A DNA stretch of 64,000 nt from Trichormus variabilis 0441 (lineage in GTDB: Bacteria; Cyanobacteriota; Cyanobacteriia; Cyanobacteriales; Nostocaceae): the NCBI RefSeq assembly GCF_009856605.1, contig NZ_CP047242.1:3912001-3976000 (forward strand). Reading direction: 5' to 3'. The notes under the pieces are model-generated. The model was not told where the DNA came from. It made no database searches and saw only the letters and a list, made by a program, of their open reading frames with translations. Below are positions 1-64,000 of this stretch, piece after piece. Made by a program: the position numbers and the translations under genes. The number at the start of each line of letters is the position of its first letter. The stretch's first letter is position 1.

Positions 1-2676
1 AATCACCATCTTGAAGAAAGGCCACTTGACATAAAAGTAGCGCATCAATTTGAGATGTTCTTCTGGTTCTTCGTTGAAAAATTCTTGCAAAGCTGTACCG
101 ACACCGTACCAAGAAGGTAGTAAGAATCGTGTTTGTGTCCAGCTAAATACCCAAGGGATGGCGCGGAGGCTGCTTAAATCTTTCTTACCAGAAGGACGAC
201 GGGCGGGACGAGAACTAATTTGTAGTTGACTGATTTCTTCGATGGGGGTGACTTGGTGGAAGAAGTCGATGAAATCAGGTTGTTCGTAAATTAAACCACG
301 ATAATGTTGCCGCGATCGCGCTGCTAATTCTTCCATAATTTCGTTCCACGGTTCAATATCATCAAACCCAGTCCGCAGGAGGCTGGCTTGAATTACCGCC
401 GTGGTGATGGTTTCCAAGTTGTACAGGGCTAAATCTAGCAAGGAGTATTTGGAAGCTAATACTTCCCCTTGTTCGGTAATTTTAATCCGCCCGTTGATGC
501 TGTGTCCTGGCTGTGCCAAAATCGCTTCGTGGGCTGGGCCGCCTCCCCGTCCTACGGAACCGCCGCGCCCGTGGAAAATCCGCAGATTTACGCCATATTC
601 TTCGGCGATTTTCTGTAATGATTTTTGGGCTTTGTGAATTTCCCAGTTGCTACTCAAGAAGCCAGAGTCTTTGTTGCTGTCGGAATAGCCCAGCATGACT
701 TCTTGTAAGTCGGGGGTTAATACGGAGTGGGGGGTGGGGAGTGGGGTTGACTCAGGACTGGGGACTTTTACCTCAGTACTTTTATAACCACCTGCTAATA
801 GGGCGCGGTATAGAGGTAATTCAAATAACTGTCGCATGACGCTGCGAGAACGTTGTAAATCTTCGACAGTCTCAAATAATGGTACAACCTGAATTGTGCC
901 GACGGCGATCGCTGGGTCAAAAAGTCTGGCTTCTTTGGCTAGGAGTAAAACTTCTAAGACATCGCTGACTTGACGACACATACTAATGATGTAAGTTTGG
1001 CAGATATTAATGCCAAATTCTTGCTGGAGCGATCGCACTACGCGGAAGGTTTTGATGACATCATTAGTTTTATCTGAGAATGGTAATTCTGACGAAATTA
1101 ATGGGCGACGGGTTTGCAGTTCGGTTGTCAGCCAAGCCACTCGCTGTTCTTCGGAGAGGTCGTTGTATGGCTGGGGTAATAGTTGGAGATAGTCGAGAAT
1201 CTCGTTTAACGCGTCGGAGTGTCTGGTGGATTCTTGACGAATGTCTAATTTTGTCAAGTTAAAATCAAAAATTTCCACTTGACAGATCAAATTATCCAAT
1301 TCTCGGCAGCTTAAACCTGTTTCTGTCAAGTTATGCTGAATTAACCGTAGTTCTGCCAGAAATTCTGCCCCCGAACGATACATGGGGCTATCTTCATTGG
1401 TGGGGGTTTCACCTTTATATAATGCTAAATTGCGATCGCGGGTATTTTCCAGCCGCTTGAGGACGTAAGCTAACTTCAGGCGATAAGGTTCTTGGCGATA
1501 TCTCAGGGCTAATGCGTCGTATACTTCACTTAACTGGGATTGATCTAACTCCAAGGATTCCAATAAGTCTGGTAAAACGTCACTCCAGTGCATGGAGATA
1601 CTTAATAATTCAATCAATTGCTTGACTGACTTGATATATCTTTCCAGCACCATTTTGCGCTGATAACAAGCTGTCTGCCAGGTAATTTCCGGTGTTACCG
1701 ATGGATTACCGTCTCTATCTGAACCTACCCAAGAACCGAAGGAACAAAAATCTTTACTGGGTGGTTCTAGCCAAGAAAAGGTTTGATTGAGGGCGTATTT
1801 GAAGCGCTTATACAGTTGGGGAATCCCATCAAATAAAACTTCTTGGAAGTAGTGCAAAGCATAATCCACTTCATCCAATACAGTGGGCTTAAATTGGTGG
1901 AGTTCATCTGTACGCCACCACAAGCGAATTTCTTCTAGTAATTTTTCCCGAATTTCCCCCGCTTCCCAAGGATAGCCGCCGCCCTCCTTAGCCCGATTTT
2001 CCACCTCATCGAGTTGTTGCAACAAATCTACTACTTGCCGTTGTTTGTCCCGAATGGTGTGGCGGACAATTTCCGTCGGGTGGGCGGTGAATACCAAACG
2101 GACATCTAGTTGGGAAATTAGGCGTTGAATTTGTTGGGGGGGGACATTTAATTTAGACAGTAAGGGAAATAACGCCGCAAAAGTACCTTTTTGTTTCCCT
2201 TGTCCGCGATTAGTCCAATTTTTTCCTAAGAAATCAGTTCCTAAGCCCCGGTTGAAAATGACATCATCTTCGTTGTGGTTAGAGGATGAGGTAATGTTTT
2301 CGGAACCATTCAGGGGTGCTGTTTCCGCTTCTAAGTCAGAATAGCGGGTTAATTGCTGCCTTTGCTCATATTCCTGCTCTATGATGTTGATCAGCTGAAA
2401 ATACAAAGCAAAAGCCCTAGCCGCCCGGATAGCTTCATTAATATTCAACTGTTCAATTAACTTGACAGCAGAAACTGCTTGGTCTTTTGTGGCTTGTCCT
2501 TCTGGCGAACACAAATCACGCAACTGTCGTAACAAATCCACCATATTTTGGCCGCATTCTTGCCGCAGTACCGACTCCCACAGTTCTTCTACTATTTGGA
2601 GACGATGACGCAAGAATAATTCCGATGCTGGATATAAATTAGCAGATTCAGATAAGGAGTATAAAACAGAACCCAT
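1..2676 (-). CDS. ppc: Phosphoenolpyruvate carboxylase, C-terminus cut by window edge
   Basis: The enzyme carboxylates PEP with bicarbonate to oxaloacetate in the cytosol, the anaplerotic C4 entry step in cyanobacteria. About 892 codons are visible of a family usually near 1000 residues; the C-terminal part lies beyond base 1. The N-terminus reads [20 protein letters not shown]. The catalytic motif [11 protein letters not shown] places the active histidine near residue 199, and [12 protein letters not shown] near residue 702 is the second signature. The start is the ATG at 2676, which begins the continuous family-like reading frame. An odd proline-rich stretch ([20 protein letters not shown]) sits between RALLAGG and [14 protein letters not shown]. 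It is encoded by a tandem-repeat sequence at about 722-780 and keeps the frame open. Identity is certain from the motifs; only the extent is incomplete. Confidence 0.97.
722..780. repeat. G-rich short tandem repeat inside ppc
   Basis: The plus strand shows reiterated GGGGAGTGGGG and GGACTGGGGAC units, the same CCCCAAT/CCCCAGT type of short repeat found between genes elsewhere in the window. Here it is in frame within ppc and encodes about 19 extra residues between two conserved blocks. Confidence 0.75.
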
Positions 2677-2781
2677 ATTTGCTTCTCTTGTAAAGCCAAT
2701 TACTGTTTAACAGATTGATTTTTGGTAACTTATGCTCTTAGTTACTTGTGTGAGCATATATTCAAAGTATATTTTTTAACT

Positions 2782-3015
2782 TTAATTGTTAGATTCATCG
2801 TCATCAGGGAAGGGTAAAATAGGCAGGCGATCGCCGCGAAATAATTCTTCACTGGCTTGGCCTAAGGATTCCAGGGCTTTTACGGTGACTTGTCCAGTGG
2901 TCAGCAGCAGTAGTATAGACGCTGTACCTATTTCTAAGAGGAAAGATTGGGGAATGCTAAACAAAACCAAATTTAATCCGGGGGTTGGTGTGGACTGTTG
3001 GGTAATAGGAGGCAT
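2782..3015 (-). CDS. Small conserved-looking protein, function unknown
   Basis: A 77-residue protein that I do not recognise as a named family. It begins MPPITQQSTPTPGLNLVLF, has a hydrophobic stretch at about residues 15-41 that could be one membrane segment or a buried helix, then a charged tail ending in an acidic PDDDESNN. It lies about 100 bases upstream of ppc on the same strand and could share a transcript with it. A nearly coextensive frame on the plus strand (2786-3028) has no family features and looks like a shadow. The minus-strand frame is preferred for its ordered composition and orientation with ppc. Confidence 0.55.
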   Translation of the reverse strand: MPPITQQSTPTPGLNLVLFSIPQSFLLEIGTASILLLLTTGQVTVKALESLGQASEELFRGDRLPILPFPDDDESNN

Positions 3016-3232
3016 TGCTTGTCCTTAAATGATTAGCCAGCGAGTAGAATAAAACGCAAAACTCAAAATCTGTATGACTTGTAACTGTATAAGACTATCT
3101 TGTCCTATTTAGCAAGCCGAGATGGTAACGAAATTGTTAACAGAAAACTTCAAAATGTGATAGACCTATGGTTTTAGTTTACAAGTGCAGGCACTACCCC
3201 CCAAAATTCGCTTCTTGTAAAGTTAACTGCCC

Positions 3233-6229
3233 ATGAAAACAGTCCTACTAGATAGCCAGCAATCCTTGTTGCAATGGGTCAGCCAAGCAACGGGGATAAA
3301 TACTTTCGGGGTGAAAGTCCGGTTACGGGGAAATGATCTTCATATTCTTTGTGAAGGTTTAGAGTGTCCTCAACGCTGGCGCACTCTCTCTGATTTGCTT
3401 CATGCGTTACAGCAAACAGATTTAGATGTCCTCACCAGCAACGAACAACCCTCAATATACCAAGTATTTGTCTACGGGCGAAAAAAAGGGGAGTACCGCC
3501 CCCAATGGTGCCACAAAGTCCACTTAAACCAGTTGGAACGCCATCTGGAACAAGTGGAACAAGCCCTACTAGAAGACGCAGCTAAAGCCCCTGGTGGGGC
3601 AATGATTCTCTCTAATGAGAGTTTGGCACGTCGAGGTGATGCCAACGCCATAGCCCGTTATCTCAGCGAAACCTTGAGTGCAATGGGTGTGGCGGTGCAG
3701 GTGAAGGTGAAACAGCATCAGCCTGAGGATGGTAATGCTGATGTATTTAGTCGCCTGTGGATATTTTGCCAGTCTGCTTATAGTCCTGACCCTTCATTAT
3801 TAGCCGAACCCGTAGCTCAGAAATTACGCCAATTGAAGTTGGCTGGCTATCGTGATGCTGTTATTGTTTCTCAAGTTAGTGGTGAGACAAACCCTGATTG
3901 GTTGTTGAGGATTGACTTGACACCACCGGAGGTAATGCTGAAGGAATGGGCTAGGTGGGGGGATGTGCAAGCGATCGCCCGTCTACTCGCAGCCGCATTA
4001 TCAGAGTTACTGGTAACTGTGCAGGTTTCTTTGCAAGAATCCACCCTACATATATTTTGTGAACCCACTGCTAATTCAGCGCCAGATTCCCCAGCACCAG
4101 ACAAGACAAGTTGCATTGAGAAAATTTCCTCCCAACTAGAAGCGATCGCTCCCCAAGGTATCCTCGCGGCTACTGTTTACGGGCAGAAAATCAATGACAA
4201 ACAACCAGAATGGATTGATTGGCTGAAGTTACCCGCCAGTGAACATCCAGCTTTGGCTACTTCCGCCTTTGACTTAGCTGTTACTGGTGATGAACCTGCA
4301 ATTATTTTCCTCCTCGAACGCCTCCTCAACCCAGACCTAGACCGCAAGTTAAAAACAGGCGGTCTGCGGGTACTGTTGTTGCGGAAAGGGGATTTACTCC
4401 ACATTATGTGTGATGCACCCATTTGTCCCAGTCGCAAACAAGTAGCACCAAAAGTTATCCAGTTTTTGCGTCAGTTAAACTTGGCGGGGACTGCTGGCGT
4501 GCGTGTTTATGGTCGCCGTGCCGGGAATAAAGAACCCTTTTGGCATTATGGTGTAGATTTAGTCCACCGCCAGCGCCTAGTTCCCGAAGCCACCCCAGAA
4601 TTTGCCGCTACTTCCGAATACGTCAACGACCTAATTACCAGGGAAGATGACGAACCAATTTTACGTTCTGAGGTCACCACCGAGGAAGTCCAGAATTTTG
4701 TCTCGGAAGTGGCGCGAGATTGGGTAGCTACCACAACCACCACCGTGAGAAAGTGGTTTCTCAATACCCAGTTATTTACCGAAAGCGGTCAGCAGACCAA
4801 CCAATTTACTGATACCCAAGGGGTAAAAGTTGCCTTAGTTTGGGGTACTTTGGGCTTATTACTCACCCTGCAAACAGATTGGATTTTAGGTGTGATTGTA
4901 ACTCGCACTACGCCCAGTACAACACAGGCCGCGAGTATCTCCCAAGCATCACCCTCTGACCAAACTGACTATGAAGATAATCAAAGTCAGAGAACCGCAT
5001 TTTTCACCAGCAGTTCTCAGCAGAGGGGTGGCGTATTCAATCCTTCTGGCTTTACTCAAGATGAGAACCAACCCAAAAACTTAAAAGCTGCACCGCTCAG
5101 AGAAAAAGCCACAGCTGCCGCTATTTTATTAGCCGCGCGATCGCAAATGCCCAGCTTTAATGTCAGGCAATTAGATGAACAATTGGCTTTATATAAGCAA
5201 CGCATCGCCAGAAACGGTAAAGCGCCGGATGTGTTAATTATTGGTTCCTCCCGCGCCTTGAGGGGAGTTGATCCGATGGCTTTATCTAAAGCTTTAGCAT
5301 TGCAAGGTTATCCCAAAATAGATGTATTTAACTTTGGCATTAACGGAGCCACCGCCCAAGTTGTAGACTTTGTAGTTCGCCAAGTTCTGCAACCATCGGA
5401 ACTACCAAAAATCATTATTTGGGCTGATGGTTCCCGTGCGTTTAATAGTGGACGAGAGGATTTAACATTTAGAGCGATCGCTAATTCCCCTGGCTATCAA
5501 GATATTTTACAGAAAGCCCAGACAGCCTCCAGTAGCGAAGAATCAGCAAAAACTCCCCAAAAGTCGGCTGAAGAAGTGAAAAAACCACCCAAGCCAGAAA
5601 TGAATAGCTATCAAGCTGTGAATTTGTGGTTGAACCAAGGTTTGGCGGCCGTTTCTGTCACCTATCAAAACCGCGAACAAGTCAAAATATTATTGCAAAA
5701 TAAACTAGCATCTTTACCTATATTTAGTAGCAAGTCACCAGAAGCCAAATCACCAACACAGTCAACCATAGATAATGCCGAAGATAGTAGTAATTTACAA
5801 GCTGTTGATTTTGATGGTTTCCTTGCTTTATCTGTGCGCTTTCATCCAGCTAGATACTATCAAAAACATCCTAAAGTCACAGGTAATTACGACAACGATT
5901 ATAAATCATTTCAAGTAGGCGGTATACAAGATGCAGCCTTCCGAGATGTTTTGCAATTTACCCAATCGCAAAATATTTCTTTAGTCTTTGTCAATATGCC
6001 TCTAACAGCAGAATATTTAGACCCAGTACGCAAAAAATACGAGCAAGAATTTCAGCAATATATGTTAGCTCTAGCCACAAATCCTAACTTTATCTATCGA
6101 GATTTAAGCGAACTGTGGACAAAAGCCAATGATTATTTTTCTGACCCCAGCCACCTTAATCGTTTCGGTGCTTATGAAGTCTCGAAAAAACTAGCCAATG
6201 ACCCGATGATTTCCTGGCCAGCGAAGTAG
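3233..6229 (+). CDS. DUF1574-type SGNH-like protein with four N-terminal repeats
   Basis: A 998-residue protein in three parts. Residues about 10-440 hold four degenerate ~90-residue repeats. Units typically carry a strand like LHILC, then V-x-YG and a closing P-x-W with hydrophobic residues. A single hydrophobic segment follows at about 530-553, then a region of low complexity. The C-terminal region from about 640 is DUF1574/SGNH-like: IIGSSRALRG near residue 670 resembles the serine block, and DPSHLNRFG near 971-974 supplies the Asp-x-x-His pair seen in AlgJ/AlgX/DltD-like partners of MBOAT transferases. The next gene is an MBOAT protein 121 bases downstream, so a joint role in acetylating or acylating an exported glycan or envelope polymer is likely. 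Domain naming is by family knowledge; the acyl substrate is unknown. Confidence 0.8.
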   Translation: MKTVLLDSQQSLLQWVSQATGINTFGVKVRLRGNDLHILCEGLECPQRWRTLSDLLHALQQTDLDVLTSNEQPSIYQVFVYGRKKGEYRPQWCHKVHLNQLERHLEQVEQALLEDAAKAPGGAMILSNESLARRGDANAIARYLSETLSAMGVAVQVKVKQHQPEDGNADVFSRLWIFCQSAYSPDPSLLAEPVAQKLRQLKLAGYRDAVIVSQVSGETNPDWLLRIDLTPPEVMLKEWARWGDVQAIARLLAAALSELLVTVQVSLQESTLHIFCEPTANSAPDSPAPDKTSCIEKISSQLEAIAPQGILAATVYGQKINDKQPEWIDWLKLPASEHPALATSAFDLAVTGDEPAIIFLLERLLNPDLDRKLKTGGLRVLLLRKGDLLHIMCDAPICPSRKQVAPKVIQFLRQLNLAGTAGVRVYGRRAGNKEPFWHYGVDLVHRQRLVPEATPEFAATSEYVNDLITREDDEPILRSEVTTEEVQNFVSEVARDWVATTTTTVRKWFLNTQLFTESGQQTNQFTDTQGVKVALVWGTLGLLLTLQTDWILGVIVTRTTPSTTQAASISQASPSDQTDYEDNQSQRTAFFTSSSQQRGGVFNPSGFTQDENQPKNLKAAPLREKATAAAILLAARSQMPSFNVRQLDEQLALYKQRIARNGKAPDVLIIGSSRALRGVDPMALSKALALQGYPKIDVFNFGINGATAQVVDFVVRQVLQPSELPKIIIWADGSRAFNSGREDLTFRAIANSPGYQDILQKAQTASSSEESAKTPQKSAEEVKKPPKPEMNSYQAVNLWLNQGLAAVSVTYQNREQVKILLQNKLASLPIFSSKSPEAKSPTQSTIDNAEDSSNLQAVDFDGFLALSVRFHPARYYQKHPKVTGNYDNDYKSFQVGGIQDAAFRDVLQFTQSQNISLVFVNMPLTAEYLDPVRKKYEQEFQQYMLALATNPNFIYRDLSELWTKANDYFSDPSHLNRFGAYEVSKKLANDPMISWPAK

Positions 6230-6237
6230 TAGAGGAG

Positions 6238-6282
6238 CAGGGGAAGCAGGGGAAGCAGGGGAAGCAGGGGAAGCAGGGGAAG
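6238..6282. repeat. Five perfect 9-bp tandem repeats (CAGGGGAAG)
   Basis: Five consecutive CAGGGGAAG units directly follow the stop codon of the DUF1574 gene. The same unit recurs with small changes at 37880-37941. It resembles the short tandemly repeated repetitive (STRR) sequences known from heterocystous cyanobacteria. Confidence 0.9.
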
Positions 6283-6316
6283 TAAAGAAGAATACTATGG
6301 ACTATTGACCAATGAC

Positions 6317-6344
6317 AACTGACAACTGACAACTGACAACTGAC
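6317..6344. repeat. Four perfect 7-bp tandem repeats (AACTGAC)
   Basis: Four AACTGAC units preceded by ACTATTGACCAATGAC lie six bases before the MBOAT start codon. The same heptamer block occurs at 31870-31900 and 50870-50890. It leaves little room for a normal ribosome-binding site. Confidence 0.9.
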
Positions 6345-6350
6345 TAAACC

Positions 6351-7850
6351 ATGAACTTTATATCTATTTTGTATGGGCTTTTCTTGTTAAGTGCGCTGGG
6401 GATTTATTGGTCTGTAGGTCGTAAGCAACTGCGATTGTGGACTTTATTGATTGCTAGCCTGGTGTTTTATGCTTCTTTGAGTATCCAATACATCCCACTG
6501 TTATTAACACTCACATTTATTAACTTCCGCTTAGGGCGAGAAATTGGTAAAAACACATCACCAGGACAACATAACCTCAACTGGCAAATTTCTAATGAAG
6601 AGTGGCAATTTGCTCAAGTAGATTGGAACCGCAAACGGCTAAATTTATTGTGGCTAGGTGTGGTTTTAAATGTTGTATTATTACTCGGATTTAAGTATAT
6701 TAACAGTTTCTTGCAGTTAATTTTTGATTTTCCCGTTAACCCATCAGAGTCATCTTGGAAAATTATTGCACCTTTAGGAATTTCATTTTTTACATTTGAA
6801 TGTATTGCTTATTTAATAGATGTTTATCGTGGTGCGCCAGCCACTAATAATTTTCTCCAATTCGCTACCTATAAATTATTTTTTGCTAAATTAATTTCTG
6901 GCCCCATTACCCGTTATCACAACCTAGCAAATCAATTTAATACCTTAGAGTTACCCACTGCTGATAAGGTGTCAGAGGCATTATGGTTAATTGCTAGGGG
7001 TGCTGTCAAAAAAGGGATTTTGGCAGACAGGCTAGGGATTTTTGTAGATTTGTGTTTCGGTAATTTGCCACGGGCTGGTAGTACTGATCTTTGGCTAGCT
7101 ACCTTCGCTTATGGTTTGCAGTTGTATTTGGATTTTAATGGTTATGTAGACATCGCCCGTGGTACTGCTTTGCTATTTGGTTTAGTGCTACCTGAAAACT
7201 TTGATTTTCCCTATTTCACCACCAGCATCGCCGAATTTTGGCGGCGTTGGCACATGACTCTAGGAGATTGGTTGCGGAATTATGTCTACTTTCCTTTGGG
7301 GGGTTCCCGTCAAGGTTTAACTCGCACCAGCGGGAATTTGTTCTTGATTATGCTAATCGCTGGGATTTGGCACGGTTCCGCCTGGGGCTTTGTGGTTTGG
7401 GGGATGTATCATGGTTTAGCTTTAGTGGTTCATCGACTGACGGATGTAATGAGCGATCGCTACGAAAAGTTAGAGCTATTCTGGCAAAATCCTTTAGGGG
7501 TAGTTGTGGCTTGGCTATTCACCCAATGGATGGTTTTCACTTCTTGGATTTGGTTCCGTCTGCCTAATCTGCCAGAATCTTCTCTCGTCATTCAGCGTCT
7601 CTGGGGTCACTCTGCGGATGCCCAATTTGCACAAAAAGTCTACGTGGAAGCCTTAAATACTAGCCAATCTCAAGTGTCTGCCATTCTTATAGCTTTATTT
7701 ACTCTCATGGGTATAACCTATGGCTTCAAAGGCAAGCTGAAACTAGAGTTAAACTGGCCTCTAAAACTCGTCTTTGTACCTCTATGCCTCTACGCTGTTT
7801 GGTTATTCGCCCCTGAAGGTAGCCTTCCTTATATTTACTTTGATTTTTAA
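6351..7850 (+). CDS. MBOAT family membrane-bound O-acyltransferase (AlgI-like)
   Basis: A 499-residue polytopic membrane protein. MBOAT hallmarks are visible: LDFNGYVDIARG, FWRRWHMTLGDWLRNYVYFP, and the two histidines in IAGIWHGSAWGFVVWGMYHG near residues 341 and 354, the second being the expected catalytic position. AlgI, DltB and PatA relatives move an acyl group across the membrane onto an exported polymer, normally with an SGNH-type partner. The DUF1574/SGNH-like gene immediately upstream fits that partnership. The gap between them is filled by two short tandem repeats, and the start codon has no clear Shine-Dalgarno, so translation may depend on other features. Family assignment is firm; the substrate cannot be told. 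Confidence 0.9.
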   Translation: MNFISILYGLFLLSALGIYWSVGRKQLRLWTLLIASLVFYASLSIQYIPLLLTLTFINFRLGREIGKNTSPGQHNLNWQISNEEWQFAQVDWNRKRLNLLWLGVVLNVVLLLGFKYINSFLQLIFDFPVNPSESSWKIIAPLGISFFTFECIAYLIDVYRGAPATNNFLQFATYKLFFAKLISGPITRYHNLANQFNTLELPTADKVSEALWLIARGAVKKGILADRLGIFVDLCFGNLPRAGSTDLWLATFAYGLQLYLDFNGYVDIARGTALLFGLVLPENFDFPYFTTSIAEFWRRWHMTLGDWLRNYVYFPLGGSRQGLTRTSGNLFLIMLIAGIWHGSAWGFVVWGMYHGLALVVHRLTDVMSDRYEKLELFWQNPLGVVVAWLFTQWMVFTSWIWFRLPNLPESSLVIQRLWGHSADAQFAQKVYVEALNTSQSQVSAILIALFTLMGITYGFKGKLKLELNWPLKLVFVPLCLYAVWLFAPEGSLPYIYFDF

Positions 7851-7928
7851 TAGTTTTCTCCCTAAAACGACGTAAATCAATAAATGTTTGCCGTCAGGAG
7901 TTTAGTCTCAAAAAAGGACTTTAGCTCT

Positions 7929-8031
7929 TATACCAATTCTCTATAAAGTTGCACCAAATAAATGATGTAGAGACTTTGTATGCAACGTCTCTACAGTCCA
8001 GAATAAAGCACATCTTCATTAAGAAACGGTA
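7929..8031. repeat. Small repeat element, copy A (hairpin plus conserved flanks)
   Basis: It reads TATACCAATTCTCTATAAAG, an imperfect palindrome GTAGAGACTTTGTATGCAAC followed by GTCTCTAC, then CAGTCCAGAATAAAGCACAT and AAGAAACGGTA. The left half recurs at 55622-55708 and the right half at 43314-43380, so these are copies of one repeated unit and not a psbA-specific structure. Confidence 0.85.
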
Positions 8032-8056
8032 CTACTAAAAAATCAGCTGCTATTGC

Positions 8057-8089
8057 TTTACATTACTCAATATATCGTTTTACATTACT
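8057..8089. promoter_or_regulatory. Paired direct repeats upstream of psbA
   Basis: TTTACATTACT occurs at 8057-8067 and again at 8079-8089, 22 bases apart (two helical turns), about 240-270 bases before the psbA start. The spacing would suit a dimeric or cooperatively binding regulator, but no known motif is recognised and the function is a guess. Confidence 0.3.
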
Positions 8090-8324
8090 TAATAAATATT
8101 GATTTAATCTCAAAGACTTACTGATATATACGGTTAATTAACTTTCAAACCAAGGAAATACAAGGACTCCCAAAGATAGAGGGAATAATTAACATTAAGA
8201 ATTATTAATTCATGCGTTGTTTGTCTAGTAAATTTGCGTGAATTCATGTAAATTTTATGAGACAGGCGTAAGTCTAAAAAAACGTCTGAATTAATCTGCA
8301 CAAATCCAAAGCAATCATAAAAAA

Positions 8325-9407
8325 ATGACCACAACCTTACAACAGCGCAGCAGCGCTAACGTATGGGAACGGTTCTGCACATGGATCACCAGCACCGAAA
8401 ACCGCATTTATGTTGGTTGGTTCGGTGTGTTGATGATTCCTACCCTGCTAGCCGCTACCGTCTGCTTCATCATCGCTTTTGTTGCTGCACCTCCAGTAGA
8501 CATCGATGGTATCCGTGAACCAGTAGCAGGTTCCTTAATCTACGGAAACAACATCATCTCAGGTGCAGTTGTTCCTTCCTCCAACGCTATTGGCTTGCAC
8601 TTCTACCCAATCTGGGAAGCAGCTTCCTTAGATGAGTGGTTGTACAACGGTGGTCCTTACCAGTTGGTAGTTTTCCACTTCTTGATCGGATGCGCTTGCT
8701 ACCTCGGTCGTCAGTGGGAATTGTCTTATCGCTTAGGTATGCGTCCTTGGATCTGCGTAGCTTACTCTGCACCTTTGGCATCTGCTACAGCAGTATTCTT
8801 GATCTACCCCATCGGACAAGGTTCCTTCTCTGACGGTATGCCCTTGGGTATCTCCGGCACCTTCAACTTCATGATCGTGTTCCAAGCAGAACACAACATC
8901 TTGATGCACCCCTTCCATATGTTGGGTGTAGCTGGTGTATTCGGTGGTTCCTTGTTCTCTGCAATGCACGGTTCCTTGGTAACTTCCTCCTTGGTTCGTG
9001 AAACAACCGAAGTTGAATCTCAGAACTACGGTTACAAATTCGGTCAAGAAGAAGAAACCTACAACATCGTTGCAGCACACGGCTACTTCGGTCGCTTGAT
9101 CTTCCAATACGCTTCCTTCAACAACAGCCGTCAATTGCACTTCTTCCTAGCTGCATGGCCTGTAATCGGTATTTGGTTTACCGCGTTGGGTGTAAGCACA
9201 ATGGCGTTCAACTTGAACGGTTTCAACTTCAACCAATCCATCATCGACTCACAAGGTCGTGTGATCAATACCTGGGCTGACATCATCAACCGCGCTAACT
9301 TGGGTATGGAAGTAATGCACGAGCGTAACGCTCACAACTTCCCCTTAGACTTAGCTGCTGGTGAAGTTGCTCCTGTTGCTTTAACCGCTCCTGCTATCAA
9401 CGGTTAA
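8325..9407 (+). CDS. psbA: Photosystem II reaction-centre protein D1
   Basis: D1 carries P680 ligands, TyrZ, the Mn4CaO5 cluster ligands and the QB site in the thylakoid membrane. The 360-residue sequence is complete. Visible key residues are Y161 (TyrZ), D170, H190 (TyrZ partner), H198 (P680 ligand), S264 (QB site), H332, E333, H337, D342 and the processing point after A344, followed by a 16-residue tail. Residue 130 is Gln, the state of standard low-light D1:1 isoforms, not the Glu of high-light D1:2. Codon use is strongly biased toward a highly expressed set (many GGT, AAC, TTC), unlike neighbouring genes. A strong hairpin terminator follows 20 bases after the stop. Cyanobacteria usually have several psbA copies; only one is in this window. 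Confidence 0.99.
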
Positions 9408-9426
9408 TCTTCAGTTTCAGTTAATT

Positions 9427-9467
9427 AAAAAAGCGCTCTTCCATGCAAATTGGAAGGGCGCTTTTTT
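9427..9467 (+). terminator. Rho-independent terminator of psbA
   Basis: AAAAAAGCGCTCTTCCA, a short AT-rich loop, then TGGAAGGGCGCTTTTTT form a stem of about 15 pairs with a run of six T, 20 bases after the psbA stop codon. The flanking A-run makes it potentially bidirectional. Confidence 0.92.
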
Positions 9468-9539
9468 GGTGGCTAATTCTTCGATAGTTTACGCGATGTG
9501 CAACTTATTTTTGAAACCCCTCTCCATTCCCCTGAAACT

Positions 9540-9567
9540 GTAGAGACGTTGCATGCAACGTCTCTAC
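9540..9567. repeat. Perfect 28-bp palindrome, hairpin family copy D
   Basis: GTAGAGACGTTGCA is followed directly by its exact reverse complement. This is the hairpin core seen at 7929-8031, 43314-43380 and 55622-55708, here without the longer flanks. Confidence 0.9.
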
Positions 9568-9581
9568 TTTGAATCTTGCTC

Positions 9582-9645
9582 CCCTTCCCTGTCTTTGCTA
9601 CGCAACGCTAACGCGAACGACACGCTGCGCGAACGTAGGGAAGGG
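9582..9645. repeat. Inverted repeat with 9-bp arms
   Basis: CCCTTCCCT at 9582-9590 pairs with AGGGAAGGG at 9637-9645. The interior contains GCTACGCAACGCTAACGCGA, itself partly self-complementary. Similar GTTCGCGTAGCG-type sequence occurs at 44887-44910. Confidence 0.7.
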
Positions 9646-9876
9646 TTTGGAGGTTGAGAGAAAGTTGCATACGGCGTTAGTTTACATATTTATACAGTAC
9701 TAGTATTTGATTTTTGAAATATACATAGTTGGCAACTACCACCGTATCATGGTTGTGGTGGGCAATGCCCACCCTACAGATACTAGATATAAAAAATCCC
9801 ATCCTATCATTGCGGCATTTTTTCACAGCCAACAAGCAGGAGGGGAGCAATAGAAATACAACAGGAACTTAATTAT

Positions 9877-10455
9877 TTATTTCTGTGATGAAGAAGCTGG
9901 ATTACCACCTTGTCGGGGAAAAGGTGCTTCAACAAAACCTAACTCAAACAACTGCTGATAAGCTTTCTTCCCTAAATCTCGTGTTGGGTTTTGACTTTTA
10001 ATAATTTGCACCAATAAAGGTACAGCCAATTCTGCCTGGTTTTGGGCGCGATGTACCAATGCTAACTGATAGGTTGCTTCATCCCGCTTTTGAGCTGTTA
10101 ATAAAGCTCTTTGACGTTGAGAATCAGAAACTCTATTGTCAATTCCCGAAAAACTAGAGTTTAAATCTTGATAAAAATTCGATAACTGATTGTATACCTG
10201 TCGTGCTTCTTGGAGTTTTTTGGCAGCTAAGGTATAGTTTTGAGCAGCAACCGCTTGTTCTGCTTCTTTCATTAAACGTTCTCCACCTTCGATGCTCAAT
10301 AAGCTGTTATTTTGAGCTGTAGGACGCAGGTTATTTGGACTATTGGGGTCAATAGGTTGTGGGTTTTGAGCATTCACAGGTGCAAGCAGACCAAGGGCTG
10401 CTATCACCGAAAGGGAAGTCAAACGAATTACAGAAGCAGGTTCCGCGAAGTTCAT
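9877..10455 (-). CDS. Exported TPR-like protein of unknown function
   Basis: Starting at the ATG at 10455 gives MNFAEPASVIRLTSLSVIAA followed by a hydrophobic core and LAPVNAQ, a plausible signal peptide. A longer frame to 10494 adds 13 residues that would precede the signal and is less likely. The mature part (about 150 residues) is Gln/Ala-rich and helical. Segments such as RLMKEAEQAVAAQNYTLAAK and QLALVHRAQNQAELAVPLL resemble TPR-type helix pairs. A role in periplasmic or thylakoid-lumen protein assembly is possible but not shown. It lies between psbA and a divergently oriented subtilase gene, with no operon partner. Confidence 0.65.
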   Translation of the reverse strand: MNFAEPASVIRLTSLSVIAALGLLAPVNAQNPQPIDPNSPNNLRPTAQNNSLLSIEGGERLMKEAEQAVAAQNYTLAAKKLQEARQVYNQLSNFYQDLNSSFSGIDNRVSDSQRQRALLTAQKRDEATYQLALVHRAQNQAELAVPLLVQIIKSQNPTRDLGKKAYQQLFELGFVEAPFPRQGGNPASSSQK

Positions 10456-10630
10456 GGGATCAATTTGTGCAACAACTATTAAGAAACAGATCAATATAGA
10501 GAAACTTCGGGTATCTTAACTCTGTTTGCGTTTTTAACAAAGCGAAGCTAAGTACTGAGTCTCTCTGATTTAGACAGAAAATCGGTTTAATTGAGTTCCC
10601 CTAGCCCGTGCATTCACCATAATCGCCACT

Positions 10631-12742
10631 ATGAACGATACCTACGGTAATCAACGCAATAACCCTTCTGATTTTTCAACCACAGGTGCAAGCAAATTGG
10701 GATTAGTTTTGCAACGGGGTGGAGAAGAATTGATACTGGAAAAGGCATTAGACCGCTTCACCATCCGTTTTGTCACCGATTTTCCTGTGCAACAATTATC
10801 TCAGGTTAGTTGGGGTATTTGGCATAGCAGTATTACCCAAGCTCAATTAGAACTATACCAGGTTGCGCCCAACCAAATAGAAGAGGCGATCGCTCAAGCC
10901 CGCGCTGACCAAAATGTCACTTTTGCTAGTCATGCTTACACCATTAAGGATAATCCTGGGACATTTGTTTATCTCAGCGACCAAATTACAATTCAATTTG
11001 CGCCTAAGTTAGATGCTGTCAAAATTACCCTCATAGCCTCTCAATTCAACCTAGTTGAAGACAAGCCAATTCCCGGTTTACCGAATGCGTTTGTATTTTT
11101 GGTTAGCAAACAAGCTACAGAAAATCCCGTCAAAATTGCTAATCAATTACAAAGCATCCCCGAAGTTTTGGCGGCTGAACCGAATGTATTAATACAAGCG
11201 GAAACCCACTATAAACCCAGTGACAACCTTTATCCCCAGCAATGGTATCTCAACCACAACGGTGGTAATGAGTTGGCTACCAGTTCCCACATCGCTGTAG
11301 AACAGGCTTGGGACATTACACGCGGTGTCCGTTCTGTTGTGGTGGCTGTGGTGGATGACTCCTTTGATTTAAATCACCCAGATTTTCAAGGTAGCGGTAA
11401 GATTGTAGCTCCTAGAGATTTAAGAGAAAATGACTTTTTACCTTTACCAGGGGGGAAAGAAAAGAGTCATGGTACTGCTTGCGCTGGTATTGCCTTAGCG
11501 GAAGAAAACGGTGCGGGAATTGTCGGGGTTGCTCCTGGTTGTGCATTAATGCCTATTCGTACCACAGGTTTTTTAGATGACGAATCCATTGAGCAGATAT
11601 TCAACTGGGCTATAGAAAAAGGAGCCAGTGTAATTTCTTGCAGTTGGGGAGCTTCGGCAGTGTATTTCCCCTTATCATTGCGTCAAAAAGCTGCTGTTAC
11701 TAGGGCAGCTACCCGTGGACGTAACGGTAAAGGTTGCGTAGTCCTATTCGCTGCTGGTAACGCCAACCGTCCAGTTAGTGGCGCTATTTATGAACAAGAT
11801 TGGCCAGATAATGTTCTACAAGGTGTGACAGATTGGTTAAATGGTTTTGGCGTACATCCTGATGTGATGACGATCGCTGCATCTACTAGTATGAGTAAAA
11901 AGGCCGCCTACAGTAATTGGGGACTGAATATTTCCCTATGTGCGCCTAGTAACAATGCCTCACCGGGAATGTCTTTTCCAGAGAAGGGTTTTTTGTATAC
12001 ACAACCAAGCATCAAAACTAACTTGAGTGGGTTAGGAATGCTCACGGCTGATATTGTAGGAGCCGCAGGTTATGACCCTGGTAACTTCACTAGTAACTTT
12101 GGCGGTACTTCCAGCGCCACCCCTGTAGTTGCTGGGGTAGCAGCCCTCGTTTTATCAGTTAATCCTGACTTGACAGCCCAACAAGTCAAACGAATTTTAG
12201 AAACAACAGCAGATAAAATTGTAGACCCTGACCCCGACCCCCAACTGGGGTTGAGTGAAGGCAAATATGATAAAAATGGTTACTCTCAGTGGTTCGGTTA
12301 TGGTAAGGTCAATGCTGCTAGGGCAGTACAAGTGGCATTACAACAACGAACCACATTATCAGATGCTAGTAAACAAGTAAAAATTAGTAATTCTAACCGA
12401 TTAGAGATTCCTGATAATAATATCCAAGGCATTAAAAGTACAATCTCCGTTGCCGATGGTAGCAGCGTTAAAGATATTCAAGTCGCCGTTAATTTAACTC
12501 ACGATTTTTTAGGCGATATAGAAATTTATTTAATCGCCCCCAATAACCAGCAAGTGCTATTGCAAAATCGGACTTTAGGAAATCGCACAGATTTACAAAT
12601 AACTTATGGAGTGCGATCGCATCCTACCCTGAAACAGTTGCTCTCACAATCAGCCACAGGCAATTGGCAGTTATGGATAATTGACTACTCGCCCCAAGAT
12701 ATCGGCAGACTCAACAGTTGGGAATTAACATTAGGAATTTAG
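10631..12742 (+). CDS. Subtilisin-family serine protease with C-terminal P domain
   Basis: A 703-residue protein. The N-terminal ~215 residues form a prodomain-like region. The S8 catalytic domain follows: Asp242 in VVAVVDDSFDLNHP, His280 in SHGTACAGIAL, the oxyanion Asn in LFAAGNAN, and Ser494 in GGTSSATPVVAG. The last ~115 residues form a proprotein-convertase P (homo-B) domain with the typical HDFLGDIEIYLIAP and GNWQLWIID strands. No N-terminal signal peptide is visible, so it may be intracellular or use an unusual export route. The calcium-dependent protease PrcA of Anabaena belongs to this group and may be the same or a close paralogue, but I cannot confirm that from sequence alone. Its stop codon abuts that of the convergent acyltransferase gene with no spacer. 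Confidence 0.92.
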   Translation: MNDTYGNQRNNPSDFSTTGASKLGLVLQRGGEELILEKALDRFTIRFVTDFPVQQLSQVSWGIWHSSITQAQLELYQVAPNQIEEAIAQARADQNVTFASHAYTIKDNPGTFVYLSDQITIQFAPKLDAVKITLIASQFNLVEDKPIPGLPNAFVFLVSKQATENPVKIANQLQSIPEVLAAEPNVLIQAETHYKPSDNLYPQQWYLNHNGGNELATSSHIAVEQAWDITRGVRSVVVAVVDDSFDLNHPDFQGSGKIVAPRDLRENDFLPLPGGKEKSHGTACAGIALAEENGAGIVGVAPGCALMPIRTTGFLDDESIEQIFNWAIEKGASVISCSWGASAVYFPLSLRQKAAVTRAATRGRNGKGCVVLFAAGNANRPVSGAIYEQDWPDNVLQGVTDWLNGFGVHPDVMTIAASTSMSKKAAYSNWGLNISLCAPSNNASPGMSFPEKGFLYTQPSIKTNLSGLGMLTADIVGAAGYDPGNFTSNFGGTSSATPVVAGVAALVLSVNPDLTAQQVKRILETTADKIVDPDPDPQLGLSEGKYDKNGYSQWFGYGKVNAARAVQVALQQRTTLSDASKQVKISNSNRLEIPDNNIQGIKSTISVADGSSVKDIQVAVNLTHDFLGDIEIYLIAPNNQQVLLQNRTLGNRTDLQITYGVRSHPTLKQLLSQSATGNWQLWIIDYSPQDIGRLNSWELTLGI

Positions 12743-13672
12743 TTAATAGTCAACAGTCAATAGTTCTCTTCTCCTGCTTGTTGCTCCTGTTCGGCTCACG
12801 CTCACAATGGAAGCCTGCTCTTCCGCAATTGCTCCACTTGGGCAAAGCCCAAGACCGCATTGCTCCTCCACCGCTTCTGCTCCCTCATCGCCCTTTCCCT
12901 TGGGAGGATTGCTAACTTCTGCGACATCATGATGACTAAAGGCTAGTTCTGGATTACTTAAGCTTTGTAAATCCCTAGCTAAATCTTCCGTGAGGCGTTT
13001 CGCGTTTTGCTTTACTTTACCATTGGTGTAATCCTGGACATTAATTGCCGTACCAATGTGAATGCTCACATCTGTACCCCAACAAGGATAAGGCTGACTG
13101 TAATTAATGCTAACGGGCAATATTTTTACCCCCAAACCTGGGTGACTAGATTCCGCGCTTAAAGCTAGACGGGAAATTCCTGACTTGAGTGGATGTAGTT
13201 TACCATCCCGAAAGATATTGCCCTCTGGATAAATGACTAACATTTGTCCTTGTTGGAGTAATTCCACCGCGTGGCGCAGAGTAGAAATGGCAGGGTGTTG
13301 AGTATCTATAGGAAAACCACCCATACGCCGCACAAACCAACCTTGCAACCCCCGACATTCAGTCTTAGTCACCATAAATTTTAAATCTCGACCGGTAACG
13401 TAACGCCCGGTTGCGTAAGGTAGGAGCAAGGAATCCCACCTAGCTCGATGAGTTGGAGCCAAAATCACAGGGCCAGTGTTGGGAATATTTTCTTGTCCAG
13501 TAATGGAAATGCGCCCAAAAAATGACGGTAGTAAGAGATAATTACCAACAAAATACAATACAGGACTCAACCAAGGAGAAACCTTTGAAGTAGTCACAGC
13601 TACCTGAGGAGGAAAGAGCGTATTTGTTGGTTGTGTTTGGCGAGTATCAGACACAGAGAAAAATTCGATCAT
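12743..13672 (-). CDS. PlsC-like 1-acylglycerol-3-phosphate acyltransferase
   Basis: Transfers acyl chains to lysophosphatidate or related lysolipids at the membrane. The HxxxxD motif is H75-D80 in PTHRARWDS, and the glycerophosphate-binding block is YPEGN at about 148-152. A hydrophobic segment around residues 33-50 could anchor the N-terminus. The recognisable domain ends near residue 250. The remaining ~55 residues (NPPKGKGDEGAEAVEEQCGL onward, ending LLTVDY) are low-complexity and encoded by a repeat cluster whose last bases are the TTGACTATTAAC-type short repeat, so the C-terminus has apparently been replaced or extended by repeat DNA. Family assignment is good; the exact acyl acceptor is unknown, so no symbol is given. 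Confidence 0.88.
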   Translation of the reverse strand: MIEFFSVSDTRQTQPTNTLFPPQVAVTTSKVSPWLSPVLYFVGNYLLLPSFFGRISITGQENIPNTGPVILAPTHRARWDSLLLPYATGRYVTGRDLKFMVTKTECRGLQGWFVRRMGGFPIDTQHPAISTLRHAVELLQQGQMLVIYPEGNIFRDGKLHPLKSGISRLALSAESSHPGLGVKILPVSINYSQPYPCWGTDVSIHIGTAINVQDYTNGKVKQNAKRLTEDLARDLQSLSNPELAFSHHDVAEVSNPPKGKGDEGAEAVEEQCGLGLCPSGAIAEEQASIVSVSRTGATSRRRELLTVDY

Positions 13673-13785
13673 GTTGGTAGCTGCGAATTGTCCGGTAAAA
13701 GTAGGGTGTGATATTAACGTAGTTCCACCGTAGATTTTCTTCCGTGACTTGTGTCATAGCAGCTGGACAGTTTTACGTCTGTCCG

Positions 13786-14277
13786 TTACTTGTTTTGCAA
13801 CCGCCGATTTATAAACCAGTTTTGCAAATGCTGGCGACAGGCTGATTCTAGAATACCTCCGATAACTTGTAAGCGGTGATTAGAAGCCGCACTATCAGGG
13901 ATATTTAAAACAGTCCGAATCGCGCCAGTTTTGGTATCGTCCACCCCATAGACCAGCTTTCCTAGCCGTGCCTGGATGATAGCGCCGGCGCACATTGGGC
14001 AAGGTTCTAGAGTGACGTACAATGTGCATTCATGGAGTCGCCAAGTTTGTAAAATTCTAGTAGCCGCCCTCAATGCCACAATTTCCGCATGAGCTGTTGG
14101 GTCTTGGTCTCGCTCCTTGCGATTTTCTCCTTCCGCTATCAAATTACCGCTAGCATCAGTAATTACCGCGCCAACCGGGATTTCACCTGCGTCTCCCGCC
14201 ACCTTCGCTAGTTCTAGGGCGTGACTCATCCATTGACGGTATATGAGATATTCGGGGTAGTCAACTCCTGTGGGCAA
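13786..14277 (-). CDS. tadA: tRNA-specific adenosine deaminase
   Basis: Deaminates the wobble adenosine-34 of tRNA-Arg(ACG) to inosine. The zinc-dependent deaminase motifs are plain: HAE with His63 and catalytic Glu65, and PCPMC with Cys93 and Cys96. At 163 residues it matches the family size. The N-terminus MPTGVDYPEYLIYRQWMSHA contains a second in-frame Met at residue 17 that would give a shorter, equally plausible product. The gene is followed on the same strand by a separate acyltransferase gene and preceded by a glutaredoxin gene; the spacing does not demand co-transcription. Confidence 0.93.
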   Translation of the reverse strand: MPTGVDYPEYLIYRQWMSHALELAKVAGDAGEIPVGAVITDASGNLIAEGENRKERDQDPTAHAEIVALRAATRILQTWRLHECTLYVTLEPCPMCAGAIIQARLGKLVYGVDDTKTGAIRTVLNIPDSAASNHRLQVIGGILESACRQHLQNWFINRRLQNK

Positions 14278-14318
14278 TTCAAAATTCCAAATTAAATAAT
14301 TGTATTCCCATGACTTAA

Positions 14319-14630
14319 TTACGCTGGCTGTACTAGTAGAGGATCAAGTTGACCTTTTGTATCTAGCTCATAAAGATCGTCACAACCACCGATGTGTTGG
14401 TTATTGATGAAAATTTGTGGTACTGTGCGACGACCGTTGGCGCGTTCTGCCATATTAGCTCTGGCTGCTTCGTCGCCATCGATTTTATATTCTGTAAATT
14501 GTACGCCTTTCCACCACAGTAACAATTTGGCACGAATGCAGTAGGGGCAGGTTTGCCAAGTATATATCTCTACGTTGGCTTTAATTTTTTCTGGAGAACG
14601 TCCGAAAAATTGATTAAATAAGTTCAACAT
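14319..14630 (-). CDS. grxC: Glutaredoxin
   Basis: A 103-residue dithiol glutaredoxin for glutathione-dependent disulfide reduction. The active site is CPYC at residues 28-31, and the glutathione-binding elements TVPQIF and GGCDDLYEL are present. It carries about 20 extra N-terminal residues (MLNLFNQFFGRSPEKIKANV) compared with the shortest glutaredoxins, a common feature in this group. It is transcribed toward tadA with a 41-base gap and could be co-transcribed with it. Confidence 0.92.
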   Translation of the reverse strand: MLNLFNQFFGRSPEKIKANVEIYTWQTCPYCIRAKLLLWWKGVQFTEYKIDGDEAARANMAERANGRRTVPQIFINNQHIGGCDDLYELDTKGQLDPLLVQPA

Positions 14631-14858
14631 AGCTTTTATTTTATAGATTTGTGTCCAAAATGTAGGGTGCGCTACTTGCGATATAACTTAACTATACTCA
14701 GAAATATTCATACTGACGCACTCCACCAAACCATCAATTTCGGATAATTTATTTTTTGGTGTTTTCTTTCTGGATTTTGTAATCGGGAATAGGTAATAAA
14801 TTATTACCTATTCCCCATCATCCATTACCAATCCTTAAAGTCAAATATATCGTTTTTG

Positions 14859-15536
14859 TTAATCCAAACTAAACTCTATAAAATCTGTTTTGGTAAATAA
14901 CATATTCTTGTCTACGGCTGACAATATTTTATTATTAGCACGCTCAGAATTTAAACACTCTATAACTAAACGTGCCACATCAGCGCGATGGATGCTACCT
15001 ATAATTCTAGTATCTTCAGTTAATATGCCGTTTCCTGTGGATGGCTCTGATTTTAGTCCTCCAGGACGGATGATTGTATAAGTTAGTCCACTAGCAATTA
15101 AATGTTGTTCGGCTTTATCTTTCTCTACTAAAACTGGCCCCAATACTGCCAGCACTTGGGGAGAAAGAGCTTCTACACTATTTCCTGTACCAATAGAAGT
15201 CACAAGGATAAATTTTTGCGCTCCGGCTTTGAGTGCTGCATCAATGAGATTCTTGTTTCCGGGGTAATCTGGTTTTGCTGCGTCTGTGGGTAGACCACCG
15301 AGGGTGCTAATAACAGTATGAATAGGCTCATCGGTTAAAGTTGCCCGTTCTACATCGCTGGCATTTAAAGCATCGCCCAAAACAACTTGAACACCTATTG
15401 CCTCTAGTTCAGGACGAGATGCTTCACTTCTCAAAAGTGCTGTAACTTTGAGATTTTGGCTAGTTAAGTAGTTGGCAATTTCTCTCCCAACGCCGCGACT
15501 AGCACCAACTAAAAAAATATGGGATGAGTTTGTCAT
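14859..15536 (-). CDS. NAD(P)-binding atypical SDR / NmrA-like protein
   Basis: A 225-residue Rossmann-fold protein. The dinucleotide motif is GASRGVGREIANYL near residues 11-24. Further SDR-like elements are VVLGDALNASDVERA (a GDxxD-like turn), TVISTLGGLP, FILVTSIGTGNS and YTIIRPGGL. It lacks the classical YxxxK catalytic pair, as expected for atypical short-chain dehydrogenases of the SDR-a5 type. The substrate is unknown. It sits 25 bases upstream of nothing obvious and just downstream of the hydrolase gene on the same strand, so a two-gene transcript with that hydrolase is plausible. Confidence 0.82.
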   Translation of the reverse strand: MTNSSHIFLVGASRGVGREIANYLTSQNLKVTALLRSEASRPELEAIGVQVVLGDALNASDVERATLTDEPIHTVISTLGGLPTDAAKPDYPGNKNLIDAALKAGAQKFILVTSIGTGNSVEALSPQVLAVLGPVLVEKDKAEQHLIASGLTYTIIRPGGLKSEPSTGNGILTEDTRIIGSIHRADVARLVIECLNSERANNKILSAVDKNMLFTKTDFIEFSLD

Positions 15537-15561
15537 ATGATTTGTAATAAATTAAAACTAA

Positions 15562-16548
15562 TCACTTACGCTCAAAGGATTGTATCAAAGGATTAGTGAC
15601 AATTAGTAATTGCTCAAGCTTTTGGAAGGCTTCTGGTTGGTGTCGCACATGAGCATCAATAAATAAATGGATGATTGTGGCTAGCAATAAACGAAAATGT
15701 TCTTGGGGTTGAGTGGCAGGAATGTCTTTAAAGGGTAGGGCTAAAGTTGAGTCAACTATATCGACGATGGAAAAATGATTTGCTCCTCGCAAAAGTAGTA
15801 AATAGCTGTTCTCGCGTCCTCCCATAATTGCTTCTTGGAAGGTACGAATGACTGGGGTGGTAGCGTCTTTTGTATTTAACCCAAAGTGAGCGCTACTGTT
15901 GGCAATCACTCCATCATGGGTTCCACCGATTACCAGTCGGGGCAGGGTATCTGGTAACGGCAAGATAGTATTAGGTTTATATCCCAACATAACTGCACCG
16001 GCGGTATGTGAGCCGTAGGCAAATGATGCTACGACTTGAGGGAAAAAGTTGGGGTTGGCATTTTCCATTGCCACTCTACCGCCTTCGGAGTGTCCACCCA
16101 AGATGATTTTCTCTAGGTCAAGTGTTCCAGATAAAATACCTGCACTCTGTAATTGCGCTAGTTTGGTTAGTATTACTGGCAAAGCTGAAGCAGTAGGAAC
16201 AGTACCATAAAATTCTCGTTTTCGCTTTTCTATCTCAAACCCAGGTGTAAAGCTAACCAGTCCTGGAAGACTTTCCCCAACCCAGTTAAACATCACCACA
16301 ACTAGTCCGGTTTGGGCTAATTCTATACCCAACCATTGATATTTTTGGGCATCGCAGTTAAAGCCGTTGAAGAAAATCACCACTGGGAAAGGAGCTTGTG
16401 CGGCATCAACGGGTAACATTCCCCAATTTTTTTCTAAATTACTATCTGTATTTTTTGCAGGATAGAGAACTTTGATGTGGATAGTATCGTAAGGAGATTC
16501 AGCGCTATCAACTTTAGCTGCGGTCAATAAAGCTTGCACAGTCTGCAT
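15562..16548 (-). CDS. Alpha/beta hydrolase (dienelactone-hydrolase or PAF-acetylhydrolase type)
   Basis: A 328-residue hydrolase with the nucleophile elbow GGHSEGG, placing Ser154 as nucleophile. Upstream VVIFFNGFNCDAQKYQWLG is the oxyanion-loop region, and RGANHFSIVD near the C-terminus supplies the likely catalytic His. No signal peptide is visible. The sequence resembles cytosolic cyanobacterial hydrolases annotated in the chlorophyllase/dienelactone group, but the substrate cannot be inferred. It is 25 bases upstream of the NAD(P)-binding protein gene and may form an operon with it. Confidence 0.82.
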   Translation of the reverse strand: MQTVQALLTAAKVDSAESPYDTIHIKVLYPAKNTDSNLEKNWGMLPVDAAQAPFPVVIFFNGFNCDAQKYQWLGIELAQTGLVVVMFNWVGESLPGLVSFTPGFEIEKRKREFYGTVPTASALPVILTKLAQLQSAGILSGTLDLEKIILGGHSEGGRVAMENANPNFFPQVVASFAYGSHTAGAVMLGYKPNTILPLPDTLPRLVIGGTHDGVIANSSAHFGLNTKDATTPVIRTFQEAIMGGRENSYLLLLRGANHFSIVDIVDSTLALPFKDIPATQPQEHFRLLLATIIHLFIDAHVRHQPEAFQKLEQLLIVTNPLIQSFERK

Positions 16549-16840
16549 AATTTATGATTCGTATTTACCTAAGCAAAACTGGAGTTATTGATAGGATTGA
16601 TTACGAATTCAGTATGCAGTTAGTCTTTGTGCTAATAAATCGGCAAAAGGTATGTTGTTAAAACCAAGATTTGCCACTCTAACTTCAGAAGGTAGTCTGT
16701 TTTGAGGATCACTTAGTAAACAATACTAGTCTCTGACCCCTAAATTTTAATACCTAGAGTAATTATACTTAGCCCGATTGTGGGAGAGATTTTTTTCAGT
16801 AATTATGCCACTCTAATAGGTAATTCATCGTAGGTGAGTT

Positions 16841-17224
16841 ATGGTTAAGCGATCGCCAAAATATATTGATGCGTCTCAAGATATTAAAGTAGCCGCTACT
16901 ACAAAGATTTGGGGGTTTACGGTTGGTATGCTTGCGCTTTGTATACCTCTGTCGGCCGTAACTCGGAGTGGTGCTATCATTCCTTTGGCTGCTCTAGGAG
17001 GTGCAACAGCTGGGACTTTTGCTATATGGCGTGCTGATGAGAGGAAATCAAAACCTCACTACTTCTCTAATCAAAGGGTAGAACTATTGGAACAAAGAAT
17101 TGCCAATCTAGAAACTATCGTTAGCAGTGATGACTCTGATTTACACACAAAAATCCAACGTTTAGATGCTGATAATCCTTCTGGTGTTATGACTGAAGTT
17201 ACTACACCAGAAAACAAAGCTTAA
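16841..17224 (+). CDS. Small membrane protein with C-terminal coiled coil, unknown function
   Basis: A 127-residue protein that I do not recognise. Residues about 20-63 contain two hydrophobic segments separated by TRSG, consistent with a membrane hairpin. Residues 75-97 (RVELLEQRIANLETIVSSDD) have a heptad pattern suggestive of a short coiled coil, and the tail is acidic and polar. The start ATG at 16841 follows GGTGAG at a workable distance. The gene stands alone between the hydrolase and the WD40 gene. Confidence 0.6.
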   Translation: MVKRSPKYIDASQDIKVAATTKIWGFTVGMLALCIPLSAVTRSGAIIPLAALGGATAGTFAIWRADERKSKPHYFSNQRVELLEQRIANLETIVSSDDSDLHTKIQRLDADNPSGVMTEVTTPENKA

Positions 17225-17581
17225 AATCAACAATACATCTGATTTAGCCTTGATCTGCGATGAAGTTTAATTAACCTGAAACAATTTCTGCTTAGTTGTC
17301 CTGATCTCAAAACCTAGTTAAATCATACTCTTCTTTAGAAATAGAACTGTTCTAGGACAACAGTATCTTTTGGTTAAGGTTAGTTAGAATTGATGGACTT
17401 CATGGAAATTATTCCTATCTCAGTCATATCAAGCAATCAAGGCTAAAAATCCTATTAATAAGGATACTCTCTGCGAATTTTGCCTACGATTGTGTTCTAT
17501 TAGACTGCGAGGATTACGGAATTTTTAATTAACTAGAAGTTATAAACTTGATTAATTGCATTGGTATAACTTACCTTAAGT
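17225..17581. other. 357-base gap without a recognised gene
   Basis: AT-rich sequence with no open frame, repeat or clear hairpin that I can support. It probably contains the promoter of the downstream WD40 gene. Confidence 0.5.
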
Positions 17582-19378
17582 ATGCAAAATTGTGCCACAG
17601 GAATGCAGATGGATTGGATTAGCTTACTCAAAGCTCAACAAGCTGACTTCCTTCTCCGTGTGAAAAAACCGAAGACTTACGATCTGTCTTTGTTGGAAAG
17701 TCAAGTTAAAGGTTGCCACAGCGAAATTATGGCATTTTGGGGGGAGCCATTTGCCAAAATTCAGGAAGTTTCTCGCCGACAAGCTGAAATCCTTGCTAAA
17801 AATCCGCCTCCCATCCCGCCCGAATATCCAGAACCGCCCGACTGGACGATTCCTTTTCCTATCCACTTCCAGCAGCAAGCAGAAGATTATTTCTTGCGAG
17901 AACAAATTGTCGATCGCATTATTGTGGAACGTCTGGGTAAGTTACTGAAAAAATTGCCCCAGGATACTGTGAAAAACATGGTACTTGATGATGAAGGCAA
18001 TTTGCGCGGTGAAAGCAAATTTACTTATTTGTTGGCAGATAACCCCAAAATCAGCGTGCAAGTTTATGTAGCGGATGGAGAAAGTTTTAATGGTATTAAG
18101 AAAGATAAAATTAAGTGGTCAGTTACTCAAGAAGATTTGAAAAATCACCAAGTATTAATTTTTCTGTGTTTATTTTATCCATCCACAGGTAAACTTGGTT
18201 ATGAAAAGCAAGCTGTCGTAGCCGGCTTTTTACCCACTAGTCACATCGCCTTAACTGAACCAAAGCTATATTTCACCCCCAGTCATTTGTTATATGCAGG
18301 TGGATTAAGCTGGTATTTAGAATCACTAACTGCAAAAAAAGAGGCGAAACTAGATTTTCTGCCGGTAGTGATTGAGAGAACGATACCAGAAACTATTCAA
18401 ACTGTACCCTCAGAACATCCCCGCAAAGAAATTATCGGTGATTGGGAATGTTGGCAGACATTAAGAGGACACACTAGAGGAATTAATTGCTTGTCTTTTA
18501 GTTCTGGTTGTGAAAATGGTTTGCCAATGTTAGCTAGTGGGAGTCGGGGAGAGACAAAACTCTGGGATTTAAGCCAGGGTGAATTAATCGATACTTTGTC
18601 GGAATATCCTTGGATTGTCTCTGGGTTAGTAGATGAAGTAAATTCTCTGGCTTTTAGTGCTGATGGGCAAATGTTGGTGAGTGGTGGTGCAGACTCCACT
18701 ATTAAGATTTGGCATACAGGCGCACTAGATTTAATTGATATTCTGCACAAACACAATGGGATTGTGAGGTGTGCGGCTTTTACTCCCGATGGGCAGATGC
18801 TAGCGACTGGTGGCGACGACAGAAGAATCTTGTTTTGGGATTTGATGCACCGTCAGGTCAAAGCTATTTTGTCTTTAGATGATACGGCTGCTCATTCTCT
18901 AGTTTTGAGCAGAGATGGACAAACTTTAGTTACAGGGAGCTATCGCAAAATCAAAGTTTGGCAAACTTCTGGTTCCTGGTTCGGTAAAAATCTCAAGGAT
19001 GCACAACCGTTACATACCCTGATGGGTCATGGTCATATCGTGCGTTCTTTAGCGATGAGTAAAGATGGTCAACTACTGATTAGTGGCAGTTGGGATCAGA
19101 CGATTAAAATTTGGCACTTGGCTACAGGGAGATTAATTCGCACCCTCAAAGGTCATACAGATAAAGTGTATGCGATCGCCTTAAGTCCTGATGAACAAAT
19201 TATCGCTAGTGGTAGCTCTGATCAAACCATCAAGTTGTGGCATCTGGAAACAGGCGAGTTATTAGCTACGTTTACAGGTCACACTGATATCGTCACAGCG
19301 CTAACTTTTACAACATCCGGTGAGATGTTAGTCAGTGGCAGTTTGGATAAGACGATTAAACTTTGGCAAAGGAGTTAA
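17582..19378 (+). CDS. WD40 beta-propeller protein with uncharacterised N-terminal module
   Basis: A 598-residue protein. From about residue 290 there are seven WD repeats, ending in patterns such as TIKIWHLATG, TIKLWHLETG and TIKLWQRS, with GH dipeptides in LRGHTRG, MGHGHIV, KGHTDKV and TGHTDIV. Seven repeats are enough for one closed seven-bladed propeller. The N-terminal ~285 residues (proline-rich NPPPIPPEYPEPPDWTIPFP, then a mixed alpha/beta region) belong to no family I recognise; they may be a sensing or binding domain presented by the propeller. In cyanobacteria such proteins are usually interaction scaffolds. A second Met at residue 8 is an alternative start. A hairpin with a T-run at 19451-19482 probably ends the transcript. 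Confidence 0.85.
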   Translation: MQNCATGMQMDWISLLKAQQADFLLRVKKPKTYDLSLLESQVKGCHSEIMAFWGEPFAKIQEVSRRQAEILAKNPPPIPPEYPEPPDWTIPFPIHFQQQAEDYFLREQIVDRIIVERLGKLLKKLPQDTVKNMVLDDEGNLRGESKFTYLLADNPKISVQVYVADGESFNGIKKDKIKWSVTQEDLKNHQVLIFLCLFYPSTGKLGYEKQAVVAGFLPTSHIALTEPKLYFTPSHLLYAGGLSWYLESLTAKKEAKLDFLPVVIERTIPETIQTVPSEHPRKEIIGDWECWQTLRGHTRGINCLSFSSGCENGLPMLASGSRGETKLWDLSQGELIDTLSEYPWIVSGLVDEVNSLAFSADGQMLVSGGADSTIKIWHTGALDLIDILHKHNGIVRCAAFTPDGQMLATGGDDRRILFWDLMHRQVKAILSLDDTAAHSLVLSRDGQTLVTGSYRKIKVWQTSGSWFGKNLKDAQPLHTLMGHGHIVRSLAMSKDGQLLISGSWDQTIKIWHLATGRLIRTLKGHTDKVYAIALSPDEQIIASGSSDQTIKLWHLETGELLATFTGHTDIVTALTFTTSGEMLVSGSLDKTIKLWQRS

Positions 19379-19788
19379 TGAGGAATCATTGGTTAACAGT
19401 CAATAGTTATTTGTCTCTTTTTCTGTATTTTTTATGTTTCTAACCCCACTCAACAGCGCTAATCAAATTAGCGTTGTTTTTTGGCATATCTTGGAAATAA
19501 TATTTTTGCTAGTGGCTTTTGATATGTAAAAATCTTTCATGGAGGCGCGGGGTATTCAGCCAGCAGATGCAAAAACAACTGATAGGCACTCCCGTAATCA
19601 AAAGCTGTCAATATCAAGTTATTATTGTGATATTTTAGAACAAATCAGTGCATACACTTGAGAGTAAGACAAGTTATCACCTAAATATTTCGGGTGCGAT
19701 AATATTACATCCCACTGCGGATAATGGCTTTAAAGAGGTAATTGGCAAATTTAAGGATAAATAGCATTTTGATATTGCATCTGGAGGA
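19379..19788. other. Intergenic region between WD40 and hybrid kinase genes
   Basis: Apart from the terminator nothing is recognised. GGAGG at 19783-19787 is the likely ribosome-binding site of the kinase gene. Confidence 0.5.
19451..19482 (+). terminator. Probable terminator after the WD40 gene
   Basis: CAACAGCGCTAAT, loop CAA, ATTAGCGTTG followed by TTTTTT. The stem has a two-base bulge. It lies about 75 bases after the stop codon. Confidence 0.75.
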
Positions 19789-22614
19789 ATGGGCAAAATA
19801 ATGCCAGTGAGTAACACAAAGCCTTCTTTGCAGCGCCAAATTAAAACTATGATTCGTTCTAGTGTTCAAACTGCTCAAAAGCTACCTTTGCGCTTGATTT
19901 TGGTTGTTCCTTTTGTGCTGCAAATTTTCACAGCAGTAAGTCTTGTAGGTTATCTCTCTTTTAAAAATGGACAGAAGGCAGTAAATGAACTCGCTGACCA
20001 GTTAATTGTAAAAGTGAATGGGCTAGTTGATCAACATCTTGATACTTACTTAGCAGTTCCTCGCCAGATCAATCAAATCAATGTGGATGCTACGAATTTA
20101 GGAATGCTGAATCTAGAAAACTTTCAGACTACAGGACGTTATTTCTGGCAGCAAATGCAGGTATTTAATGTTGGTTATATTAGTTTTGCTAACCCCCAAA
20201 GAGAATTTATCGGAGTTGAACGTTTAGATAAAGGTAGCCTATTAATTAATGAAGTTTCCCAAGAAAAGGGGATTGGCAAGCTGTATGTTTACAATACTAA
20301 TAATCAAGGCGATCGCCAGCAATTAATAGCGGTCAAAGATTACAATCCCCATGTGGAAGCTTGGTATGCAGATGCAGTTAAGGTAGGGAAACCTATCTGG
20401 AGTCAGATTTATTCATGGGAAGATAAACCAGAAGTTTTATCTATATCTGCAAGTTATCCCATCAATGACAGTAATAATAAATTTGTTGGTGTGATTAGTG
20501 TTGATTTAATACTATCGCAAATTAACAGCTTTTTAGCCAATTTGAAAGTCGGACAAACAGGACAAATATTTATTCTAGAACGTTCTGGAATGATAGTTGC
20601 TTCTTCCACTAGTGAAGCACCATACAAAGTAATTAGCGGCAAAGCACAAAGGCTATCGGCACATCAGAGTCAAAATTATTTACTTCGAGAAACAACGGAT
20701 TATCTGCAACAAAAATTCGGTCAATTAAAAAATGTTAAGAGTTATCAAGAAACTGTATTGCAACTACGACATGAAAGACATTTTGTGCAAGTAAGACCTT
20801 GGAAAGATAAATTAGGCTTGGATTGGTTAGTGATTGTTGTTGTTCCTGAGAGCGACTTTATGGCACAAATTAATACCAACAATCGCACAACTGTTTTACT
20901 TTGTTTGGGGGCGCTAATTATAGCGACGGCAATGGGTGTGTATACTTCCCGTTGGATTGCCCGTCCTGTTGTGCAGTTAACTCAAGCTAGTAGTGCGATC
21001 GCCTCTGGCAACCTTGACCAAGAAGTGACGATTTCTGGCTTAAAAGAATTGAGTATGCTTGCCACATCTTTTAATCAAATGGCAGGACAACTACGTGATA
21101 GTTTCGCAGAATTAGAAAAAACCAATCAAGAATTAGAAAACAGAGTTGCGGAACGAACGGCGGAAATCACAGCAGCTAAAGAAACGGCTGATGCTGCTAA
21201 CCGTGCCAAAAGTGAATTTTTGGCTAACATGAGCCATGAATTACGCACCCCACTCAATGGTATTCTCGGCTATGCACAAATTTTGCAGATGGATTCCAAT
21301 ACTAGTGATGAGCAAATGCAAGGTTTGAACACTATTTATGAGTGTGGTTCTCATTTACTGACTTTAATTAATGATATTTTAGATATTGCCAAAATTGAAG
21401 CTAAAAAACTAGAATTATATCCTAAAGAATTTGATTTAAGAAAATTATTACTCGGTGCTTGTGAGATGTGCCGAATTAAAGCAGATCAAAAAGAACTTAT
21501 TTTTAAATATCATTTAAATAATCGTATTCCTGCTAATATTTTCGCTGATGAAAAACGGATACGCCAGGTTTTAATTAATATTCTGAGTAACGCTATTAAG
21601 TTTACAGATCATGGTACAGTCACTTTTGATGTAGAAGTAGTTGCCTGTACTGGAACAAAATTAATTACCAATACAAATCAGTTACTGCCAGTTCATCAAC
21701 TGAGATTCCACATTGAAGATACAGGCATTGGGATGACTGATGAACAACTAAAAAAAATATTTTTGCCCTTTGAGCAAGTAGGAGATAATTTGCATAAATC
21801 AGAGGGAACAGGTTTAGGACTAGCAATTAGTAGTCAAATTCTAGAATTGATGGGTAGTGATCTTAAAGTTGAGAGTGTATATGGTAAAGGAACTAAGTTT
21901 TGGTTTGATTTAGATTTACCTATAGTTGATACTGGGAAATTCTCTTTATCAGTTGAAGGTCAAAAAAATATTATTGGCTATGAAGGGAAGACAAGAAGTA
22001 TCTTAATTATTGATAGTAGTTGGGAAAATCGTTCTATTTTCGCCAATTTATTGTCATCCTTAGGGTTTAAGTTGATTGAGGTTAGTAATCTACAAGAGAG
22101 TTTAGATAAGATAAAAACTGAACATCCCGATTTAATTATTGCTGATATCGCTATGCCGGAAATAAATAACTTGCAGGCGACAAAAAAGATGCGGTCGCAA
22201 GTAGAATTTGCAAATTTGGTGATTATTGCTTCGTCGGCTAGTGTATCTGAATATACTCGTCAGCAAAGTCAAGAAGCCGGTTATGATGATTTTTTAGCAA
22301 AACCTGTAAAGGTTGAAGAATTATTTAATATGTTACAAACTTATTTATCTTTGAAATGGATTTACTCACTTAATGATGATTCCTCAGCTAAAATTTCAAC
22401 TACAGAAGAAATTATATTTCCCCCACCTACAGAATTGTTTAACTTATATCAAGCTGCTAAGGCTGGTTATGTAGTTGGTATTCAAGAAGAGATCATCAGA
22501 ATTCAGCAATTAGATAAAAGATATACGCGTTTTGCTGTTAAAGTTTCAGAATTAATAGCAGAGTTTGAAGATGAGGCAATTGTTGCAATGATTCAACCTC
22601 ATCTATCATATTGA
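19789..22614 (+). CDS. Membrane hybrid histidine kinase (Cache-HAMP-HisKA-HATPase-REC)
   Basis: A 941-residue sensor kinase. A first membrane segment lies at about 35-57, followed by a ~300-residue extracytoplasmic region of double-Cache type ([18 protein letters not shown] is typical). A second membrane segment is at about 362-384, then HAMP and a coiled region. HisKA has His483 in [12 protein letters not shown]. HATPase motifs include [27 protein letters not shown] and [11 protein letters not shown]. The C-terminal receiver has Asp786 in IADIAMPE and Lys in LAKPV, but its acidic pair is reduced (IIDSS in place of DD), so phosphotransfer may be weakened. GGAGG is only one base from the ATG at 19789 but 13 bases from the in-frame ATG at 19801, so the start is ambiguous. 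It heads a run of kinase genes. Confidence 0.93.
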
Positions 22615-22752
22615 TATTTATCAGTTATTCACTAATAACGTCAAAAACCTATTATATAGATTTATATTTTAAGATACTAAAAATGGATTTTTTTCAGGAA
22701 AGTTATTAAATAAAGATGAATCTAAAACTACGATGTTTCATAGGATAATTAG

Positions 22753-23976
22753 ATGAGCAGTCCCATAAATAACTCAGTCTTAATTGTAGATGATATCCCG
22801 ACTAACATCAAGGTTTTGTTTGACATTCTCAATCAAGCTGGTTTTCGAGTTTCTGTTGCTAAAAATGGTCTAAGCGCGTTAGCAAAAGTACAAGAAACAT
22901 TACCAAATTTAATTTTACTGGATGTCATGATGCCTGGTATGGATGGATTTGAAACTTGCCGCCACCTAAAAGCCAATCCCAAGACCAAGGACATTCCCGT
23001 AATTTTTATGACAGCTTTATCTGATACGGTAAATAAAGTCAAAGGGTTGCAAATTGGTGCAGTTGACTATATTACTAAACCTATTGAATATGAAGAAGTG
23101 TTAGCGAGAATCAATGTCCATTTAGAATTGCGGCGGACTCAATTAAAGCTAGCACAAGAGGAGAAAATGTCTTCTTTGGGACAGTTAGTGGCAGGAATTG
23201 CCCATGAAATTAATAATCCAGTTAATTTCATTTATGGGAATTTAACCCACGCCCAAAATTATGTTGGAGACTTATTAAATTTATTAAAATTATACGAAAA
23301 TCATACGGTTAATCCAAGTCCGGAAATTCAAGCATTCTCCAAAAGTATTGAATTAGAGTTTATTAAACAAGATTTACCACATCTATTATCTTCGATGCAG
23401 ATGGGGACTGAAAGGGTGGAGAAAATCGTGCGATCGCTGCGGTTATTCTCTCGATTAGAAGACCCAGAATTTCAACTATTTAACTTACATGAGGGTATTG
23501 ATAGCACACTCATTATTTTAAGTCACCGCCTCAAAATTTTGCCTACAGATTCAACTATTCATATTATCAAGGAATATGGTGATATTCCTTTGGTTGAGTG
23601 CTATTCTGGAAAACTTAACCAAGTATTCATGAATCTGCTGGCTAATGCCATTGATGCCTTAGAAGAGTCAGTAGTTAATAGAGAAACAACTGATACATTG
23701 ACAATTTGGATTCGGACAACAGTCGTGGATGACCAAAAATCAGTATTAATTGAAATTACAGATAATGGTGTTGGTATTCCTCTAGAAGTGCAACAGCGTA
23801 TATTTGAGCAATTTTTCACTACCAAGCCTTTAGGTAAAGGTACAGGTTTAGGATTGGCGATCGCCCATGAGATTATAGTCGAAAAACATGGGGGTACTCT
23901 ACAGGTACAATCTACTCCGGGAAAAGGTACTCAATTTTTAATCACTATTCCCATTCAACAAGTGATTAGATATTAA
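22753..23976 (+). CDS. Response regulator fused to histidine kinase (REC-HK)
   Basis: A 407-residue soluble protein. The N-terminal receiver has the acidic pair in LIVDDIPTN, phospho-acceptor Asp57 in LLDVMMPGMDGFE, Thr in FMTAL and Lys in ITKPIE. After a short linker comes a kinase core with His151 in [12 protein letters not shown], the AHEINNP type of H-box, then N-box NQVFMNLLANAIDALEES, ITDNGVGIP and [14 protein letters not shown]. There is no membrane segment, so it receives phosphate through its receiver and may relay it onward. It is 138 bases downstream of the hybrid kinase, suggesting that the two act together. Confidence 0.94.
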   Translation: MSSPINNSVLIVDDIPTNIKVLFDILNQAGFRVSVAKNGLSALAKVQETLPNLILLDVMMPGMDGFETCRHLKANPKTKDIPVIFMTALSDTVNKVKGLQIGAVDYITKPIEYEEVLARINVHLELRRTQLKLAQEEKMSSLGQLVAGIAHEINNPVNFIYGNLTHAQNYVGDLLNLLKLYENHTVNPSPEIQAFSKSIELEFIKQDLPHLLSSMQMGTERVEKIVRSLRLFSRLEDPEFQLFNLHEGIDSTLIILSHRLKILPTDSTIHIIKEYGDIPLVECYSGKLNQVFMNLLANAIDALEESVVNRETTDTLTIWIRTTVVDDQKSVLIEITDNGVGIPLEVQQRIFEQFFTTKPLGKGTGLGLAIAHEIIVEKHGGTLQVQSTPGKGTQFLITIPIQQVIRY

Positions 23977-24000
23977 TGTTAGCTATTTTTATAGTCATGA

Positions 24001-24378
24001 TACCCTTACTATCTGTTTAGAGACAATAATCAGGTAGTAGTAATTCCAGCTTCAGCAGAAAAGTATTTAGGAGTCATGACAGCTTTATTTTTTGTACCTA
24101 TATTTTATTTTTATGATTCTTTAACTAAATTAGTCATGAACTCTCATGCAGATGAGTCCAACATAAATCAACCTGGACTACTATATATTGATGTTATAAA
24201 AATTATTGGTTGTAACTGTTGCTCTGTTACAATTTCTGGGAATCATAATCTCATAGGTTATTTATAAAGCAAGAATAACATTTCTGTTGGGGAGCTTGTC
24301 TCTGTTGTAGCAAGTGGTATTCTGCTAGGCACATATGTAGATATGATTGGTCAGGAAAAGAATAATTTAAGCGATTAA
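24001..24378 (+). pseudogene. Possible small broken gene with one in-frame stop
   Basis: One frame is open from 24001 (after a TGA at 23998) to a TAA at 24265-24267, then stays open to another TAA at 24376-24378. The only ATG early in the frame is at 24076, closely preceded by AGGAG. The first part includes VVVIPASAEKYLGVMTALFF and the part after the stop reads SVGELVSVVASGILLGTYVD, both protein-like in composition. It may be a ~96-codon gene with a nonsense change, a 63-residue gene followed by noise, or nothing real. I do not recognise the sequence. Confidence 0.3.
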
Positions 24379-24457
24379 CACACCCAAGGTTTACTTTATA
24401 AATAGTCTCCTATCGCATCACCAGTGAATTAATATAAAATCCGCGAGTTCAAATCAA

Positions 24458-25789
24458 ATGCTTGATACATCAACCGAAACTAGCTTTATTTTAGTTGTAG
24501 ATGATACCCTCACCAATCTCGAAATTATCTCTGAAGCATTGATTGGCGCAGGTTTTGAAGTAGCCACCGCAGTTGATGGAAAAAAAGCGCTCGAACAGAT
24601 ACAAAGTAGAGTGCCAGATTTAATTCTGTTGGATGTAATGATGCCGGTAATGGACGGATTTGAAACCTGTAAAAACTTGAAAATTCAGCCAGAAACTCAC
24701 GATATTCCCGTGATTTTCATGACAGCAATTACTGATACAAATAGTAAAGTAGAAGCCTTAAGTTTAGGCGCAGTTGATTACATTACTAAGCCATTCCATA
24801 AAGCAGAAGTTTTGGCTCGTATTTCTGCCCATCTGCAACTGAGAAGCTTGAATAAAAATTTAGAAAAACGAGTTATTGAACGCACGGCTGAATTGAATCA
24901 AGCATTGAAAGACCTACAAGAGTATCAACTCCAACTTGTACAACAGGAAAAAATGTCTGTGCTTGGACAATTAGTAGCAGGATTAGCTCATGAAATTAAT
25001 AACCCAGTCAGTTGTATTTATGGCAATTTAGGTCACGCTTTGACGTATTTTGAAAATATGGATAAGCTGATTAATTTATATCAAAGTTATTATCCCCAGC
25101 CTGTACAAGAAATTCAAAACGAAATCAGTGAAATGGATTTAGCCTATGTGCGTTCTGACCTGCCCAATTTAATTTTCTCTATGAAAGAAGGCATTCAGCG
25201 CATCCGAGATATTAGCAGGAGTCTACGTATTTTTTCCAGGTCAGACACAGAAAAAAAAATTCAGTTTGATATTCATGAAGGGATTGATAGTACTATTTTA
25301 ATACTCAAGCATCGATTGAAAGGATCTGAGAATCACCCTGACATTGAAATTAAACGAGATTATGGTGTCATACCTCAAGTTAACTGCTTTCCTGGGCAAT
25401 TGAATCAGGTGTTCATGAATATTTTAGCTAATGCAATTGATGCCTTAGAAGAATCATTTAGTAATAATTATTATTCAGTAATAGATAGTGAAATTACTGT
25501 TAATCAGGAAATGATGGCTGAGACTCCGCAGATCATAATTCAGACAATACTGAGTGAAGATGAAAGTTATGCTTTAATTAAAATTAAAGATAACGGCATA
25601 GGAATGCCACAGCAAATTAAAGAGAGAATTTTTGATAATTTGTTTACTACTAAACCTGTAGGTAAAGGTACAGGTTTAGGATTATCAATTGCTCGGCAAA
25701 TTATCATTCAAAAACATGGTGGTAAACTTGAGGTAAATTCAGAACCAGGAAGAGGCTCAGAATTTATTATTAACATCCCCATTGAATAA
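24458..25789 (+). CDS. Response regulator fused to histidine kinase (REC-HK), second copy
   Basis: A 443-residue paralogue of the protein at 22753-23976. The receiver has DD in LVVDDTLTN, Asp59 in LLDVMMPVMDGFE, MTAITD and ITKPFH. A heptad-rich linker (SLNKNLEKRVIERTAELNQA) leads to the kinase core with His178 in GLAHEINNPVSC, N-box [28 protein letters not shown] and GKGTGLGLSIARQI. It is longer than its neighbour because of the coiled linker and an insert between the N and G1 boxes. No membrane segment is visible. Tandem duplication is the simplest origin. Confidence 0.94.
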   Translation: MLDTSTETSFILVVDDTLTNLEIISEALIGAGFEVATAVDGKKALEQIQSRVPDLILLDVMMPVMDGFETCKNLKIQPETHDIPVIFMTAITDTNSKVEALSLGAVDYITKPFHKAEVLARISAHLQLRSLNKNLEKRVIERTAELNQALKDLQEYQLQLVQQEKMSVLGQLVAGLAHEINNPVSCIYGNLGHALTYFENMDKLINLYQSYYPQPVQEIQNEISEMDLAYVRSDLPNLIFSMKEGIQRIRDISRSLRIFSRSDTEKKIQFDIHEGIDSTILILKHRLKGSENHPDIEIKRDYGVIPQVNCFPGQLNQVFMNILANAIDALEESFSNNYYSVIDSEITVNQEMMAETPQIIIQTILSEDESYALIKIKDNGIGMPQQIKERIFDNLFTTKPVGKGTGLGLSIARQIIIQKHGGKLEVNSEPGRGSEFIINIPIE

Positions 25790-26034
25790 CTATATCAATT
25801 GTCAAACTTAATTTCTCTAGCTAATTATGTATTTTGCTAGAACTTAATTAAAGCCAGGATGTTTTCTATGATTCTTCAATGATTGATAAATTAATCTTTA
25901 TTTGCAATATAACTTATCATAAATTCATGAGTAATTTAGTATAAATTTGTCGCTAATTTGTGTGATTTGCAAATTTATTCATAAAACTAGGGAACTATAT
26001 TGCTGTAGGGATTAATGTTTTACAGAGTAAAACG

Positions 26035-27186
26035 ATGATGAAAATAGTAGTAGCCCACAGCAACGACCCAGATTCTCTATCAGCAGTTAAAGAGATTATT
26101 CAGCAATCAACAGATTCTCTTCAAGGAAATAATCCTCAAGCGGGAATTTTATTTGCAGCTATTGATTTTGATCACTCCCTAATTCTGGAAAATATTAATC
26201 AGGCTTTTCCGGGTATTGAGTTGATTGGTGGAACTACAGATGGGGAAATTTCTTCACTGTTAGAATTTCAGCAAGACTCAATAACTTTAATGCTATTCTG
26301 CTCCGACGAAATTGAAATTTTTGCAGGTGTGGGATATCAGGTTTCACACAATCCAATTACGGCGACTCAAGAAGCTGTACAAAAAGCCAAAGCCAAAAGC
26401 ACAACCGAGCCTCAGTTATGTTTAACCCATCCAGAAAGCCTTACAACTAGCGGTGTGTCTATCTTAGATGGCTTAAAATTGGCTTTAGGAGAAAAGTTTC
26501 CCATTTTCGGTGGTTTAGCAGCTGATCAGTCAGTTTATCAAAACACGCACCAATTCTTTAAAACAGAAGTCTTGAGTGATGCTGTGCCAATTTTGCTCTT
26601 TTGTGGTCAAGTTTTATTTTCCCACGGTGTGGCTAGTGGTTGGCTCCCCATTGGTAAAACTAGCCAAGTTACCAAAGTAGATAAAAATATCGTCTATGAG
26701 ATTGACGGTAAACCAGCTTTAGAATTTTATCGACATTATTTAGGTCAGCTTCCGCCGTCAATGGAATATCCTTTAGCCGTGTTTACTCATGATAAAACGA
26801 GTTTTTATCTGAGAGCGCCGATCGCCTATGATGAACAATTAGGTAGTGTCACTTTCTTTGCTGATATTCCTGAACAAGCGAGTATTAACATGGCTGAAGC
26901 AGGTAAAAGCGATATTTTAGCTGCTTCTCAAGCATCATTTATGACAGCGTTCAAGAATTACCCAGGAACGGAACCAGCAGGTGTTCTGTTTTTCTCTTGT
27001 GTAGCTCGAAGACAATTACTAGGTACACAAGCTCAACAAGAATATCTAAATACTAAAAATATTTCTAATAAATATTTACCATCTTGTGGTTTTTATTGTA
27101 ATGGAGAAATTTCCCCTATAAAACCAACAGGTGAAACACATTTTCATAATGAAACTTTTGTCACTTTAATTTTAGGAACTCATTAA
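26035..27186 (+). CDS. FIST domain sensor protein
   Basis: A 383-residue soluble protein with FIST_N (about residues 30-215; GIELIGGTTDGEIS and FPIFGGLAADQS are typical) and FIST_C (about 220-365; VYEIDGKPALEFYRHYLG, GVLFFSCVARR and LPSCGFYCNGEI). FIST proteins are thought to bind small ligands, possibly amino acids, and pass the signal to attached or neighbouring kinases. The kinase gene 16 bases downstream has no sensory domain, so the FIST protein is a likely input subunit for it. The second codon is also ATG, so the start could be three bases later. Confidence 0.9.
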   Translation: MMKIVVAHSNDPDSLSAVKEIIQQSTDSLQGNNPQAGILFAAIDFDHSLILENINQAFPGIELIGGTTDGEISSLLEFQQDSITLMLFCSDEIEIFAGVGYQVSHNPITATQEAVQKAKAKSTTEPQLCLTHPESLTTSGVSILDGLKLALGEKFPIFGGLAADQSVYQNTHQFFKTEVLSDAVPILLFCGQVLFSHGVASGWLPIGKTSQVTKVDKNIVYEIDGKPALEFYRHYLGQLPPSMEYPLAVFTHDKTSFYLRAPIAYDEQLGSVTFFADIPEQASINMAEAGKSDILAASQASFMTAFKNYPGTEPAGVLFFSCVARRQLLGTQAQQEYLNTKNISNKYLPSCGFYCNGEISPIKPTGETHFHNETFVTLILGTH

Positions 27187-27201
27187 TAATTTAAGGATTG
27201 T

Positions 27202-28230
27202 ATGAATTGTGAACAAGAAATCCAGAGGCTGGAAAAAGCTAATAGAATCCTTCAGAAAAAATTAATTCGTTCAGAGGTTGATAGAGTTAGGTTAGAGGAA
27301 ACTAACAGCAAAAAGGAAACTTTGCTTAAGAATGTAATTAATGAATTAAAGCAATCACAAATTCAATTAGAAGACAGGAGGCATGAATTAGAGAAAACCC
27401 TGTTTAATCTTCAGACAATGCAGGATAAAATGTCTGCCTTAGGTAGTATGGTTGCAGATGTAGCTCACGAAATTAATAATCCTGTGGGATTTATCATGGG
27501 GAATTTGAACCCAGCATTTGAGTATATTCATGAGTTATTCCGTCTGCTTGACTTGTATCAGCAATATTACCCCGAACCATGCCCAGAAATCCAGGCAGAA
27601 ATGACAGCAATGGATTATGAATATGTGCGTGAGGATTTGCCTAAACTTATTTCCTCAATGAAAGAAGGAACTGATCGCATTAGCAAGCTTAGTAATAGTT
27701 TACGGACTTTTTCCCGAACAGATGCAGAATATAAATTGCTTTTTAATATTCATGAAGGGATTGACAGTACTCTTTATATTCTTCAGCATCGTTTAAAGGC
27801 TACTCAAGACCGTCCACAAATTCAAGTAGTTAAAAAGTATGCGGATATTCCTTTAATTGAATGTTTTCCCGGTCAATTGAATCAGGTGTTTATGAATCTT
27901 TTAGCTAATGCTATAGATGCGTTGGAAGAGTCTAATTTTGGGTTAAGTTTTGCGGAGATTGAGCAAAAAAACAATCAAATTACGATTATCACTAGTTTAT
28001 TCGCCAATTCTATTTTAATTCAGGTTCAAGATAATGGTTTTGGGATATCAAATGAATTAAAATCAAAGATATTTGAACATTCATTTACTACTAAACCTGT
28101 TGGTAAAGGTACAGGATTAGGGTTAGCGATCGCTCAACAAATTATTGTTCAAAAACATGGTGGAAGGCTGGAGGTTAATTCAGTTCCAGGAGAGGGTTCG
28201 GAATTTATTATTACCCTTCCTATCGAATGA
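27202..28230 (+). CDS. Histidine kinase without sensor domain, paired with FIST
   Basis: A 342-residue soluble kinase. Residues 1-75 form a strong coiled coil (EIQRLEKANRILQKKLIRSE, ELKQSQIQLEDRRHELEKTL). His89 lies in DVAHEINNPVGFI, followed by N-box NQVFMNLLANAIDALEESN, VQDNGFGIS and [14 protein letters not shown]. It has no receiver, membrane or ligand domain. The start ATG has AAGGA six bases upstream, and the gap to the FIST gene is only 15 bases, so the two form a translationally close pair. The kinase core is clearly of the same type as those at 22753, 24458 and 57242. Confidence 0.93.
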   Translation: MNCEQEIQRLEKANRILQKKLIRSEVDRVRLEETNSKKETLLKNVINELKQSQIQLEDRRHELEKTLFNLQTMQDKMSALGSMVADVAHEINNPVGFIMGNLNPAFEYIHELFRLLDLYQQYYPEPCPEIQAEMTAMDYEYVREDLPKLISSMKEGTDRISKLSNSLRTFSRTDAEYKLLFNIHEGIDSTLYILQHRLKATQDRPQIQVVKKYADIPLIECFPGQLNQVFMNLLANAIDALEESNFGLSFAEIEQKNNQITIITSLFANSILIQVQDNGFGISNELKSKIFEHSFTTKPVGKGTGLGLAIAQQIIVQKHGGRLEVNSVPGEGSEFIITLPIE

Positions 28231-28241
28231 TTTAAAAAAAA

Positions 28242-28272
28242 TATCCCCGACTTTTGGGAAAAATCGGGGATA
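28242..28272. terminator. Terminator hairpin between kinase and ndhB
   Basis: TATCCCCGA and TCGGGGATA form perfect 9-bp arms around a 13-base loop, with an A-run on the left that becomes a T-run on the minus strand. It lies between convergent genes and could serve ndhB as well as the kinase gene. Confidence 0.8.
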
Positions 28273-28290
28273 AATGGATTGAGATAGAGC

Positions 28291-29853
28291 TTACAAACCC
28301 TCTGATTTCTCAGCAGGAATAGCACTTACCTGAGTACTGACAACTTTTGTGGTTTGCAGAATTGCAGTATTGGCAACAGAATTATTTGCCAAAGTAAAGA
28401 GTGGATTAGATAAAATTCCTGCTACGGAGGTAGCAATCAAAGTCAATACTAAACCCACTTGCAATGGTCTAAATCCAGGTAAATTCCAACGTATTTCGGG
28501 GTAATTTTTGACTACATCGGACATTTCTTGGGGTTCTTTGACTACCATCATTTTGACTACGCGAATGTAGTAGTAGATGGAGACAACGCTGGTTACTAAG
28601 CCTAGTAAGACCAACCAGTAAAGACCTGCTTGCCAACCAGCCCAGAACAAGTAAATTTTGCCAAAAAACCCGGCTAGTGGAGGAATACCGCCCAATGAAA
28701 GCAGGGAGATACTCAAACCTAGTGTGAGGAGTGGGTCTTTTTGATATAACCCAGAGTATTCGGCAATTTGGTCGGTTCCTGTCCGCAGAGAGAACAGAAT
28801 GATGCAGGTAAAACCGCACAGGTTCATGAACAGGTAAACCAGCAAGTAAAAGATCATGCTGGCGTATCCGGCATCAGTTCCAGCAATCAAGCCAATCATC
28901 ACAAACCCGGCTTGGGCAATGGATGAATAAGCTAGCATCCGTTTCATGCTGGTTTGGGCTAGGGCGACAACATTACCCAAAATCATACTGAGGACGGCCA
29001 AGGCTGTGAACACAAATTTCCATTCTTCGGCGACGAAGGGGAAAACTGTGGTTAACAGACGGATAGCGAGGGCAAAGCCTGCTGCCTTGGAACCAACGGA
29101 TAAAAAGGCAATCACTGGGGTGGGAGCGCCTTCATATACGTCTGGTGTCCATTGGTGGAAAGGTGCGGCGGAAATCTTAAAGCCAATACCCGCGATGACA
29201 AAAACCAGGGCAATAACTGCACCTAGTGATTGACCAACGTTAGCTGTAATAATTCCGTTAGCGATCGCACTCAGTTCTGTTTGTCCACCGGATAGACCGT
29301 ATAAAAGTGACACACCATACAGAAATACTGCTGTGCTGGAAGCGCCAATCAACAAGTATTTCAGGGCTGCCTCATTAGAACGGGGGTCACGCTTGGTATA
29401 ACCTGTCAACAAATAAGAGGAAATACTCAGTGTTTCTAGGGAGATGAAAATCATCACCAACTCACTAGCCCCAGAGACAAACATCCCGCCCAAAGTCGCA
29501 GTTAACAAAATAGCGATGAATTCCGCTAAAGCAGTTCCACTCTGCTCAACATAGCGGATTGACATCAAGATGGTAACAACGGCAGACAGGGCGATGATAC
29601 CGCGAAAGATGATGCTGAGGTCATCACCAATAAACCCGCCAGTAAAAGAGATGGGATTGGTAGCATCCCATTGAAAATACAGGGCAACAATCGCCGCCAG
29701 TAAGCCTGCGATCGCCAGATATCCGATCCAGCGTGAGGATGTACGCCCTAAAATCAAATCAACAATCAAAACCCCCATGAGGGTGACAATTACAATTCCC
29801 TCTGGCAAAATTGTTCCAGCATTTAACTGGGCTGCAAGATTAGCAAAATCCAT
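28291..29853 (-). CDS. ndhB: NAD(P)H-quinone oxidoreductase subunit 2
   Basis: NdhB is a proton-pumping antiporter-like membrane subunit of cyanobacterial NDH-1, used in respiration, cyclic electron flow and CO2 uptake. The 520-residue protein is full length, with about 14 hydrophobic segments. Recognisable blocks are [59 protein letters not shown] (with the conserved Lys/His of the antiporter core), [20 protein letters not shown] and [18 protein letters not shown]. It stands alone, as is common for ndhB in cyanobacteria, apart from the other ndh operons. Confidence 0.97.
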
Positions 29854-30157
29854 GAGATATATAGGTTTTGGCGATTAGACATCAAGGCTAACTTTGTTCA
29901 TTCTATCTATTGTTCTTGACCAAAGTTGCATTTATCTTTTTAGCTTTTAGTTTATGCCCGCTTTTGGCTAAAAACTGCTCACTGGTAGCGTCTTAGCTTT
30001 CCGTTACGGACTGTTACTATACATACCATTAGATGAAATTATGCTTGAGTGTAGCATTTGTAACTTAGTAACGTGAATTGAAAACAAAGACTGGGTAAGC
30101 TTAAGAGGCAGGAGGAAAAGAGAAATACTAATGGTTAATGACCTTTTTTGAATTGAT
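29854..30157. other. 304-base gap without a recognised gene
   Basis: Only short shadow frames are present. No convincing hairpin or repeat was found. It holds the upstream region of ndhB. Confidence 0.45.
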
Positions 30158-31690
30158 TTATCTAGGTCTTCCCAAGGTTGTAATATAGATGACTGCTTCA
30201 TCATTGGGAATACCCAGAACTTCATTTACTTGGTCATCAAAAAAACCACCAATACCACTGACACCTAAGTTGAGTTGGATAGCGGCTAAATTCAATCTTT
30301 GTCCCAAATGTCCGGCATCCATGTGTAAGTAACGATAAACGCGATCGCCATATTGAGCGATCGCGGATTTAAGATCAGATGTATGAAAAATGACGGCGGC
30401 AGCATCTCGGCCTAGTTCCTGTCCCAAACAGAGGAAGTGTAACTCTCGCCGGAAGTTTTTAAACCGGATTTGCCTTAATTCTTGAGCTTTAGGCGCGTAA
30501 TAGTAACAACCAGCCTCCAGTCCTTGGACTCCGCAGACAGCGATAAAAGTTTCAATTAAATTTAAATCAAAATAATCCGGGGAATTATCTAGACTTTGGT
30601 CAATATAATTTTGGGGTTGATAAGTAAAATCAAGTAAAGCTTTGAGTTCATCAAAGGTCAATTCCTCACCATTATAAGCACGGGTAGAACGTCGCTTGTG
30701 CATGGTGATTTCCAAATCTGACAGATTTTCTCCCCAGTATATGGGTGCGGAGACGGTGGAGATTTTCAAGCAGAAAGGGAAATTGTATTTATCCTCCAAG
30801 GATTTTTCTTGGATGACCGTTGGTAAATTCAGTTTGCCAGTGATACTAGCGGAAATTTGAGTATGGTGATGGAAATATTTGAGCAATTCACCGTCGGGAA
30901 CTTGGGGATAATTAGTTTCTGTAGCTGAGGGGAGGGCTGTACATCCTGGAGATATATTTTGCTGGATATCTAATAAATCTGCTAGGGGTAAAACAGCGAT
31001 CGCTCCTTCCTGTAGCGGATCAATATATAGTAAATCATTAACTGCTTCATCGATGAAACCGCCAATTAAGTGGGGACGATAATCAGTGATAGCAGCACTT
31101 AACTCGATATTTCCCAACAGGTGTCCTGTATCTAAACAAATGCGACGATAAGCCCGGTCTTCATAGCGCCACGCCGAACGATAGAAAACAGCCGTAACAA
31201 TAATGGCTAATTGAGTACTTTCTAAAGCAGGATGCCAGAAACAAGCCTCTTGCAAACTTTGCCAAACATCACTTTCCCAATAGTGTATTAGGGAATGAGT
31301 GCGACATTGGTAGTTATAAAGCCCTGGCGATAGTAGGGGCGTACCACGGGAAACCACATATACCTCCGCCGGATATAATCCCCCCGCACTGGGCGCAGCA
31401 CGTAAATACACCGTATTCCCCATAGAAGGCATTCTGGCAGTCAGCCCATAACTGCGAAACAATAACCGCGACAGCCTTTGCCACCATTGACCATTGGTAT
31501 CATTGACAAATACCTCTGGTGTTTCTTGTAAATAGGGTTTAAGGTCAATAGCAGAACCGATTTTATACTCCTTAAACGGCACTGGCTGTTTAGCCCAATC
31601 TAACCTCTGACTTTTAGAGGCGATCGTCTCAGGGTCATATTTAGTACGTTCGTGATAATGTTGAGCAATTGACTGGTGTATTTCTGGCAT
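30158..31690 (-). CDS. Tandem SagB-type nitroreductase-fold oxidoreductase
   Basis: A 510-residue protein made of two FMN-dependent nitroreductase-fold halves. The first half (about 1-250) has MPSMGNTVYLRAAPSAGGLYPAEVY-like sequence, FYRSAWRYEDRAYRRICLDTG and HLLGNI. The second half (about 320-510) has KRRSTRAYNGEELTFDELKA, VIFHTSDL, YGDRVYRYLHMDAGHLGQ and LGVSGIGGFFDDQVNE. SagB-type enzymes oxidise azolines to azoles in modified peptides, or act as stand-alone dehydrogenases. No YcaO cyclodehydratase, precursor peptide or transporter is adjacent, so a peptide-modifying role is not supported here. The precise reaction is unknown. Confidence 0.85.
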   Translation of the reverse strand: MPEIHQSIAQHYHERTKYDPETIASKSQRLDWAKQPVPFKEYKIGSAIDLKPYLQETPEVFVNDTNGQWWQRLSRLLFRSYGLTARMPSMGNTVYLRAAPSAGGLYPAEVYVVSRGTPLLSPGLYNYQCRTHSLIHYWESDVWQSLQEACFWHPALESTQLAIIVTAVFYRSAWRYEDRAYRRICLDTGHLLGNIELSAAITDYRPHLIGGFIDEAVNDLLYIDPLQEGAIAVLPLADLLDIQQNISPGCTALPSATETNYPQVPDGELLKYFHHHTQISASITGKLNLPTVIQEKSLEDKYNFPFCLKISTVSAPIYWGENLSDLEITMHKRRSTRAYNGEELTFDELKALLDFTYQPQNYIDQSLDNSPDYFDLNLIETFIAVCGVQGLEAGCYYYAPKAQELRQIRFKNFRRELHFLCLGQELGRDAAAVIFHTSDLKSAIAQYGDRVYRYLHMDAGHLGQRLNLAAIQLNLGVSGIGGFFDDQVNEVLGIPNDEAVIYITTLGRPR

Positions 31691-31792
31691 AGTACTTTCA
31701 ATACCCTTACGACATCCTCATTTTGATCTTGGCATTCATCAGTACCATTATTTCAGTCTAATCAGCACATTCCTCAGAATTACTATTGTTTA

Positions 31793-31909
31793 AGGAGGCA
31801 GGAGGCAGGAGGCAGGGGGGCAGGGAGCAGGGGGAGCGAAGAAGAATAACGATGGACTATTGACTATTAACAACTGACAACTGACAACTGACAACTGACT
31901 AATGACTAG
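31793..31909. repeat. Composite short tandem repeat block
   Basis: GGAGGCAGGAGGCAGGAGGC is followed by CAGGGAGCAGGGGGAGC, then GACTATTGACTATTAAC and repeated AACTGAC units. The stop codon of the DUF4349 gene (CTA at 31899-31901) lies inside it. Confidence 0.9.
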
Positions 31910-32774
31910 CTAAATGATTACGCCGCCAACGGTAGAACCCATAGACTCCAGCAGACAAAATTAACCAATAGGGACTGTACACTATTAACCAAATACCCAA
32001 TTTGAGCAGCCCAACCGTAAAATTTCCTAGCGAATAAGTGGATTTATTCCAAGTTTCTTGTATTTGGGAATTTACAGCCAGTTGAGGGCTAGTACTAGCG
32101 ACGGCTGCTTTGAGATTGAGCGTAATAGTGGAATAGGCGACTTGATTCTGTAGGTTTTTTAATTGAGCATCAATTTGTTCGATAGATTGTCTAACATTGC
32201 TGAGTTCTTGGGCAACACTGAGTACATCTCTAACTGAACCTGCCCGATCCATAATTTTTTGCAGATTAGCTTCAGTTTTCCGGAGATTAGTTAATCTAGC
32301 TTGGAAATCAACCAATTGATTGCCCACATCTTCCGCCGTGATTTTACGATTTTCTACTGTGCCTAATTTAGCTAACTCCTCTATTGTGGGTTCTAGTGAG
32401 TTCTGCGGTACTCTTAGCTGTATTGAGGCAGTATGACGGGTATTTCCCTTTGTGGGTTGTTGTTCATTTAAGCCAATTAAGTCTCCCTGCTGACTATTAA
32501 CAATTTGCGTAACAGTATCAATAGTTTTATCTACCGAGTTGACAATTAGAGTTATGGCCGCTTTTTTAATTAATTGGGGACGGGAACGGGGTATAGGTGC
32601 AGCTTGCGCCTTTTGTGCCACATTATCAGCAAGCTCAGAAGCAGTAACAGGTACAGGTGCTGATGCTTGATTTGTAGACTGGGGTGCAGAAGCGCAACTG
32701 GTAAAAATTACTCCCCCTATTAGCGCAGTGACAAATAAAGCTGATTTACGTGGTAATTGAATAGACTTTTGCAT
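31899..32774 (-). CDS. DUF4349 lipoprotein
   Basis: Starting at the ATG at 32774 (GGGGTGAG just upstream) gives a 291-residue protein. The signal MQKSIQLPRKSALFVTALIG ends in the lipobox FTSC, so it is probably lipid-anchored. A Gln/Ala/Pro-rich spacer follows, then the DUF4349 domain with AAITLIVNSVDKTIDTVTQI, a long coiled-coil segment (about residues 150-225) and YSTITLNLKA. A membrane segment near the C-terminus (LLKLGIWLIVYSPYWLILSA) precedes a basic tail. The function of DUF4349 is not established; it looks like an envelope protein. The longer frame starting at 32804 is less likely because it would place ten residues before the signal. Confidence 0.85.
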   Translation of the reverse strand: MQKSIQLPRKSALFVTALIGGVIFTSCASAPQSTNQASAPVPVTASELADNVAQKAQAAPIPRSRPQLIKKAAITLIVNSVDKTIDTVTQIVNSQQGDLIGLNEQQPTKGNTRHTASIQLRVPQNSLEPTIEELAKLGTVENRKITAEDVGNQLVDFQARLTNLRKTEANLQKIMDRAGSVRDVLSVAQELSNVRQSIEQIDAQLKNLQNQVAYSTITLNLKAAVASTSPQLAVNSQIQETWNKSTYSLGNFTVGLLKLGIWLIVYSPYWLILSAGVYGFYRWRRNHLASH

Positions 32775-32866
32775 AATCTCACCCCAGATAGTTGGATTAA
32801 TCATGAGTATTACTGAGAATAAAACCTAAACCTGGGATTGTTGCAATTTATGTAACGTATACAGTG

Positions 32867-33325
32867 CTACTCGTCGCTTGAAGACAAGTATATAGGGGAA
32901 ATCTGGCGCAGGCCAGAGATCAGGCTTAACCCACCCATACCAAAACTGATCCAAGGTATCAAGCCTTCATAAGAATCCACTACACGCGCGGTAGTGGTTG
33001 GTCGCTTAGGGTCATAACGTACTGCTACTATTTTGCCGTTACTGGAACGGTAAGATCGATAATCACCTGTGAAACGGATGCGATCGCCTTTGGCTAGAAA
33101 CTCAACTACAGGCGCATAGGTTTCCTTTTGCTTATCCTTACTGTCGCGTTCACGACGACGAAGGCTATCTACTACGGTACCCTGTGTTTGTTTTAACGTT
33201 GCACGTTCCTTGGTGATTTGATTATTTACCAAAAAACCGCCCCCAATAAACACACATCCAATCACCAGACCAAGAATGCCACTAAATTTATCTTCAAAGG
33301 TAATTTGGCGAAATTTCAAATTCAT
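32867..33325 (-). CDS. DUF3592 membrane protein
   Basis: A 152-residue protein with two membrane segments (about 14-34, GILGLVIGCVFIGGGFLV, and 121-140, GLIPWISFGMGGLSLISGL). Between them is an extracytoplasmic beta-rich stretch (ATLKQTQGTVVDSLRRR, YAPVVEFLAKGDRIRFTG, VAVRYDPKRPTTTARV) typical of DUF3592. The role of the family is unknown. It is transcribed in the same direction as the DUF4349 lipoprotein 92 bases downstream; the two may be co-expressed envelope genes. Confidence 0.8.
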   Translation of the reverse strand: MNLKFRQITFEDKFSGILGLVIGCVFIGGGFLVNNQITKERATLKQTQGTVVDSLRRRERDSKDKQKETYAPVVEFLAKGDRIRFTGDYRSYRSSNGKIVAVRYDPKRPTTTARVVDSYEGLIPWISFGMGGLSLISGLRQISPIYLSSSDE

Positions 33326-33497
33326 GGGCTTGACAATATCACAGCAATAGATTCCAATGAACTACCCTTGGCTAACTTCGTTTGAGCTAGGGGTAGTTCA
33401 TCTTACAGAAAATTAATAGTAAATTATGTGAATTAAGGTGAAGAATTTCGAGAACTAAAGGCGATTAGGGAAGGTTGTAGAGGTGCAGAACTAATGA

Positions 33498-34964
33498 CTA
33501 ATGACCAATGACTAACACCTTTAAAGTACTCAGACTAGTATCGGCACAACCAGTAATAAATCCGCCTGAACTTTGGATGTGTTGTAAATATTCAATGGCA
33601 GGTTTTGTGATAACTTCTCCTGGCATAATAACGGGGATTCCTGGGGGATAAGGACAGATAATTTCTGCACAAATGCGATCGCGCGCCTGTTCGATGGATA
33701 ATGTTTCACTATCGGCAAAAAAGGCATCACGGGGGGAAATCTCTGAAAAATATTCCAGATTACTATTAACTCTTGGGTTGACTAATGCCTTAGCAGGCGG
33801 TGTTGTTTCTGCTAAAGTTGTGAAACCTTGGACTAACTGCTCAATATCAGCAGTTGTGTTTCCCAAGCTAATAATAAAGGTGAGATGCTTGAAAGTGGCA
33901 AATTCAGCCGTTACCCCCAGTTGTTCATCTAAAATTTCTTCCGCCGCAAAACCCGTTAAACCCAAGCCGGAAACAGTGATAGTTAAGCGTGTTTTATCCA
34001 AAGTTGTAAACCCTGATGATGGTGTCATGGTAGGAGGTTGTAAAACTGATAAGCCAGGAATTTGACTAATTCTTTCTCTAGCTTCATTGGCTAGTTGTAA
34101 GGTACGGGACATTAACTGTTTCCCACACAAAGCCATTTGTTGACGAGCCGCATCCAGAGAAGCTAGAAGTACATAACTGGGGCTAGTGGACTGTAGCAGT
34201 TGCAAAGCCTGACTAACTCTAACCGCATTTATTCTGTCACCTTGGATGTGTAACATCGAAGCTTGCGTCATTGCACCCAGTACCTTGTGAATGGACTGTA
34301 CAGTTAAGTCTGCACCTGCGGCTAAGGCTGGGGTAGGTAATTCTGGGTGAAAAGTGAAGTGTGCGCCGTGGGCTTCATCTACAAGTAGAGGAATATTGTA
34401 TTGGTGGGTGATTTGGGCGATCGCTTCTAAATCCCCACACACACCGTAATATGTAGGGTAAACTGCCAACACCGCTTTAGCATCAGGATGTTGTTGCAAA
34501 GCAGCTTTTACAGCCTCAGGTGTCATACTGTGGGCAATATCTAAAACCTGGTCATATTCAGGATGAATAAAGATTGGGATAGCACCAGAGAGAATTAAAC
34601 CAGCGATCGCCGATGAATGTACATTCCGAGGCAAAATAATCTTATCCCCTGGTCTACAAGTAGCCATAATTGCTGCCTCGACACCGCAAGTAGAACCATT
34701 GACTAAAAACCATGTCTGTGCAGCACCAAAAGCCGCCGCCGCTAATCGTTGGGCTTCCTGAATCACTCCTTGGGGTGCAGATAAATTATCTAAATTAGCC
34801 AACTCCGTCAAATCAGCACCAAACACAGCTTCACCCAACAAATCAGCCAAAGGTTGAGCAATCCCCCGCCCCCGCTTATGCCCAGGAGTATAAAACGCTG
34901 CATGAGGACGAGCGATACAAGCTTTTATCCCATCGATTAATGGTGTTTGGTTTTGATCGAGCAT
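33498..34964 (-). CDS. Orn/Lys/Arg decarboxylase family enzyme
   Basis: A 488-residue fold-type I PLP enzyme related to bacterial Lys/Arg decarboxylases and to the short cyanobacterial group. Visible elements are the start FYTPGHKRGRG, NGSTCGVEAAIMA for phosphate binding, VDEAHGAH with Asp196 and His199, and the PLP lysine K227 in SIHKVLGAMTQ. The C-terminal domain contains CPYPPGIPVIMPGE, matching the family signature. Length fits the compact form lacking the N-terminal wing domain of E. coli enzymes. Substrate (Lys, Arg or Orn) cannot be decided from sequence alone. The product would feed polyamine or cadaverine synthesis. Confidence 0.9.
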   Translation of the reverse strand: MLDQNQTPLIDGIKACIARPHAAFYTPGHKRGRGIAQPLADLLGEAVFGADLTELANLDNLSAPQGVIQEAQRLAAAAFGAAQTWFLVNGSTCGVEAAIMATCRPGDKIILPRNVHSSAIAGLILSGAIPIFIHPEYDQVLDIAHSMTPEAVKAALQQHPDAKAVLAVYPTYYGVCGDLEAIAQITHQYNIPLLVDEAHGAHFTFHPELPTPALAAGADLTVQSIHKVLGAMTQASMLHIQGDRINAVRVSQALQLLQSTSPSYVLLASLDAARQQMALCGKQLMSRTLQLANEARERISQIPGLSVLQPPTMTPSSGFTTLDKTRLTITVSGLGLTGFAAEEILDEQLGVTAEFATFKHLTFIISLGNTTADIEQLVQGFTTLAETTPPAKALVNPRVNSNLEYFSEISPRDAFFADSETLSIEQARDRICAEIICPYPPGIPVIMPGEVITKPAIEYLQHIQSSGGFITGCADTSLSTLKVLVIGH

Positions 34965-35040
34965 TGGTAAGGAGCAAGAAAAGAGATAGTAGGTCGGTGT
35001 AAATAATTATTATTGGAATAAGGCAGGGGGCAGGGAGCAG

Positions 35041-35217
35041 CTGACAGGTGTAGGTATTTTACAAACGTGGCTGAAATGGGGTTTTTCCGTTAGTTGAAAA
35101 CTCAAATTTTAGTCTTTGATTTTCTACCTAAGAACGAAATTTCGTTATTTGAACCACGTTTAGAACTCTGTTTGAGAGTGTCCACTCATACCCACATCAA
35201 AAACCTACACCTGTCAG
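35041..35217. mobile_element. 177-bp MITE-like element with 15-bp perfect terminal inverted repeats
   Basis: The left end CTGACAGGTGTAGGT is exactly inverted at the right end ACCTACACCTGTCAG. The element is flanked by identical 11-base sequences GCAGGGAGCAG at 35030-35040 and 35218-35228, so it may have inserted into a short tandem repeat with target duplication. The interior contains ACAAACGTGG and CCACGTTTAG, a sub-terminal inverted pair. No protein is encoded. No second copy was seen in this window. Confidence 0.8.
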
Positions 35218-35293
35218 GCAGGGAGCAGGGGGAGCAAACTCTTCCCCTCAACGCGAGTGCGGAGCGGAACATGGGTACAAGCCCTGCCCTTCT

Positions 35294-35343
35294 AGGGCGC
35301 TTGACCGGGGCGGAGTACAAGCTCCGTCTCGGTCAAGCGCCCT
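35294..35343. repeat. Large hairpin in repeat DNA before tab2
   Basis: AGGGCGCTTGACCG at the left pairs with CGGTCAAGCGCCCT at the right; inner CGGAG/CTCCG arms extend it around a short TACAAG loop. It is embedded in CAGGGAGCAGGGGG-type repeats on both sides. Confidence 0.85.
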
Positions 35344-35440
35344 TGCTCCCTGCCCCCTGCCCCTTTTCCTCTTGTTGACCAATCTTGGTAGAGTGAGAAT
35401 ATAAGCAAAATATAAACTCGCCAGATTTATACGGCAGAAC

Positions 35441-36301
35441 ATGGGCAGTATTTGGGAATTAGATTTTTACTCCCGTCCGATTTTGGACGAAAATCAGAAA
35501 AAAGTTTGGGAAGTTGTAATTTGTGAAAGTCCCTTAGATATTCGCACAAAGACGGATTCCTTATTTCGCTATGCACAATATTGTCCCAGCACTGAGGTCA
35601 ATTCAGTTTGGTTAAGGACAGCCATTCAAGAGGCAATTAGCAAGGCGGGGGAAGCACCAATCAAAATTCGCTTTTTCCGTCGCCAAATGAATAATATGAT
35701 CGTCAAGGCTTGCGAAGATGCAGGTATTCCAGCTTTAGCCAGCCGACGCACCTTGGCGCTCAATCAATTGCTGAAGCAGCGCATGGAAGAGGTTTATCCC
35801 CAAGAACCAGGTTATCAAGGGGGAACGACTCCCTCAGTGCGTTTGGACAGTCCCTTACCGCAACGCTTACCTGATGCCTTGGAAGGACAACAATGGGTGT
35901 TTGTCTCTTTATCAGCTGCGGATTTAGCAGAAATGCCAGAATGGGAAATTGGTTTTAGTGAGGCATTTCCATTAGATTTTGTCCAGGTATCGCCGGAAAG
36001 CCGCATTCCTGGGGTATTGATTTTCTCCCCTAGAGCTTTGCCAATAGCGGGTTGGATGTCTGGTTTGGAGTTGGCATTTTTGAGAGTAGATACCAGCCAA
36101 GGAACAAGACTAGTTTTAGAAACTGGTGCTACGGAAAGTTGGATTTTAGCAAATATCAAAAATCCCACCACCTTACAAGAAGCTAGAGGTTTCGAGGAAG
36201 CAAAACAAAAGGCCAACGGTGTACATTTTATCGGCGTGCAGTCAAACCCGGAAGCGGAGTCTTTTGCTGGATTTTGGCTGTTACAAGAGGTAGGGGTGTA
36301 G
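35441..36301 (+). CDS. Tab2/Atab2 family RNA-binding protein
   Basis: A 286-residue protein of the Tab2 family, known in algae and plants to bind psaB mRNA and support photosystem I translation; cyanobacterial homologues are presumed to have related roles. The N-terminus MGSIWELDFYSRPILDENQK and the block KVWEVVICESPLD are characteristic. IKIRFFRRQMNNMI and the C-terminal LVLETGATESWILANI and EARGFEEAKQKANGVHFIGV also match. Length is normal for the family. Its last codons (CAA GAG GTA GGG GTG TAG) run into a GGGGTGTAGGGGTATAGGGG repeat, so the stop codon is supplied by the repeat. Confidence 0.9.
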   Translation: MGSIWELDFYSRPILDENQKKVWEVVICESPLDIRTKTDSLFRYAQYCPSTEVNSVWLRTAIQEAISKAGEAPIKIRFFRRQMNNMIVKACEDAGIPALASRRTLALNQLLKQRMEEVYPQEPGYQGGTTPSVRLDSPLPQRLPDALEGQQWVFVSLSAADLAEMPEWEIGFSEAFPLDFVQVSPESRIPGVLIFSPRALPIAGWMSGLELAFLRVDTSQGTRLVLETGATESWILANIKNPTTLQEARGFEEAKQKANGVHFIGVQSNPEAESFAGFWLLQEVGV

Positions 36302-36420
36302 GGGTATAGGGGTGTGGGGGTACAGGGGATAAGAGAGATATGGATTGTCTATCTTTTTCCCCAGTCCCCAATCCCCAATCCCCAATCCCCAATCCCCAAT
36401 CCCCAATCCCCAATCCCCAT
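36289..36420. repeat. Short tandem repeat cluster with CCCCAAT heptamers
   Basis: GTAGGGGTGTAGGGGTATAG units are followed by eight or so CCCCAAT/CCCCAGT heptamers at about 36360-36418. This is the CCCCA(A/G)T class of heptanucleotide repeat described in heterocystous cyanobacteria. Confidence 0.93.
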
Positions 36421-36441
36421 TCCTTTTAAATGGTGATAAAG

Positions 36442-36522
36442 ACCAATGATTTGGGATAATTATCTGCGTCCGTCTGAAATCTACGCGGATAGTCACCAAT
36501 GATTTGGGATAATGATCTGCGT
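36442..36522. repeat. Two 28-bp direct repeats upstream of pmbA
   Basis: ACCAATGATTTGGGATAATT followed by ATCTGCGT at 36442-36469 recurs at 36495-36522 with one mismatch, 53 bases apart. The second copy ends 45 bases before the pmbA start codon. Confidence 0.85.
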
Positions 36523-36566
36523 GTACTGCCAGTTCAAAATCCAAAGTCCACAATTCACCGAGGGTC

Positions 36567-37877
36567 ATGGGTTCTGAAAATTTGTCACAAGATACACTAG
36601 CAGAACATCTGCTGGAACTAGCTATTAAATCGGGAGCAGAAGCGGCTGAAGTGTATCAGTCGCGATCGCTTTCTCGTCCGGTATTCTTTGAGGCTAACCG
36701 ACTCAAACAGCTAGAAACCAGCCAATCTGAAGGTACGGCACTGCGGCTATAGCGCAAAGGTCGCCCAGGACTCACGGTAGCTTATGGTTCAGTAGAACCA
36801 GGGGCAATGGTAGAACGCGCTCTTGCTTTGAGCGAACTGAACCAATCAGAACCAGTGGAATTGGTCAGCAACTCTAAGCCATCCTACCCAGACTTGGGTG
36901 AGGCTGTATCTGTAGAAGTTTTAGTTGGTTGGGGCAAAGAAGCGATCGCCATCATCCGCGATAATTATCCCGATGTCCTCTGTAATAGTGACTGGGAATG
37001 TGATGTGGAAACGACTAGACTTGTCAACACTCAAGGTTTAGATTGCTACTACAGCGATACTACCCTCAGTTGCTATATGTCCGCCGAATGGGTTCGTGGT
37101 GATGATTTTTTAAGTGTATCTGATGGACAAACTCAGCGTGATTACTTAGACCCGGAAAAGTTGGCTTATCAAATTTTACAAAGACTGGTTTGGGCTAAAG
37201 AAAACGTCCCACCTCCTAACGGTCGTGTCCCGGTTTTATTTACCTCCAAGGCGGCGGATATGCTTTGGGGTACGGCGCAAGCAGCGTTGAATGGCAAACG
37301 TGTACTAGAAGCAGCTTCCCCTTGGGCAGAACGCGTGGGTAAACAAGTAATCGCTCCTAGCCTTACCCTTTACCAAGACCCCCAAGCCGGGCCTTATAGC
37401 TGCCCCTTTGATGATGAAGGTACTCCGACCAAATCTTTGGTATTTATCGAAAAAGGCATATTACAAAATTATTATTGCGATCGCACCACCGGAAGGCAAC
37501 TAGGTAATAGCACCACCGGCAATGGTTTTCGCCCTGGTTTAGGCAGTTATCCCACCCCTGGCTTATTTAACTTTTTGATTAAGCCTGGTTCTAAATCCCT
37601 CAAAGACCTGATCCAAAACATGGATGATGGCTTGATTGTAGACCAAATGCTCGGTGGTAGTGGTGGTATCTCTGGCGACTTTTCGATCAATATCGAATTA
37701 GGCTATCGAGTCCAAAAAGGTCAAGTAATCGGTCGCGTCAAAGATACAATGGTCGCAGGCAATGTTTATACCGCCCTCAAGCAAGTGGAATTAGGCAGTG
37801 ATGCTGATTGGAACGGTTCTTGTTATACTCCGTCTTTAATAGTCGAAGGGCTATCGACGACTGGGAGGAATAATTAG
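36567..37877 (+). pseudogene. pmbA: PmbA/TldE-family protein gene with in-frame amber stop
   Basis: PmbA (TldE) acts with TldD in a heterodimeric metalloprotease. The frame from ATG 36567 reads 61 codons to TAG at 36750-36752 and then continues in the same frame without another stop to 37877 (436 codons in all). The sequence around the stop is GTALRL-stop-RKGRPGLTVAYG, which is continuous family sequence; TAG is one transition from TGG, so the lost residue was probably Trp. No HExxxH motif is seen in the rest, which favours PmbA over TldD. The C-terminal GLIVDQMLGGSGGISGDFSI and VKDTMVAGNVYTAL are typical. A restart at ATG 36807 (356 residues) would lack the first 80 residues. Real nonsense mutation, suppression or sequence error are all possible. 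Confidence 0.82.
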
Positions 37878-37879
37878 GA

Positions 37880-37941
37880 GGCAGGGGAAGCAGGGGAAGC
37901 AGGGGAGGCAGGGGAAGCAAGGGGGCAGGGAGCAGGGGGAA
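37880..37941. repeat. Tandem CAGGGGAAG repeat after pmbA
   Basis: Several CAGGGGAAG/CAGGGGAGG units followed by CAGGGAGCAGGGGG, beginning two bases after the pmbA stop codon. Same class as 6238-6282. Confidence 0.9.
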
Positions 37942-37966
37942 GAAAATTGACTATGGACAATTTTAC

Positions 37967-37986
37967 AGACGCGATTAATCGCGTCT
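37967..37986. repeat. Perfect 20-bp palindrome upstream of the ClC gene
   Basis: AGACGCGATTAATCGCGTCT is its own reverse complement, 24 bases before the ClC start codon. It could be an operator, a repeat-family hairpin or both; I lean to a repeat because similar small palindromes are scattered through the window. Confidence 0.6.
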
Positions 37987-38010
37987 CTGACAAATAACTA
38001 AATTAGTACT

Positions 38011-40599
38011 ATGTACTTTCGCAGTTGGTTGCAGCCTAGACGGGGTTTAGCGATCGCCGAAGCTTGTGTTATTGGGGTTTTAGCTGCATTATCTGCGGTA
38101 TTCCTCAAGGTTTGTTCGGGATTATTAGGTGCATGGCGGGTTCATAGTTCTCATGTTTTGCCTGCATGGGTAGTTTTACCAATCATCGGTTTGGGCTTTG
38201 GGTATTTGGCTGGTCTGATGGTGCAAAGATTAGCACCAGAGGCGGCGGGTAGTGGTATCCCCCAAGTCAAGGCTACCCTGGCAAATATACCGATGAAATT
38301 GTCTTGGCGGGTAGCGGTGATTAAGCTACTGAGTGCCATTATTGCTTTAGGTTCTGGCATCACATTAGGAAGACAAGGGCCGACAGTCCAAGTAGGGGCA
38401 GGTTTAGCGTCGGGGATGAGTCGCTTGGTTCCCACTTCTCCTGACCATCGGCGGCAAATGATTGCGGCTGGTGCGGGTGCAGGTTTGGCGGCTGCTTTTA
38501 ATGCTCCCATTGCCGGGGTATTATTCATTATTGAGGAATTACTTCAAGATTTATCGGGATTGACTCTGGGAACTGCCATTATCGCTTCATTTATTGGCGG
38601 GGTAGTGTCCCGGTTGTTGGGTGGTCGCAGTCTAAATTTAAATATAGAATTACTTTCCTACTCCAGCCGGTTTACTTTTCCAGAAATTCCCTTCTTTTTG
38701 CTTTTGGGTGTTTTAGCGGGGTTACTGGGTGCATTATTTAATCGTGGCTTGATTTTTAGCCTCCAGTTTTATCGGAGTCTGCATATTAGTTTACCTTTGC
38801 GGGTCGGTTTGGCTGGGTTGGTTTCGGGGATTGTCGTATCGCTGTTACCTGAGTCGTTTCGGGATAATGCTGGTTTAAGGGAATATGTAATTACTGGTGA
38901 TTTAAATCCAAGCTTTGCAGCGATCGCTTTTGTTGCTCAGTTTACCCTAACTTTAGTCGCATTTGGTTCTGGCGCACCCGGAGGTTTATTTGCGCCTAGC
39001 TTAATTTTGGGTTCGGCTTTAGGACATTTGGTCGGTGTATTAGAGTATCAAATCACTGGTGATGGTTCTCCTGTGACTTACGCCTTAGCGGGGATGGGAG
39101 GTTTTTTTAGTGCCGTTTCTAAAGTACCAATCACTGCCATTGTGATTATCTTTGAAATGACCACAGATTTTAATTTAGTGTTGCCTTTGATGATAGTGTC
39201 TGTGACGGCTTACTTGGTAGCAGACAAAGTAGTACCCGGTTCACTGTATGAGAAATTATTACTGTTGAATGGCATTACCCTCACTAAACAGATGTCGGTA
39301 GAGGGGATATTAAGCCAAATGACTGCAAAAGATGTGATGCAGCAACGGGTAGAAACTTTAGATGCAGATATTACCCTTGAAGAAGCCAAGCAAGCCTTTG
39401 CTAGTTCCCACCATCGCGGCTTCCCGGTAGTGGAAGATAACAAATTAGTCGGGATTATTACCCAATCAGATTTAACTAAAAGCCTCAGCCGCAATCTAGA
39501 GAATCATCCTCACCTCAGGGAAATCATGACCGCCAATCCCATGACAGTCACACCCATACATACCCTGAGTAATGTTTTATATTTGCTAGACCGCTATCAA
39601 ATCAGTCGCCTACCAGTAGTAGACGGGCAAAAACTCATCGGGATTATCACCCGTGCAGATATCATTCGGGTAGAAGCAGACCGTCTCAACTGCGAAAACC
39701 CCAACCCAGGCCCCCAACCGGAACCATCCTATGTAGTTTACCAAACGCGGAGTCCCAGCACTGGCAGAGGTAGAATACTAGTCCCAGTAGCCAACCCAGA
39801 AACCGCCGCAACTCTATTAAAAATGGCAGCTGCCATTGCCCGCGATCGCCATTATGAAATAGAGTGTGTACAAGTGATGCTGGTTTCTCGTCACAGTTCC
39901 CCTTCAGAAACCACCGTCAGAACCGCCAAAAGTCGTCGCCTTCTGCGACAAGCCGAAGTATTAGCCAAAAAATGGCGCATTCCTCTACACACCCAAATTA
40001 GGGTCGCCCATGATCCTGCTCACGCCATTTTAGAAACCATCAAAGACCGACACATAGATTTAATTCTCATGGGATGGAAAGGCAGCACATCTACCCCAGG
40101 CAGGATTTTTGGCAATGTTGTAGACACCATCATCCGCCAAGCCACCTGTGACGTAGTACTAGTGAAGTTAGGTACTTCCCCAATCCCCAATCCCCCATTC
40201 AATCGCTGGCTAGTCCCAATGGCTGGCGGCCCTAACGCCAGAATAGCCATTAAATTATTACCGGCTTTAGTTACTTTAAGCGATGACCCACAAATCCGCT
40301 TGACAAGGGTGTTTAAACCTTGGGAATTTAGACCAGATATGACAGTTTTAGAACAAGCCATTCGTCAATTGATGCGTCGCCGCCAACTATCTAGTACTGT
40401 AATTGCTGCGCCGGTACAAGCTGATTCAGTAGTCGAAGGTGTGATTAAGTTAGTGAAAACCGAAGGTTATGATGTGGTGGTTTTAGGCGCTTCCCGTGAA
40501 GGTTTATTACAACAGGCTATTCAAGGTAATATTCCAGAGGCGATCGCTTCTGGTGTTGATATTACCGTAATTTTGGTAAGGGGAGCAATTGAAAGTTAG
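38011..40599 (+). CDS. ClC chloride channel/transporter with CBS pair and two Usp domains
   Basis: An 862-residue fusion. The ClC core (about 15-415) has GSGIP at 80-84, GRQGPTVQVG at 120-129, FIIEELL at 173-179 and GGLFAPS. Two CBS domains follow (about 437-555, GFPVVEDNKLVGIITQSDL and RLPVVDGQKLIGIITRADI), which often bind adenine nucleotides. Two UspA-like domains (about 580-720 and 730-858) end the protein. At the position of the gating glutamate of E. coli ClC (Glu148, GREGP) this protein has Gln122, and the central tyrosine region reads TTDFNL with Phe387. The proton-glutamate pair (175-176) is kept. The loss of the gate suggests altered, perhaps channel-like, anion conduction under nucleotide control. 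A CCCCAATCCCCAAT repeat encodes the linker between the Usp domains. Confidence 0.92.
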   Translation: MYFRSWLQPRRGLAIAEACVIGVLAALSAVFLKVCSGLLGAWRVHSSHVLPAWVVLPIIGLGFGYLAGLMVQRLAPEAAGSGIPQVKATLANIPMKLSWRVAVIKLLSAIIALGSGITLGRQGPTVQVGAGLASGMSRLVPTSPDHRRQMIAAGAGAGLAAAFNAPIAGVLFIIEELLQDLSGLTLGTAIIASFIGGVVSRLLGGRSLNLNIELLSYSSRFTFPEIPFFLLLGVLAGLLGALFNRGLIFSLQFYRSLHISLPLRVGLAGLVSGIVVSLLPESFRDNAGLREYVITGDLNPSFAAIAFVAQFTLTLVAFGSGAPGGLFAPSLILGSALGHLVGVLEYQITGDGSPVTYALAGMGGFFSAVSKVPITAIVIIFEMTTDFNLVLPLMIVSVTAYLVADKVVPGSLYEKLLLLNGITLTKQMSVEGILSQMTAKDVMQQRVETLDADITLEEAKQAFASSHHRGFPVVEDNKLVGIITQSDLTKSLSRNLENHPHLREIMTANPMTVTPIHTLSNVLYLLDRYQISRLPVVDGQKLIGIITRADIIRVEADRLNCENPNPGPQPEPSYVVYQTRSPSTGRGRILVPVANPETAATLLKMAAAIARDRHYEIECVQVMLVSRHSSPSETTVRTAKSRRLLRQAEVLAKKWRIPLHTQIRVAHDPAHAILETIKDRHIDLILMGWKGSTSTPGRIFGNVVDTIIRQATCDVVLVKLGTSPIPNPPFNRWLVPMAGGPNARIAIKLLPALVTLSDDPQIRLTRVFKPWEFRPDMTVLEQAIRQLMRRRQLSSTVIAAPVQADSVVEGVIKLVKTEGYDVVVLGASREGLLQQAIQGNIPEAIASGVDITVILVRGAIES

Positions 40600-40984
40600 A
40601 ATAATTCTTGTATTGACAAACATGAGAAATAATGTAGTCAATCGTGAAATTTGCCGATAAAACTATCAATTTCGGATTTGTTACAGCAAATACATAGCAT
40701 TTACACATCATCTACATATTTGATTGACAATACTGGACTAAATTAACTGGTTATAGTTAATGATTCGTTACACATACTGTAGCGAGGACATACTACGCCA
40801 GTTTCTTATTCAGGACTTACCCATGAAAACGAAAGATCAAGGGTTGGGAAAAGGGTGCAGGGGTATGAATATTTGCAACCCTTACACCCCTATACCCTTA
40901 CACCCTTACACCCGCTCTCAACAAACAACCTGTGTACGTAAGTCCTACTATTGTTTCCTATTTAGTAATATCAGGGAAGTGTAG
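40600..40984. other. Intergenic region upstream of sbtA
   Basis: AT-rich sequence up to 40800, then a small inverted-repeat element (40812-40946). A short frame at 40760-40984 crosses the element and has no coding features. AGGGAAG five bases before the sbtA ATG is a good ribosome-binding site. Confidence 0.55.
40812..40946. mobile_element. Small element bounded by AGGACTTAC inverted ends
   Basis: AGGACTTAC at 40812-40820 is exactly inverted as GTAAGTCCT at 40938-40946. The interior has GGGTGCAGGGGTATG and its inverse CATACCCCTGCACCC-like CCCTTACACCCCTATACCC units, giving a longer imperfect hairpin. The same terminal motif bounds the element at 55610-55803. Confidence 0.65.
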
Positions 40985-41962
40985 ATGAATTCCAGCCTGA
41001 TTTTATCCAACATTTTAAATCCGCCAGTGCTTTTTTTCTTTCTGGGAATGCTGGCGATTTTTTGCAAATCGGATTTAGATATTCCCCAACCGTTACCAAA
41101 GTTATTCTCTCTATACCTGCTACTAGCTATCGGGTTTAAAGGAGGATATGAAATTGAAGAAAGTGGAATTAATCCAGAAATTGCCTTGACATTATTAGCG
41201 GCTATATTTATGGCTTCTGCTGTACCGATATATTCGTTTTTTGTGTTGAGAATCAAACTGGATAGTTATAATGCTGCTGCTATTGCAGCCACCTATGGTT
41301 CTATCAGTGCTGTCACCTTTATCACCGCTCAGTCATTTCTCAAAATTCTCAATATCTCCTCAGGTGGACACATGGTAGCAGCCTTAGCTTTGATGGAATC
41401 TCCAGCAATTATAGTTGGCATTGTACTAGTGAGATTATTCACGCAAAATAAAGACGAGGAGAAAGGAGAATTTTCTTGGGGTGAAGTACTTAGAGAAGCA
41501 TTTTTAAATGGTTCAGTATTTCTCCTAGTTGGTAGCGTGTTAGTTGGTATTCTCACAGGTGAAAGAGGTTGGGAGAAATTACATCCCTTTACCCAAGATA
41601 TCTTTTACGGAGTCCTAGCTTTCTTTTTACTAGATATGGGGATGGTAGCAGCAAGACGAATTAAAGACCTGAGGCGTACAGGCTCTTTCTTGATTGCATT
41701 TTCCATATTTATGCCTGTGGCTAACGCAATTTTTGGCATCATTTTAGCTAAATTTATCGGTATTTCCCAAGGAAATGCCCTCTTGTTTGCTGTTCTTTGT
41801 GCAAGTGCATCTTATATTGCCGTTCCAGCAGCCATGAGAATAACTGTTCCTGAGGCTAACCCCAGTTTATATGTATCTATGGCCTTAGCTCTGACTTTTC
41901 CTTTCAATATCATTGTCGGAATTCCCTTGTATTTCAACATCATCAAATTAATAGGAATTTAG
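40985..41962 (+). CDS. sbtA: Sodium-dependent bicarbonate transporter
   Basis: SbtA imports HCO3- with Na+ across the plasma membrane as part of the CO2-concentrating mechanism. The 325-residue protein has about ten hydrophobic segments in two similar halves. Family blocks include NPPVLFFFLGMLAIFCKSDL at the start, GGYEIEESGI, AATYGSISAVTFITAQSFL and ASASYIAVPAAMRITVPEAN. The polar loop in the middle (about 155-165, TQNKDEEKGEFSW) is shorter than in Synechocystis SbtA, which has about 374 residues. The gene is followed after three bases by sbtB, and then by a carbonic anhydrase. Confidence 0.95.
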   Translation: MNSSLILSNILNPPVLFFFLGMLAIFCKSDLDIPQPLPKLFSLYLLLAIGFKGGYEIEESGINPEIALTLLAAIFMASAVPIYSFFVLRIKLDSYNAAAIAATYGSISAVTFITAQSFLKILNISSGGHMVAALALMESPAIIVGIVLVRLFTQNKDEEKGEFSWGEVLREAFLNGSVFLLVGSVLVGILTGERGWEKLHPFTQDIFYGVLAFFLLDMGMVAARRIKDLRRTGSFLIAFSIFMPVANAIFGIILAKFIGISQGNALLFAVLCASASYIAVPAAMRITVPEANPSLYVSMALALTFPFNIIVGIPLYFNIIKLIGI

Positions 41963-41965
41963 GAA

Positions 41966-42259
41966 GTGGAAGCTGTCAAAAAAATAGAGGTAATTACCAA
42001 TTCCCTAGAACTACCTAAAGTTCTAGAAATTCTTGAAAAATATGGTGTTTCAGGATATACGGTAATTGAAACTGTTACAGGTCAGGGACACAGAGGTAAA
42101 GTCATTGATGATTTAGAAACGCATATCCTAACTAATGGATATGTCATGAGCATTTGTACGGAAGCACAAGAACAAGCATTAGTAGAAGCGATTCAACCTG
42201 TAATTAAGAAATATGGCGGTGTATGTATTGTTTCTGATGCCAAATGGACTGCACATTAA
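41966..42259 (+). CDS. sbtB: PII-like regulator of SbtA
   Basis: SbtB is a trimeric PII-like protein that binds adenine nucleotides, including cAMP, and controls SbtA. The 97-residue product starts at GTG 41966, three bases after the sbtA stop; AGGAA precedes it closely. Ferredoxin-like strands and the T-loop region (TVTGQGHRGKVIDDLETHI) are visible. It ends at DAKWTAH and lacks the C-terminal Cys-containing extension (CGPEGC R-loop) of Synechocystis SbtB, so the redox-sensitive apyrase switch described there is probably absent. Confidence 0.93.
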   Translation: MEAVKKIEVITNSLELPKVLEILEKYGVSGYTVIETVTGQGHRGKVIDDLETHILTNGYVMSICTEAQEQALVEAIQPVIKKYGGVCIVSDAKWTAH

Positions 42260-42314
42260 ATAAGGTATGTGATGTAGAAATAGGTGATTTAGTGATTCAG
42301 GTTTAATTCCTGAA

Positions 42315-42407
42315 AATCCAGAATGAGGGGGAAATATAAAAACTATCAAGTTTTTGCTTGCTTGTAAGCATTAAGATTAGACATCGAAATTTTCCTCATT
42401 CTGGATT
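42315..42407 (+). terminator. Long hairpin after sbtB
   Basis: AATCCAGAATGAGG at 42315-42328 and CCTCATTCTGGATT at 42394-42407 are perfect 14-base arms, with a second small hairpin (GCTTGCTTGTAAGC) in the 65-base loop and TTATTGTTTTT after the right arm. It is probably a terminator or attenuating structure between sbtB and the carbonic anhydrase gene. Confidence 0.6.
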
Positions 42408-42534
42408 TATTGTTTTTACTGATAAATTATGAGTTATTAAGCATAATTGGAGTTACAATTCATAATTGAGTCATGAATCAGTTGGAAACACATAAGCAAC
42501 AATATATTAATAGTTGATTAAGGAGAATTTAACT

Positions 42535-43209
42535 GTGCCGATTAAGCGCATTATCGCTGGGCTAAATGAATTTCATGACAACTATTTTGTAGCTCATCGT
42601 GAGTTATTTGAGCATTTGTCTCATGGGCAAAATCCTGAGCTTTTGTTTATCACTTGCTCAGACTCAAGAATAGATCCGTTCTTAATCACACAAAGCCAAC
42701 CAGGGGACTTATTTGTGATTCGCAATGTTGGTAATATTATCCCACCTTATAGTAGGTTGAACGGTGGGGAAGCTGCGGGGATAGAATATGCTGTTGAGGC
42801 TTTAGGTATTAAAGATATTGTTATTTGTGGACATTCTCATTGTGGTGCGATGAAGGGATTACTGCAAATAGGGAATCTTGCCCAACAAATGCCTTCAGTT
42901 TATGAATGGTTGAGGTGTCATGCTGAAGCTACCCGCCGCCTTGTGATGGACAACTACCAAGGTTATTCTCACGAGAAACTGTTAAAAATTGCTATTGAGC
43001 AAAACGTTCTTACACAGATAGAAAATTTAGAGACTTACCCCGTAATCCGTTCTAAACTTCATAGTGGTCAGCTGACACTTCATGCTTGGATTTATGAAAT
43101 TGAAACTGGAGAAGTGTTTGCTTATGATGCTGAAAATAGTCAATTTAAAGTTATAGAGAATCGTCTATTTCCTGTGCCTAATCCTTTGACAAATTTACAC
43201 TCAGCCTAA
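42535..43209 (+). CDS. Beta-class carbonic anhydrase
   Basis: Interconverts CO2 and bicarbonate. The start is GTG at 42535, with AAGGAG nine bases upstream, giving 224 residues; an upstream TTG at 42514 would add seven residues but overlaps the ribosome-binding site. The zinc ligands are Cys41 in FITCSDSRID, with Asp43 and Arg45 as the catalytic dyad, and His100 and Cys103 in ICGHSHCGAM. GGEAAGIEYAVEALG is typical of plant-type and cyanobacterial beta enzymes. No signal peptide is visible, so it is cytosolic or carboxysomal. Location after sbtA-sbtB ties it to inorganic-carbon supply, but IcfA/CcaA identity cannot be settled. Confidence 0.93.
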   Translation: MPIKRIIAGLNEFHDNYFVAHRELFEHLSHGQNPELLFITCSDSRIDPFLITQSQPGDLFVIRNVGNIIPPYSRLNGGEAAGIEYAVEALGIKDIVICGHSHCGAMKGLLQIGNLAQQMPSVYEWLRCHAEATRRLVMDNYQGYSHEKLLKIAIEQNVLTQIENLETYPVIRSKLHSGQLTLHAWIYEIETGEVFAYDAENSQFKVIENRLFPVPNPLTNLHSA

Positions 43210-43313
43210 AAATATAGGCTTTATAGTAGTTTTTCTCAGTATAAATATGTGGAACTTTATTAGGGCTTACGCACCCAGATTTTCTGTTGAGACAGGGTGT
43301 AAGGGTGTAAGGG

Positions 43314-43380
43314 TGTAGAGACGTTGTATGCAAAGTCTTTACAGTCCAAAATAAAGCACATCTTCTATTAAGAAACGGTA
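43314..43380. repeat. Small repeat element, copy C (right half)
   Basis: TGTAGAGACGTTGTATGCAA, AGTCTTTACAGTCCAAAATA, AAGCACATCTTC and TTAAGAAACGGTA match the right half of the copy at 7929-8031. The left flank is replaced by TAAGGGTGTAAGGGTGTAG repeats. Upstream GGGCTTACGCACC resembles the AGGACTTAC end motif. Confidence 0.85.
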
Positions 43381-43386
43381 TCACCA

Positions 43387-44757
43387 CTACCAATTACCAA
43401 ACTTTTCTAATAAACATTCAGCAATACGCTTTGCTGCACCTGGTTTACCCATGCGGCGGACTCCATTTTCTCTGATGATGTGTAGGCTGTCAGGGTTGGT
43501 GAAAAGCGATCGCACTACTTGAGCTACTTGTACTGCTTCTTCGACTAAAATCAGGGATAAGCCTAAAAGTCGGCTTTGGGCTTCGGCAAAACCAGGGTTA
43601 TATTGTGGCCCCTTTCCAGGAATAGCGATCGCAGGTTTACCTAAACCGATAAACTGTTCTGTAGCTGTACCAGCCATTGCGATCGCTACATCACCCCAAT
43701 GCAAGCATTCATTATATGATTGTTGAGTCAAAATTAAATAGGCGTTACGTTGTTTAAATATCAACGCATTGCTATCTTGCAGAGGTAAGGGTAAATCTGC
43801 GTGGGGTCGCCAACCTTGGGATTGCACAGTTTGAGCAAGTATATTCAAGTCTAAACCAGATGCGATCGCTCCTAAAAATATCACACTGCCCGAATTGGGT
43901 AAAAATGTATCCCGTTCTTGAAAACTCCCCATTAAGGCAGAAACACCAGTCATAATTACCTGCCAATTTTGATAAGCCTCTGGTGGACGAGAACCAGGAA
44001 GCAGGGTAATTACCAGTGGTCTGTCCATCTCTTGATAGCGAGCATTGGCCATGTAAAATAACTGTGGTGAAACTTTTGGTTCTAGACCATCCATCATCGG
44101 GTTGCCGACATCAAAAGCGGGAATCGGCCAATTTTTTAGGGTTTGTGTAGTCAAACCATCTCTAGGAAACACCGCGCGACAACGGCGACGACTCATCAAC
44201 CACCGTTCCCACGGATGATAAATTGAACCAGAAAAGTTTTCCCAACGGGCTGCTTTTGATTTCCTTGGTAGTACCCCTACTTCATCCCGCACATAGTATT
44301 CTGATTTCGCTGTCCCCACAAAAGCGTAATTAGCCCCACTGATAAAGGCAAACAATAAAGGGACAATATCGCCTACCGCGAGAATGGCGTTATTATTACC
44401 TAATTTTTTTTGGGAACTTACCCAACGCCGCACCGCTTGAATTTGACTCCAGGTAAGCTGCACTAAACCCCCGCGTACATCCCGCGCCAATTGTCGCCCA
44501 TCCATGTAGATAAAGCCGCCAGAAGGCATGGTACGCACTGCACCAATCAGGGGGATATTTAAATTTTCATAAGCCCGTCCTTCACCTACCAGAGGTAAAG
44601 CATAAATATCTGGTGGGTTTGCTTGCTGTAATAACGCTTGCAAAATGCGGACAGCAATCACATCTTCCCCATGACCGTTACTTAGTACCAGTAATTGCAA
44701 CCGAGGGGTTGCAGTTGGTGAGTTAGAAGCTAGGGATAAACGGGACACATCACTCAT
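43387..44757 (-). CDS. Lipid-A-disaccharide synthase-related glycosyltransferase-like protein
   Basis: A 456-residue protein of the cyanobacterial and plant LpxB-related family (GT-B fold). Visible elements are LLVLSNGHGEDVIAVRILQA at the N-terminus, equivalent to the SGE motif of LpxB, GDIVPLLFAFISGANYAFVG, VITLLPGSRPPEAY, and the C-terminal donor region IAMAGTATEQFIGLGKPAIA with GPQYNPGFAEAQSRLLG. The true enzymatic role of this group is unresolved; it is distinct from authentic LpxB. It is convergent with the carbonic anhydrase gene and stands apart from lipid A genes. Confidence 0.85.
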   Translation of the reverse strand: MSDVSRLSLASNSPTATPRLQLLVLSNGHGEDVIAVRILQALLQQANPPDIYALPLVGEGRAYENLNIPLIGAVRTMPSGGFIYMDGRQLARDVRGGLVQLTWSQIQAVRRWVSSQKKLGNNNAILAVGDIVPLLFAFISGANYAFVGTAKSEYYVRDEVGVLPRKSKAARWENFSGSIYHPWERWLMSRRRCRAVFPRDGLTTQTLKNWPIPAFDVGNPMMDGLEPKVSPQLFYMANARYQEMDRPLVITLLPGSRPPEAYQNWQVIMTGVSALMGSFQERDTFLPNSGSVIFLGAIASGLDLNILAQTVQSQGWRPHADLPLPLQDSNALIFKQRNAYLILTQQSYNECLHWGDVAIAMAGTATEQFIGLGKPAIAIPGKGPQYNPGFAEAQSRLLGLSLILVEEAVQVAQVVRSLFTNPDSLHIIRENGVRRMGKPGAAKRIAECLLEKFGNW

Positions 44758-44880
44758 AGGAAAAAAAATATCAAAGTTAAAGCTCTAGTTAATTCCACTA
44801 GGTGGAAGTAAGTTATGTATCCATATAAGAATTACACAATCAGGTTCAATATTTTTCCGCCGTCAGACAGCCGATGTATG

Positions 44881-44916
44881 CTTGCTGTTCGCGTAGCGTT
44901 CCCGTAGGGTAGCAAG
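44881..44916. repeat. Small hairpin with CTTGCT/AGCAAG arms
   Basis: CTTGCTGTTCGCGTAGCG followed by TTCCCGTAGGGTAGCAAG. The GTTCGCGTAGCG core resembles the inner part of the repeat at 9582-9645. Confidence 0.5.
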
Positions 44917-44962
44917 AATCCCCGAAAGAGAATTCCAGGGAGTGTGAAGAATTATAAAATAA

Positions 44963-44994
44963 TGGGGCAGCGACTGTAGTTAATCGCTGCCCCA
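44963..44994 (-). terminator. Terminator of the fasciclin gene
   Basis: TGGGGCAGCGA and TCGCTGCCCCA form perfect 11-bp arms around a 10-base loop. On the minus strand it follows the fasciclin stop by 28 bases and is trailed by TTATTTTAT. Confidence 0.88.
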
Positions 44995-45022
44995 AAAATG
45001 TGTTATTTATGCAAATGCTTGC

Positions 45023-45424
45023 TTACGCAGGAATCAGCACGGTATCAATTATATGAATAACACCGTTATCAGCAGCAACATCGGGAGTCGCAACTTTAGC
45101 ATCATTTATTTTGACACCATTAGATGCGTCGATTTTTACATCTGAACCCTGTACAGTAGTGGCTGACTTCAGCTTAACTACATCAGCAGCTAGAACTTTA
45201 CCCGAAACAACATGATAAGTCAGGATTTTCTTGAGCTTGGGAATGTCTTTTAGCAAAGCATCCACAGTACCTTGTGGCAGTTTAGCAAATGCTTCATCGG
45301 TAGGTGCAAAAACTGTGAATGGACCAACACCTTTGAGAGTATCTACTAGCCCAGCAGCCTTAACCGCAGCAACTAAAGTGTTAAAGGAGCCAGCATTTAC
45401 AGCAGTATCAACAATGTCAGCCAT
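45023..45424 (-). CDS. Fasciclin (FAS1) domain protein
   Basis: A single FAS1 domain of 133 residues beginning [20 protein letters not shown]. The H1 motif [17 protein letters not shown] and the YH motif [16 protein letters not shown] are clear, and the C-terminus [14 protein letters not shown] is typical. A frame extending to 45448 adds MYRNLSKH, which is not seen in usual family starts, so the inner ATG at 45424 is preferred. There is no signal peptide, unlike many FAS1 proteins, so it may be cytosolic or exported another way. Its codon use suggests fairly high expression, and a strong terminator follows. Confidence 0.9.
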
Positions 45425-45546
45425 GTGTTTTGATAAGTTTCTGTACATCTAGATACAAAAATAAACTTTCTTATGAAGGATTGTATCTATCTTTAGAGAT
45501 GTACTTAATTTGAGTCAGCCAGAACTATTTTGAAGCTGACTCAACC

Positions 45547-46965
45547 TTATCTCTTCTGTGATTTCCAAGTACCGTGAAAACTATGAGGGATGATACTGGG
45601 TAATTTTAGTTTGCAGATTGGTTCTTCATTGAGGCGCTCGCTATCATATATCCAAACTTGACTACCATGAGAATTGCCGTCATATACCACTGTTAAGACC
45701 CAATTTTCCGCAAGGATGGGTTCCGACGGATAGCAGTTTTCTCCTGGGTAGGCTTCGGTGAGGGTTTGTGTCTTGTGGTCAAAGCAGGCGATGGTGTTTA
45801 ATAGTTCTTGGCTGATATCTGTGCCTTGGCGGAATCCTGACATATAGGTATATCGAGACTCTTGACCGACATTTTGCCGTGGAACATTAGGAAATTCACA
45901 ATGTCTATCTAACAGTTGTTCAATTGCGGCTACTTTGCCAGATTGGGGATGTAAAGTGACCCGTGACAGTGTACTTTGAGCAGGTGTGTGAGTTTTACCA
46001 GTAGCGACTTCTTTGAGATATTGATTAGTTTGGAAATCTTCGTAACGGGCAATATCCACAATGACTGCACCACTAGCATCTACATAACCGTTAGCAAAAT
46101 GCCACTGATACCAAGGTTCTGCTTCGCCTCGACTGACTAAAGATAAACTGTCGCGGTCAATAACCAAAATCTGAGTCCCTAATTCTGGTCGCCACTGCAT
46201 AGAATCACTATAGTTGCTAGTCCCCAACAATATAGGCAACATACCCAGCCGCACAGGGGAAATGAAAAATATTAAATATTGTCCTGCTAAAACAAAATCA
46301 TGTATCAGTGGTAGACCATCTAAGGGGTATGCAGCTTTTTGGATAATTTGACCTGTAGAGTCACTTTTGTAAACATTCAACTTGGCATTTAGCCCCAAGC
46401 TAATACCAAAATTAAAAATTTCCTTGGTCTGGGGGTCTTGCTTATAATGGGCAGAATAAGTTAATCCATTACTTAAACCACCTAAATTATCTTCGCCCCA
46501 GGTTTCTAAAGTCTGTAAATCTAAGGCGTAAGGTTTTCCACCTTCCCACAATGCCAAAAGTTTATCTGGTAATGCTAAGACTGAGGTATTGGCAGCATTT
46601 TTAACTGGTCTGCGCCATTGATTCCAAACGGGGCCTGGTGCAGTCATGCCATAATTGCCATACAAAAATTTATCGGCGGCGTTTTCTGCTTGATAGCCAA
46701 TAGTCTGTACATAGCGGTAAACTGCATTCACACCGCCATCGGTAAAGTTGACAGCCAAAATTGCCCCATCACCGTCAAACCAGTGTCCTGCAAGCATCCT
46801 GCCACGTTCTAACCTGGCAGGGCCGTTGCGGTAGAGTGTACCCCGCAATCCTTCAGGGATGTTACCAGAGATAATGGACAACTGAGTCAGGGGAAATTCT
46901 TTGGCTGGTTCAGTTAATGCACTTGCCCAGGCTTTCTTACTTGATTTTTTATCAATTATCTGCAT
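45547..46965 (-). CDS. Carotenoid cleavage oxygenase
   Basis: A 472-residue Fe(II)-dependent enzyme of the carotenoid oxygenase (RPE65/ACO) family that cleaves carotenoids or apocarotenoids. The four iron-binding histidines are visible: His173 in YSAHYKQDP, His222 in LIHDFVLAG, His289 in WYQWHFANGY and His464 in HSFHGTW. The early GTLYRNGPARLERG and GHWFDGDGAIL blocks and EFPNVPR (second-shell Glu) also fit. Length is normal for the cyanobacterial enzymes of Nostoc. Cleavage position cannot be predicted from sequence. No biosynthetic neighbours are present. Confidence 0.94.
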   Translation of the reverse strand: MQIIDKKSSKKAWASALTEPAKEFPLTQLSIISGNIPEGLRGTLYRNGPARLERGRMLAGHWFDGDGAILAVNFTDGGVNAVYRYVQTIGYQAENAADKFLYGNYGMTAPGPVWNQWRRPVKNAANTSVLALPDKLLALWEGGKPYALDLQTLETWGEDNLGGLSNGLTYSAHYKQDPQTKEIFNFGISLGLNAKLNVYKSDSTGQIIQKAAYPLDGLPLIHDFVLAGQYLIFFISPVRLGMLPILLGTSNYSDSMQWRPELGTQILVIDRDSLSLVSRGEAEPWYQWHFANGYVDASGAVIVDIARYEDFQTNQYLKEVATGKTHTPAQSTLSRVTLHPQSGKVAAIEQLLDRHCEFPNVPRQNVGQESRYTYMSGFRQGTDISQELLNTIACFDHKTQTLTEAYPGENCYPSEPILAENWVLTVVYDGNSHGSQVWIYDSERLNEEPICKLKLPSIIPHSFHGTWKSQKR

Positions 46966-47206
46966 ATAAGTTGCTAACTTAAGAAATGTGTGTGAGTAAA
47001 TGATATATAGCCGTCATGCACCACTATCATACTGACTGGCGTGACAAGCCTAAAATGTAGGTTGGGTGGAGGCTTTGCGTAACCCAACACTCTGATCTAT
47101 GTTGAGTGACTTTTATAATTGCAAACTGCCAATTGGCTTGACAAAATATCTCTCGGTGTTTCTATTGTAACATTAGGTATGACAATCAAGTTTGTCGATC
47201 GCCCGA

Positions 47207-48343
47207 ATGTCTATGCCCCAGGTATCGCTGCCCCAATCGCTTCAGAAAGACCAACCCTTCACCGCCCTTGCACCCATGCAGGATGTGACAAACCTCTGGT
47301 TTATGAAGGTCATCGCCCACTACGGTAGTCCTGACTACTTTTTTACTGAGTATTTTCGCGTAAATGATACTTCGCGGCTCAATCGCGGTATTCTGGCAGC
47401 CATCACCGAAAATGATACAGGTCGCCCTGTTTTTGCCCAAATGATTGGGGAAAGTATTCCCGACTTGGTGAGAACCGCCAAGGAACTCTGCCACTATGAT
47501 ATCGCTGGAGTTGATTTGAACATGGGCTGTCCCGCACCGAGAATCTATCGTAAAAATGTCGGGGGTGGATTGCTACTCTCACCTGGGAAAGTGGAGCAGA
47601 TTTTGGCAGAACTACGCCAGGCAGTGAGCGATCGCCCCTTAACAGTCAAGATGCGGGTAGGCTTTGAAAATACAGATACCTTTTACGAAATTCTCGATAT
47701 CGTCAATCGCCACAACATTGATTTGCTGAGTCTGCATGGTCGCACAGTCAAAGATATGTACCACGGGGCAGTGAAATATGATTTGATTGCGGAAGCTGTG
47801 AAACGAGTGGATTGTCCAGTACTGGCTAATGGCAATATTCACTCCGCCACAACTGCCTTAGAAGTGCTGGAGCGAACAGGTGCGGCGGGTGTGATGGTGG
47901 GACGCTGGGCTATTGGGAATCCGTGGCTATTTAATCAGATTCGCCAGGCTTTACGAGGAGAACCAATCACCCCTGTTCCTTTAGTAGAAGTACGCAACTA
48001 TATTGATCGTTTATGGCAAACCCCGACAGCCGCAACTATGCCAGAGCGATCGCGCGTAGGCTACTTAAAAATGTTCCTCAATTATATTGCCCTAAGTGTC
48101 GATGCTGAAGGTCAGTTCCTGCGACTGATGCGACGGACACAGACCGAAGTGGAAATGTTTAACCTCTGCGATCGCTTTTTACTTAGTGATCTGACGCAAA
48201 CTTTAGCCTTAGCACCTTACTCAGGCGTAGGGGAGCAGGGGAGCAGGGAGCAGGGAGCAGGGGAGAAAGTATTTTCCCTTCCCTGTTCTTCTACCTCTTC
48301 GGTCAATAGTCCACAGTCCAAAAACCTTGATTTTGACCATTGA
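47207..48343 (+). CDS. dus: tRNA-dihydrouridine synthase
   Basis: FMN-dependent enzyme reducing uridines in tRNA D-loops. The TIM-barrel motifs are FTALAPMQDVTN, LNMGCPAPRIYRKNVGGGLL with the catalytic Cys, LSLHGRTVKDMYHG, ANGNI and GVMVGRWAIGNPWLF. The conventional domain ends about QTLALAPYS. The last 40 residues (GVGEQGSREQGAGEKVFSLP and on) are encoded by a CAGGGGAGCAGGGAGCAGGG repeat and are unlikely to be functional. The start could be ATG 47207, ATG 47213 or TTG 47192; ATG 47207 is chosen because it is the first standard codon. The subfamily (DusA, B or C) was not resolved. Confidence 0.92.
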   Translation: MSMPQVSLPQSLQKDQPFTALAPMQDVTNLWFMKVIAHYGSPDYFFTEYFRVNDTSRLNRGILAAITENDTGRPVFAQMIGESIPDLVRTAKELCHYDIAGVDLNMGCPAPRIYRKNVGGGLLLSPGKVEQILAELRQAVSDRPLTVKMRVGFENTDTFYEILDIVNRHNIDLLSLHGRTVKDMYHGAVKYDLIAEAVKRVDCPVLANGNIHSATTALEVLERTGAAGVMVGRWAIGNPWLFNQIRQALRGEPITPVPLVEVRNYIDRLWQTPTAATMPERSRVGYLKMFLNYIALSVDAEGQFLRLMRRTQTEVEMFNLCDRFLLSDLTQTLALAPYSGVGEQGSREQGAGEKVFSLPCSSTSSVNSPQSKNLDFDH

Positions 48344-48365
48344 CTATTGACTATTGACAAAAAAA
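48228..48365. repeat. Short tandem repeats spanning the dus 3' end
   Basis: GGGGAGCAGGGGAGCAGGGA units at 48230-48265 are inside the dus reading frame. GTCAATAGTCCACAGTCC and TTGACCATTGACTATTGACT heptamer-type units follow, up to the regulator gene. Confidence 0.9.
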
Positions 48366-48377
48366 CCAGAAAATTAG

Positions 48378-49403
48378 TCATACTGCGTAAGTCCTAGTAC
48401 TATCTCTTTTGACTAAAAAAGGAGATAAAAGCAGATTTTCTACAGCTTTACCTTGTAATAGGTCAACTAACATCGTCATTGCAGACTCACCCATTTCTAA
48501 CATTCGTTGGCTGACTGTTGTTAGGGGTGGGGTAATATAACTGCTCAGAGCGATGTTATCAAATCCCACGAGGCTTAAATCTTCTGGTACGGAAATACTT
48601 AGTTCTTTGCAAGCTAAAAGAGCGCCAACTGCTACCATATCGTTGTAACAAAAAATGCCAGTTACACCAGCTTCAACTAGTTGAGGTAGCATTTTTTTGC
48701 CAATATCAATATCGTTGATGATTTTCGGGTCTTGGTTAATTGCCACCCAAGCCGGATTTTGTGGTAGACCTGCTTGGTTCAGAGCTATTTTATATCCTTC
48801 TAAACGCTGTTGATCTGCCTTGCTGCCATCACCCACCCCTAGATAAGCAATAGAAGTGTGTCCCATATCGATTAAATGTTCTACTGCTAAAGAGCCACCT
48901 AAGCGATCATCTATAGCCACTGAGTGAAATGTTTTGCCTTGATCTTCGGTGTCTATATTAATTAGAACTGTTGGCACAGTAAATTGTGTTAACTGTTTGG
49001 TGTACTGTTTGCTAATTCGTGAGTCCGCTACCAAGATACCGTCTACTCTCCGATAATGAAAATTCTCAATGGCTCCTATTTCTTGCTCAAAATCTCCGTG
49101 TGAAGCACTTAACAACACATTCAAGCCGGCAAGTCTGGCAACTTGTTCAATTCCTTCTACTAACTCACCAAAAAAGGGATCGGCAATGGAAGTGACAACT
49201 ACCCCAACAGTATAAGTGCGTTGAGTTTGTAAACTTTTAGCGATCGCATTAGGAACATAGTTCATCTCCTGTGCGAGTTTTTTGATGTCCTCCCGTACCT
49301 GAGAACTAATTAGGGGACTGTCTCGTAAAGCTCGTGAAACTGTGGAATGAGAAACGCCTGCTTTTCGAGCAATATCTTCAATGGAAATCTTTCGTTCACT
49401 CAT
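48378..49403 (-). CDS. frtR: LacI-family regulator of the adjacent sugar-uptake genes
   Basis: A 341-residue LacI/GalR repressor starting at ATG 49403. A longer frame to 49478 would add 25 residues of non-family sequence lying in the operator region. The helix-turn-helix is ISIEDIARKAGVSHSTVSRA with hinge helix NYVPNAIAKSLQT. The ligand-binding domain has VGVVVTSIADPFFGELVEGI, ILVADSRI, GVTGIFCYNDMVAVGALLAC and LSLVGFDNIALSSYITPPLT. The stop region overlaps a GTAAGTCCTAGTAC motif. It is divergent from the ABC transporter genes, with two palindromic operators between, so autoregulation plus transporter control is likely. The frtR name rests on resemblance of the cluster to the fructose locus of A. 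variabilis and N. punctiforme. Confidence 0.88.
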   Translation of the reverse strand: MSERKISIEDIARKAGVSHSTVSRALRDSPLISSQVREDIKKLAQEMNYVPNAIAKSLQTQRTYTVGVVVTSIADPFFGELVEGIEQVARLAGLNVLLSASHGDFEQEIGAIENFHYRRVDGILVADSRISKQYTKQLTQFTVPTVLINIDTEDQGKTFHSVAIDDRLGGSLAVEHLIDMGHTSIAYLGVGDGSKADQQRLEGYKIALNQAGLPQNPAWVAINQDPKIINDIDIGKKMLPQLVEAGVTGIFCYNDMVAVGALLACKELSISVPEDLSLVGFDNIALSSYITPPLTTVSQRMLEMGESAMTMLVDLLQGKAVENLLLSPFLVKRDSTRTYAV

Positions 49404-49450
49404 TTTCAGTATTGCTGTAGGTAACGTAAATAAACTTAACATATATTTTA

Positions 49451-49464
49451 TGCACAGGTGTGCA
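49451..49464. promoter_or_regulatory. Operator-like palindrome, proximal to frtR
   Basis: TGCACA-GG-TGTGCA, a perfect 14-base dyad, 48 bases upstream of the regulator start. It shares the TGCACA half site with the larger palindrome 34 bases away (centre to centre). Confidence 0.8.
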
Positions 49465-49479
49465 AAGATAAAAAGCATA

Positions 49480-49503
49480 GGTTATGCACACCTGTGCATA
49501 ACC
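49480..49503. promoter_or_regulatory. Operator-like palindrome, distal
   Basis: GGTTATGCACA-CC-TGTGCATAACC has perfect 11-base arms. Its symmetry and position in front of a LacI-family gene mark it as a probable repressor-binding site for both divergent transcripts. Confidence 0.82.
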
Positions 49504-49806
49504 TAAAAAAAATTCTTGTGGACTGAAACTCAATACTCAGTACGCAAAACTTTACAAGTCAACTATTCACCAAAAAATCTCATAACCAAATATGAAAAAG
49601 TCTTTCCCCTAAGCCATTACACTCTTACACCCCTACCCCCACTCTTGAATCCCTTATCCCCATTTTCAAAACAGGTCGGCATAAATATCTATCGTTAGGA
49701 TAAGACAGAAAATACCCGCTACAAGGGACGATTAAAGTGGGTTTTAGTTTAGTTAACTTTTCTACACATATTTAAATTTTTCCCAGTTTTTCTACTTAGG
49801 ATATAG
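49504..49806. other. Leader region of the sugar ABC transporter operon
   Basis: 303 bases with no gene. It includes CACTCTTACACCCCTACCCC repeat-like sequence near 49620 and an AT-rich stretch before the binding-protein gene. AGGATATAG lies just before its start codon. Confidence 0.5.
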
Positions 49807-50838
49807 ATGGATGTGAAAAAACAGGCGATGTCTAAAGACAAGCTGCTACGCGTCTACGCAGCAACTTTATTAAGTATTGTCAGTGGTACTCTTGTCAGCT
49901 GCACAAACATTTCTCCCAATGGCCCAACGGCTGCTGACACTGATACCAATACCCAGACCAACAATGGATCTCCCCATAAATTGCGATCGGTTGGTGTTAC
50001 CCTGGGGGATTTGAGTAACCCTTTCTTCGTTGTCATGGCCCAGGGAGCCGAGAAAGAAGCCAAGAAAATCGGTGGTGAGGATGTCAGAGTAACTGTAGTT
50101 TCTAGCGGCTATGACCTGAACCAGCAATTCAACCAAATTGAGAATTTCGTTGCGGCTAATACTGACCTGATTATCATCAATGCTGCTGACAGTAAAGGAA
50201 TCAGACCAGCCGTTGACCAAGCAAGGCAAGCAGGTAAGGTTGTAATTGCAGTAGATACGGCAATAGAAGCAGACATAGACGCTACCGTCACCACCAATAA
50301 TGTGCAAGCGGGAGAAATCAGTTGCCAATATATAGCCGATCGCCTCAAAGGCAAAGGTAATGTAGTCATAGTCAACGGGCCGCCAGTAACATCGGTAATT
50401 CAGCGAGTGGACGGCTGCTTGAAAGTATTAGCCAAATATCCCGATATCAAACTACTTTCTAAAGACCAGAATGCAGAAGGTAGCAGAGATGGCGGACTCA
50501 GGGTAATGAGTGATTTGTTAGTCACATTCCCCAAGATTGATGCTGTCTTTGCCATCAACGATCCTAGCGGTGTGGGAGTAGACCTAGCCGCCAACCAAGC
50601 CAAACGCCAAGACTTTTTCATTGTGGGAGTTGACGGTGCGCCAGAAGCCATAGAAGCGATCGCCTCTGGAGATAGTTTATATGCAGCAACGGCAACGCAA
50701 AACCCCAGAGGAATGACGCAAACAGCCATTCAGGTAGGCAACGACATTTTACATGGCAAAAAACCTGAATCACCCAATATTTTGATTCCTGCCAAGTTGA
50801 TTACGAAAGAGAACGTGAGTACATCTACAGGCTGGTAG
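49807..50838 (+). CDS. frtA: Sugar ABC transporter substrate-binding lipoprotein
   Basis: A 343-residue RbsB-type periplasmic binding protein. The N-terminal signal ends with the lipobox LVSC (Cys32), so it is membrane-anchored. The mature domain starts VGVTLGDLSNPFFVVMAQGA and contains LIIINAADSKGIRPAVDQAR, VIAVDTAIEADIDATVTTNN and IDAVFAINDPSGVGVDLAAN, typical of ribose/galactose/fructose binders. An in-frame ATG at codon 8 (MSKDK) is an alternative start. Together with the ATPase and permease downstream it forms a CUT2-type importer; fructose is the likely substrate by locus resemblance. The TAG stop runs straight into a GGGGTGTAGGGGTGTAGGGG repeat. Confidence 0.88.
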   Translation: MDVKKQAMSKDKLLRVYAATLLSIVSGTLVSCTNISPNGPTAADTDTNTQTNNGSPHKLRSVGVTLGDLSNPFFVVMAQGAEKEAKKIGGEDVRVTVVSSGYDLNQQFNQIENFVAANTDLIIINAADSKGIRPAVDQARQAGKVVIAVDTAIEADIDATVTTNNVQAGEISCQYIADRLKGKGNVVIVNGPPVTSVIQRVDGCLKVLAKYPDIKLLSKDQNAEGSRDGGLRVMSDLLVTFPKIDAVFAINDPSGVGVDLAANQAKRQDFFIVGVDGAPEAIEAIASGDSLYAATATQNPRGMTQTAIQVGNDILHGKKPESPNILIPAKLITKENVSTSTGW

Positions 50839-50913
50839 GGGTGTAGGGGTGTAGGGGTGTAGGGGAGCAACTGACAACTGACAACTGACTATTGACTATT
50901 GACCAATGACAAC
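50836..50913. repeat. Short tandem repeats between frtA and frtB
   Basis: GTAGGGGTGTAGGGGTGTAG units, then AACTGACAACTGACAACTGA and CTATTGACTATTGACCAATG. The frtB start codon (ATGACAAC) is the usual continuation of this repeat, as at 6301-6320. Confidence 0.92.
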
Positions 50914-52459
50914 AAATATTAAAACAGATTTTTCTCCACCTGCGACTGCCACCCCTGTATTAGAAATGCAGGGGATTGCGAAACGATTTCATGGTGTTCC
51001 GGCTTTGCAAGGTGTTAATCTCACCATTTATCCGGGGGAAGTTCACGCCCTCATGGGTGAAAATGGGGCTGGTAAAAGTACATTGATGAAAATTCTCGCT
51101 GGGGCTTATATTGCCGATGAAGGGGAGATTCGCATCAATGGTAAAGGGGTGAAAATTACCGATCCGGGGACAGCACGCCAAGCCGGTATCAATTTGATTT
51201 ATCAAGAACTCAATGTTGCACCCAATTTAACCGTTACCGAAAACATTTTTATGGGGAGCGAGTTAACACGGGGTCAATTTTTAGACCGCAAGGCTATGGA
51301 ACTGGAAGCCCAACAAGTGTTAGCAAGCTTGGGGGCTAGCTTTGCACCAACTGATATTGTTGGCACATTAGCGATCGCCGAACAACAGCAAGTAGAAATT
51401 GCTAGAGCCTTGAAAGACAATAGCCGGATTTTGGTAATGGATGAACCAACAGCCGCACTGTCTGACCGTGAGACGGAGCGTTTGTTTGAGGTGATTCGCA
51501 AACTCCGCAATGATGGGATTGCCATTATCTACATCAGTCATCGCATGGAAGAAATCTATGCCCTAGCTGACCGGATTAGTGTACTACGGGATGGTCAATA
51601 CATCGGTAGTTTAACCCGTGAGGAGATTTCTCCCCAGCGATTGGTACAGATGATGGTCGGTCGCTCCATGCAGGACTTTTATGAACATCAAAGGCAAAGC
51701 AATCCTGGCCCAGTGGTCCTAGAAGTGAGAAATATTAGTGATGGGCGCAAAGTCCAACCAGCTAGTTTTCAACTGCGGGCTGGGGAAATTCTCGGACTAG
51801 CGGGGTTAGTTGGTGCAGGACGCACAGAGGTATCCCGGCTGATTTTTGGCGCAGATCGCAAAGTAAGCGGTGAAGTATTTTTAAATGGCAAAAAACTAGA
51901 GATTCATTCCCCCAGTGATGCGATCGCCGTCGGTATTGGCTATGTCCCAGAAGACCGCAAAGACCAAGGTTTATTTCTGGAGATGAGTTCCCGTAAGAAC
52001 ATTGGACTCAATAGACTCAAGCAAGATGCTAATTTGGGCATCGTTAACTGGGGTTCAGTGAATAAGATTGCCACAGATGCAGTAGAAAACTTCCATATCC
52101 GCCTGGCGAACTTAGAAATTAGAGCCGTGGATCTTTCCGGTGGGAATCAACAAAAACTGCTGCTGGCGCGTTGGTTAGCCATTAACCCCAGAGTCTTGAT
52201 GCTAGATGAGCCGACAAGGGGCGTAGATATCGGTGCTAAAAGCGAAATTTACCGGATTATCAGCGACCTATCAGCCCAAGGGGTAGCCATTCTCATGGTT
52301 TCCAGCGAACTACCAGAGATTGTGGGCTTGAGCGATCGCGTTTTAGTGATGCGAGAAGGACAACTGGTAGGTGAACTAGACAATAGCATCGGCAAAGAAA
52401 TCACCCAAGAAAACATTATGCACTATGCAACTGGAGCATCGGAGGTAACCGCATCATGA
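50906..52459 (+). CDS. frtB: Sugar ABC transporter ATP-binding protein (two nucleotide-binding domains)
   Basis: A 517-residue RbsA/MglA-like ATPase with two domains. The first has Walker [10 protein letters not shown] and Walker [14 protein letters not shown] with a divergent signature ([15 protein letters not shown]). The second has a degenerate P-loop region ([13 protein letters not shown]), the signature [15 protein letters not shown] and Walker [15 protein letters not shown]. This asymmetry is standard for the CUT2 class. The ATG lies inside a repeat and has no Shine-Dalgarno, which is unusual for an operon gene. The 3' end overlaps the permease gene by four bases (ATGA), showing translational coupling. 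Confidence 0.92.
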
Positions 52460-53454
52460 GTCAAACCTTAAGACCTGCCAACAAAAGACCAAACGAGCAT
52501 CCCAAATCACGCCAGCGTCAATCAATCAACAATCTTCTGCAAGTTGCAGGTATCCTACCAATCCTGGTTATCATCTGCATTTTATTTTCTCTCCTTAGCC
52601 CCAACTTTCCCACAGCAGGTAACGCCGTCAACATCTTGCGTCAGGCCTCAATCAATATTGTGCTGGCAACCGGGATGACATTTGTCATTCTCACCGGCGG
52701 AATTGACCTTTCCGTTGGGTCAATCTTGGCTGTATCTGCGGTAGTCACAGTCTTAGTATCCCTGCTTCCTGCATTAGGTTGGGCGGCTGTCCCGGTGGGT
52801 TTGTTGACAGGATTACTTTTGGGTTTACTCAATGGCGCTCTCATCACCTTTTTAGATGTCCCCCCCTTTATCGTCACCTTGGGTTCATTAACCGCCTTAA
52901 GAGGTGCTGCCTTTTTAATAGCCAACGGCACAACAGTTATTAATCGCAATATCAATTTTGCTTGGATAGGTAATAGCTATGTAGGCTTTCTTCCCTGGCT
53001 AGTCATCATCGCCCTATTGACTGTAGCCGTGAGTTGGTTCGTCCTCAGACAAACTGTTTTAGGTGTACAGATATATGCAGTGGGTGGTAACGAACGCGCC
53101 GCACGCTTAACAGGTATTAAAGTCAATCGCGTGTTGTTATTTGTCTATGGTGTGAGTGGATTACTAGCAGGTTTAGCCGGAATCATGAGCGCCAGCCGTT
53201 TGTATAGCGCCACCGGGATGTTAGGACAAGGCTACGAATTAGATGCGATCGCCGCCGTAATTCTTGGTGGAACCAGCTTCACAGGCGGCATCGGCACCAT
53301 AGGCGGCACACTCCTTGGTGCATTAATCATCGCCGTTCTCAACAACGGTTTGACCCTCTTAAATATGTCTTTCTTCTGGCAACTAGTCGTCAAAGGACTA
53401 GTCATTATCGCCGCAGTCATGATTGACAGACTCCGCAGACGTTCCCGACGGTAA
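52456..53454 (+). CDS. frtC: Sugar ABC transporter permease
   Basis: A 332-residue RbsC-type integral membrane permease with about nine or ten hydrophobic segments. Characteristic blocks are [59 protein letters not shown] and [20 protein letters not shown]. The start codon overlaps the stop of the ATPase gene (ATGA). The N-terminal 30 residues are polar and basic, consistent with a cytoplasmic start. It forms the membrane channel of the importer with the ATPase above. Confidence 0.93.
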
Positions 53455-53797
53455 AAGAAGACAAGGGAGCAATCAATTCAAAAATATTGTCTCCCTACTT
53501 CCCACTCACTGCTTTCAAGACAACCCAGATAAAACACCAATTTTTGATAATTCTCGAACATAGCAAATAATCTTCAGAGAACCTCTGCGTAACTCTGCGC
53601 TAACCTTCCTGTACCTTTGCGTTGAAAAATGAAAACCGGGTTTCTCGTTGCGTGAACAATAGGATCACCAACTGTAAAGGCTGAAAAAATTCTTTGTAAG
53701 TTCCAATAATACAAAAGTCGAAATCTCTTAAGGATAGACCTAGCAAGAGATTTCCAACTTGTAATGCAGATTTTTTGCCAACCATAATACTACACCA
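53455..53797. other. 343-base gap between permease and porin genes
   Basis: No gene. A CCTCTGCGTAACTCTGCGCT repeat-like stretch is present at about 53580-53610. A promoter for the porin gene may lie here; none was clearly recognised. Confidence 0.45.
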
Positions 53798-55390
53798 ATG
53801 CTGAAACATCTTTTATCTAGTTTTTCGCTCTTATTGTTGACCTCAACCGCAGTCTGGGCTACACCCTTAGATAACTCTGACACCTTACAAGAACAAGTCA
53901 CATCAGTTTCCCAGTTTTCCGATGTCCAGCCCACCGATTGGGCATTTGCCGCACTGCAATCATTAGTGGAACGCTACGGTTGCATAGCAGGTTATCCCAA
54001 TTCCATTTATAGAGGCAATCGCCCCCTAAGCCGTTATGAATTCGCCGCAGGTATCAATGCTTGCTTAGATCGCATCAATGAGTTAATTGCCACAGCTACC
54101 AACAATTTAGTCAATCAAGAAGACTTAGCAGTATTACAAAAATTACAAACAGATTTTGCCACAGAACTGGCAACCCTGCGCGGGCGAGTAGATAACTTAG
54201 AAGCACGAACAGCGACACTGGAACAGCAGCAGTTTTCCACCACCACTAGGCTGAATGGACAAATTATTACTGCCATTAGTGATACCTTTGGTAACAAAGT
54301 AGGCAGTACACGGGATGAAACCAACCTATTCTTTGCGACTCGCGGTCGTCTCAATTTAGAAAGCAGTTTCACAGGCAAAGATTTATTGCGAGTCCGGCTG
54401 GAATTTGGCAACTTTGCTAATAACAATGGCTCCAGCCAAATAGCCGCCGCCACAGGCACAGGGATGACACGGTTAAACTTTGATAATGACAGCAACAATA
54501 CACTTTTCGTCCCCCACATCCGTTACTACTTCCCTGTGAGTAATTCCCTTTCCTTCGTCGTCGGCCCCACAGGTATTGGCTACAACGACATCACCGATAA
54601 CGTGACTCCTGCCACGATCGCCGATGATGGTAATGGGATTCCCTCATTATTTGGTAAAAATAGTCTACTATTCGAGCGCGGTGGCGGTGGTGCAGCCGCT
54701 AACTGGAAGATTCGCCCAGACTTGCTTTTAACTATTGGCTATTTAGCCAATAGTCCCAATAACCCCACACCAACCAATGGTTTATTTGATGGTGGCTACA
54801 ACGCTCTAGCCCATCTCGTCTATTACGGCCAGCAAGGATCAATTGGTGTTGCCTACTCTCATGGATACAACACTCCTGGCACTGTGGATATCACCGCCGG
54901 TAGAGGTAGCGCCTTATCCAGCGCCCCCTTTGGCAACAGTATAGCTACTGCTAACAGTATCGTTGGTGTACAGGGATACTATCGCTTTTCTCCCAAATTC
55001 CAAGTTCACGCTTGGGGTGGGTATATTTGGGCGACTGCCAAGAACTCTGGTTTTAGTGATATCTCTAATGGCAGGGGTGGTACTGATTCTCTGTTCGTCA
55101 ACAGTGGTGATAATGCTAATGCTTGGTTTGGGGCAATTGGTATGTCGTTTCCCGATGTGGGTGGTAAGGGCAATTTGCCAGGAATTCTCTTGGGTTTGCC
55201 ACCACGCGTTTCTAACAGTAACGTCCGTGAAGAGGGGGATAATTCTTACCACCTAGAAGCGTTTTATCGTTGGCGACTTAACGACAATATATCCATAACT
55301 CCTGGCTTCTGGATGATTCTTAACCCAGAAAATAATCGCAATAACGATACTCAATATGTGGGAGTAGTTCGTACAACATTCGATTTCTAA
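53798..55390 (+). CDS. SLH-domain OprB-type carbohydrate porin
   Basis: A 530-residue outer-membrane protein. The signal peptide MLKHLLSSFSLLLLTSTAVW ends near ATPL. One SLH domain (about 38-95; FSDVQPTDWAFAALQSLVER, IYRGNRPLSRYEFAAGINAC) anchors to peptidoglycan, followed by a coiled coil (about 95-145; LQTDFATELATLRGRVDNLE). The rest is a beta-rich barrel of the OprB family, ending in the usual aromatic residue (VVRTTFDF). Position after the sugar importer suggests that it passes sugar through the outer membrane for FrtABC. Related porins are paired with frt and glucose genes in N. punctiforme. Confidence 0.9.
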   Translation: MLKHLLSSFSLLLLTSTAVWATPLDNSDTLQEQVTSVSQFSDVQPTDWAFAALQSLVERYGCIAGYPNSIYRGNRPLSRYEFAAGINACLDRINELIATATNNLVNQEDLAVLQKLQTDFATELATLRGRVDNLEARTATLEQQQFSTTTRLNGQIITAISDTFGNKVGSTRDETNLFFATRGRLNLESSFTGKDLLRVRLEFGNFANNNGSSQIAAATGTGMTRLNFDNDSNNTLFVPHIRYYFPVSNSLSFVVGPTGIGYNDITDNVTPATIADDGNGIPSLFGKNSLLFERGGGGAAANWKIRPDLLLTIGYLANSPNNPTPTNGLFDGGYNALAHLVYYGQQGSIGVAYSHGYNTPGTVDITAGRGSALSSAPFGNSIATANSIVGVQGYYRFSPKFQVHAWGGYIWATAKNSGFSDISNGRGGTDSLFVNSGDNANAWFGAIGMSFPDVGGKGNLPGILLGLPPRVSNSNVREEGDNSYHLEAFYRWRLNDNISITPGFWMILNPENNRNNDTQYVGVVRTTFDF

Positions 55391-55409
55391 GTAAGTTACT
55401 GACAAAACA

Positions 55410-55434
55410 AATGCACCTAACGAGTAGGTGCATT
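55410..55434 (+). terminator. Hairpin after the porin gene
   Basis: AATGCACCTA and TAGGTGCATT form perfect 10-bp arms with a 5-base loop, 20 bases after the stop. There is no T-run, so termination is likely but not typical. Confidence 0.65.
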
Positions 55435-55609
55435 GATTAGGCAATTTCAGAAAGAGCAGTAGTATGTAAAACTAAGTAGGTAATAACTTAGAGTGAATAG
55501 AGTTTATCTGAATACGGCATAAAATATCTCAGTAAATCTACTGTATTTTCGACTAAAACTAATGAAAGCAGTGATGATTGGTATTTTTACCATGAGCAAA
55601 TTTTCTTAA

Positions 55610-55803
55610 GTAATTAGGACTTATACCAATTCTCTATGAAGTTGCCCCAAGTAAATGATGTAGAGACGTTGCATACAACGTCTCTACAGCGCAGAATAAA
55701 GTGCATCAGTCAATAGTCAAAATCAAGGTTTTTGGACTATTGACTATTGACTATTGACCACACTCACAAGAGTTTTTTGAGTCAGTGTGTAAGTCCTAAT
55801 TAC
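55610..55803. mobile_element. 194-bp element with 14-bp perfect terminal inverted repeats
   Basis: GTAATTAGGACTTA at 55610-55623 is exactly inverted as TAAGTCCTAATTAC at 55790-55803. Inside are copy B of the GTAGAGACGTTG hairpin repeat (55622-55708) and TTGACTATTGACTATTGACC heptamers. No protein is encoded. The terminal motif is shared with 40812-40946. Confidence 0.75.
55622..55708. repeat. Small repeat element, copy B
   Basis: TATACCAATTCTCTATGAAG, AAATGATGTAGAGACGTTGC, ATACAACGTCTCTACAG and GCAGAATAAAGTGCATC align with the copy at 7929-8031, with scattered substitutions. It is nested inside the inverted-repeat element at 55610-55803. Confidence 0.88.
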
Positions 55804-55816
55804 CTGTGTTGCTCTA

Positions 55817-56521
55817 TCATTTAACTTCTTCATACCAAATACCCACGGTTTCAAAAGAAGCATAGGCAAGCTTGAGAAAATTTACCACTCTCTGTTTGCT
55901 GATGATGCCAAATTCTTTATATTCTCTTGCATCTGCAAAGGTTAATCTATGCTGGTCTATTATATTTCTTTCTTTATAGGCAAGTTTGGGAAAATCTATA
56001 GCCTTAACATTATATTTTTTTACTACCTCTTGGATCGTTGCATCTGAGTTTACGTGTTCCCAGTCATCGCATAGGCCGAGATTTTTCACTAATATATGAG
56101 GAACTTTACCACCATAACTATTTACAGACTGCTTAAATAGATTAAGACTGTCATACCCTCCTGTTGACACAAACCACTTACAAAAATCTACTCCTTGCGA
56201 CTCTCCCAGTTCAATTAAATGATTCTTCTCAATCCATCCCTTAACGGCTCTATGAGATTGAGCCGCAAGATTAGCAATCACTGTTTTATTCATTGCTATC
56301 TCAAAAATTTTATCCGCCTTATCTGCGTGCCTTTCATCCTCTGTAAATACCGCATACTGACATATACCTTTGTAAACCCCAGCTACATCTGGATTTGACC
56401 TATCGGTTTCTACAGGTACAAATGGCATATTATTATCCAGACAATACTGAATCATCGTTCTAGCGACTAAAGACTTTCCCACCCCTCCTTTTTCTCCATC
56501 TATCAAATGAATTGTTGGCAT
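55817..56521 (-). CDS. ParA/MinD-like P-loop ATPase, orphan
   Basis: A 234-residue protein with the deviant Walker A motif GEKGGVGKSLVARTM near residues 9-23. VPVETDRSNPDVAGVYKG resembles the switch region of ParA/CobB-type ATPases. The remaining sequence (AHSQ-like AAQSHRAVKGWIEKNHLIEL, VDFCKWFVSTGGYDSLNLFK) resembles mobilisation-associated ATPases found on cyanobacterial plasmids more than chromosomal ParA. No parB, relaxase or oriT-like partner is visible nearby, so its role in partition or mobilisation is unproven. It may be a remnant of an integrated plasmid or element. Confidence 0.8.
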   Translation of the reverse strand: MPTIHLIDGEKGGVGKSLVARTMIQYCLDNNMPFVPVETDRSNPDVAGVYKGICQYAVFTEDERHADKADKIFEIAMNKTVIANLAAQSHRAVKGWIEKNHLIELGESQGVDFCKWFVSTGGYDSLNLFKQSVNSYGGKVPHILVKNLGLCDDWEHVNSDATIQEVVKKYNVKAIDFPKLAYKERNIIDQHRLTFADAREYKEFGIISKQRVVNFLKLAYASFETVGIWYEEVK

Positions 56522-57241
56522 AGCTGCACCTCTCTATTTTTAAACCTAGTATTGATTTCCTGATTTTATCAGGGTTAATGTTGACCAAAAGTTTGCCGCA
56601 CAGTGCAAATATCATCTTTAGATGATGTTATAGCTTAGTATAAGAATTTGATTTGATGCTTGAACAAATCGCAGTATCTATACGCTAGGCAATGCCCACC
56701 ATATCATAGTGTTTATAGTTGAGCCTGAGGCAAACTCAAATTCAGGATTTAGCTCATCTGTGTAACATAACTTTACTATCCCTGGTGATTTCCATATATC
56801 TCTCTGGAATCACTGGCAATAAAATCATCGATACTTCCTCTCAAGGTTAGATGAAAATCCTCTGTTTCTTGCTCTTCCTTAGTTTTACTTTTGCCTCGTC
56901 ACAGTTAAGAGAAAACACGGTGAGCAAGGACGGATATAGACAATATGAAAATTTGATTTGATTTTTGTCTAAAATTAGCTATTTGTAGCGTTTTTGCCAA
57001 AATTAAAGTACGATCATCGAAGCTTTTCTTGGTTATGCGATCGCTAACAAAGCCTGATTCAGATAACATGATCAAATAGTGCGAAAAAAATTTTGCCTTG
57101 GGTTAAGAGGAACTTAACCTGATATAGTTCTCATGTACTATTTAGCCTTGTCTTTTTAGCAATCAAATCAGATTCAGATATTTACTAATTATTTATTAAT
57201 CTAGATTAAGTATCTTACGAAAATTAATATATAGTCTCACT
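56522..57241. other. 720-base gap between ParA-like and kinase genes
   Basis: No substantial gene. A possible 36-residue frame at 56851-56961 is listed separately. GGCAATGCCCACCATATCAT near 56690 is a fragment of a common hairpin repeat. The stretch is AT-rich and includes the kinase promoter region. Confidence 0.5.
56851..56961 (+). CDS. Possible 36-residue secreted peptide, very uncertain
   Basis: The frame reads MKILCFLLFLSFTFASSQLR and then a charged tail ending YENLI. The first 17 residues look like a signal peptide with an ASS cleavage site. AAGG lies five bases before the ATG. Chance occurrence in AT-rich DNA is quite possible. Confidence 0.2.
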   Translation: MKILCFLLFLSFTFASSQLRENTVSKDGYRQYENLI

Positions 57242-58897
57242 ATGTTTCAGAAGCTAGATATTAAATCAATTTTTTTTAAATTGCTTCGTCTCCCGTTCAA
57301 ACTGCTACCATCTCAGTTAATTACTCTCACGGTTGTACTAACTCTCCTATTATTTTTGCCACAAACATGGGTCACTTGGCAAGCTTACAATGATTTCAAT
57401 AGTATTATCAAAAATGAATTAAGACTACAGAGTCTTAGTGAAAAAATTACTTATTATGATGAAGTTCTGACAATGTCAGCACGCATGAATGCTGTAACAG
57501 CTAATTCTGTGTGGGAAAGAAGGTATCGTCAATTTGAACCTTTATTAGATGCAGTAATTAAAGAATCTATTCAACTTGCGCCCGAAGTTTATAATAATCA
57601 AGATGCTAAGGAAACTGATTTAGCAAATAAACGTTTAGTGGAGATGGAATATAAATCTTTTGATTTAGTAAGAAAAGGCCAAGCACTAGCTGCGAGATCA
57701 CTTTTACTAAGTTCACAATATGAATCGGAGAAACGAAAGTACGCATCCGGTGTTAATAAAATCAATCAGGCGATCGCTATACTGATAGATGAAAGAGTCT
57801 TAAAATATAAAATATATCTATTGTGGTCAATTGGTGGCTCAGTTACTAGCTTGGCTTTTCTTATCCCTTCATGGTTATTGGTATTACGTTTATTAAAGAA
57901 TTATTTAACAACCAGTAAAATGGCTCAAATAACACTCAGGGATCTCAATTATGAATTAGAGATGCGCGTAGAAAAAAGAGCAAAAGAATTGCGATATAAA
58001 AATGATCAACTAACCCAAACATTACAAAAATTACAACAAACTCAGCTTCAATTAATTCAAACTGAAAAAATGTCATCTCTGGGTGAGATGGTGGCTGGTA
58101 TTGCCCATGAAATAAATAATCCGATTACTTTTGTTAAAAACAACGTTAGTTATGTCAAGGAATACTCCCAGGATTTATTAAACCTAATACGGAGTTATCA
58201 AGATTACTATACCCAACCCCCCGATATTATCCAAGTACAAATTAACGAGATAGATTTAGAATTTATCCAGGGAGATTTTATCAAAATCCTCAACTCTATA
58301 GAATACGGCACTGATAGAGTTGAGAAAATTGTTAAATCCCTACGTAATTTTTCTCGCCTTGATGAAGCCGAAATTAAATCAGTCGATATTCATGAAGGAA
58401 TTGATAGCACTTTGATGATTCTATCTCACCGATTGACAGCTATAGACAAACATCCAGAAATTTTGCTCATCAAAGAATATGCTTCATTACCATTGGTAGA
58501 ATGTTATCCTGGTTTACTCAATCAGGTTTTTATGAATATTCTTGTTAATGCCATAGATGCTTTACATGAATATAATTGGCAACGCACAGATGATGAAATT
58601 AAGAATAGCCCTTCTAGGATTCAGATTTGCACTCATCAAATGAATGAATCTTGGATACAAATTCGGATTATCGATAATGGTATAGGTATTCCAGAAAATA
58701 TTCGTGACAAATTGTTTAATCCATTTTTTACAACTAAGCCACTAGGTAAAGGTACGGGTATAGGATTATCAATTAGTTACCAAATTATTGTGGAGAAGCA
58801 TACTGGAAAGCTGTACTGTAATTCTACAGAAGAACAAGGTACAGAATTTGTGATTGAAATTCCAATTACTCAAAATTCGTCTACATTCACGAATTAG
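57242..58897 (+). CDS. Membrane sensor histidine kinase
   Basis: A 551-residue kinase. Membrane segments lie at about 24-44 and 188-215, enclosing a ~140-residue helical extracytoplasmic domain ([40 protein letters not shown]) of four-helix-bundle type. A coiled coil (about 232-275) leads to the kinase core with His289 in [13 protein letters not shown]-box [28 protein letters not shown] and [14 protein letters not shown]. The kinase core is of the same type as the soluble kinases at 22753, 24458 and 27202, but has a membrane sensor in place of a receiver. No response regulator is adjacent, so its partner is encoded elsewhere. Confidence 0.93.
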
Positions 58898-58999
58898 ATA
58901 ACGCTATTTAACAATTGTCGAAGTAAAAATAGGTGTCCCTGGGCTTTGGGGTTTTTGGACAAGTCTAATAGTTTCTTGACAAACTACTAGTAGAGACTG

Positions 59000-59638
59000 T
59001 TATGTTCCCGGACGAGAGCGAATATGATCGGGTATGTGATGGCGATCGCCTAATATTTCTAATAAAGGGCCATTAACGTCAAATTTTACCATACTTACCG
59101 ACGCGACCAAAATATTCACCCGATAGCGATAGCGTCCCAAATCAATCCCTAGTAGACTGCAAAGCATAATCCGAATCGTGGCTTTATGGGAAACTACTAA
59201 AACATTGCCTTGGGGATGTTTTTCCTGAATTTCCGCAATTACAGGCATAGAACGATTAGCAATATCTACCGCCGTTTCGCCACCTAGTGGTGCATTCCAA
59301 GCGGGTTCTGTCAACCATTTGACATAGTTTTCTGAGTAATTCTCTTGGGCAAAGGTTTTACTCTTAGTTTCCCATTCGCCGTAACTACCTTCTCTAAGTC
59401 CGTCACGCAACTGCATCTCCATACCAATAGCATCACAAAATGGCTTGGCTGTGGCAATTGTGCGTTTCATCGGGCTAACATAAACCGCTTCCCACTTCAA
59501 TTTTTGATAAACCTTAGCAAAACTTTCTGCCATCTGCACCCCTTCAGAGGTCAAATCTGCATCAGTTTTACCGCAGAAATTACCACTTTGACTAAAAGTA
59601 GTTTCTCCATGTCGCAGTAAATATAAATTGAGTGTCAT
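59000..59638 (-). CDS. Histidine phosphatase family protein (phosphoglycerate-mutase-like)
   Basis: A 212-residue member of the branch-1 histidine phosphatase superfamily. The catalytic motif is LLRHGETTF with His10. Further conserved elements are SPMKRTIATAKPFCD, the acid residue region LREGSYGEWE, and the second His in VVSHKATIRIML. Such proteins may be phosphoglycerate mutases, alpha-ribazole phosphatases or broad phosphatases; the sequence alone does not decide. It is transcribed toward the convergent kinase gene with a 100-base gap. Confidence 0.9.
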   Translation of the reverse strand: MTLNLYLLRHGETTFSQSGNFCGKTDADLTSEGVQMAESFAKVYQKLKWEAVYVSPMKRTIATAKPFCDAIGMEMQLRDGLREGSYGEWETKSKTFAQENYSENYVKWLTEPAWNAPLGGETAVDIANRSMPVIAEIQEKHPQGNVLVVSHKATIRIMLCSLLGIDLGRYRYRVNILVASVSMVKFDVNGPLLEILGDRHHIPDHIRSRPGT

Positions 59639-59800
59639 AGCTTATATTGCGATTGGGATAAAGGAGTTTGTGCAGAAATAAACTACCATCAATCTCACAA
59701 TCGAGTATGTAACATCTGGACAAAGTAATCAACCCAAAGAGCCAATCAACCACAAAATTTTGAGATGGGACTGACAAAATAAATATAGTAACAAGCTCAA

Positions 59801-60019
59801 TTACGCAACTTGATAAACTGTTGGCTGGGGAAGTGGTTCATTTGTGGCTTCGTAAGCCATAATTAGGGATTCTAACGCTTCAATACCGTTCGCTACAGTT
59901 TCCTCATAAGTATCGCCATGAGTGCGCCAATGCTGTCCGGGAAAATCAGGAAATCCAACTAAGAAGCAGTTATCTTCAACAGACCATTGAATTAACATTG
60001 GATACTTAAATTTACTCAT
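59801..60019 (-). CDS. HicB-like antitoxin-family protein
   Basis: A 72-residue protein with the HicB-type partial RNase H fold: MLIQWSVEDNCFLVGFPDFP, then HGDTYEETVANGIEALESLI. It lacks a DNA-binding C-terminal extension. It begins with ATG 60019, which lies inside the 3' end of an upstream 50-codon frame (8-base overlap), a typical two-gene arrangement. No HicA-type toxin (short double-stranded RNA-binding fold with a G-S-H motif) is visible next to it. Stand-alone HicB-like genes are common in cyanobacteria. Confidence 0.82.
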   Translation of the reverse strand: MSKFKYPMLIQWSVEDNCFLVGFPDFPGQHWRTHGDTYEETVANGIEALESLIMAYEATNEPLPQPTVYQVA

Positions 60020-60164
60020 CTTCCTGATTCTCCTGCTGTTGTTTCTCCTCTACCTCTTTTATAGCTTGTTGTACATCTTTTTCTTGGTAGGGTTTAGCGT
60101 CCGAACTATCTTTCCCTGAAACAGTTAGCTTTCCAGCATATAAGGGATTTAACCCGCAAATCAT
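60012..60164 (-). CDS. 50-residue protein overlapping the HicB-like gene
   Basis: The frame from ATG 60164 reads MICGLNPLYAGKLTVSGKDS, then an acidic, Gln- and Glu-rich helical tail (EVEEKQQQENQEDE) to TAA at 60012-60014. Its end overlaps the HicB-like start by eight bases (GATGAGTAAA), suggesting translational coupling. An upstream in-frame TAG limits the frame on the 5' side. I do not recognise the sequence. It is not HicA-like. Confidence 0.5.
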   Translation of the reverse strand: MICGLNPLYAGKLTVSGKDSSDAKPYQEKDVQQAIKEVEEKQQQENQEDE

Positions 60165-60234
60165 TCGGCTTGCTGCTATTTAGCGCTAATACGTGGGAAC
60201 ACTATGCAATGACAAGTGTTTGCAGGATATCGAA

Positions 60235-60567
60235 ATGAAAAGAAAAAGAATTTTATTGGGAGATAAGGACGTTATTTCAACACAGAAGGATAAAAGCCCT
60301 ATAAGCGCATCAACATTTAAGGCTAACGAAATTCATTGCTATTTACGCGACAAAATAACAAGAGATATAGGTTCAGAAGCAGCAATTTCCTGGGTGTTTG
60401 AAGGATTGCCGTGTGAAGTTATAAGGGAAAATACACCTGAGTGGCAATCTGGGAAAGTTTGGATATCTCTAGAGTTTGTACCGGATGACTTAGAAAATGA
60501 CAGCGCTAAGGATTTGGCTGAATCTCCTTTAGACGACTTACGCACGGAATTACTTGATAAGAGCTAA
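60235..60567 (+). CDS. KGK-domain protein
   Basis: A protein of 110 residues if started at ATG 60235 (MKRKRILLGDKDVISTQ), or 124 from ATG 60193. It matches the cyanobacterial KGK family: an early ILLGDKDVIS block, AISWVFEGLPCEVIRENTPE, WQSGKVWISLEFVPDD and the terminal ESPLDDLRTEL. The function of this family is unknown. It is the last gene before the transposon-like end at 60755, so it belongs to the resident chromosome, or to an older insertion. Confidence 0.8.
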   Translation: MKRKRILLGDKDVISTQKDKSPISASTFKANEIHCYLRDKITRDIGSEAAISWVFEGLPCEVIRENTPEWQSGKVWISLEFVPDDLENDSAKDLAESPLDDLRTELLDKS

Positions 60568-60754
60568 ATGCCATACCCCGTACCCTTCTAAAATATGCCA
60601 TTTAAAACGCCATTCGGAATCGCTTATTTAATGCCTTTAAATATGGCATTGTTTTGAAGATATGGGGGTATGTCTACTTGTGGTAAAAATAGTGTTTTTG
60701 CTTGCCACTAACACAGAAAAATAAAGGAAGCAATATGTATAAATTATTACAAGC
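60568..60754. other. Spacer between KGK gene and transposon-like end
   Basis: Holds an inverted pair, AATATGCCATTTAAA near 60590 and TTTAAATATGGCATT near 60640, that may terminate the KGK transcript. Otherwise featureless AT-rich DNA. Confidence 0.45.
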
Positions 60755-60991
60755 TGTACATTCACATATTAGATGTCGCTATTTAACAAATTAATGTCGC
60801 AAGCTTTAAAGCATAAAACCCTTTCCCCGTAAGGATTTTATAGATTTATATGATTGTATAAAAGTGACTAGAGATTTTTCATGGTTTTCACAAATTGAGG
60901 TCGCAAACCCGATAATTTCACAATTTAAGAGTCGTTTATTTTCTTCAGCCAGACAACCTAACGTTAAACGGCTTCACGAATTAGATGTCGC
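60755..60991 (+). mobile_element. Tn7-like (CAST-like) transposon end with five putative TnsB sites
   Basis: The terminal hexamer TGTACA (60755-60760) is followed directly by repeats of a 19-base motif, consensus TTCACAAATTAGATGTCGC: 60761-60779, 60783-60800, 60887-60904, 60917-60935 and 60973-60991. All copies are in the same orientation, with the two outermost 22 bases apart and the others more spread. TGTACA ends with reiterated ATTAATGTCGC-type TnsB sites are a hallmark of cyanobacterial Tn7-like elements, including type V-K CRISPR-associated transposons. No TnsB/TnsC/TniQ or Cas gene is in the window, so the other end and machinery must lie to the right, or this is a remnant end. Confidence 0.78.
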
Positions 60992-61392
60992 ATTCCTGAG
61001 AGTGGCAATATATTTACTTACTCTAAAAGATAAAACCTGATTAATGGCAGTATGGCTGCATCAGTGCTGGAAAATTAACTGTCTTATCCTATTTCAGTGT
61101 ATAACTAAAAAAATTAGCTACTAATCTTACATAACGAGGTTTCAGTTGTGGCGTTTCAACCTGAAGACATTCTAGAGGGTGGCCGTTCGATTCGTCCTTT
61201 CCTTCCAGAACTTTTAGGAAATGATGCGGTTCAAGTAGACAAGCAATTGGCTGAACTTTTAGCAAAAGCTATGGCTGGACAGCAAGTCGAGCAGCAGATT
61301 TTAGAAATACTCAAAAGTCACCCAGATACTCGCAATTGGATAGCGGAGTTTCTTAGTAATACTAAATTGGGAAAGGAAGTATTAATTGAATA

Positions 61393-62522
61393 ACTGAGGT
61401 CAAATTTGGCAAATCCAATCAAACCCAACCTTGCCATGAACAATTTGAGGGTGAGACATTAACCATTGACAACGAGAAATTAACACAGTTTCTAGTTCAT
61501 CGAGAGTAGAAAACATCTGATTAGCAACAGCTTCACGTAGAAGCGACCAAACACACTCAGTCGGTTGGAGTTGAGGTGTATAAGCAGGCAGAGGAAACAG
61601 AATGATACCAGCTGGCAACATTAATTGTTTACTGGTATGCCAACCAGCTTGATCAACAAGCAAAACAATGATTTTGTGATGATGAGGATTGACTTCAGCG
61701 GCAAAAGCATCTAAAGCCATTTGCATGACAGCAATGTTGACTCTGGGTAAAATCAAGAAAAAACTCTCGCCAGTAGCTGGATGGACAAATCCATAAGTAT
61801 AAAGCCATTGGTAACGAGTGCGATGCACAGCATTGGGACGATGACCTACTGGTGTCCAAACTCGACGGACGATGGGTTTGAGGCCTAATCGAGCTTCATC
61901 TTCTGCCCAAACTTCAACTGATTTGTGCGGATGGAGGAAACGTAACAATCGCACAAACTCCGTTAACTCAGTTTTAAACATCTGTCTTTGAACAAAAGTT
62001 GCCGCCTCAGTATGCAGAGGTCGTGGTTGTTGCAGACTAAATCCTAGCCTTTTGAGGTAATCCCAAGCTGTAGTGACATGGAGTGTAATTCCAAACTGTA
62101 CTCGGATCAATTCCCCTACTTTTGGCGCACTCCATAACCCCCCATCTTCTGGTGGTGAAGCTAACCTTTGGCGCAACCACTGTTGTTGCTCGTTTGTGAG
62201 TGCAAGTTTTTTTCCTCCTGGTTTCAGTTTCTGTTGATTGATGATTCCGTTTGCTCCTAGCTTGTTGTATCGCCGCACGATTTTTCTCACCCAGTCCCCT
62301 GAGAATCCCACAATCTCTGCTACCTTTTGCGCTGACAACTGTGGTTGTTGATTGAGCAATTTAATCACTAACCATCGGGTTTTCTCTTGTGCATCTTCAC
62401 ATCGGCGATAACTTTGTTCTATTTCTTCTGTTGATAGATGCTCTGTTAGTTTTATCCTGGGACGTACCATTTTTCTAGCCTTTTTCCCTCTGCTTCAAAT
62501 GATACTACCTTTCCCTATTCAG
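61393..62522 (-). mobile_element. IS630-family insertion sequence, about 1130 bp
   Basis: Bounded by TA on each side (61391-61392 and 62523-62524), as expected for TA-targeting IS630/Tc1 elements. The left end starts ACTGAGGTCAAATTTGG and the right end, read inward on the minus strand, starts CTGAATAGGGAAAGG. Inverted-repeat similarity is weak beyond CTGA, so the borders rest mainly on the TA duplication and restored reading frame. It contains one intact transposase gene. Confidence 0.75.
61400..62470 (-). CDS. IS630-family transposase
   Basis: A 356-residue DDE transposase. The N-terminal ~140 residues hold helix-turn-helix segments (QLSAQKVAEIVGFSGDWVRK, RYNKLGANGIINQQKLKPGG) and a winged-helix region. 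The catalytic domain has the first Asp in VWAEDEARLGLKP, the second in IVLLVDQAGWHTSK and the final Glu in AYTPQLQPTECVWSLL. It is in a single uninterrupted frame, unlike many IS630 relatives that need frameshifting, so the element may still be active. It is oriented opposite to the gene it interrupts. Confidence 0.93.
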   Translation of the reverse strand: MVRPRIKLTEHLSTEEIEQSYRRCEDAQEKTRWLVIKLLNQQPQLSAQKVAEIVGFSGDWVRKIVRRYNKLGANGIINQQKLKPGGKKLALTNEQQQWLRQRLASPPEDGGLWSAPKVGELIRVQFGITLHVTTAWDYLKRLGFSLQQPRPLHTEAATFVQRQMFKTELTEFVRLLRFLHPHKSVEVWAEDEARLGLKPIVRRVWTPVGHRPNAVHRTRYQWLYTYGFVHPATGESFFLILPRVNIAVMQMALDAFAAEVNPHHHKIIVLLVDQAGWHTSKQLMLPAGIILFPLPAYTPQLQPTECVWSLLREAVANQMFSTLDELETVLISRCQWLMSHPQIVHGKVGFDWICQI

Positions 62523-62703
62523 TATAAGCAGCAGGTATCAAAAGGTTTTCAGCCACTTCCAGGTCAAGGCCAAGCATTATCTGCTCAAAAGTATATATGT
62601 CCTCAAGGGGACTACGTTTGGTATCGTCGGGTTGTTGGAGCGACAATCCCAACCTGTCCTACTCATGGTGTCCTGCTAATACCTGCTGATCAGTAATAAA
62701 AAT

Positions 62704-63609
62704 ATGCCAACCAAATTTTTGGAAAGTCTGGGTGGAAAACTTGCAGAAAACTGGGCTGCAAACATACTGACACCAGCCTTTGTCTTTTGGATGGGGGGAC
62801 TATTAGCTTGGGTCTGGCGTTTTGGTCGAAAACCTTTGGAAGATTGGCTCAAGCAGCAACCAGAATCTTTGCTAATTGCTGTTACGGTAACTGGTTTGCT
62901 GGTGATTGCTGTCTCAGCTTTTGTGGTTCAAAGGTTTGATTTATCTGTTTTAAGATTTTTAGAAGGCTATTGGTCTCGGTGGTTGCAACCTTTTCGACGC
63001 TGGATGATACAGCAACAAGAGCAAGATTTTAAACGAAAAGATAAGCGTTGGCAAACTCTGGCTGATGAAAAAGATATAACTAATGAGGAATTGGAGGAAT
63101 ATGTGATGTTAGATGGACAACTTATGCAGTTTCCATCTCAAATTAATAGATTCATGCCTACAAAGTTAGGCAACATTCTTAGAGCGGCTGAAAGCCGTCC
63201 TTATGATAAGTATGGCTTGGATGCTGTAATTTGCTGGTCTCGCCTCTGGCTAATATTACCAGATGGGGTAAAGAAAGAATTACAGGAAGCACGGTCAAGT
63301 TTGAACACAGCAGCCCGTTTTTGGCTCTGGAGTTTGCTGTTTATCGTATGGGCTGTTTGGGCTTGGTGGGCTGTTCTTGCTGGGTTGCTGGGGATGGCAT
63401 TTGCTTATAACTGGGCTGTTGATGCAGCAGGAGTCTACTGTAGCTTGTTGGAGTCCGCTTTTGATTTGTACCGCTTAGAACTTTATAAATCCCTTCGTTG
63501 GCCAATACCTATTAATCCTAAGCAAGAGCGAGAGTTAGGTAAGCAATTGACAAATTATTTATGGCGAGGTTCTGATGACGACAGACCAATATTTAAGCCT
63601 CTACAGTGA
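62704..63609 (+). CDS. Multi-pass membrane protein of unknown function
   Basis: A 301-residue protein. Hydrophobic segments lie at about 22-40, 55-76, 205-222 and 224-245, leaving a large polar cytoplasmic middle (about 85-200) with a charged helical part (QQEQDFKRKDKRWQTLADEK) and SRPYDKYGLDAVICWSRLWL. I do not recognise the family. It begins seven bases after the end of the split cargo gene and is followed by a caspase-family gene, so the three are probably one transcription unit. It may anchor or be the membrane effector of the system; this is inference only. Confidence 0.7.
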   Translation: MPTKFLESLGGKLAENWAANILTPAFVFWMGGLLAWVWRFGRKPLEDWLKQQPESLLIAVTVTGLLVIAVSAFVVQRFDLSVLRFLEGYWSRWLQPFRRWMIQQQEQDFKRKDKRWQTLADEKDITNEELEEYVMLDGQLMQFPSQINRFMPTKLGNILRAAESRPYDKYGLDAVICWSRLWLILPDGVKKELQEARSSLNTAARFWLWSLLFIVWAVWAWWAVLAGLLGMAFAYNWAVDAAGVYCSLLESAFDLYRLELYKSLRWPIPINPKQERELGKQLTNYLWRGSDDDRPIFKPLQ

Positions 63610-63714
63610 AAGTGACTGTATTATGGGCAATGTCTCTAAAAAATCTCAGTAAAATTAAACACTCGCTAAAATTTTGATAAATTTTCCCAATTTCACCAAA
63701 AAGTCCCATATTAA

Positions 63715-64000
63715 TGAGTAGAGATGCTTTAGTTGTTGGCATTAATAAGTATAGTTTTGCAGGCTTGTCAGGTTTAAAATCGCCTGCTAAGGATGCAGAA
63801 GCGATCGCCAAGCGACTTAGTGAAGCTGGAAATTTTCATGTCAAGCGATCGCCACAATTCTTAGATCCGTTTGAAGATCATGCACCACGGGTAGCAGCAA
63901 ATCAAGAACTCAAGCTGGCAGACTTAGAAAAGGCTTTAGAAGAATTATTTTATCCTGAAGGCAGGAGCATCCCAGATACCGCGCTGTTTTATTTCTCTGG
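63715..64000 (+). CDS. Caspase-family (C14) protease, N-terminal part only
   Basis: The frame from ATG 63715 is open to the window edge (95 codons). It reads MSRDALVVGINKYSFAGLSG, LKSPAKDAEAIAKRLSEAGN and DTALFYFSG at the edge, the standard metacaspase/orthocaspase p20 start. The LVVGINKY and KDAEAIAKRL elements and the beta-strand LFYFSG preceding the catalytic HG are typical. The catalytic His and Cys themselves lie beyond base 64000. Bacterial caspases of this type are often proteases in conflict or cell-suicide modules. Its neighbours are the membrane protein and the split zinc-ribbon-like gene. Confidence 0.88.

What the first reader, a model, noticed from the sequence alone, without database searches (positions are those of the whole stretch)
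60755..60991. Tn7-like / CAST-like transposon end
TGTACA is followed by five same-orientation copies of a motif close to TTCACAAATTAGATGTCGC, the two outermost 22 bases apart. Terminal TGTACA plus serial TnsB sites is the known design of cyanobacterial Tn7-like elements including type V-K CAST. All genes to the right within the window would be cargo.
Basis: partly seen in the sequence, partly recalled or inferred. Interest (0 to 1): 0.82.

Follow-up and report, generated by a model that had tools for sequence, protein, structure and literature searches.

The report
RNA-guided transposon with spare transposase core
The repeats mark one end of a 31-kilobase CRISPR-guided jumping element parked beside a tRNA gene in a cyanobacterium; that type of element is known, but this one carries an extra gene for a cut-down, apparently inactive copy of its own transposase that recurs in related elements and for which I found no earlier description.

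Summary
Window 60755 is the outer base of a type V-K CRISPR-associated transposon (CAST) of 30,923 bp (C1:3972755-4003677; it runs 27.7 kb past the window). It has TGTACA ends with five and four inverted TnsB-type sites, tnsB, tnsC, tniQ, cas12k, a CRISPR array, and a 17-nt anchor spacer matching tRNA-Thr (16/17, PAM GTC, 61 nt from the end). By published convention the window end is the RIGHT end. The flanks share 6 bp (ACAAGC), not the usual 5. This part is a new member of a known kind. The unusual part is a 224-aa gene two bases upstream of tnsB. It encodes only the TnsB catalytic core, with catalytic D287 replaced by N. I set apart 46 such core-only proteins, in three tree groups; 22 of 46 lack a triad residue, against 0 of 95 full-length TnsB. 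Nine uninterrupted ones with known context all sit at transposition or cas12k genes. An open frame, dN/dS 0.47, a kept RNase-H fold and a promoter box otherwise seen only before cas12k argue for a working protein, most likely a non-catalytic partner or inhibitor of TnsB. Function is untested.

The parts
60749..60754 (+). ACAAGC, outer flank of the right end; the same 6 bp follow the left end (C1:4003678-4003683)
60755..60760 (+). terminal TGTACA of the right end (RE) of the V-K CAST
60761..60779 (+). TnsB-type end site 1 (outermost)
60783..60800 (+). TnsB-type end site 2
60887..60904 (+). TnsB-type end site 3
60917..60935 (+). TnsB-type end site 4 (diverged)
60973..60991 (+). TnsB-type end site 5
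61148..61393 (+). cargo ORF, 81 aa, no Pfam match; a relative lies at the same place in the sister element of Nostoc flagelliforme
61400..62470 (-). IS630-like transposase ORF (DDE_3), absent from the aligned part of the sister element
62704..63609 (+). cargo ORF, 301 aa, no Pfam match
63714..64000 (+). start of a 1557-aa WD40-repeat cargo protein that runs off the window; the element continues to C1:4003677

Best explanation
The window holds the right end of a complete type V-K CAST. Shown by sequence: two inverted multi-site ends, tnsB-tnsC-tniQ, cas12k, a CRISPR array, and an anchor spacer that matches the neighbouring tRNA-Thr beside a GTN PAM at the published distance. Inferred from the known mechanism: Cas12k with the anchor crRNA marked the tRNA gene, TniQ and TnsC bridged to TnsB, and TnsB joined the TGTACA ends about 61 bp from the PAM. 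The transposase operon begins with an extra gene (C1:3984414-3985088) that encodes only the TnsB catalytic-core domain, with the second triad residue changed. Shown: core-only borders, predicted RNase-H fold, purifying though relaxed selection against the sister element, and an upstream box found elsewhere in the genome only before cas12k. Inferred: it works through protein contacts, most likely by docking into TnsB synaptic complexes, in which two of four core domains are normally non-catalytic, and so damps or tunes transposition or hinders rival elements. My odds: about 0.98 for the CAST, about 0.7 that the core gene makes a working protein, about 0.4 for the brake model.
Against: No expression, protein or transposition data. 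The flank repeat is 6 bp, not 5. The sister element in N. flagelliforme has the same core gene but frame-disrupted tnsB, tniQ and cas12k, so its open core frame may partly reflect recent decay. dN/dS of the core gene is three to four times that of tnsB and tnsC, and one pair (L198/L199, 0.72 [0.33-2.15]) is uninformative. 24 of 46 core-only proteins keep all three triad residues. The core lacks the regions by which TnsB binds ends and TnsC, which leaves few routes of action. In the third group, L200 shows TnsB similarity running upstream across a stop, as a decaying tnsB would. Only 7 of 217 family genomes had an uninterrupted core-only frame (cut list).
Confidence: 0.88

Rival explanations
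1. The core-only gene is a decaying fragment of a second tnsB with no function.
For: Relaxed dN/dS; two family genomes have interrupted core-only frames, G438 and G513; L200 has TnsB similarity upstream across a stop; P0171 groups with full-length TnsB and is probably a plain fragment.
Against: No stop where 7.4 are expected; dN/dS interval below 1 for two of three same-group pairs; similar start and end in distant members; no leftover TnsB pieces at 6 tested genes; 32 rows form one supported clade of core-only proteins.
Confidence: 0.27
2. The core protein is a positive structural subunit that fills the non-catalytic positions of the TnsB complex and helps transposition.
For: Two of four TnsB core domains are non-catalytic with a structural role (passages); the fold is kept; it sits in the tnsB operon.
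Against: The structural protomers also use their NTD, middle and oligomerisation domains, which the core lacks (passages); ShCAST, AcCAST and other CASTs work without it (recalled and passages); most V-K elements seen here have none.
Confidence: 0.15
3. The core protein is a weapon against rival Tn7-like elements in the same cell.
For: This genome has three cas12k genes over the family cut-off plus a remnant; a V-K-type core sits before a TnsA-TnsB fusion gene of another Tn7-like type in two genomes; a core gene looks exchanged between diverged CASTs (dS 0.10 against 1.70 for the adjacent tnsB).
Against: No specificity data; the TnsA-TnsB fusion is far from V-K TnsB (27%).
Confidence: 0.18
4. 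The end belongs to a non-CRISPR Tn7-like or MITE-like element.
For: None after the search.
Against: cas12k, array and anchor spacer lie between matching ends.
Confidence: 0.01

Closest known systems
Type V-K CASTs (ShCAST, AcCAST, AnCAST)
   Same: TGTACA ends with inverted TnsB sites, tnsB-tnsC-tniQ, cas12k, array, truncated repeat and anchor spacer to a tRNA gene, GTN PAM, left end by the tRNA
   Different: Extra TnsB-core gene first in the tnsB operon; 11.6 kb of cargo between right end and tnsB, where the literature passages put tnsB first; an HTH_3 (Xre-like) regulator before cas12k instead of MerR or Arc types; 6-bp flank repeat
ShTnsB, V-K transposase
   Same: The core protein aligns to residues 189-411 with the same predicted fold
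   Different: No NTD1/2, no oligomerisation domain, no C-terminal hook; D287 is N; the loop DGGKDF is lost
Inhibitor transposases such as Tn5 Inh and the P-element 66-kDa repressor (recalled, not looked up)
   Same: A partial transposase made beside the full one, thought to poison multimers
   Different: Here a separate, diverged gene for the core alone, not an alternative product of the same gene
Type I-B2 or I-D-like Tn7 elements with TnsA-TnsB fusion
   Same: Two of them carry a core-only gene of the same clade directly before the transposase gene
   Different: Different transposase, protein-guided tniQ genes, no cas12k found in the stretch read

Membership tests
Type V-K CAST | Cas12k effector | tested here: met
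   902 bits, cut-off 150; Pfam has no model that hits it
Type V-K CAST | tnsB, tnsC, tniQ in this order, no tnsA | tested here: met
   none of 14 proteins of the element scanned with Pfam matches TnsA; shorter ORFs were not scanned
Type V-K CAST | TGTACA ends with inverted arrays of TnsB sites | tested here: met
   5 and 4 sites
Type V-K CAST | CRISPR array with truncated repeat and anchor spacer to a tRNA gene, GTN PAM 46-82 nt from the left end | tested here: met
   17 nt, 16/17, PAM GTC, 61 nt; ranges from passages
Type V-K CAST | tracrRNA downstream of cas12k | tested here: inconclusive
   a repeat-complementary stretch is present (pair I4); no Rfam family matched; no RNA data
Type V-K CAST | 5-bp target duplication | tested here: inconclusive
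   flanks share 6 bp, ACAAGC; in-phase 5-mers CAAGC and ACAAG differ; no empty site found
Type V-K CAST | RNA-guided transposition | not testable with these tools
   needs an assay
TnsB transposase (for the extra gene) | RNase-H-like core fold | tested here: met
TnsB transposase (for the extra gene) | D-D-E triad | tested here: not met
   D205 kept, D287 is N106; E321 unsettled between alignments
TnsB transposase (for the extra gene) | N-terminal DNA-binding domains and C-terminal TnsC hook | tested here: not met
   protein covers ShTnsB 189-411 only; no remnant around it; hook is 570-584 (passages)

The most novel reading that the evidence does not exclude
Stand-alone, often catalytically eroded TnsB cores are an undescribed accessory family of Tn7-like transposons: derived from TnsB more than once, swapped between V-K CASTs and a TnsA-TnsB-fusion element type, expressed with the transposition genes, and acting as protein brakes, partners or poisons of transposition.
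Probability: 0.42. Interest if true: 0.75.

Novelty: new variant of a known kind. Interest (0 to 1): 0.57.

Why it matters
V-K CASTs are used as programmable insertion tools. Their known natural restraint is transcriptional (CvkR and Arc-type regulators; passages and one section of PMC9938897). A natural TnsB-core partner would be a protein-level control on RNA-guided insertion, a handle to tune it, and a direct test of what the non-catalytic TnsB core domains do. It would also show that transposase fragments are kept and traded as genes of their own.

Tried and rejected
Rejected: ordinary dispersed repeats; the extra motif at 58886 as a third end (weak hits are at chance level). PF00665 does not list this element's TnsB, so missing rve hits were not used as evidence.

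Led nowhere: no clean empty site. Relatives have other sequence beside the tRNA-Thr, and the left flank lies elsewhere; in G526, the relative with the best match to both flanks, they are about 61 kb apart on one contig. tblastn of two core proteins against plasmids gave 1038 and 1458 records, all under 60% identity, of which I saw 40 each; none listed is a close core-only gene. Viral contigs gave one partial hit. A script for the ends of the other two V-K CASTs of this genome found no convincing pair. One paper search returned nothing.

Results against a simple story: holding all 47 core-only rows as one clade is rejected (p-AU 6.5e-05), but the set contained P0171, probably a TnsB fragment, and was named after the sequences were seen. 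Full-length rows in the trees were those with a hit of at least 186 residues, a frame of at least 420 codons, no stop in the aligned part and a unique sequence (95); one search used 50 of these 95. An early note of mine called the E residue of this gene lost; later alignments disagree (pairs it with E142, one search does not), so I report it as unsettled. The test for leftover TnsB pieces covered 6 core genes (own, L194, L195, L196, L198, L213) and not L197, L199, L200 or L201.

Full report
Observation. Window 60755-60991 contains TGTACA and five same-orientation copies of the motif at 60761, 60783, 60887, 60917 and 60973, the outer two 22 bases apart. In the 7.1-Mb genome a degenerate form has three perfect hits, two here and one inverted at C1:4003653-4003671; weaker hits are no more common than for a reversed control, 14 hits in all against 20.

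The element. The window is C1:3912001-3976000. The far end at C1:4003677 mirrors this one: TGTACA, then four sites starting 7, 28, 49 and 86 nt from the outer base. The element is 30,923 bp and ACAAGC flanks both sides. Inside, in genome coordinates (subtract 3,912,000 for window coordinates): right end; 81-aa ORF; IS630-like transposase; 301-aa ORF; two large WD40 proteins, the second with nSTAND1; TnsB-core gene 3984414-3985088; tnsB 3985091-3986836; tnsC 3986846-3987673; tniQ 3987675-3988196; three genes that match HmaA, HmaB and HmaC of a defence system at 1720, 1068 and 1119 bits; an 83-aa HTH_3 regulator facing away from cas12k; cas12k 4000567-4002498; the array; left end. Gene positions are and families.

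How it got there. After cas12k come three near-identical CRISPR repeats, one diverged repeat and further repeat-like units, then a truncated repeat and a 17-nt spacer that matches the tRNA-Thr gene just outside the end at 16 of 17 positions, with PAM GTC and 61 nt between PAM and end. Passages of PMC9938897 describe this layout for cyanobacterial V-K CASTs: anchor spacer of usually 17 nt, GTN PAM, 46-82 nt with one exception, left end beside the tRNA, tnsB first from the right end. By that convention the window end is the right end. Among 10 relatives printed, by eye, L176, L177 and L185 show whole or decayed CAST-like ends beside the same tRNA-Thr, and L179 a weak trace. A sister element in Nostoc flagelliforme sits at a tRNA-Met with its own anchor, 16 of 17 by eye, which suggests retargeting by a change of anchor.

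The extra gene. Its product (224 aa) aligns to ShTnsB 192-403. Three searches restricted by size returned 11, 191 and 166 proteins, of which the best 11, 120 and 120 were listed; many are TnsB fragments. I set apart 47 rows: 23 proteins picked by eye for shared borders, 5 from loci, and 19 by length alone (205-232 aa). One of the 19, P0171, groups with full-length TnsB and is left out below. Full-length TnsB cores keep D-D-E in 95 of 95; core-only rows keep it in 24 of 46. None of the 46 loops printed and 109 reads DGGKDF. The gene here has N in place of D287. In a careful tree 32 rows form one clade (support 96/93), 10 form a second (99/95), three fall with TnsB of another Tn7-like type, and L197 is unplaced. 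One origin for all is rejected, with the caveat given under Tried and rejected.

Genomic context. Of 217 family genomes, 7 hold 8 uninterrupted core-only frames of 218-244 codons, and two more genomes (G438, G513) hold interrupted ones (the list was cut and few candidates per genome were scored, so these are lower bounds). Of 388 genomes sampled from the order, 3 hold one at E up to 1e-60, one of them (G147) new. All 9 uninterrupted genes, found by sequence and not by context, lie at transposition genes: before tnsB (G000, G459), before a TnsA-TnsB fusion gene followed by tnsC and two tniQ genes (G456, G464), after tniQ (G460, G526, G147), after tnsC of another Tn7-like type (G464), or 0.65 kb from cas12k (G380) (Pfam was run on the G456 genes, and the G464 copy is collinear). 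L066, L068 and L073 are taken to be the same strains as G459, G526 and G460, by equal contig lengths, and are not counted twice.

Mechanism. Passages of PMC9527255 say that two of the four TnsB protomers in the strand-transfer complex have non-catalytic core domains with a structural role. Passages of PMC9371665 place the visible TnsC contact in residues 570-584. A free core could join or block the TnsB assembly but should not bind TnsC through the hook or the ends through the N-terminal domains. I favour a brake, for self-control or against rivals, over a helper. This is inference.

Literature. Seven searches (listings) and passages of six papers (PMC9938897, PMC11406308, PMC8649781, PMC10293859, PMC9527255, PMC9371665), plus section 7 of PMC9938897, showed no report of a core-only TnsB gene. 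The library lacks most subscription papers and bioRxiv holdings of its own, and the V-K preprint of Hsieh and Peters was seen only as a citation, so novelty is not proven.

Noticed in passing
G000 C1:2711863, 2913814, 4000576 and 1206122: This genome has three cas12k genes over the family cut-off and one broken remnant, so three V-K CASTs probably share the cell.
   Followed up: partly
L035:15194-15445 (-): The regulator before cas12k is of HTH_3 (Xre-like) type, not MerR or Arc. Among 29 cas12k starts in fetched loci it was found only for this element (three overlapping loci) and the N. flagelliforme sister. Possibly a fourth regulator type of V-K CASTs.
   Followed up: partly
L176, L177, L179, L185: The tRNA-Thr site carries whole or decayed CAST-like ends in several relatives: a repeated landing site (by eye).
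   Followed up: partly
L029:13364-13390 and L210: Sister elements target tRNA-Thr and tRNA-Met with different anchors, each with one mismatch to its protospacer.
   Followed up: partly
L029:13157-13360: Diverged repeat-like units lie between the array and the anchor; they could be old or alternative guides.
   Followed up: no
G000 C1:4317721 and C3:242266: Two TnsB-like genes with the same frame length and score on chromosome and a second replicon suggest a recent move of another Tn7-like element.
   Followed up: no
window 61355-61395: A short stretch at the edge of the IS630-like gene recurs at 11 other places in the genome, as an active insertion sequence would.
   Followed up: no
window 58886-58904: An end-like motif with 3 mismatches at the stop of a histidine-kinase gene; probably chance.
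   Followed up: partly
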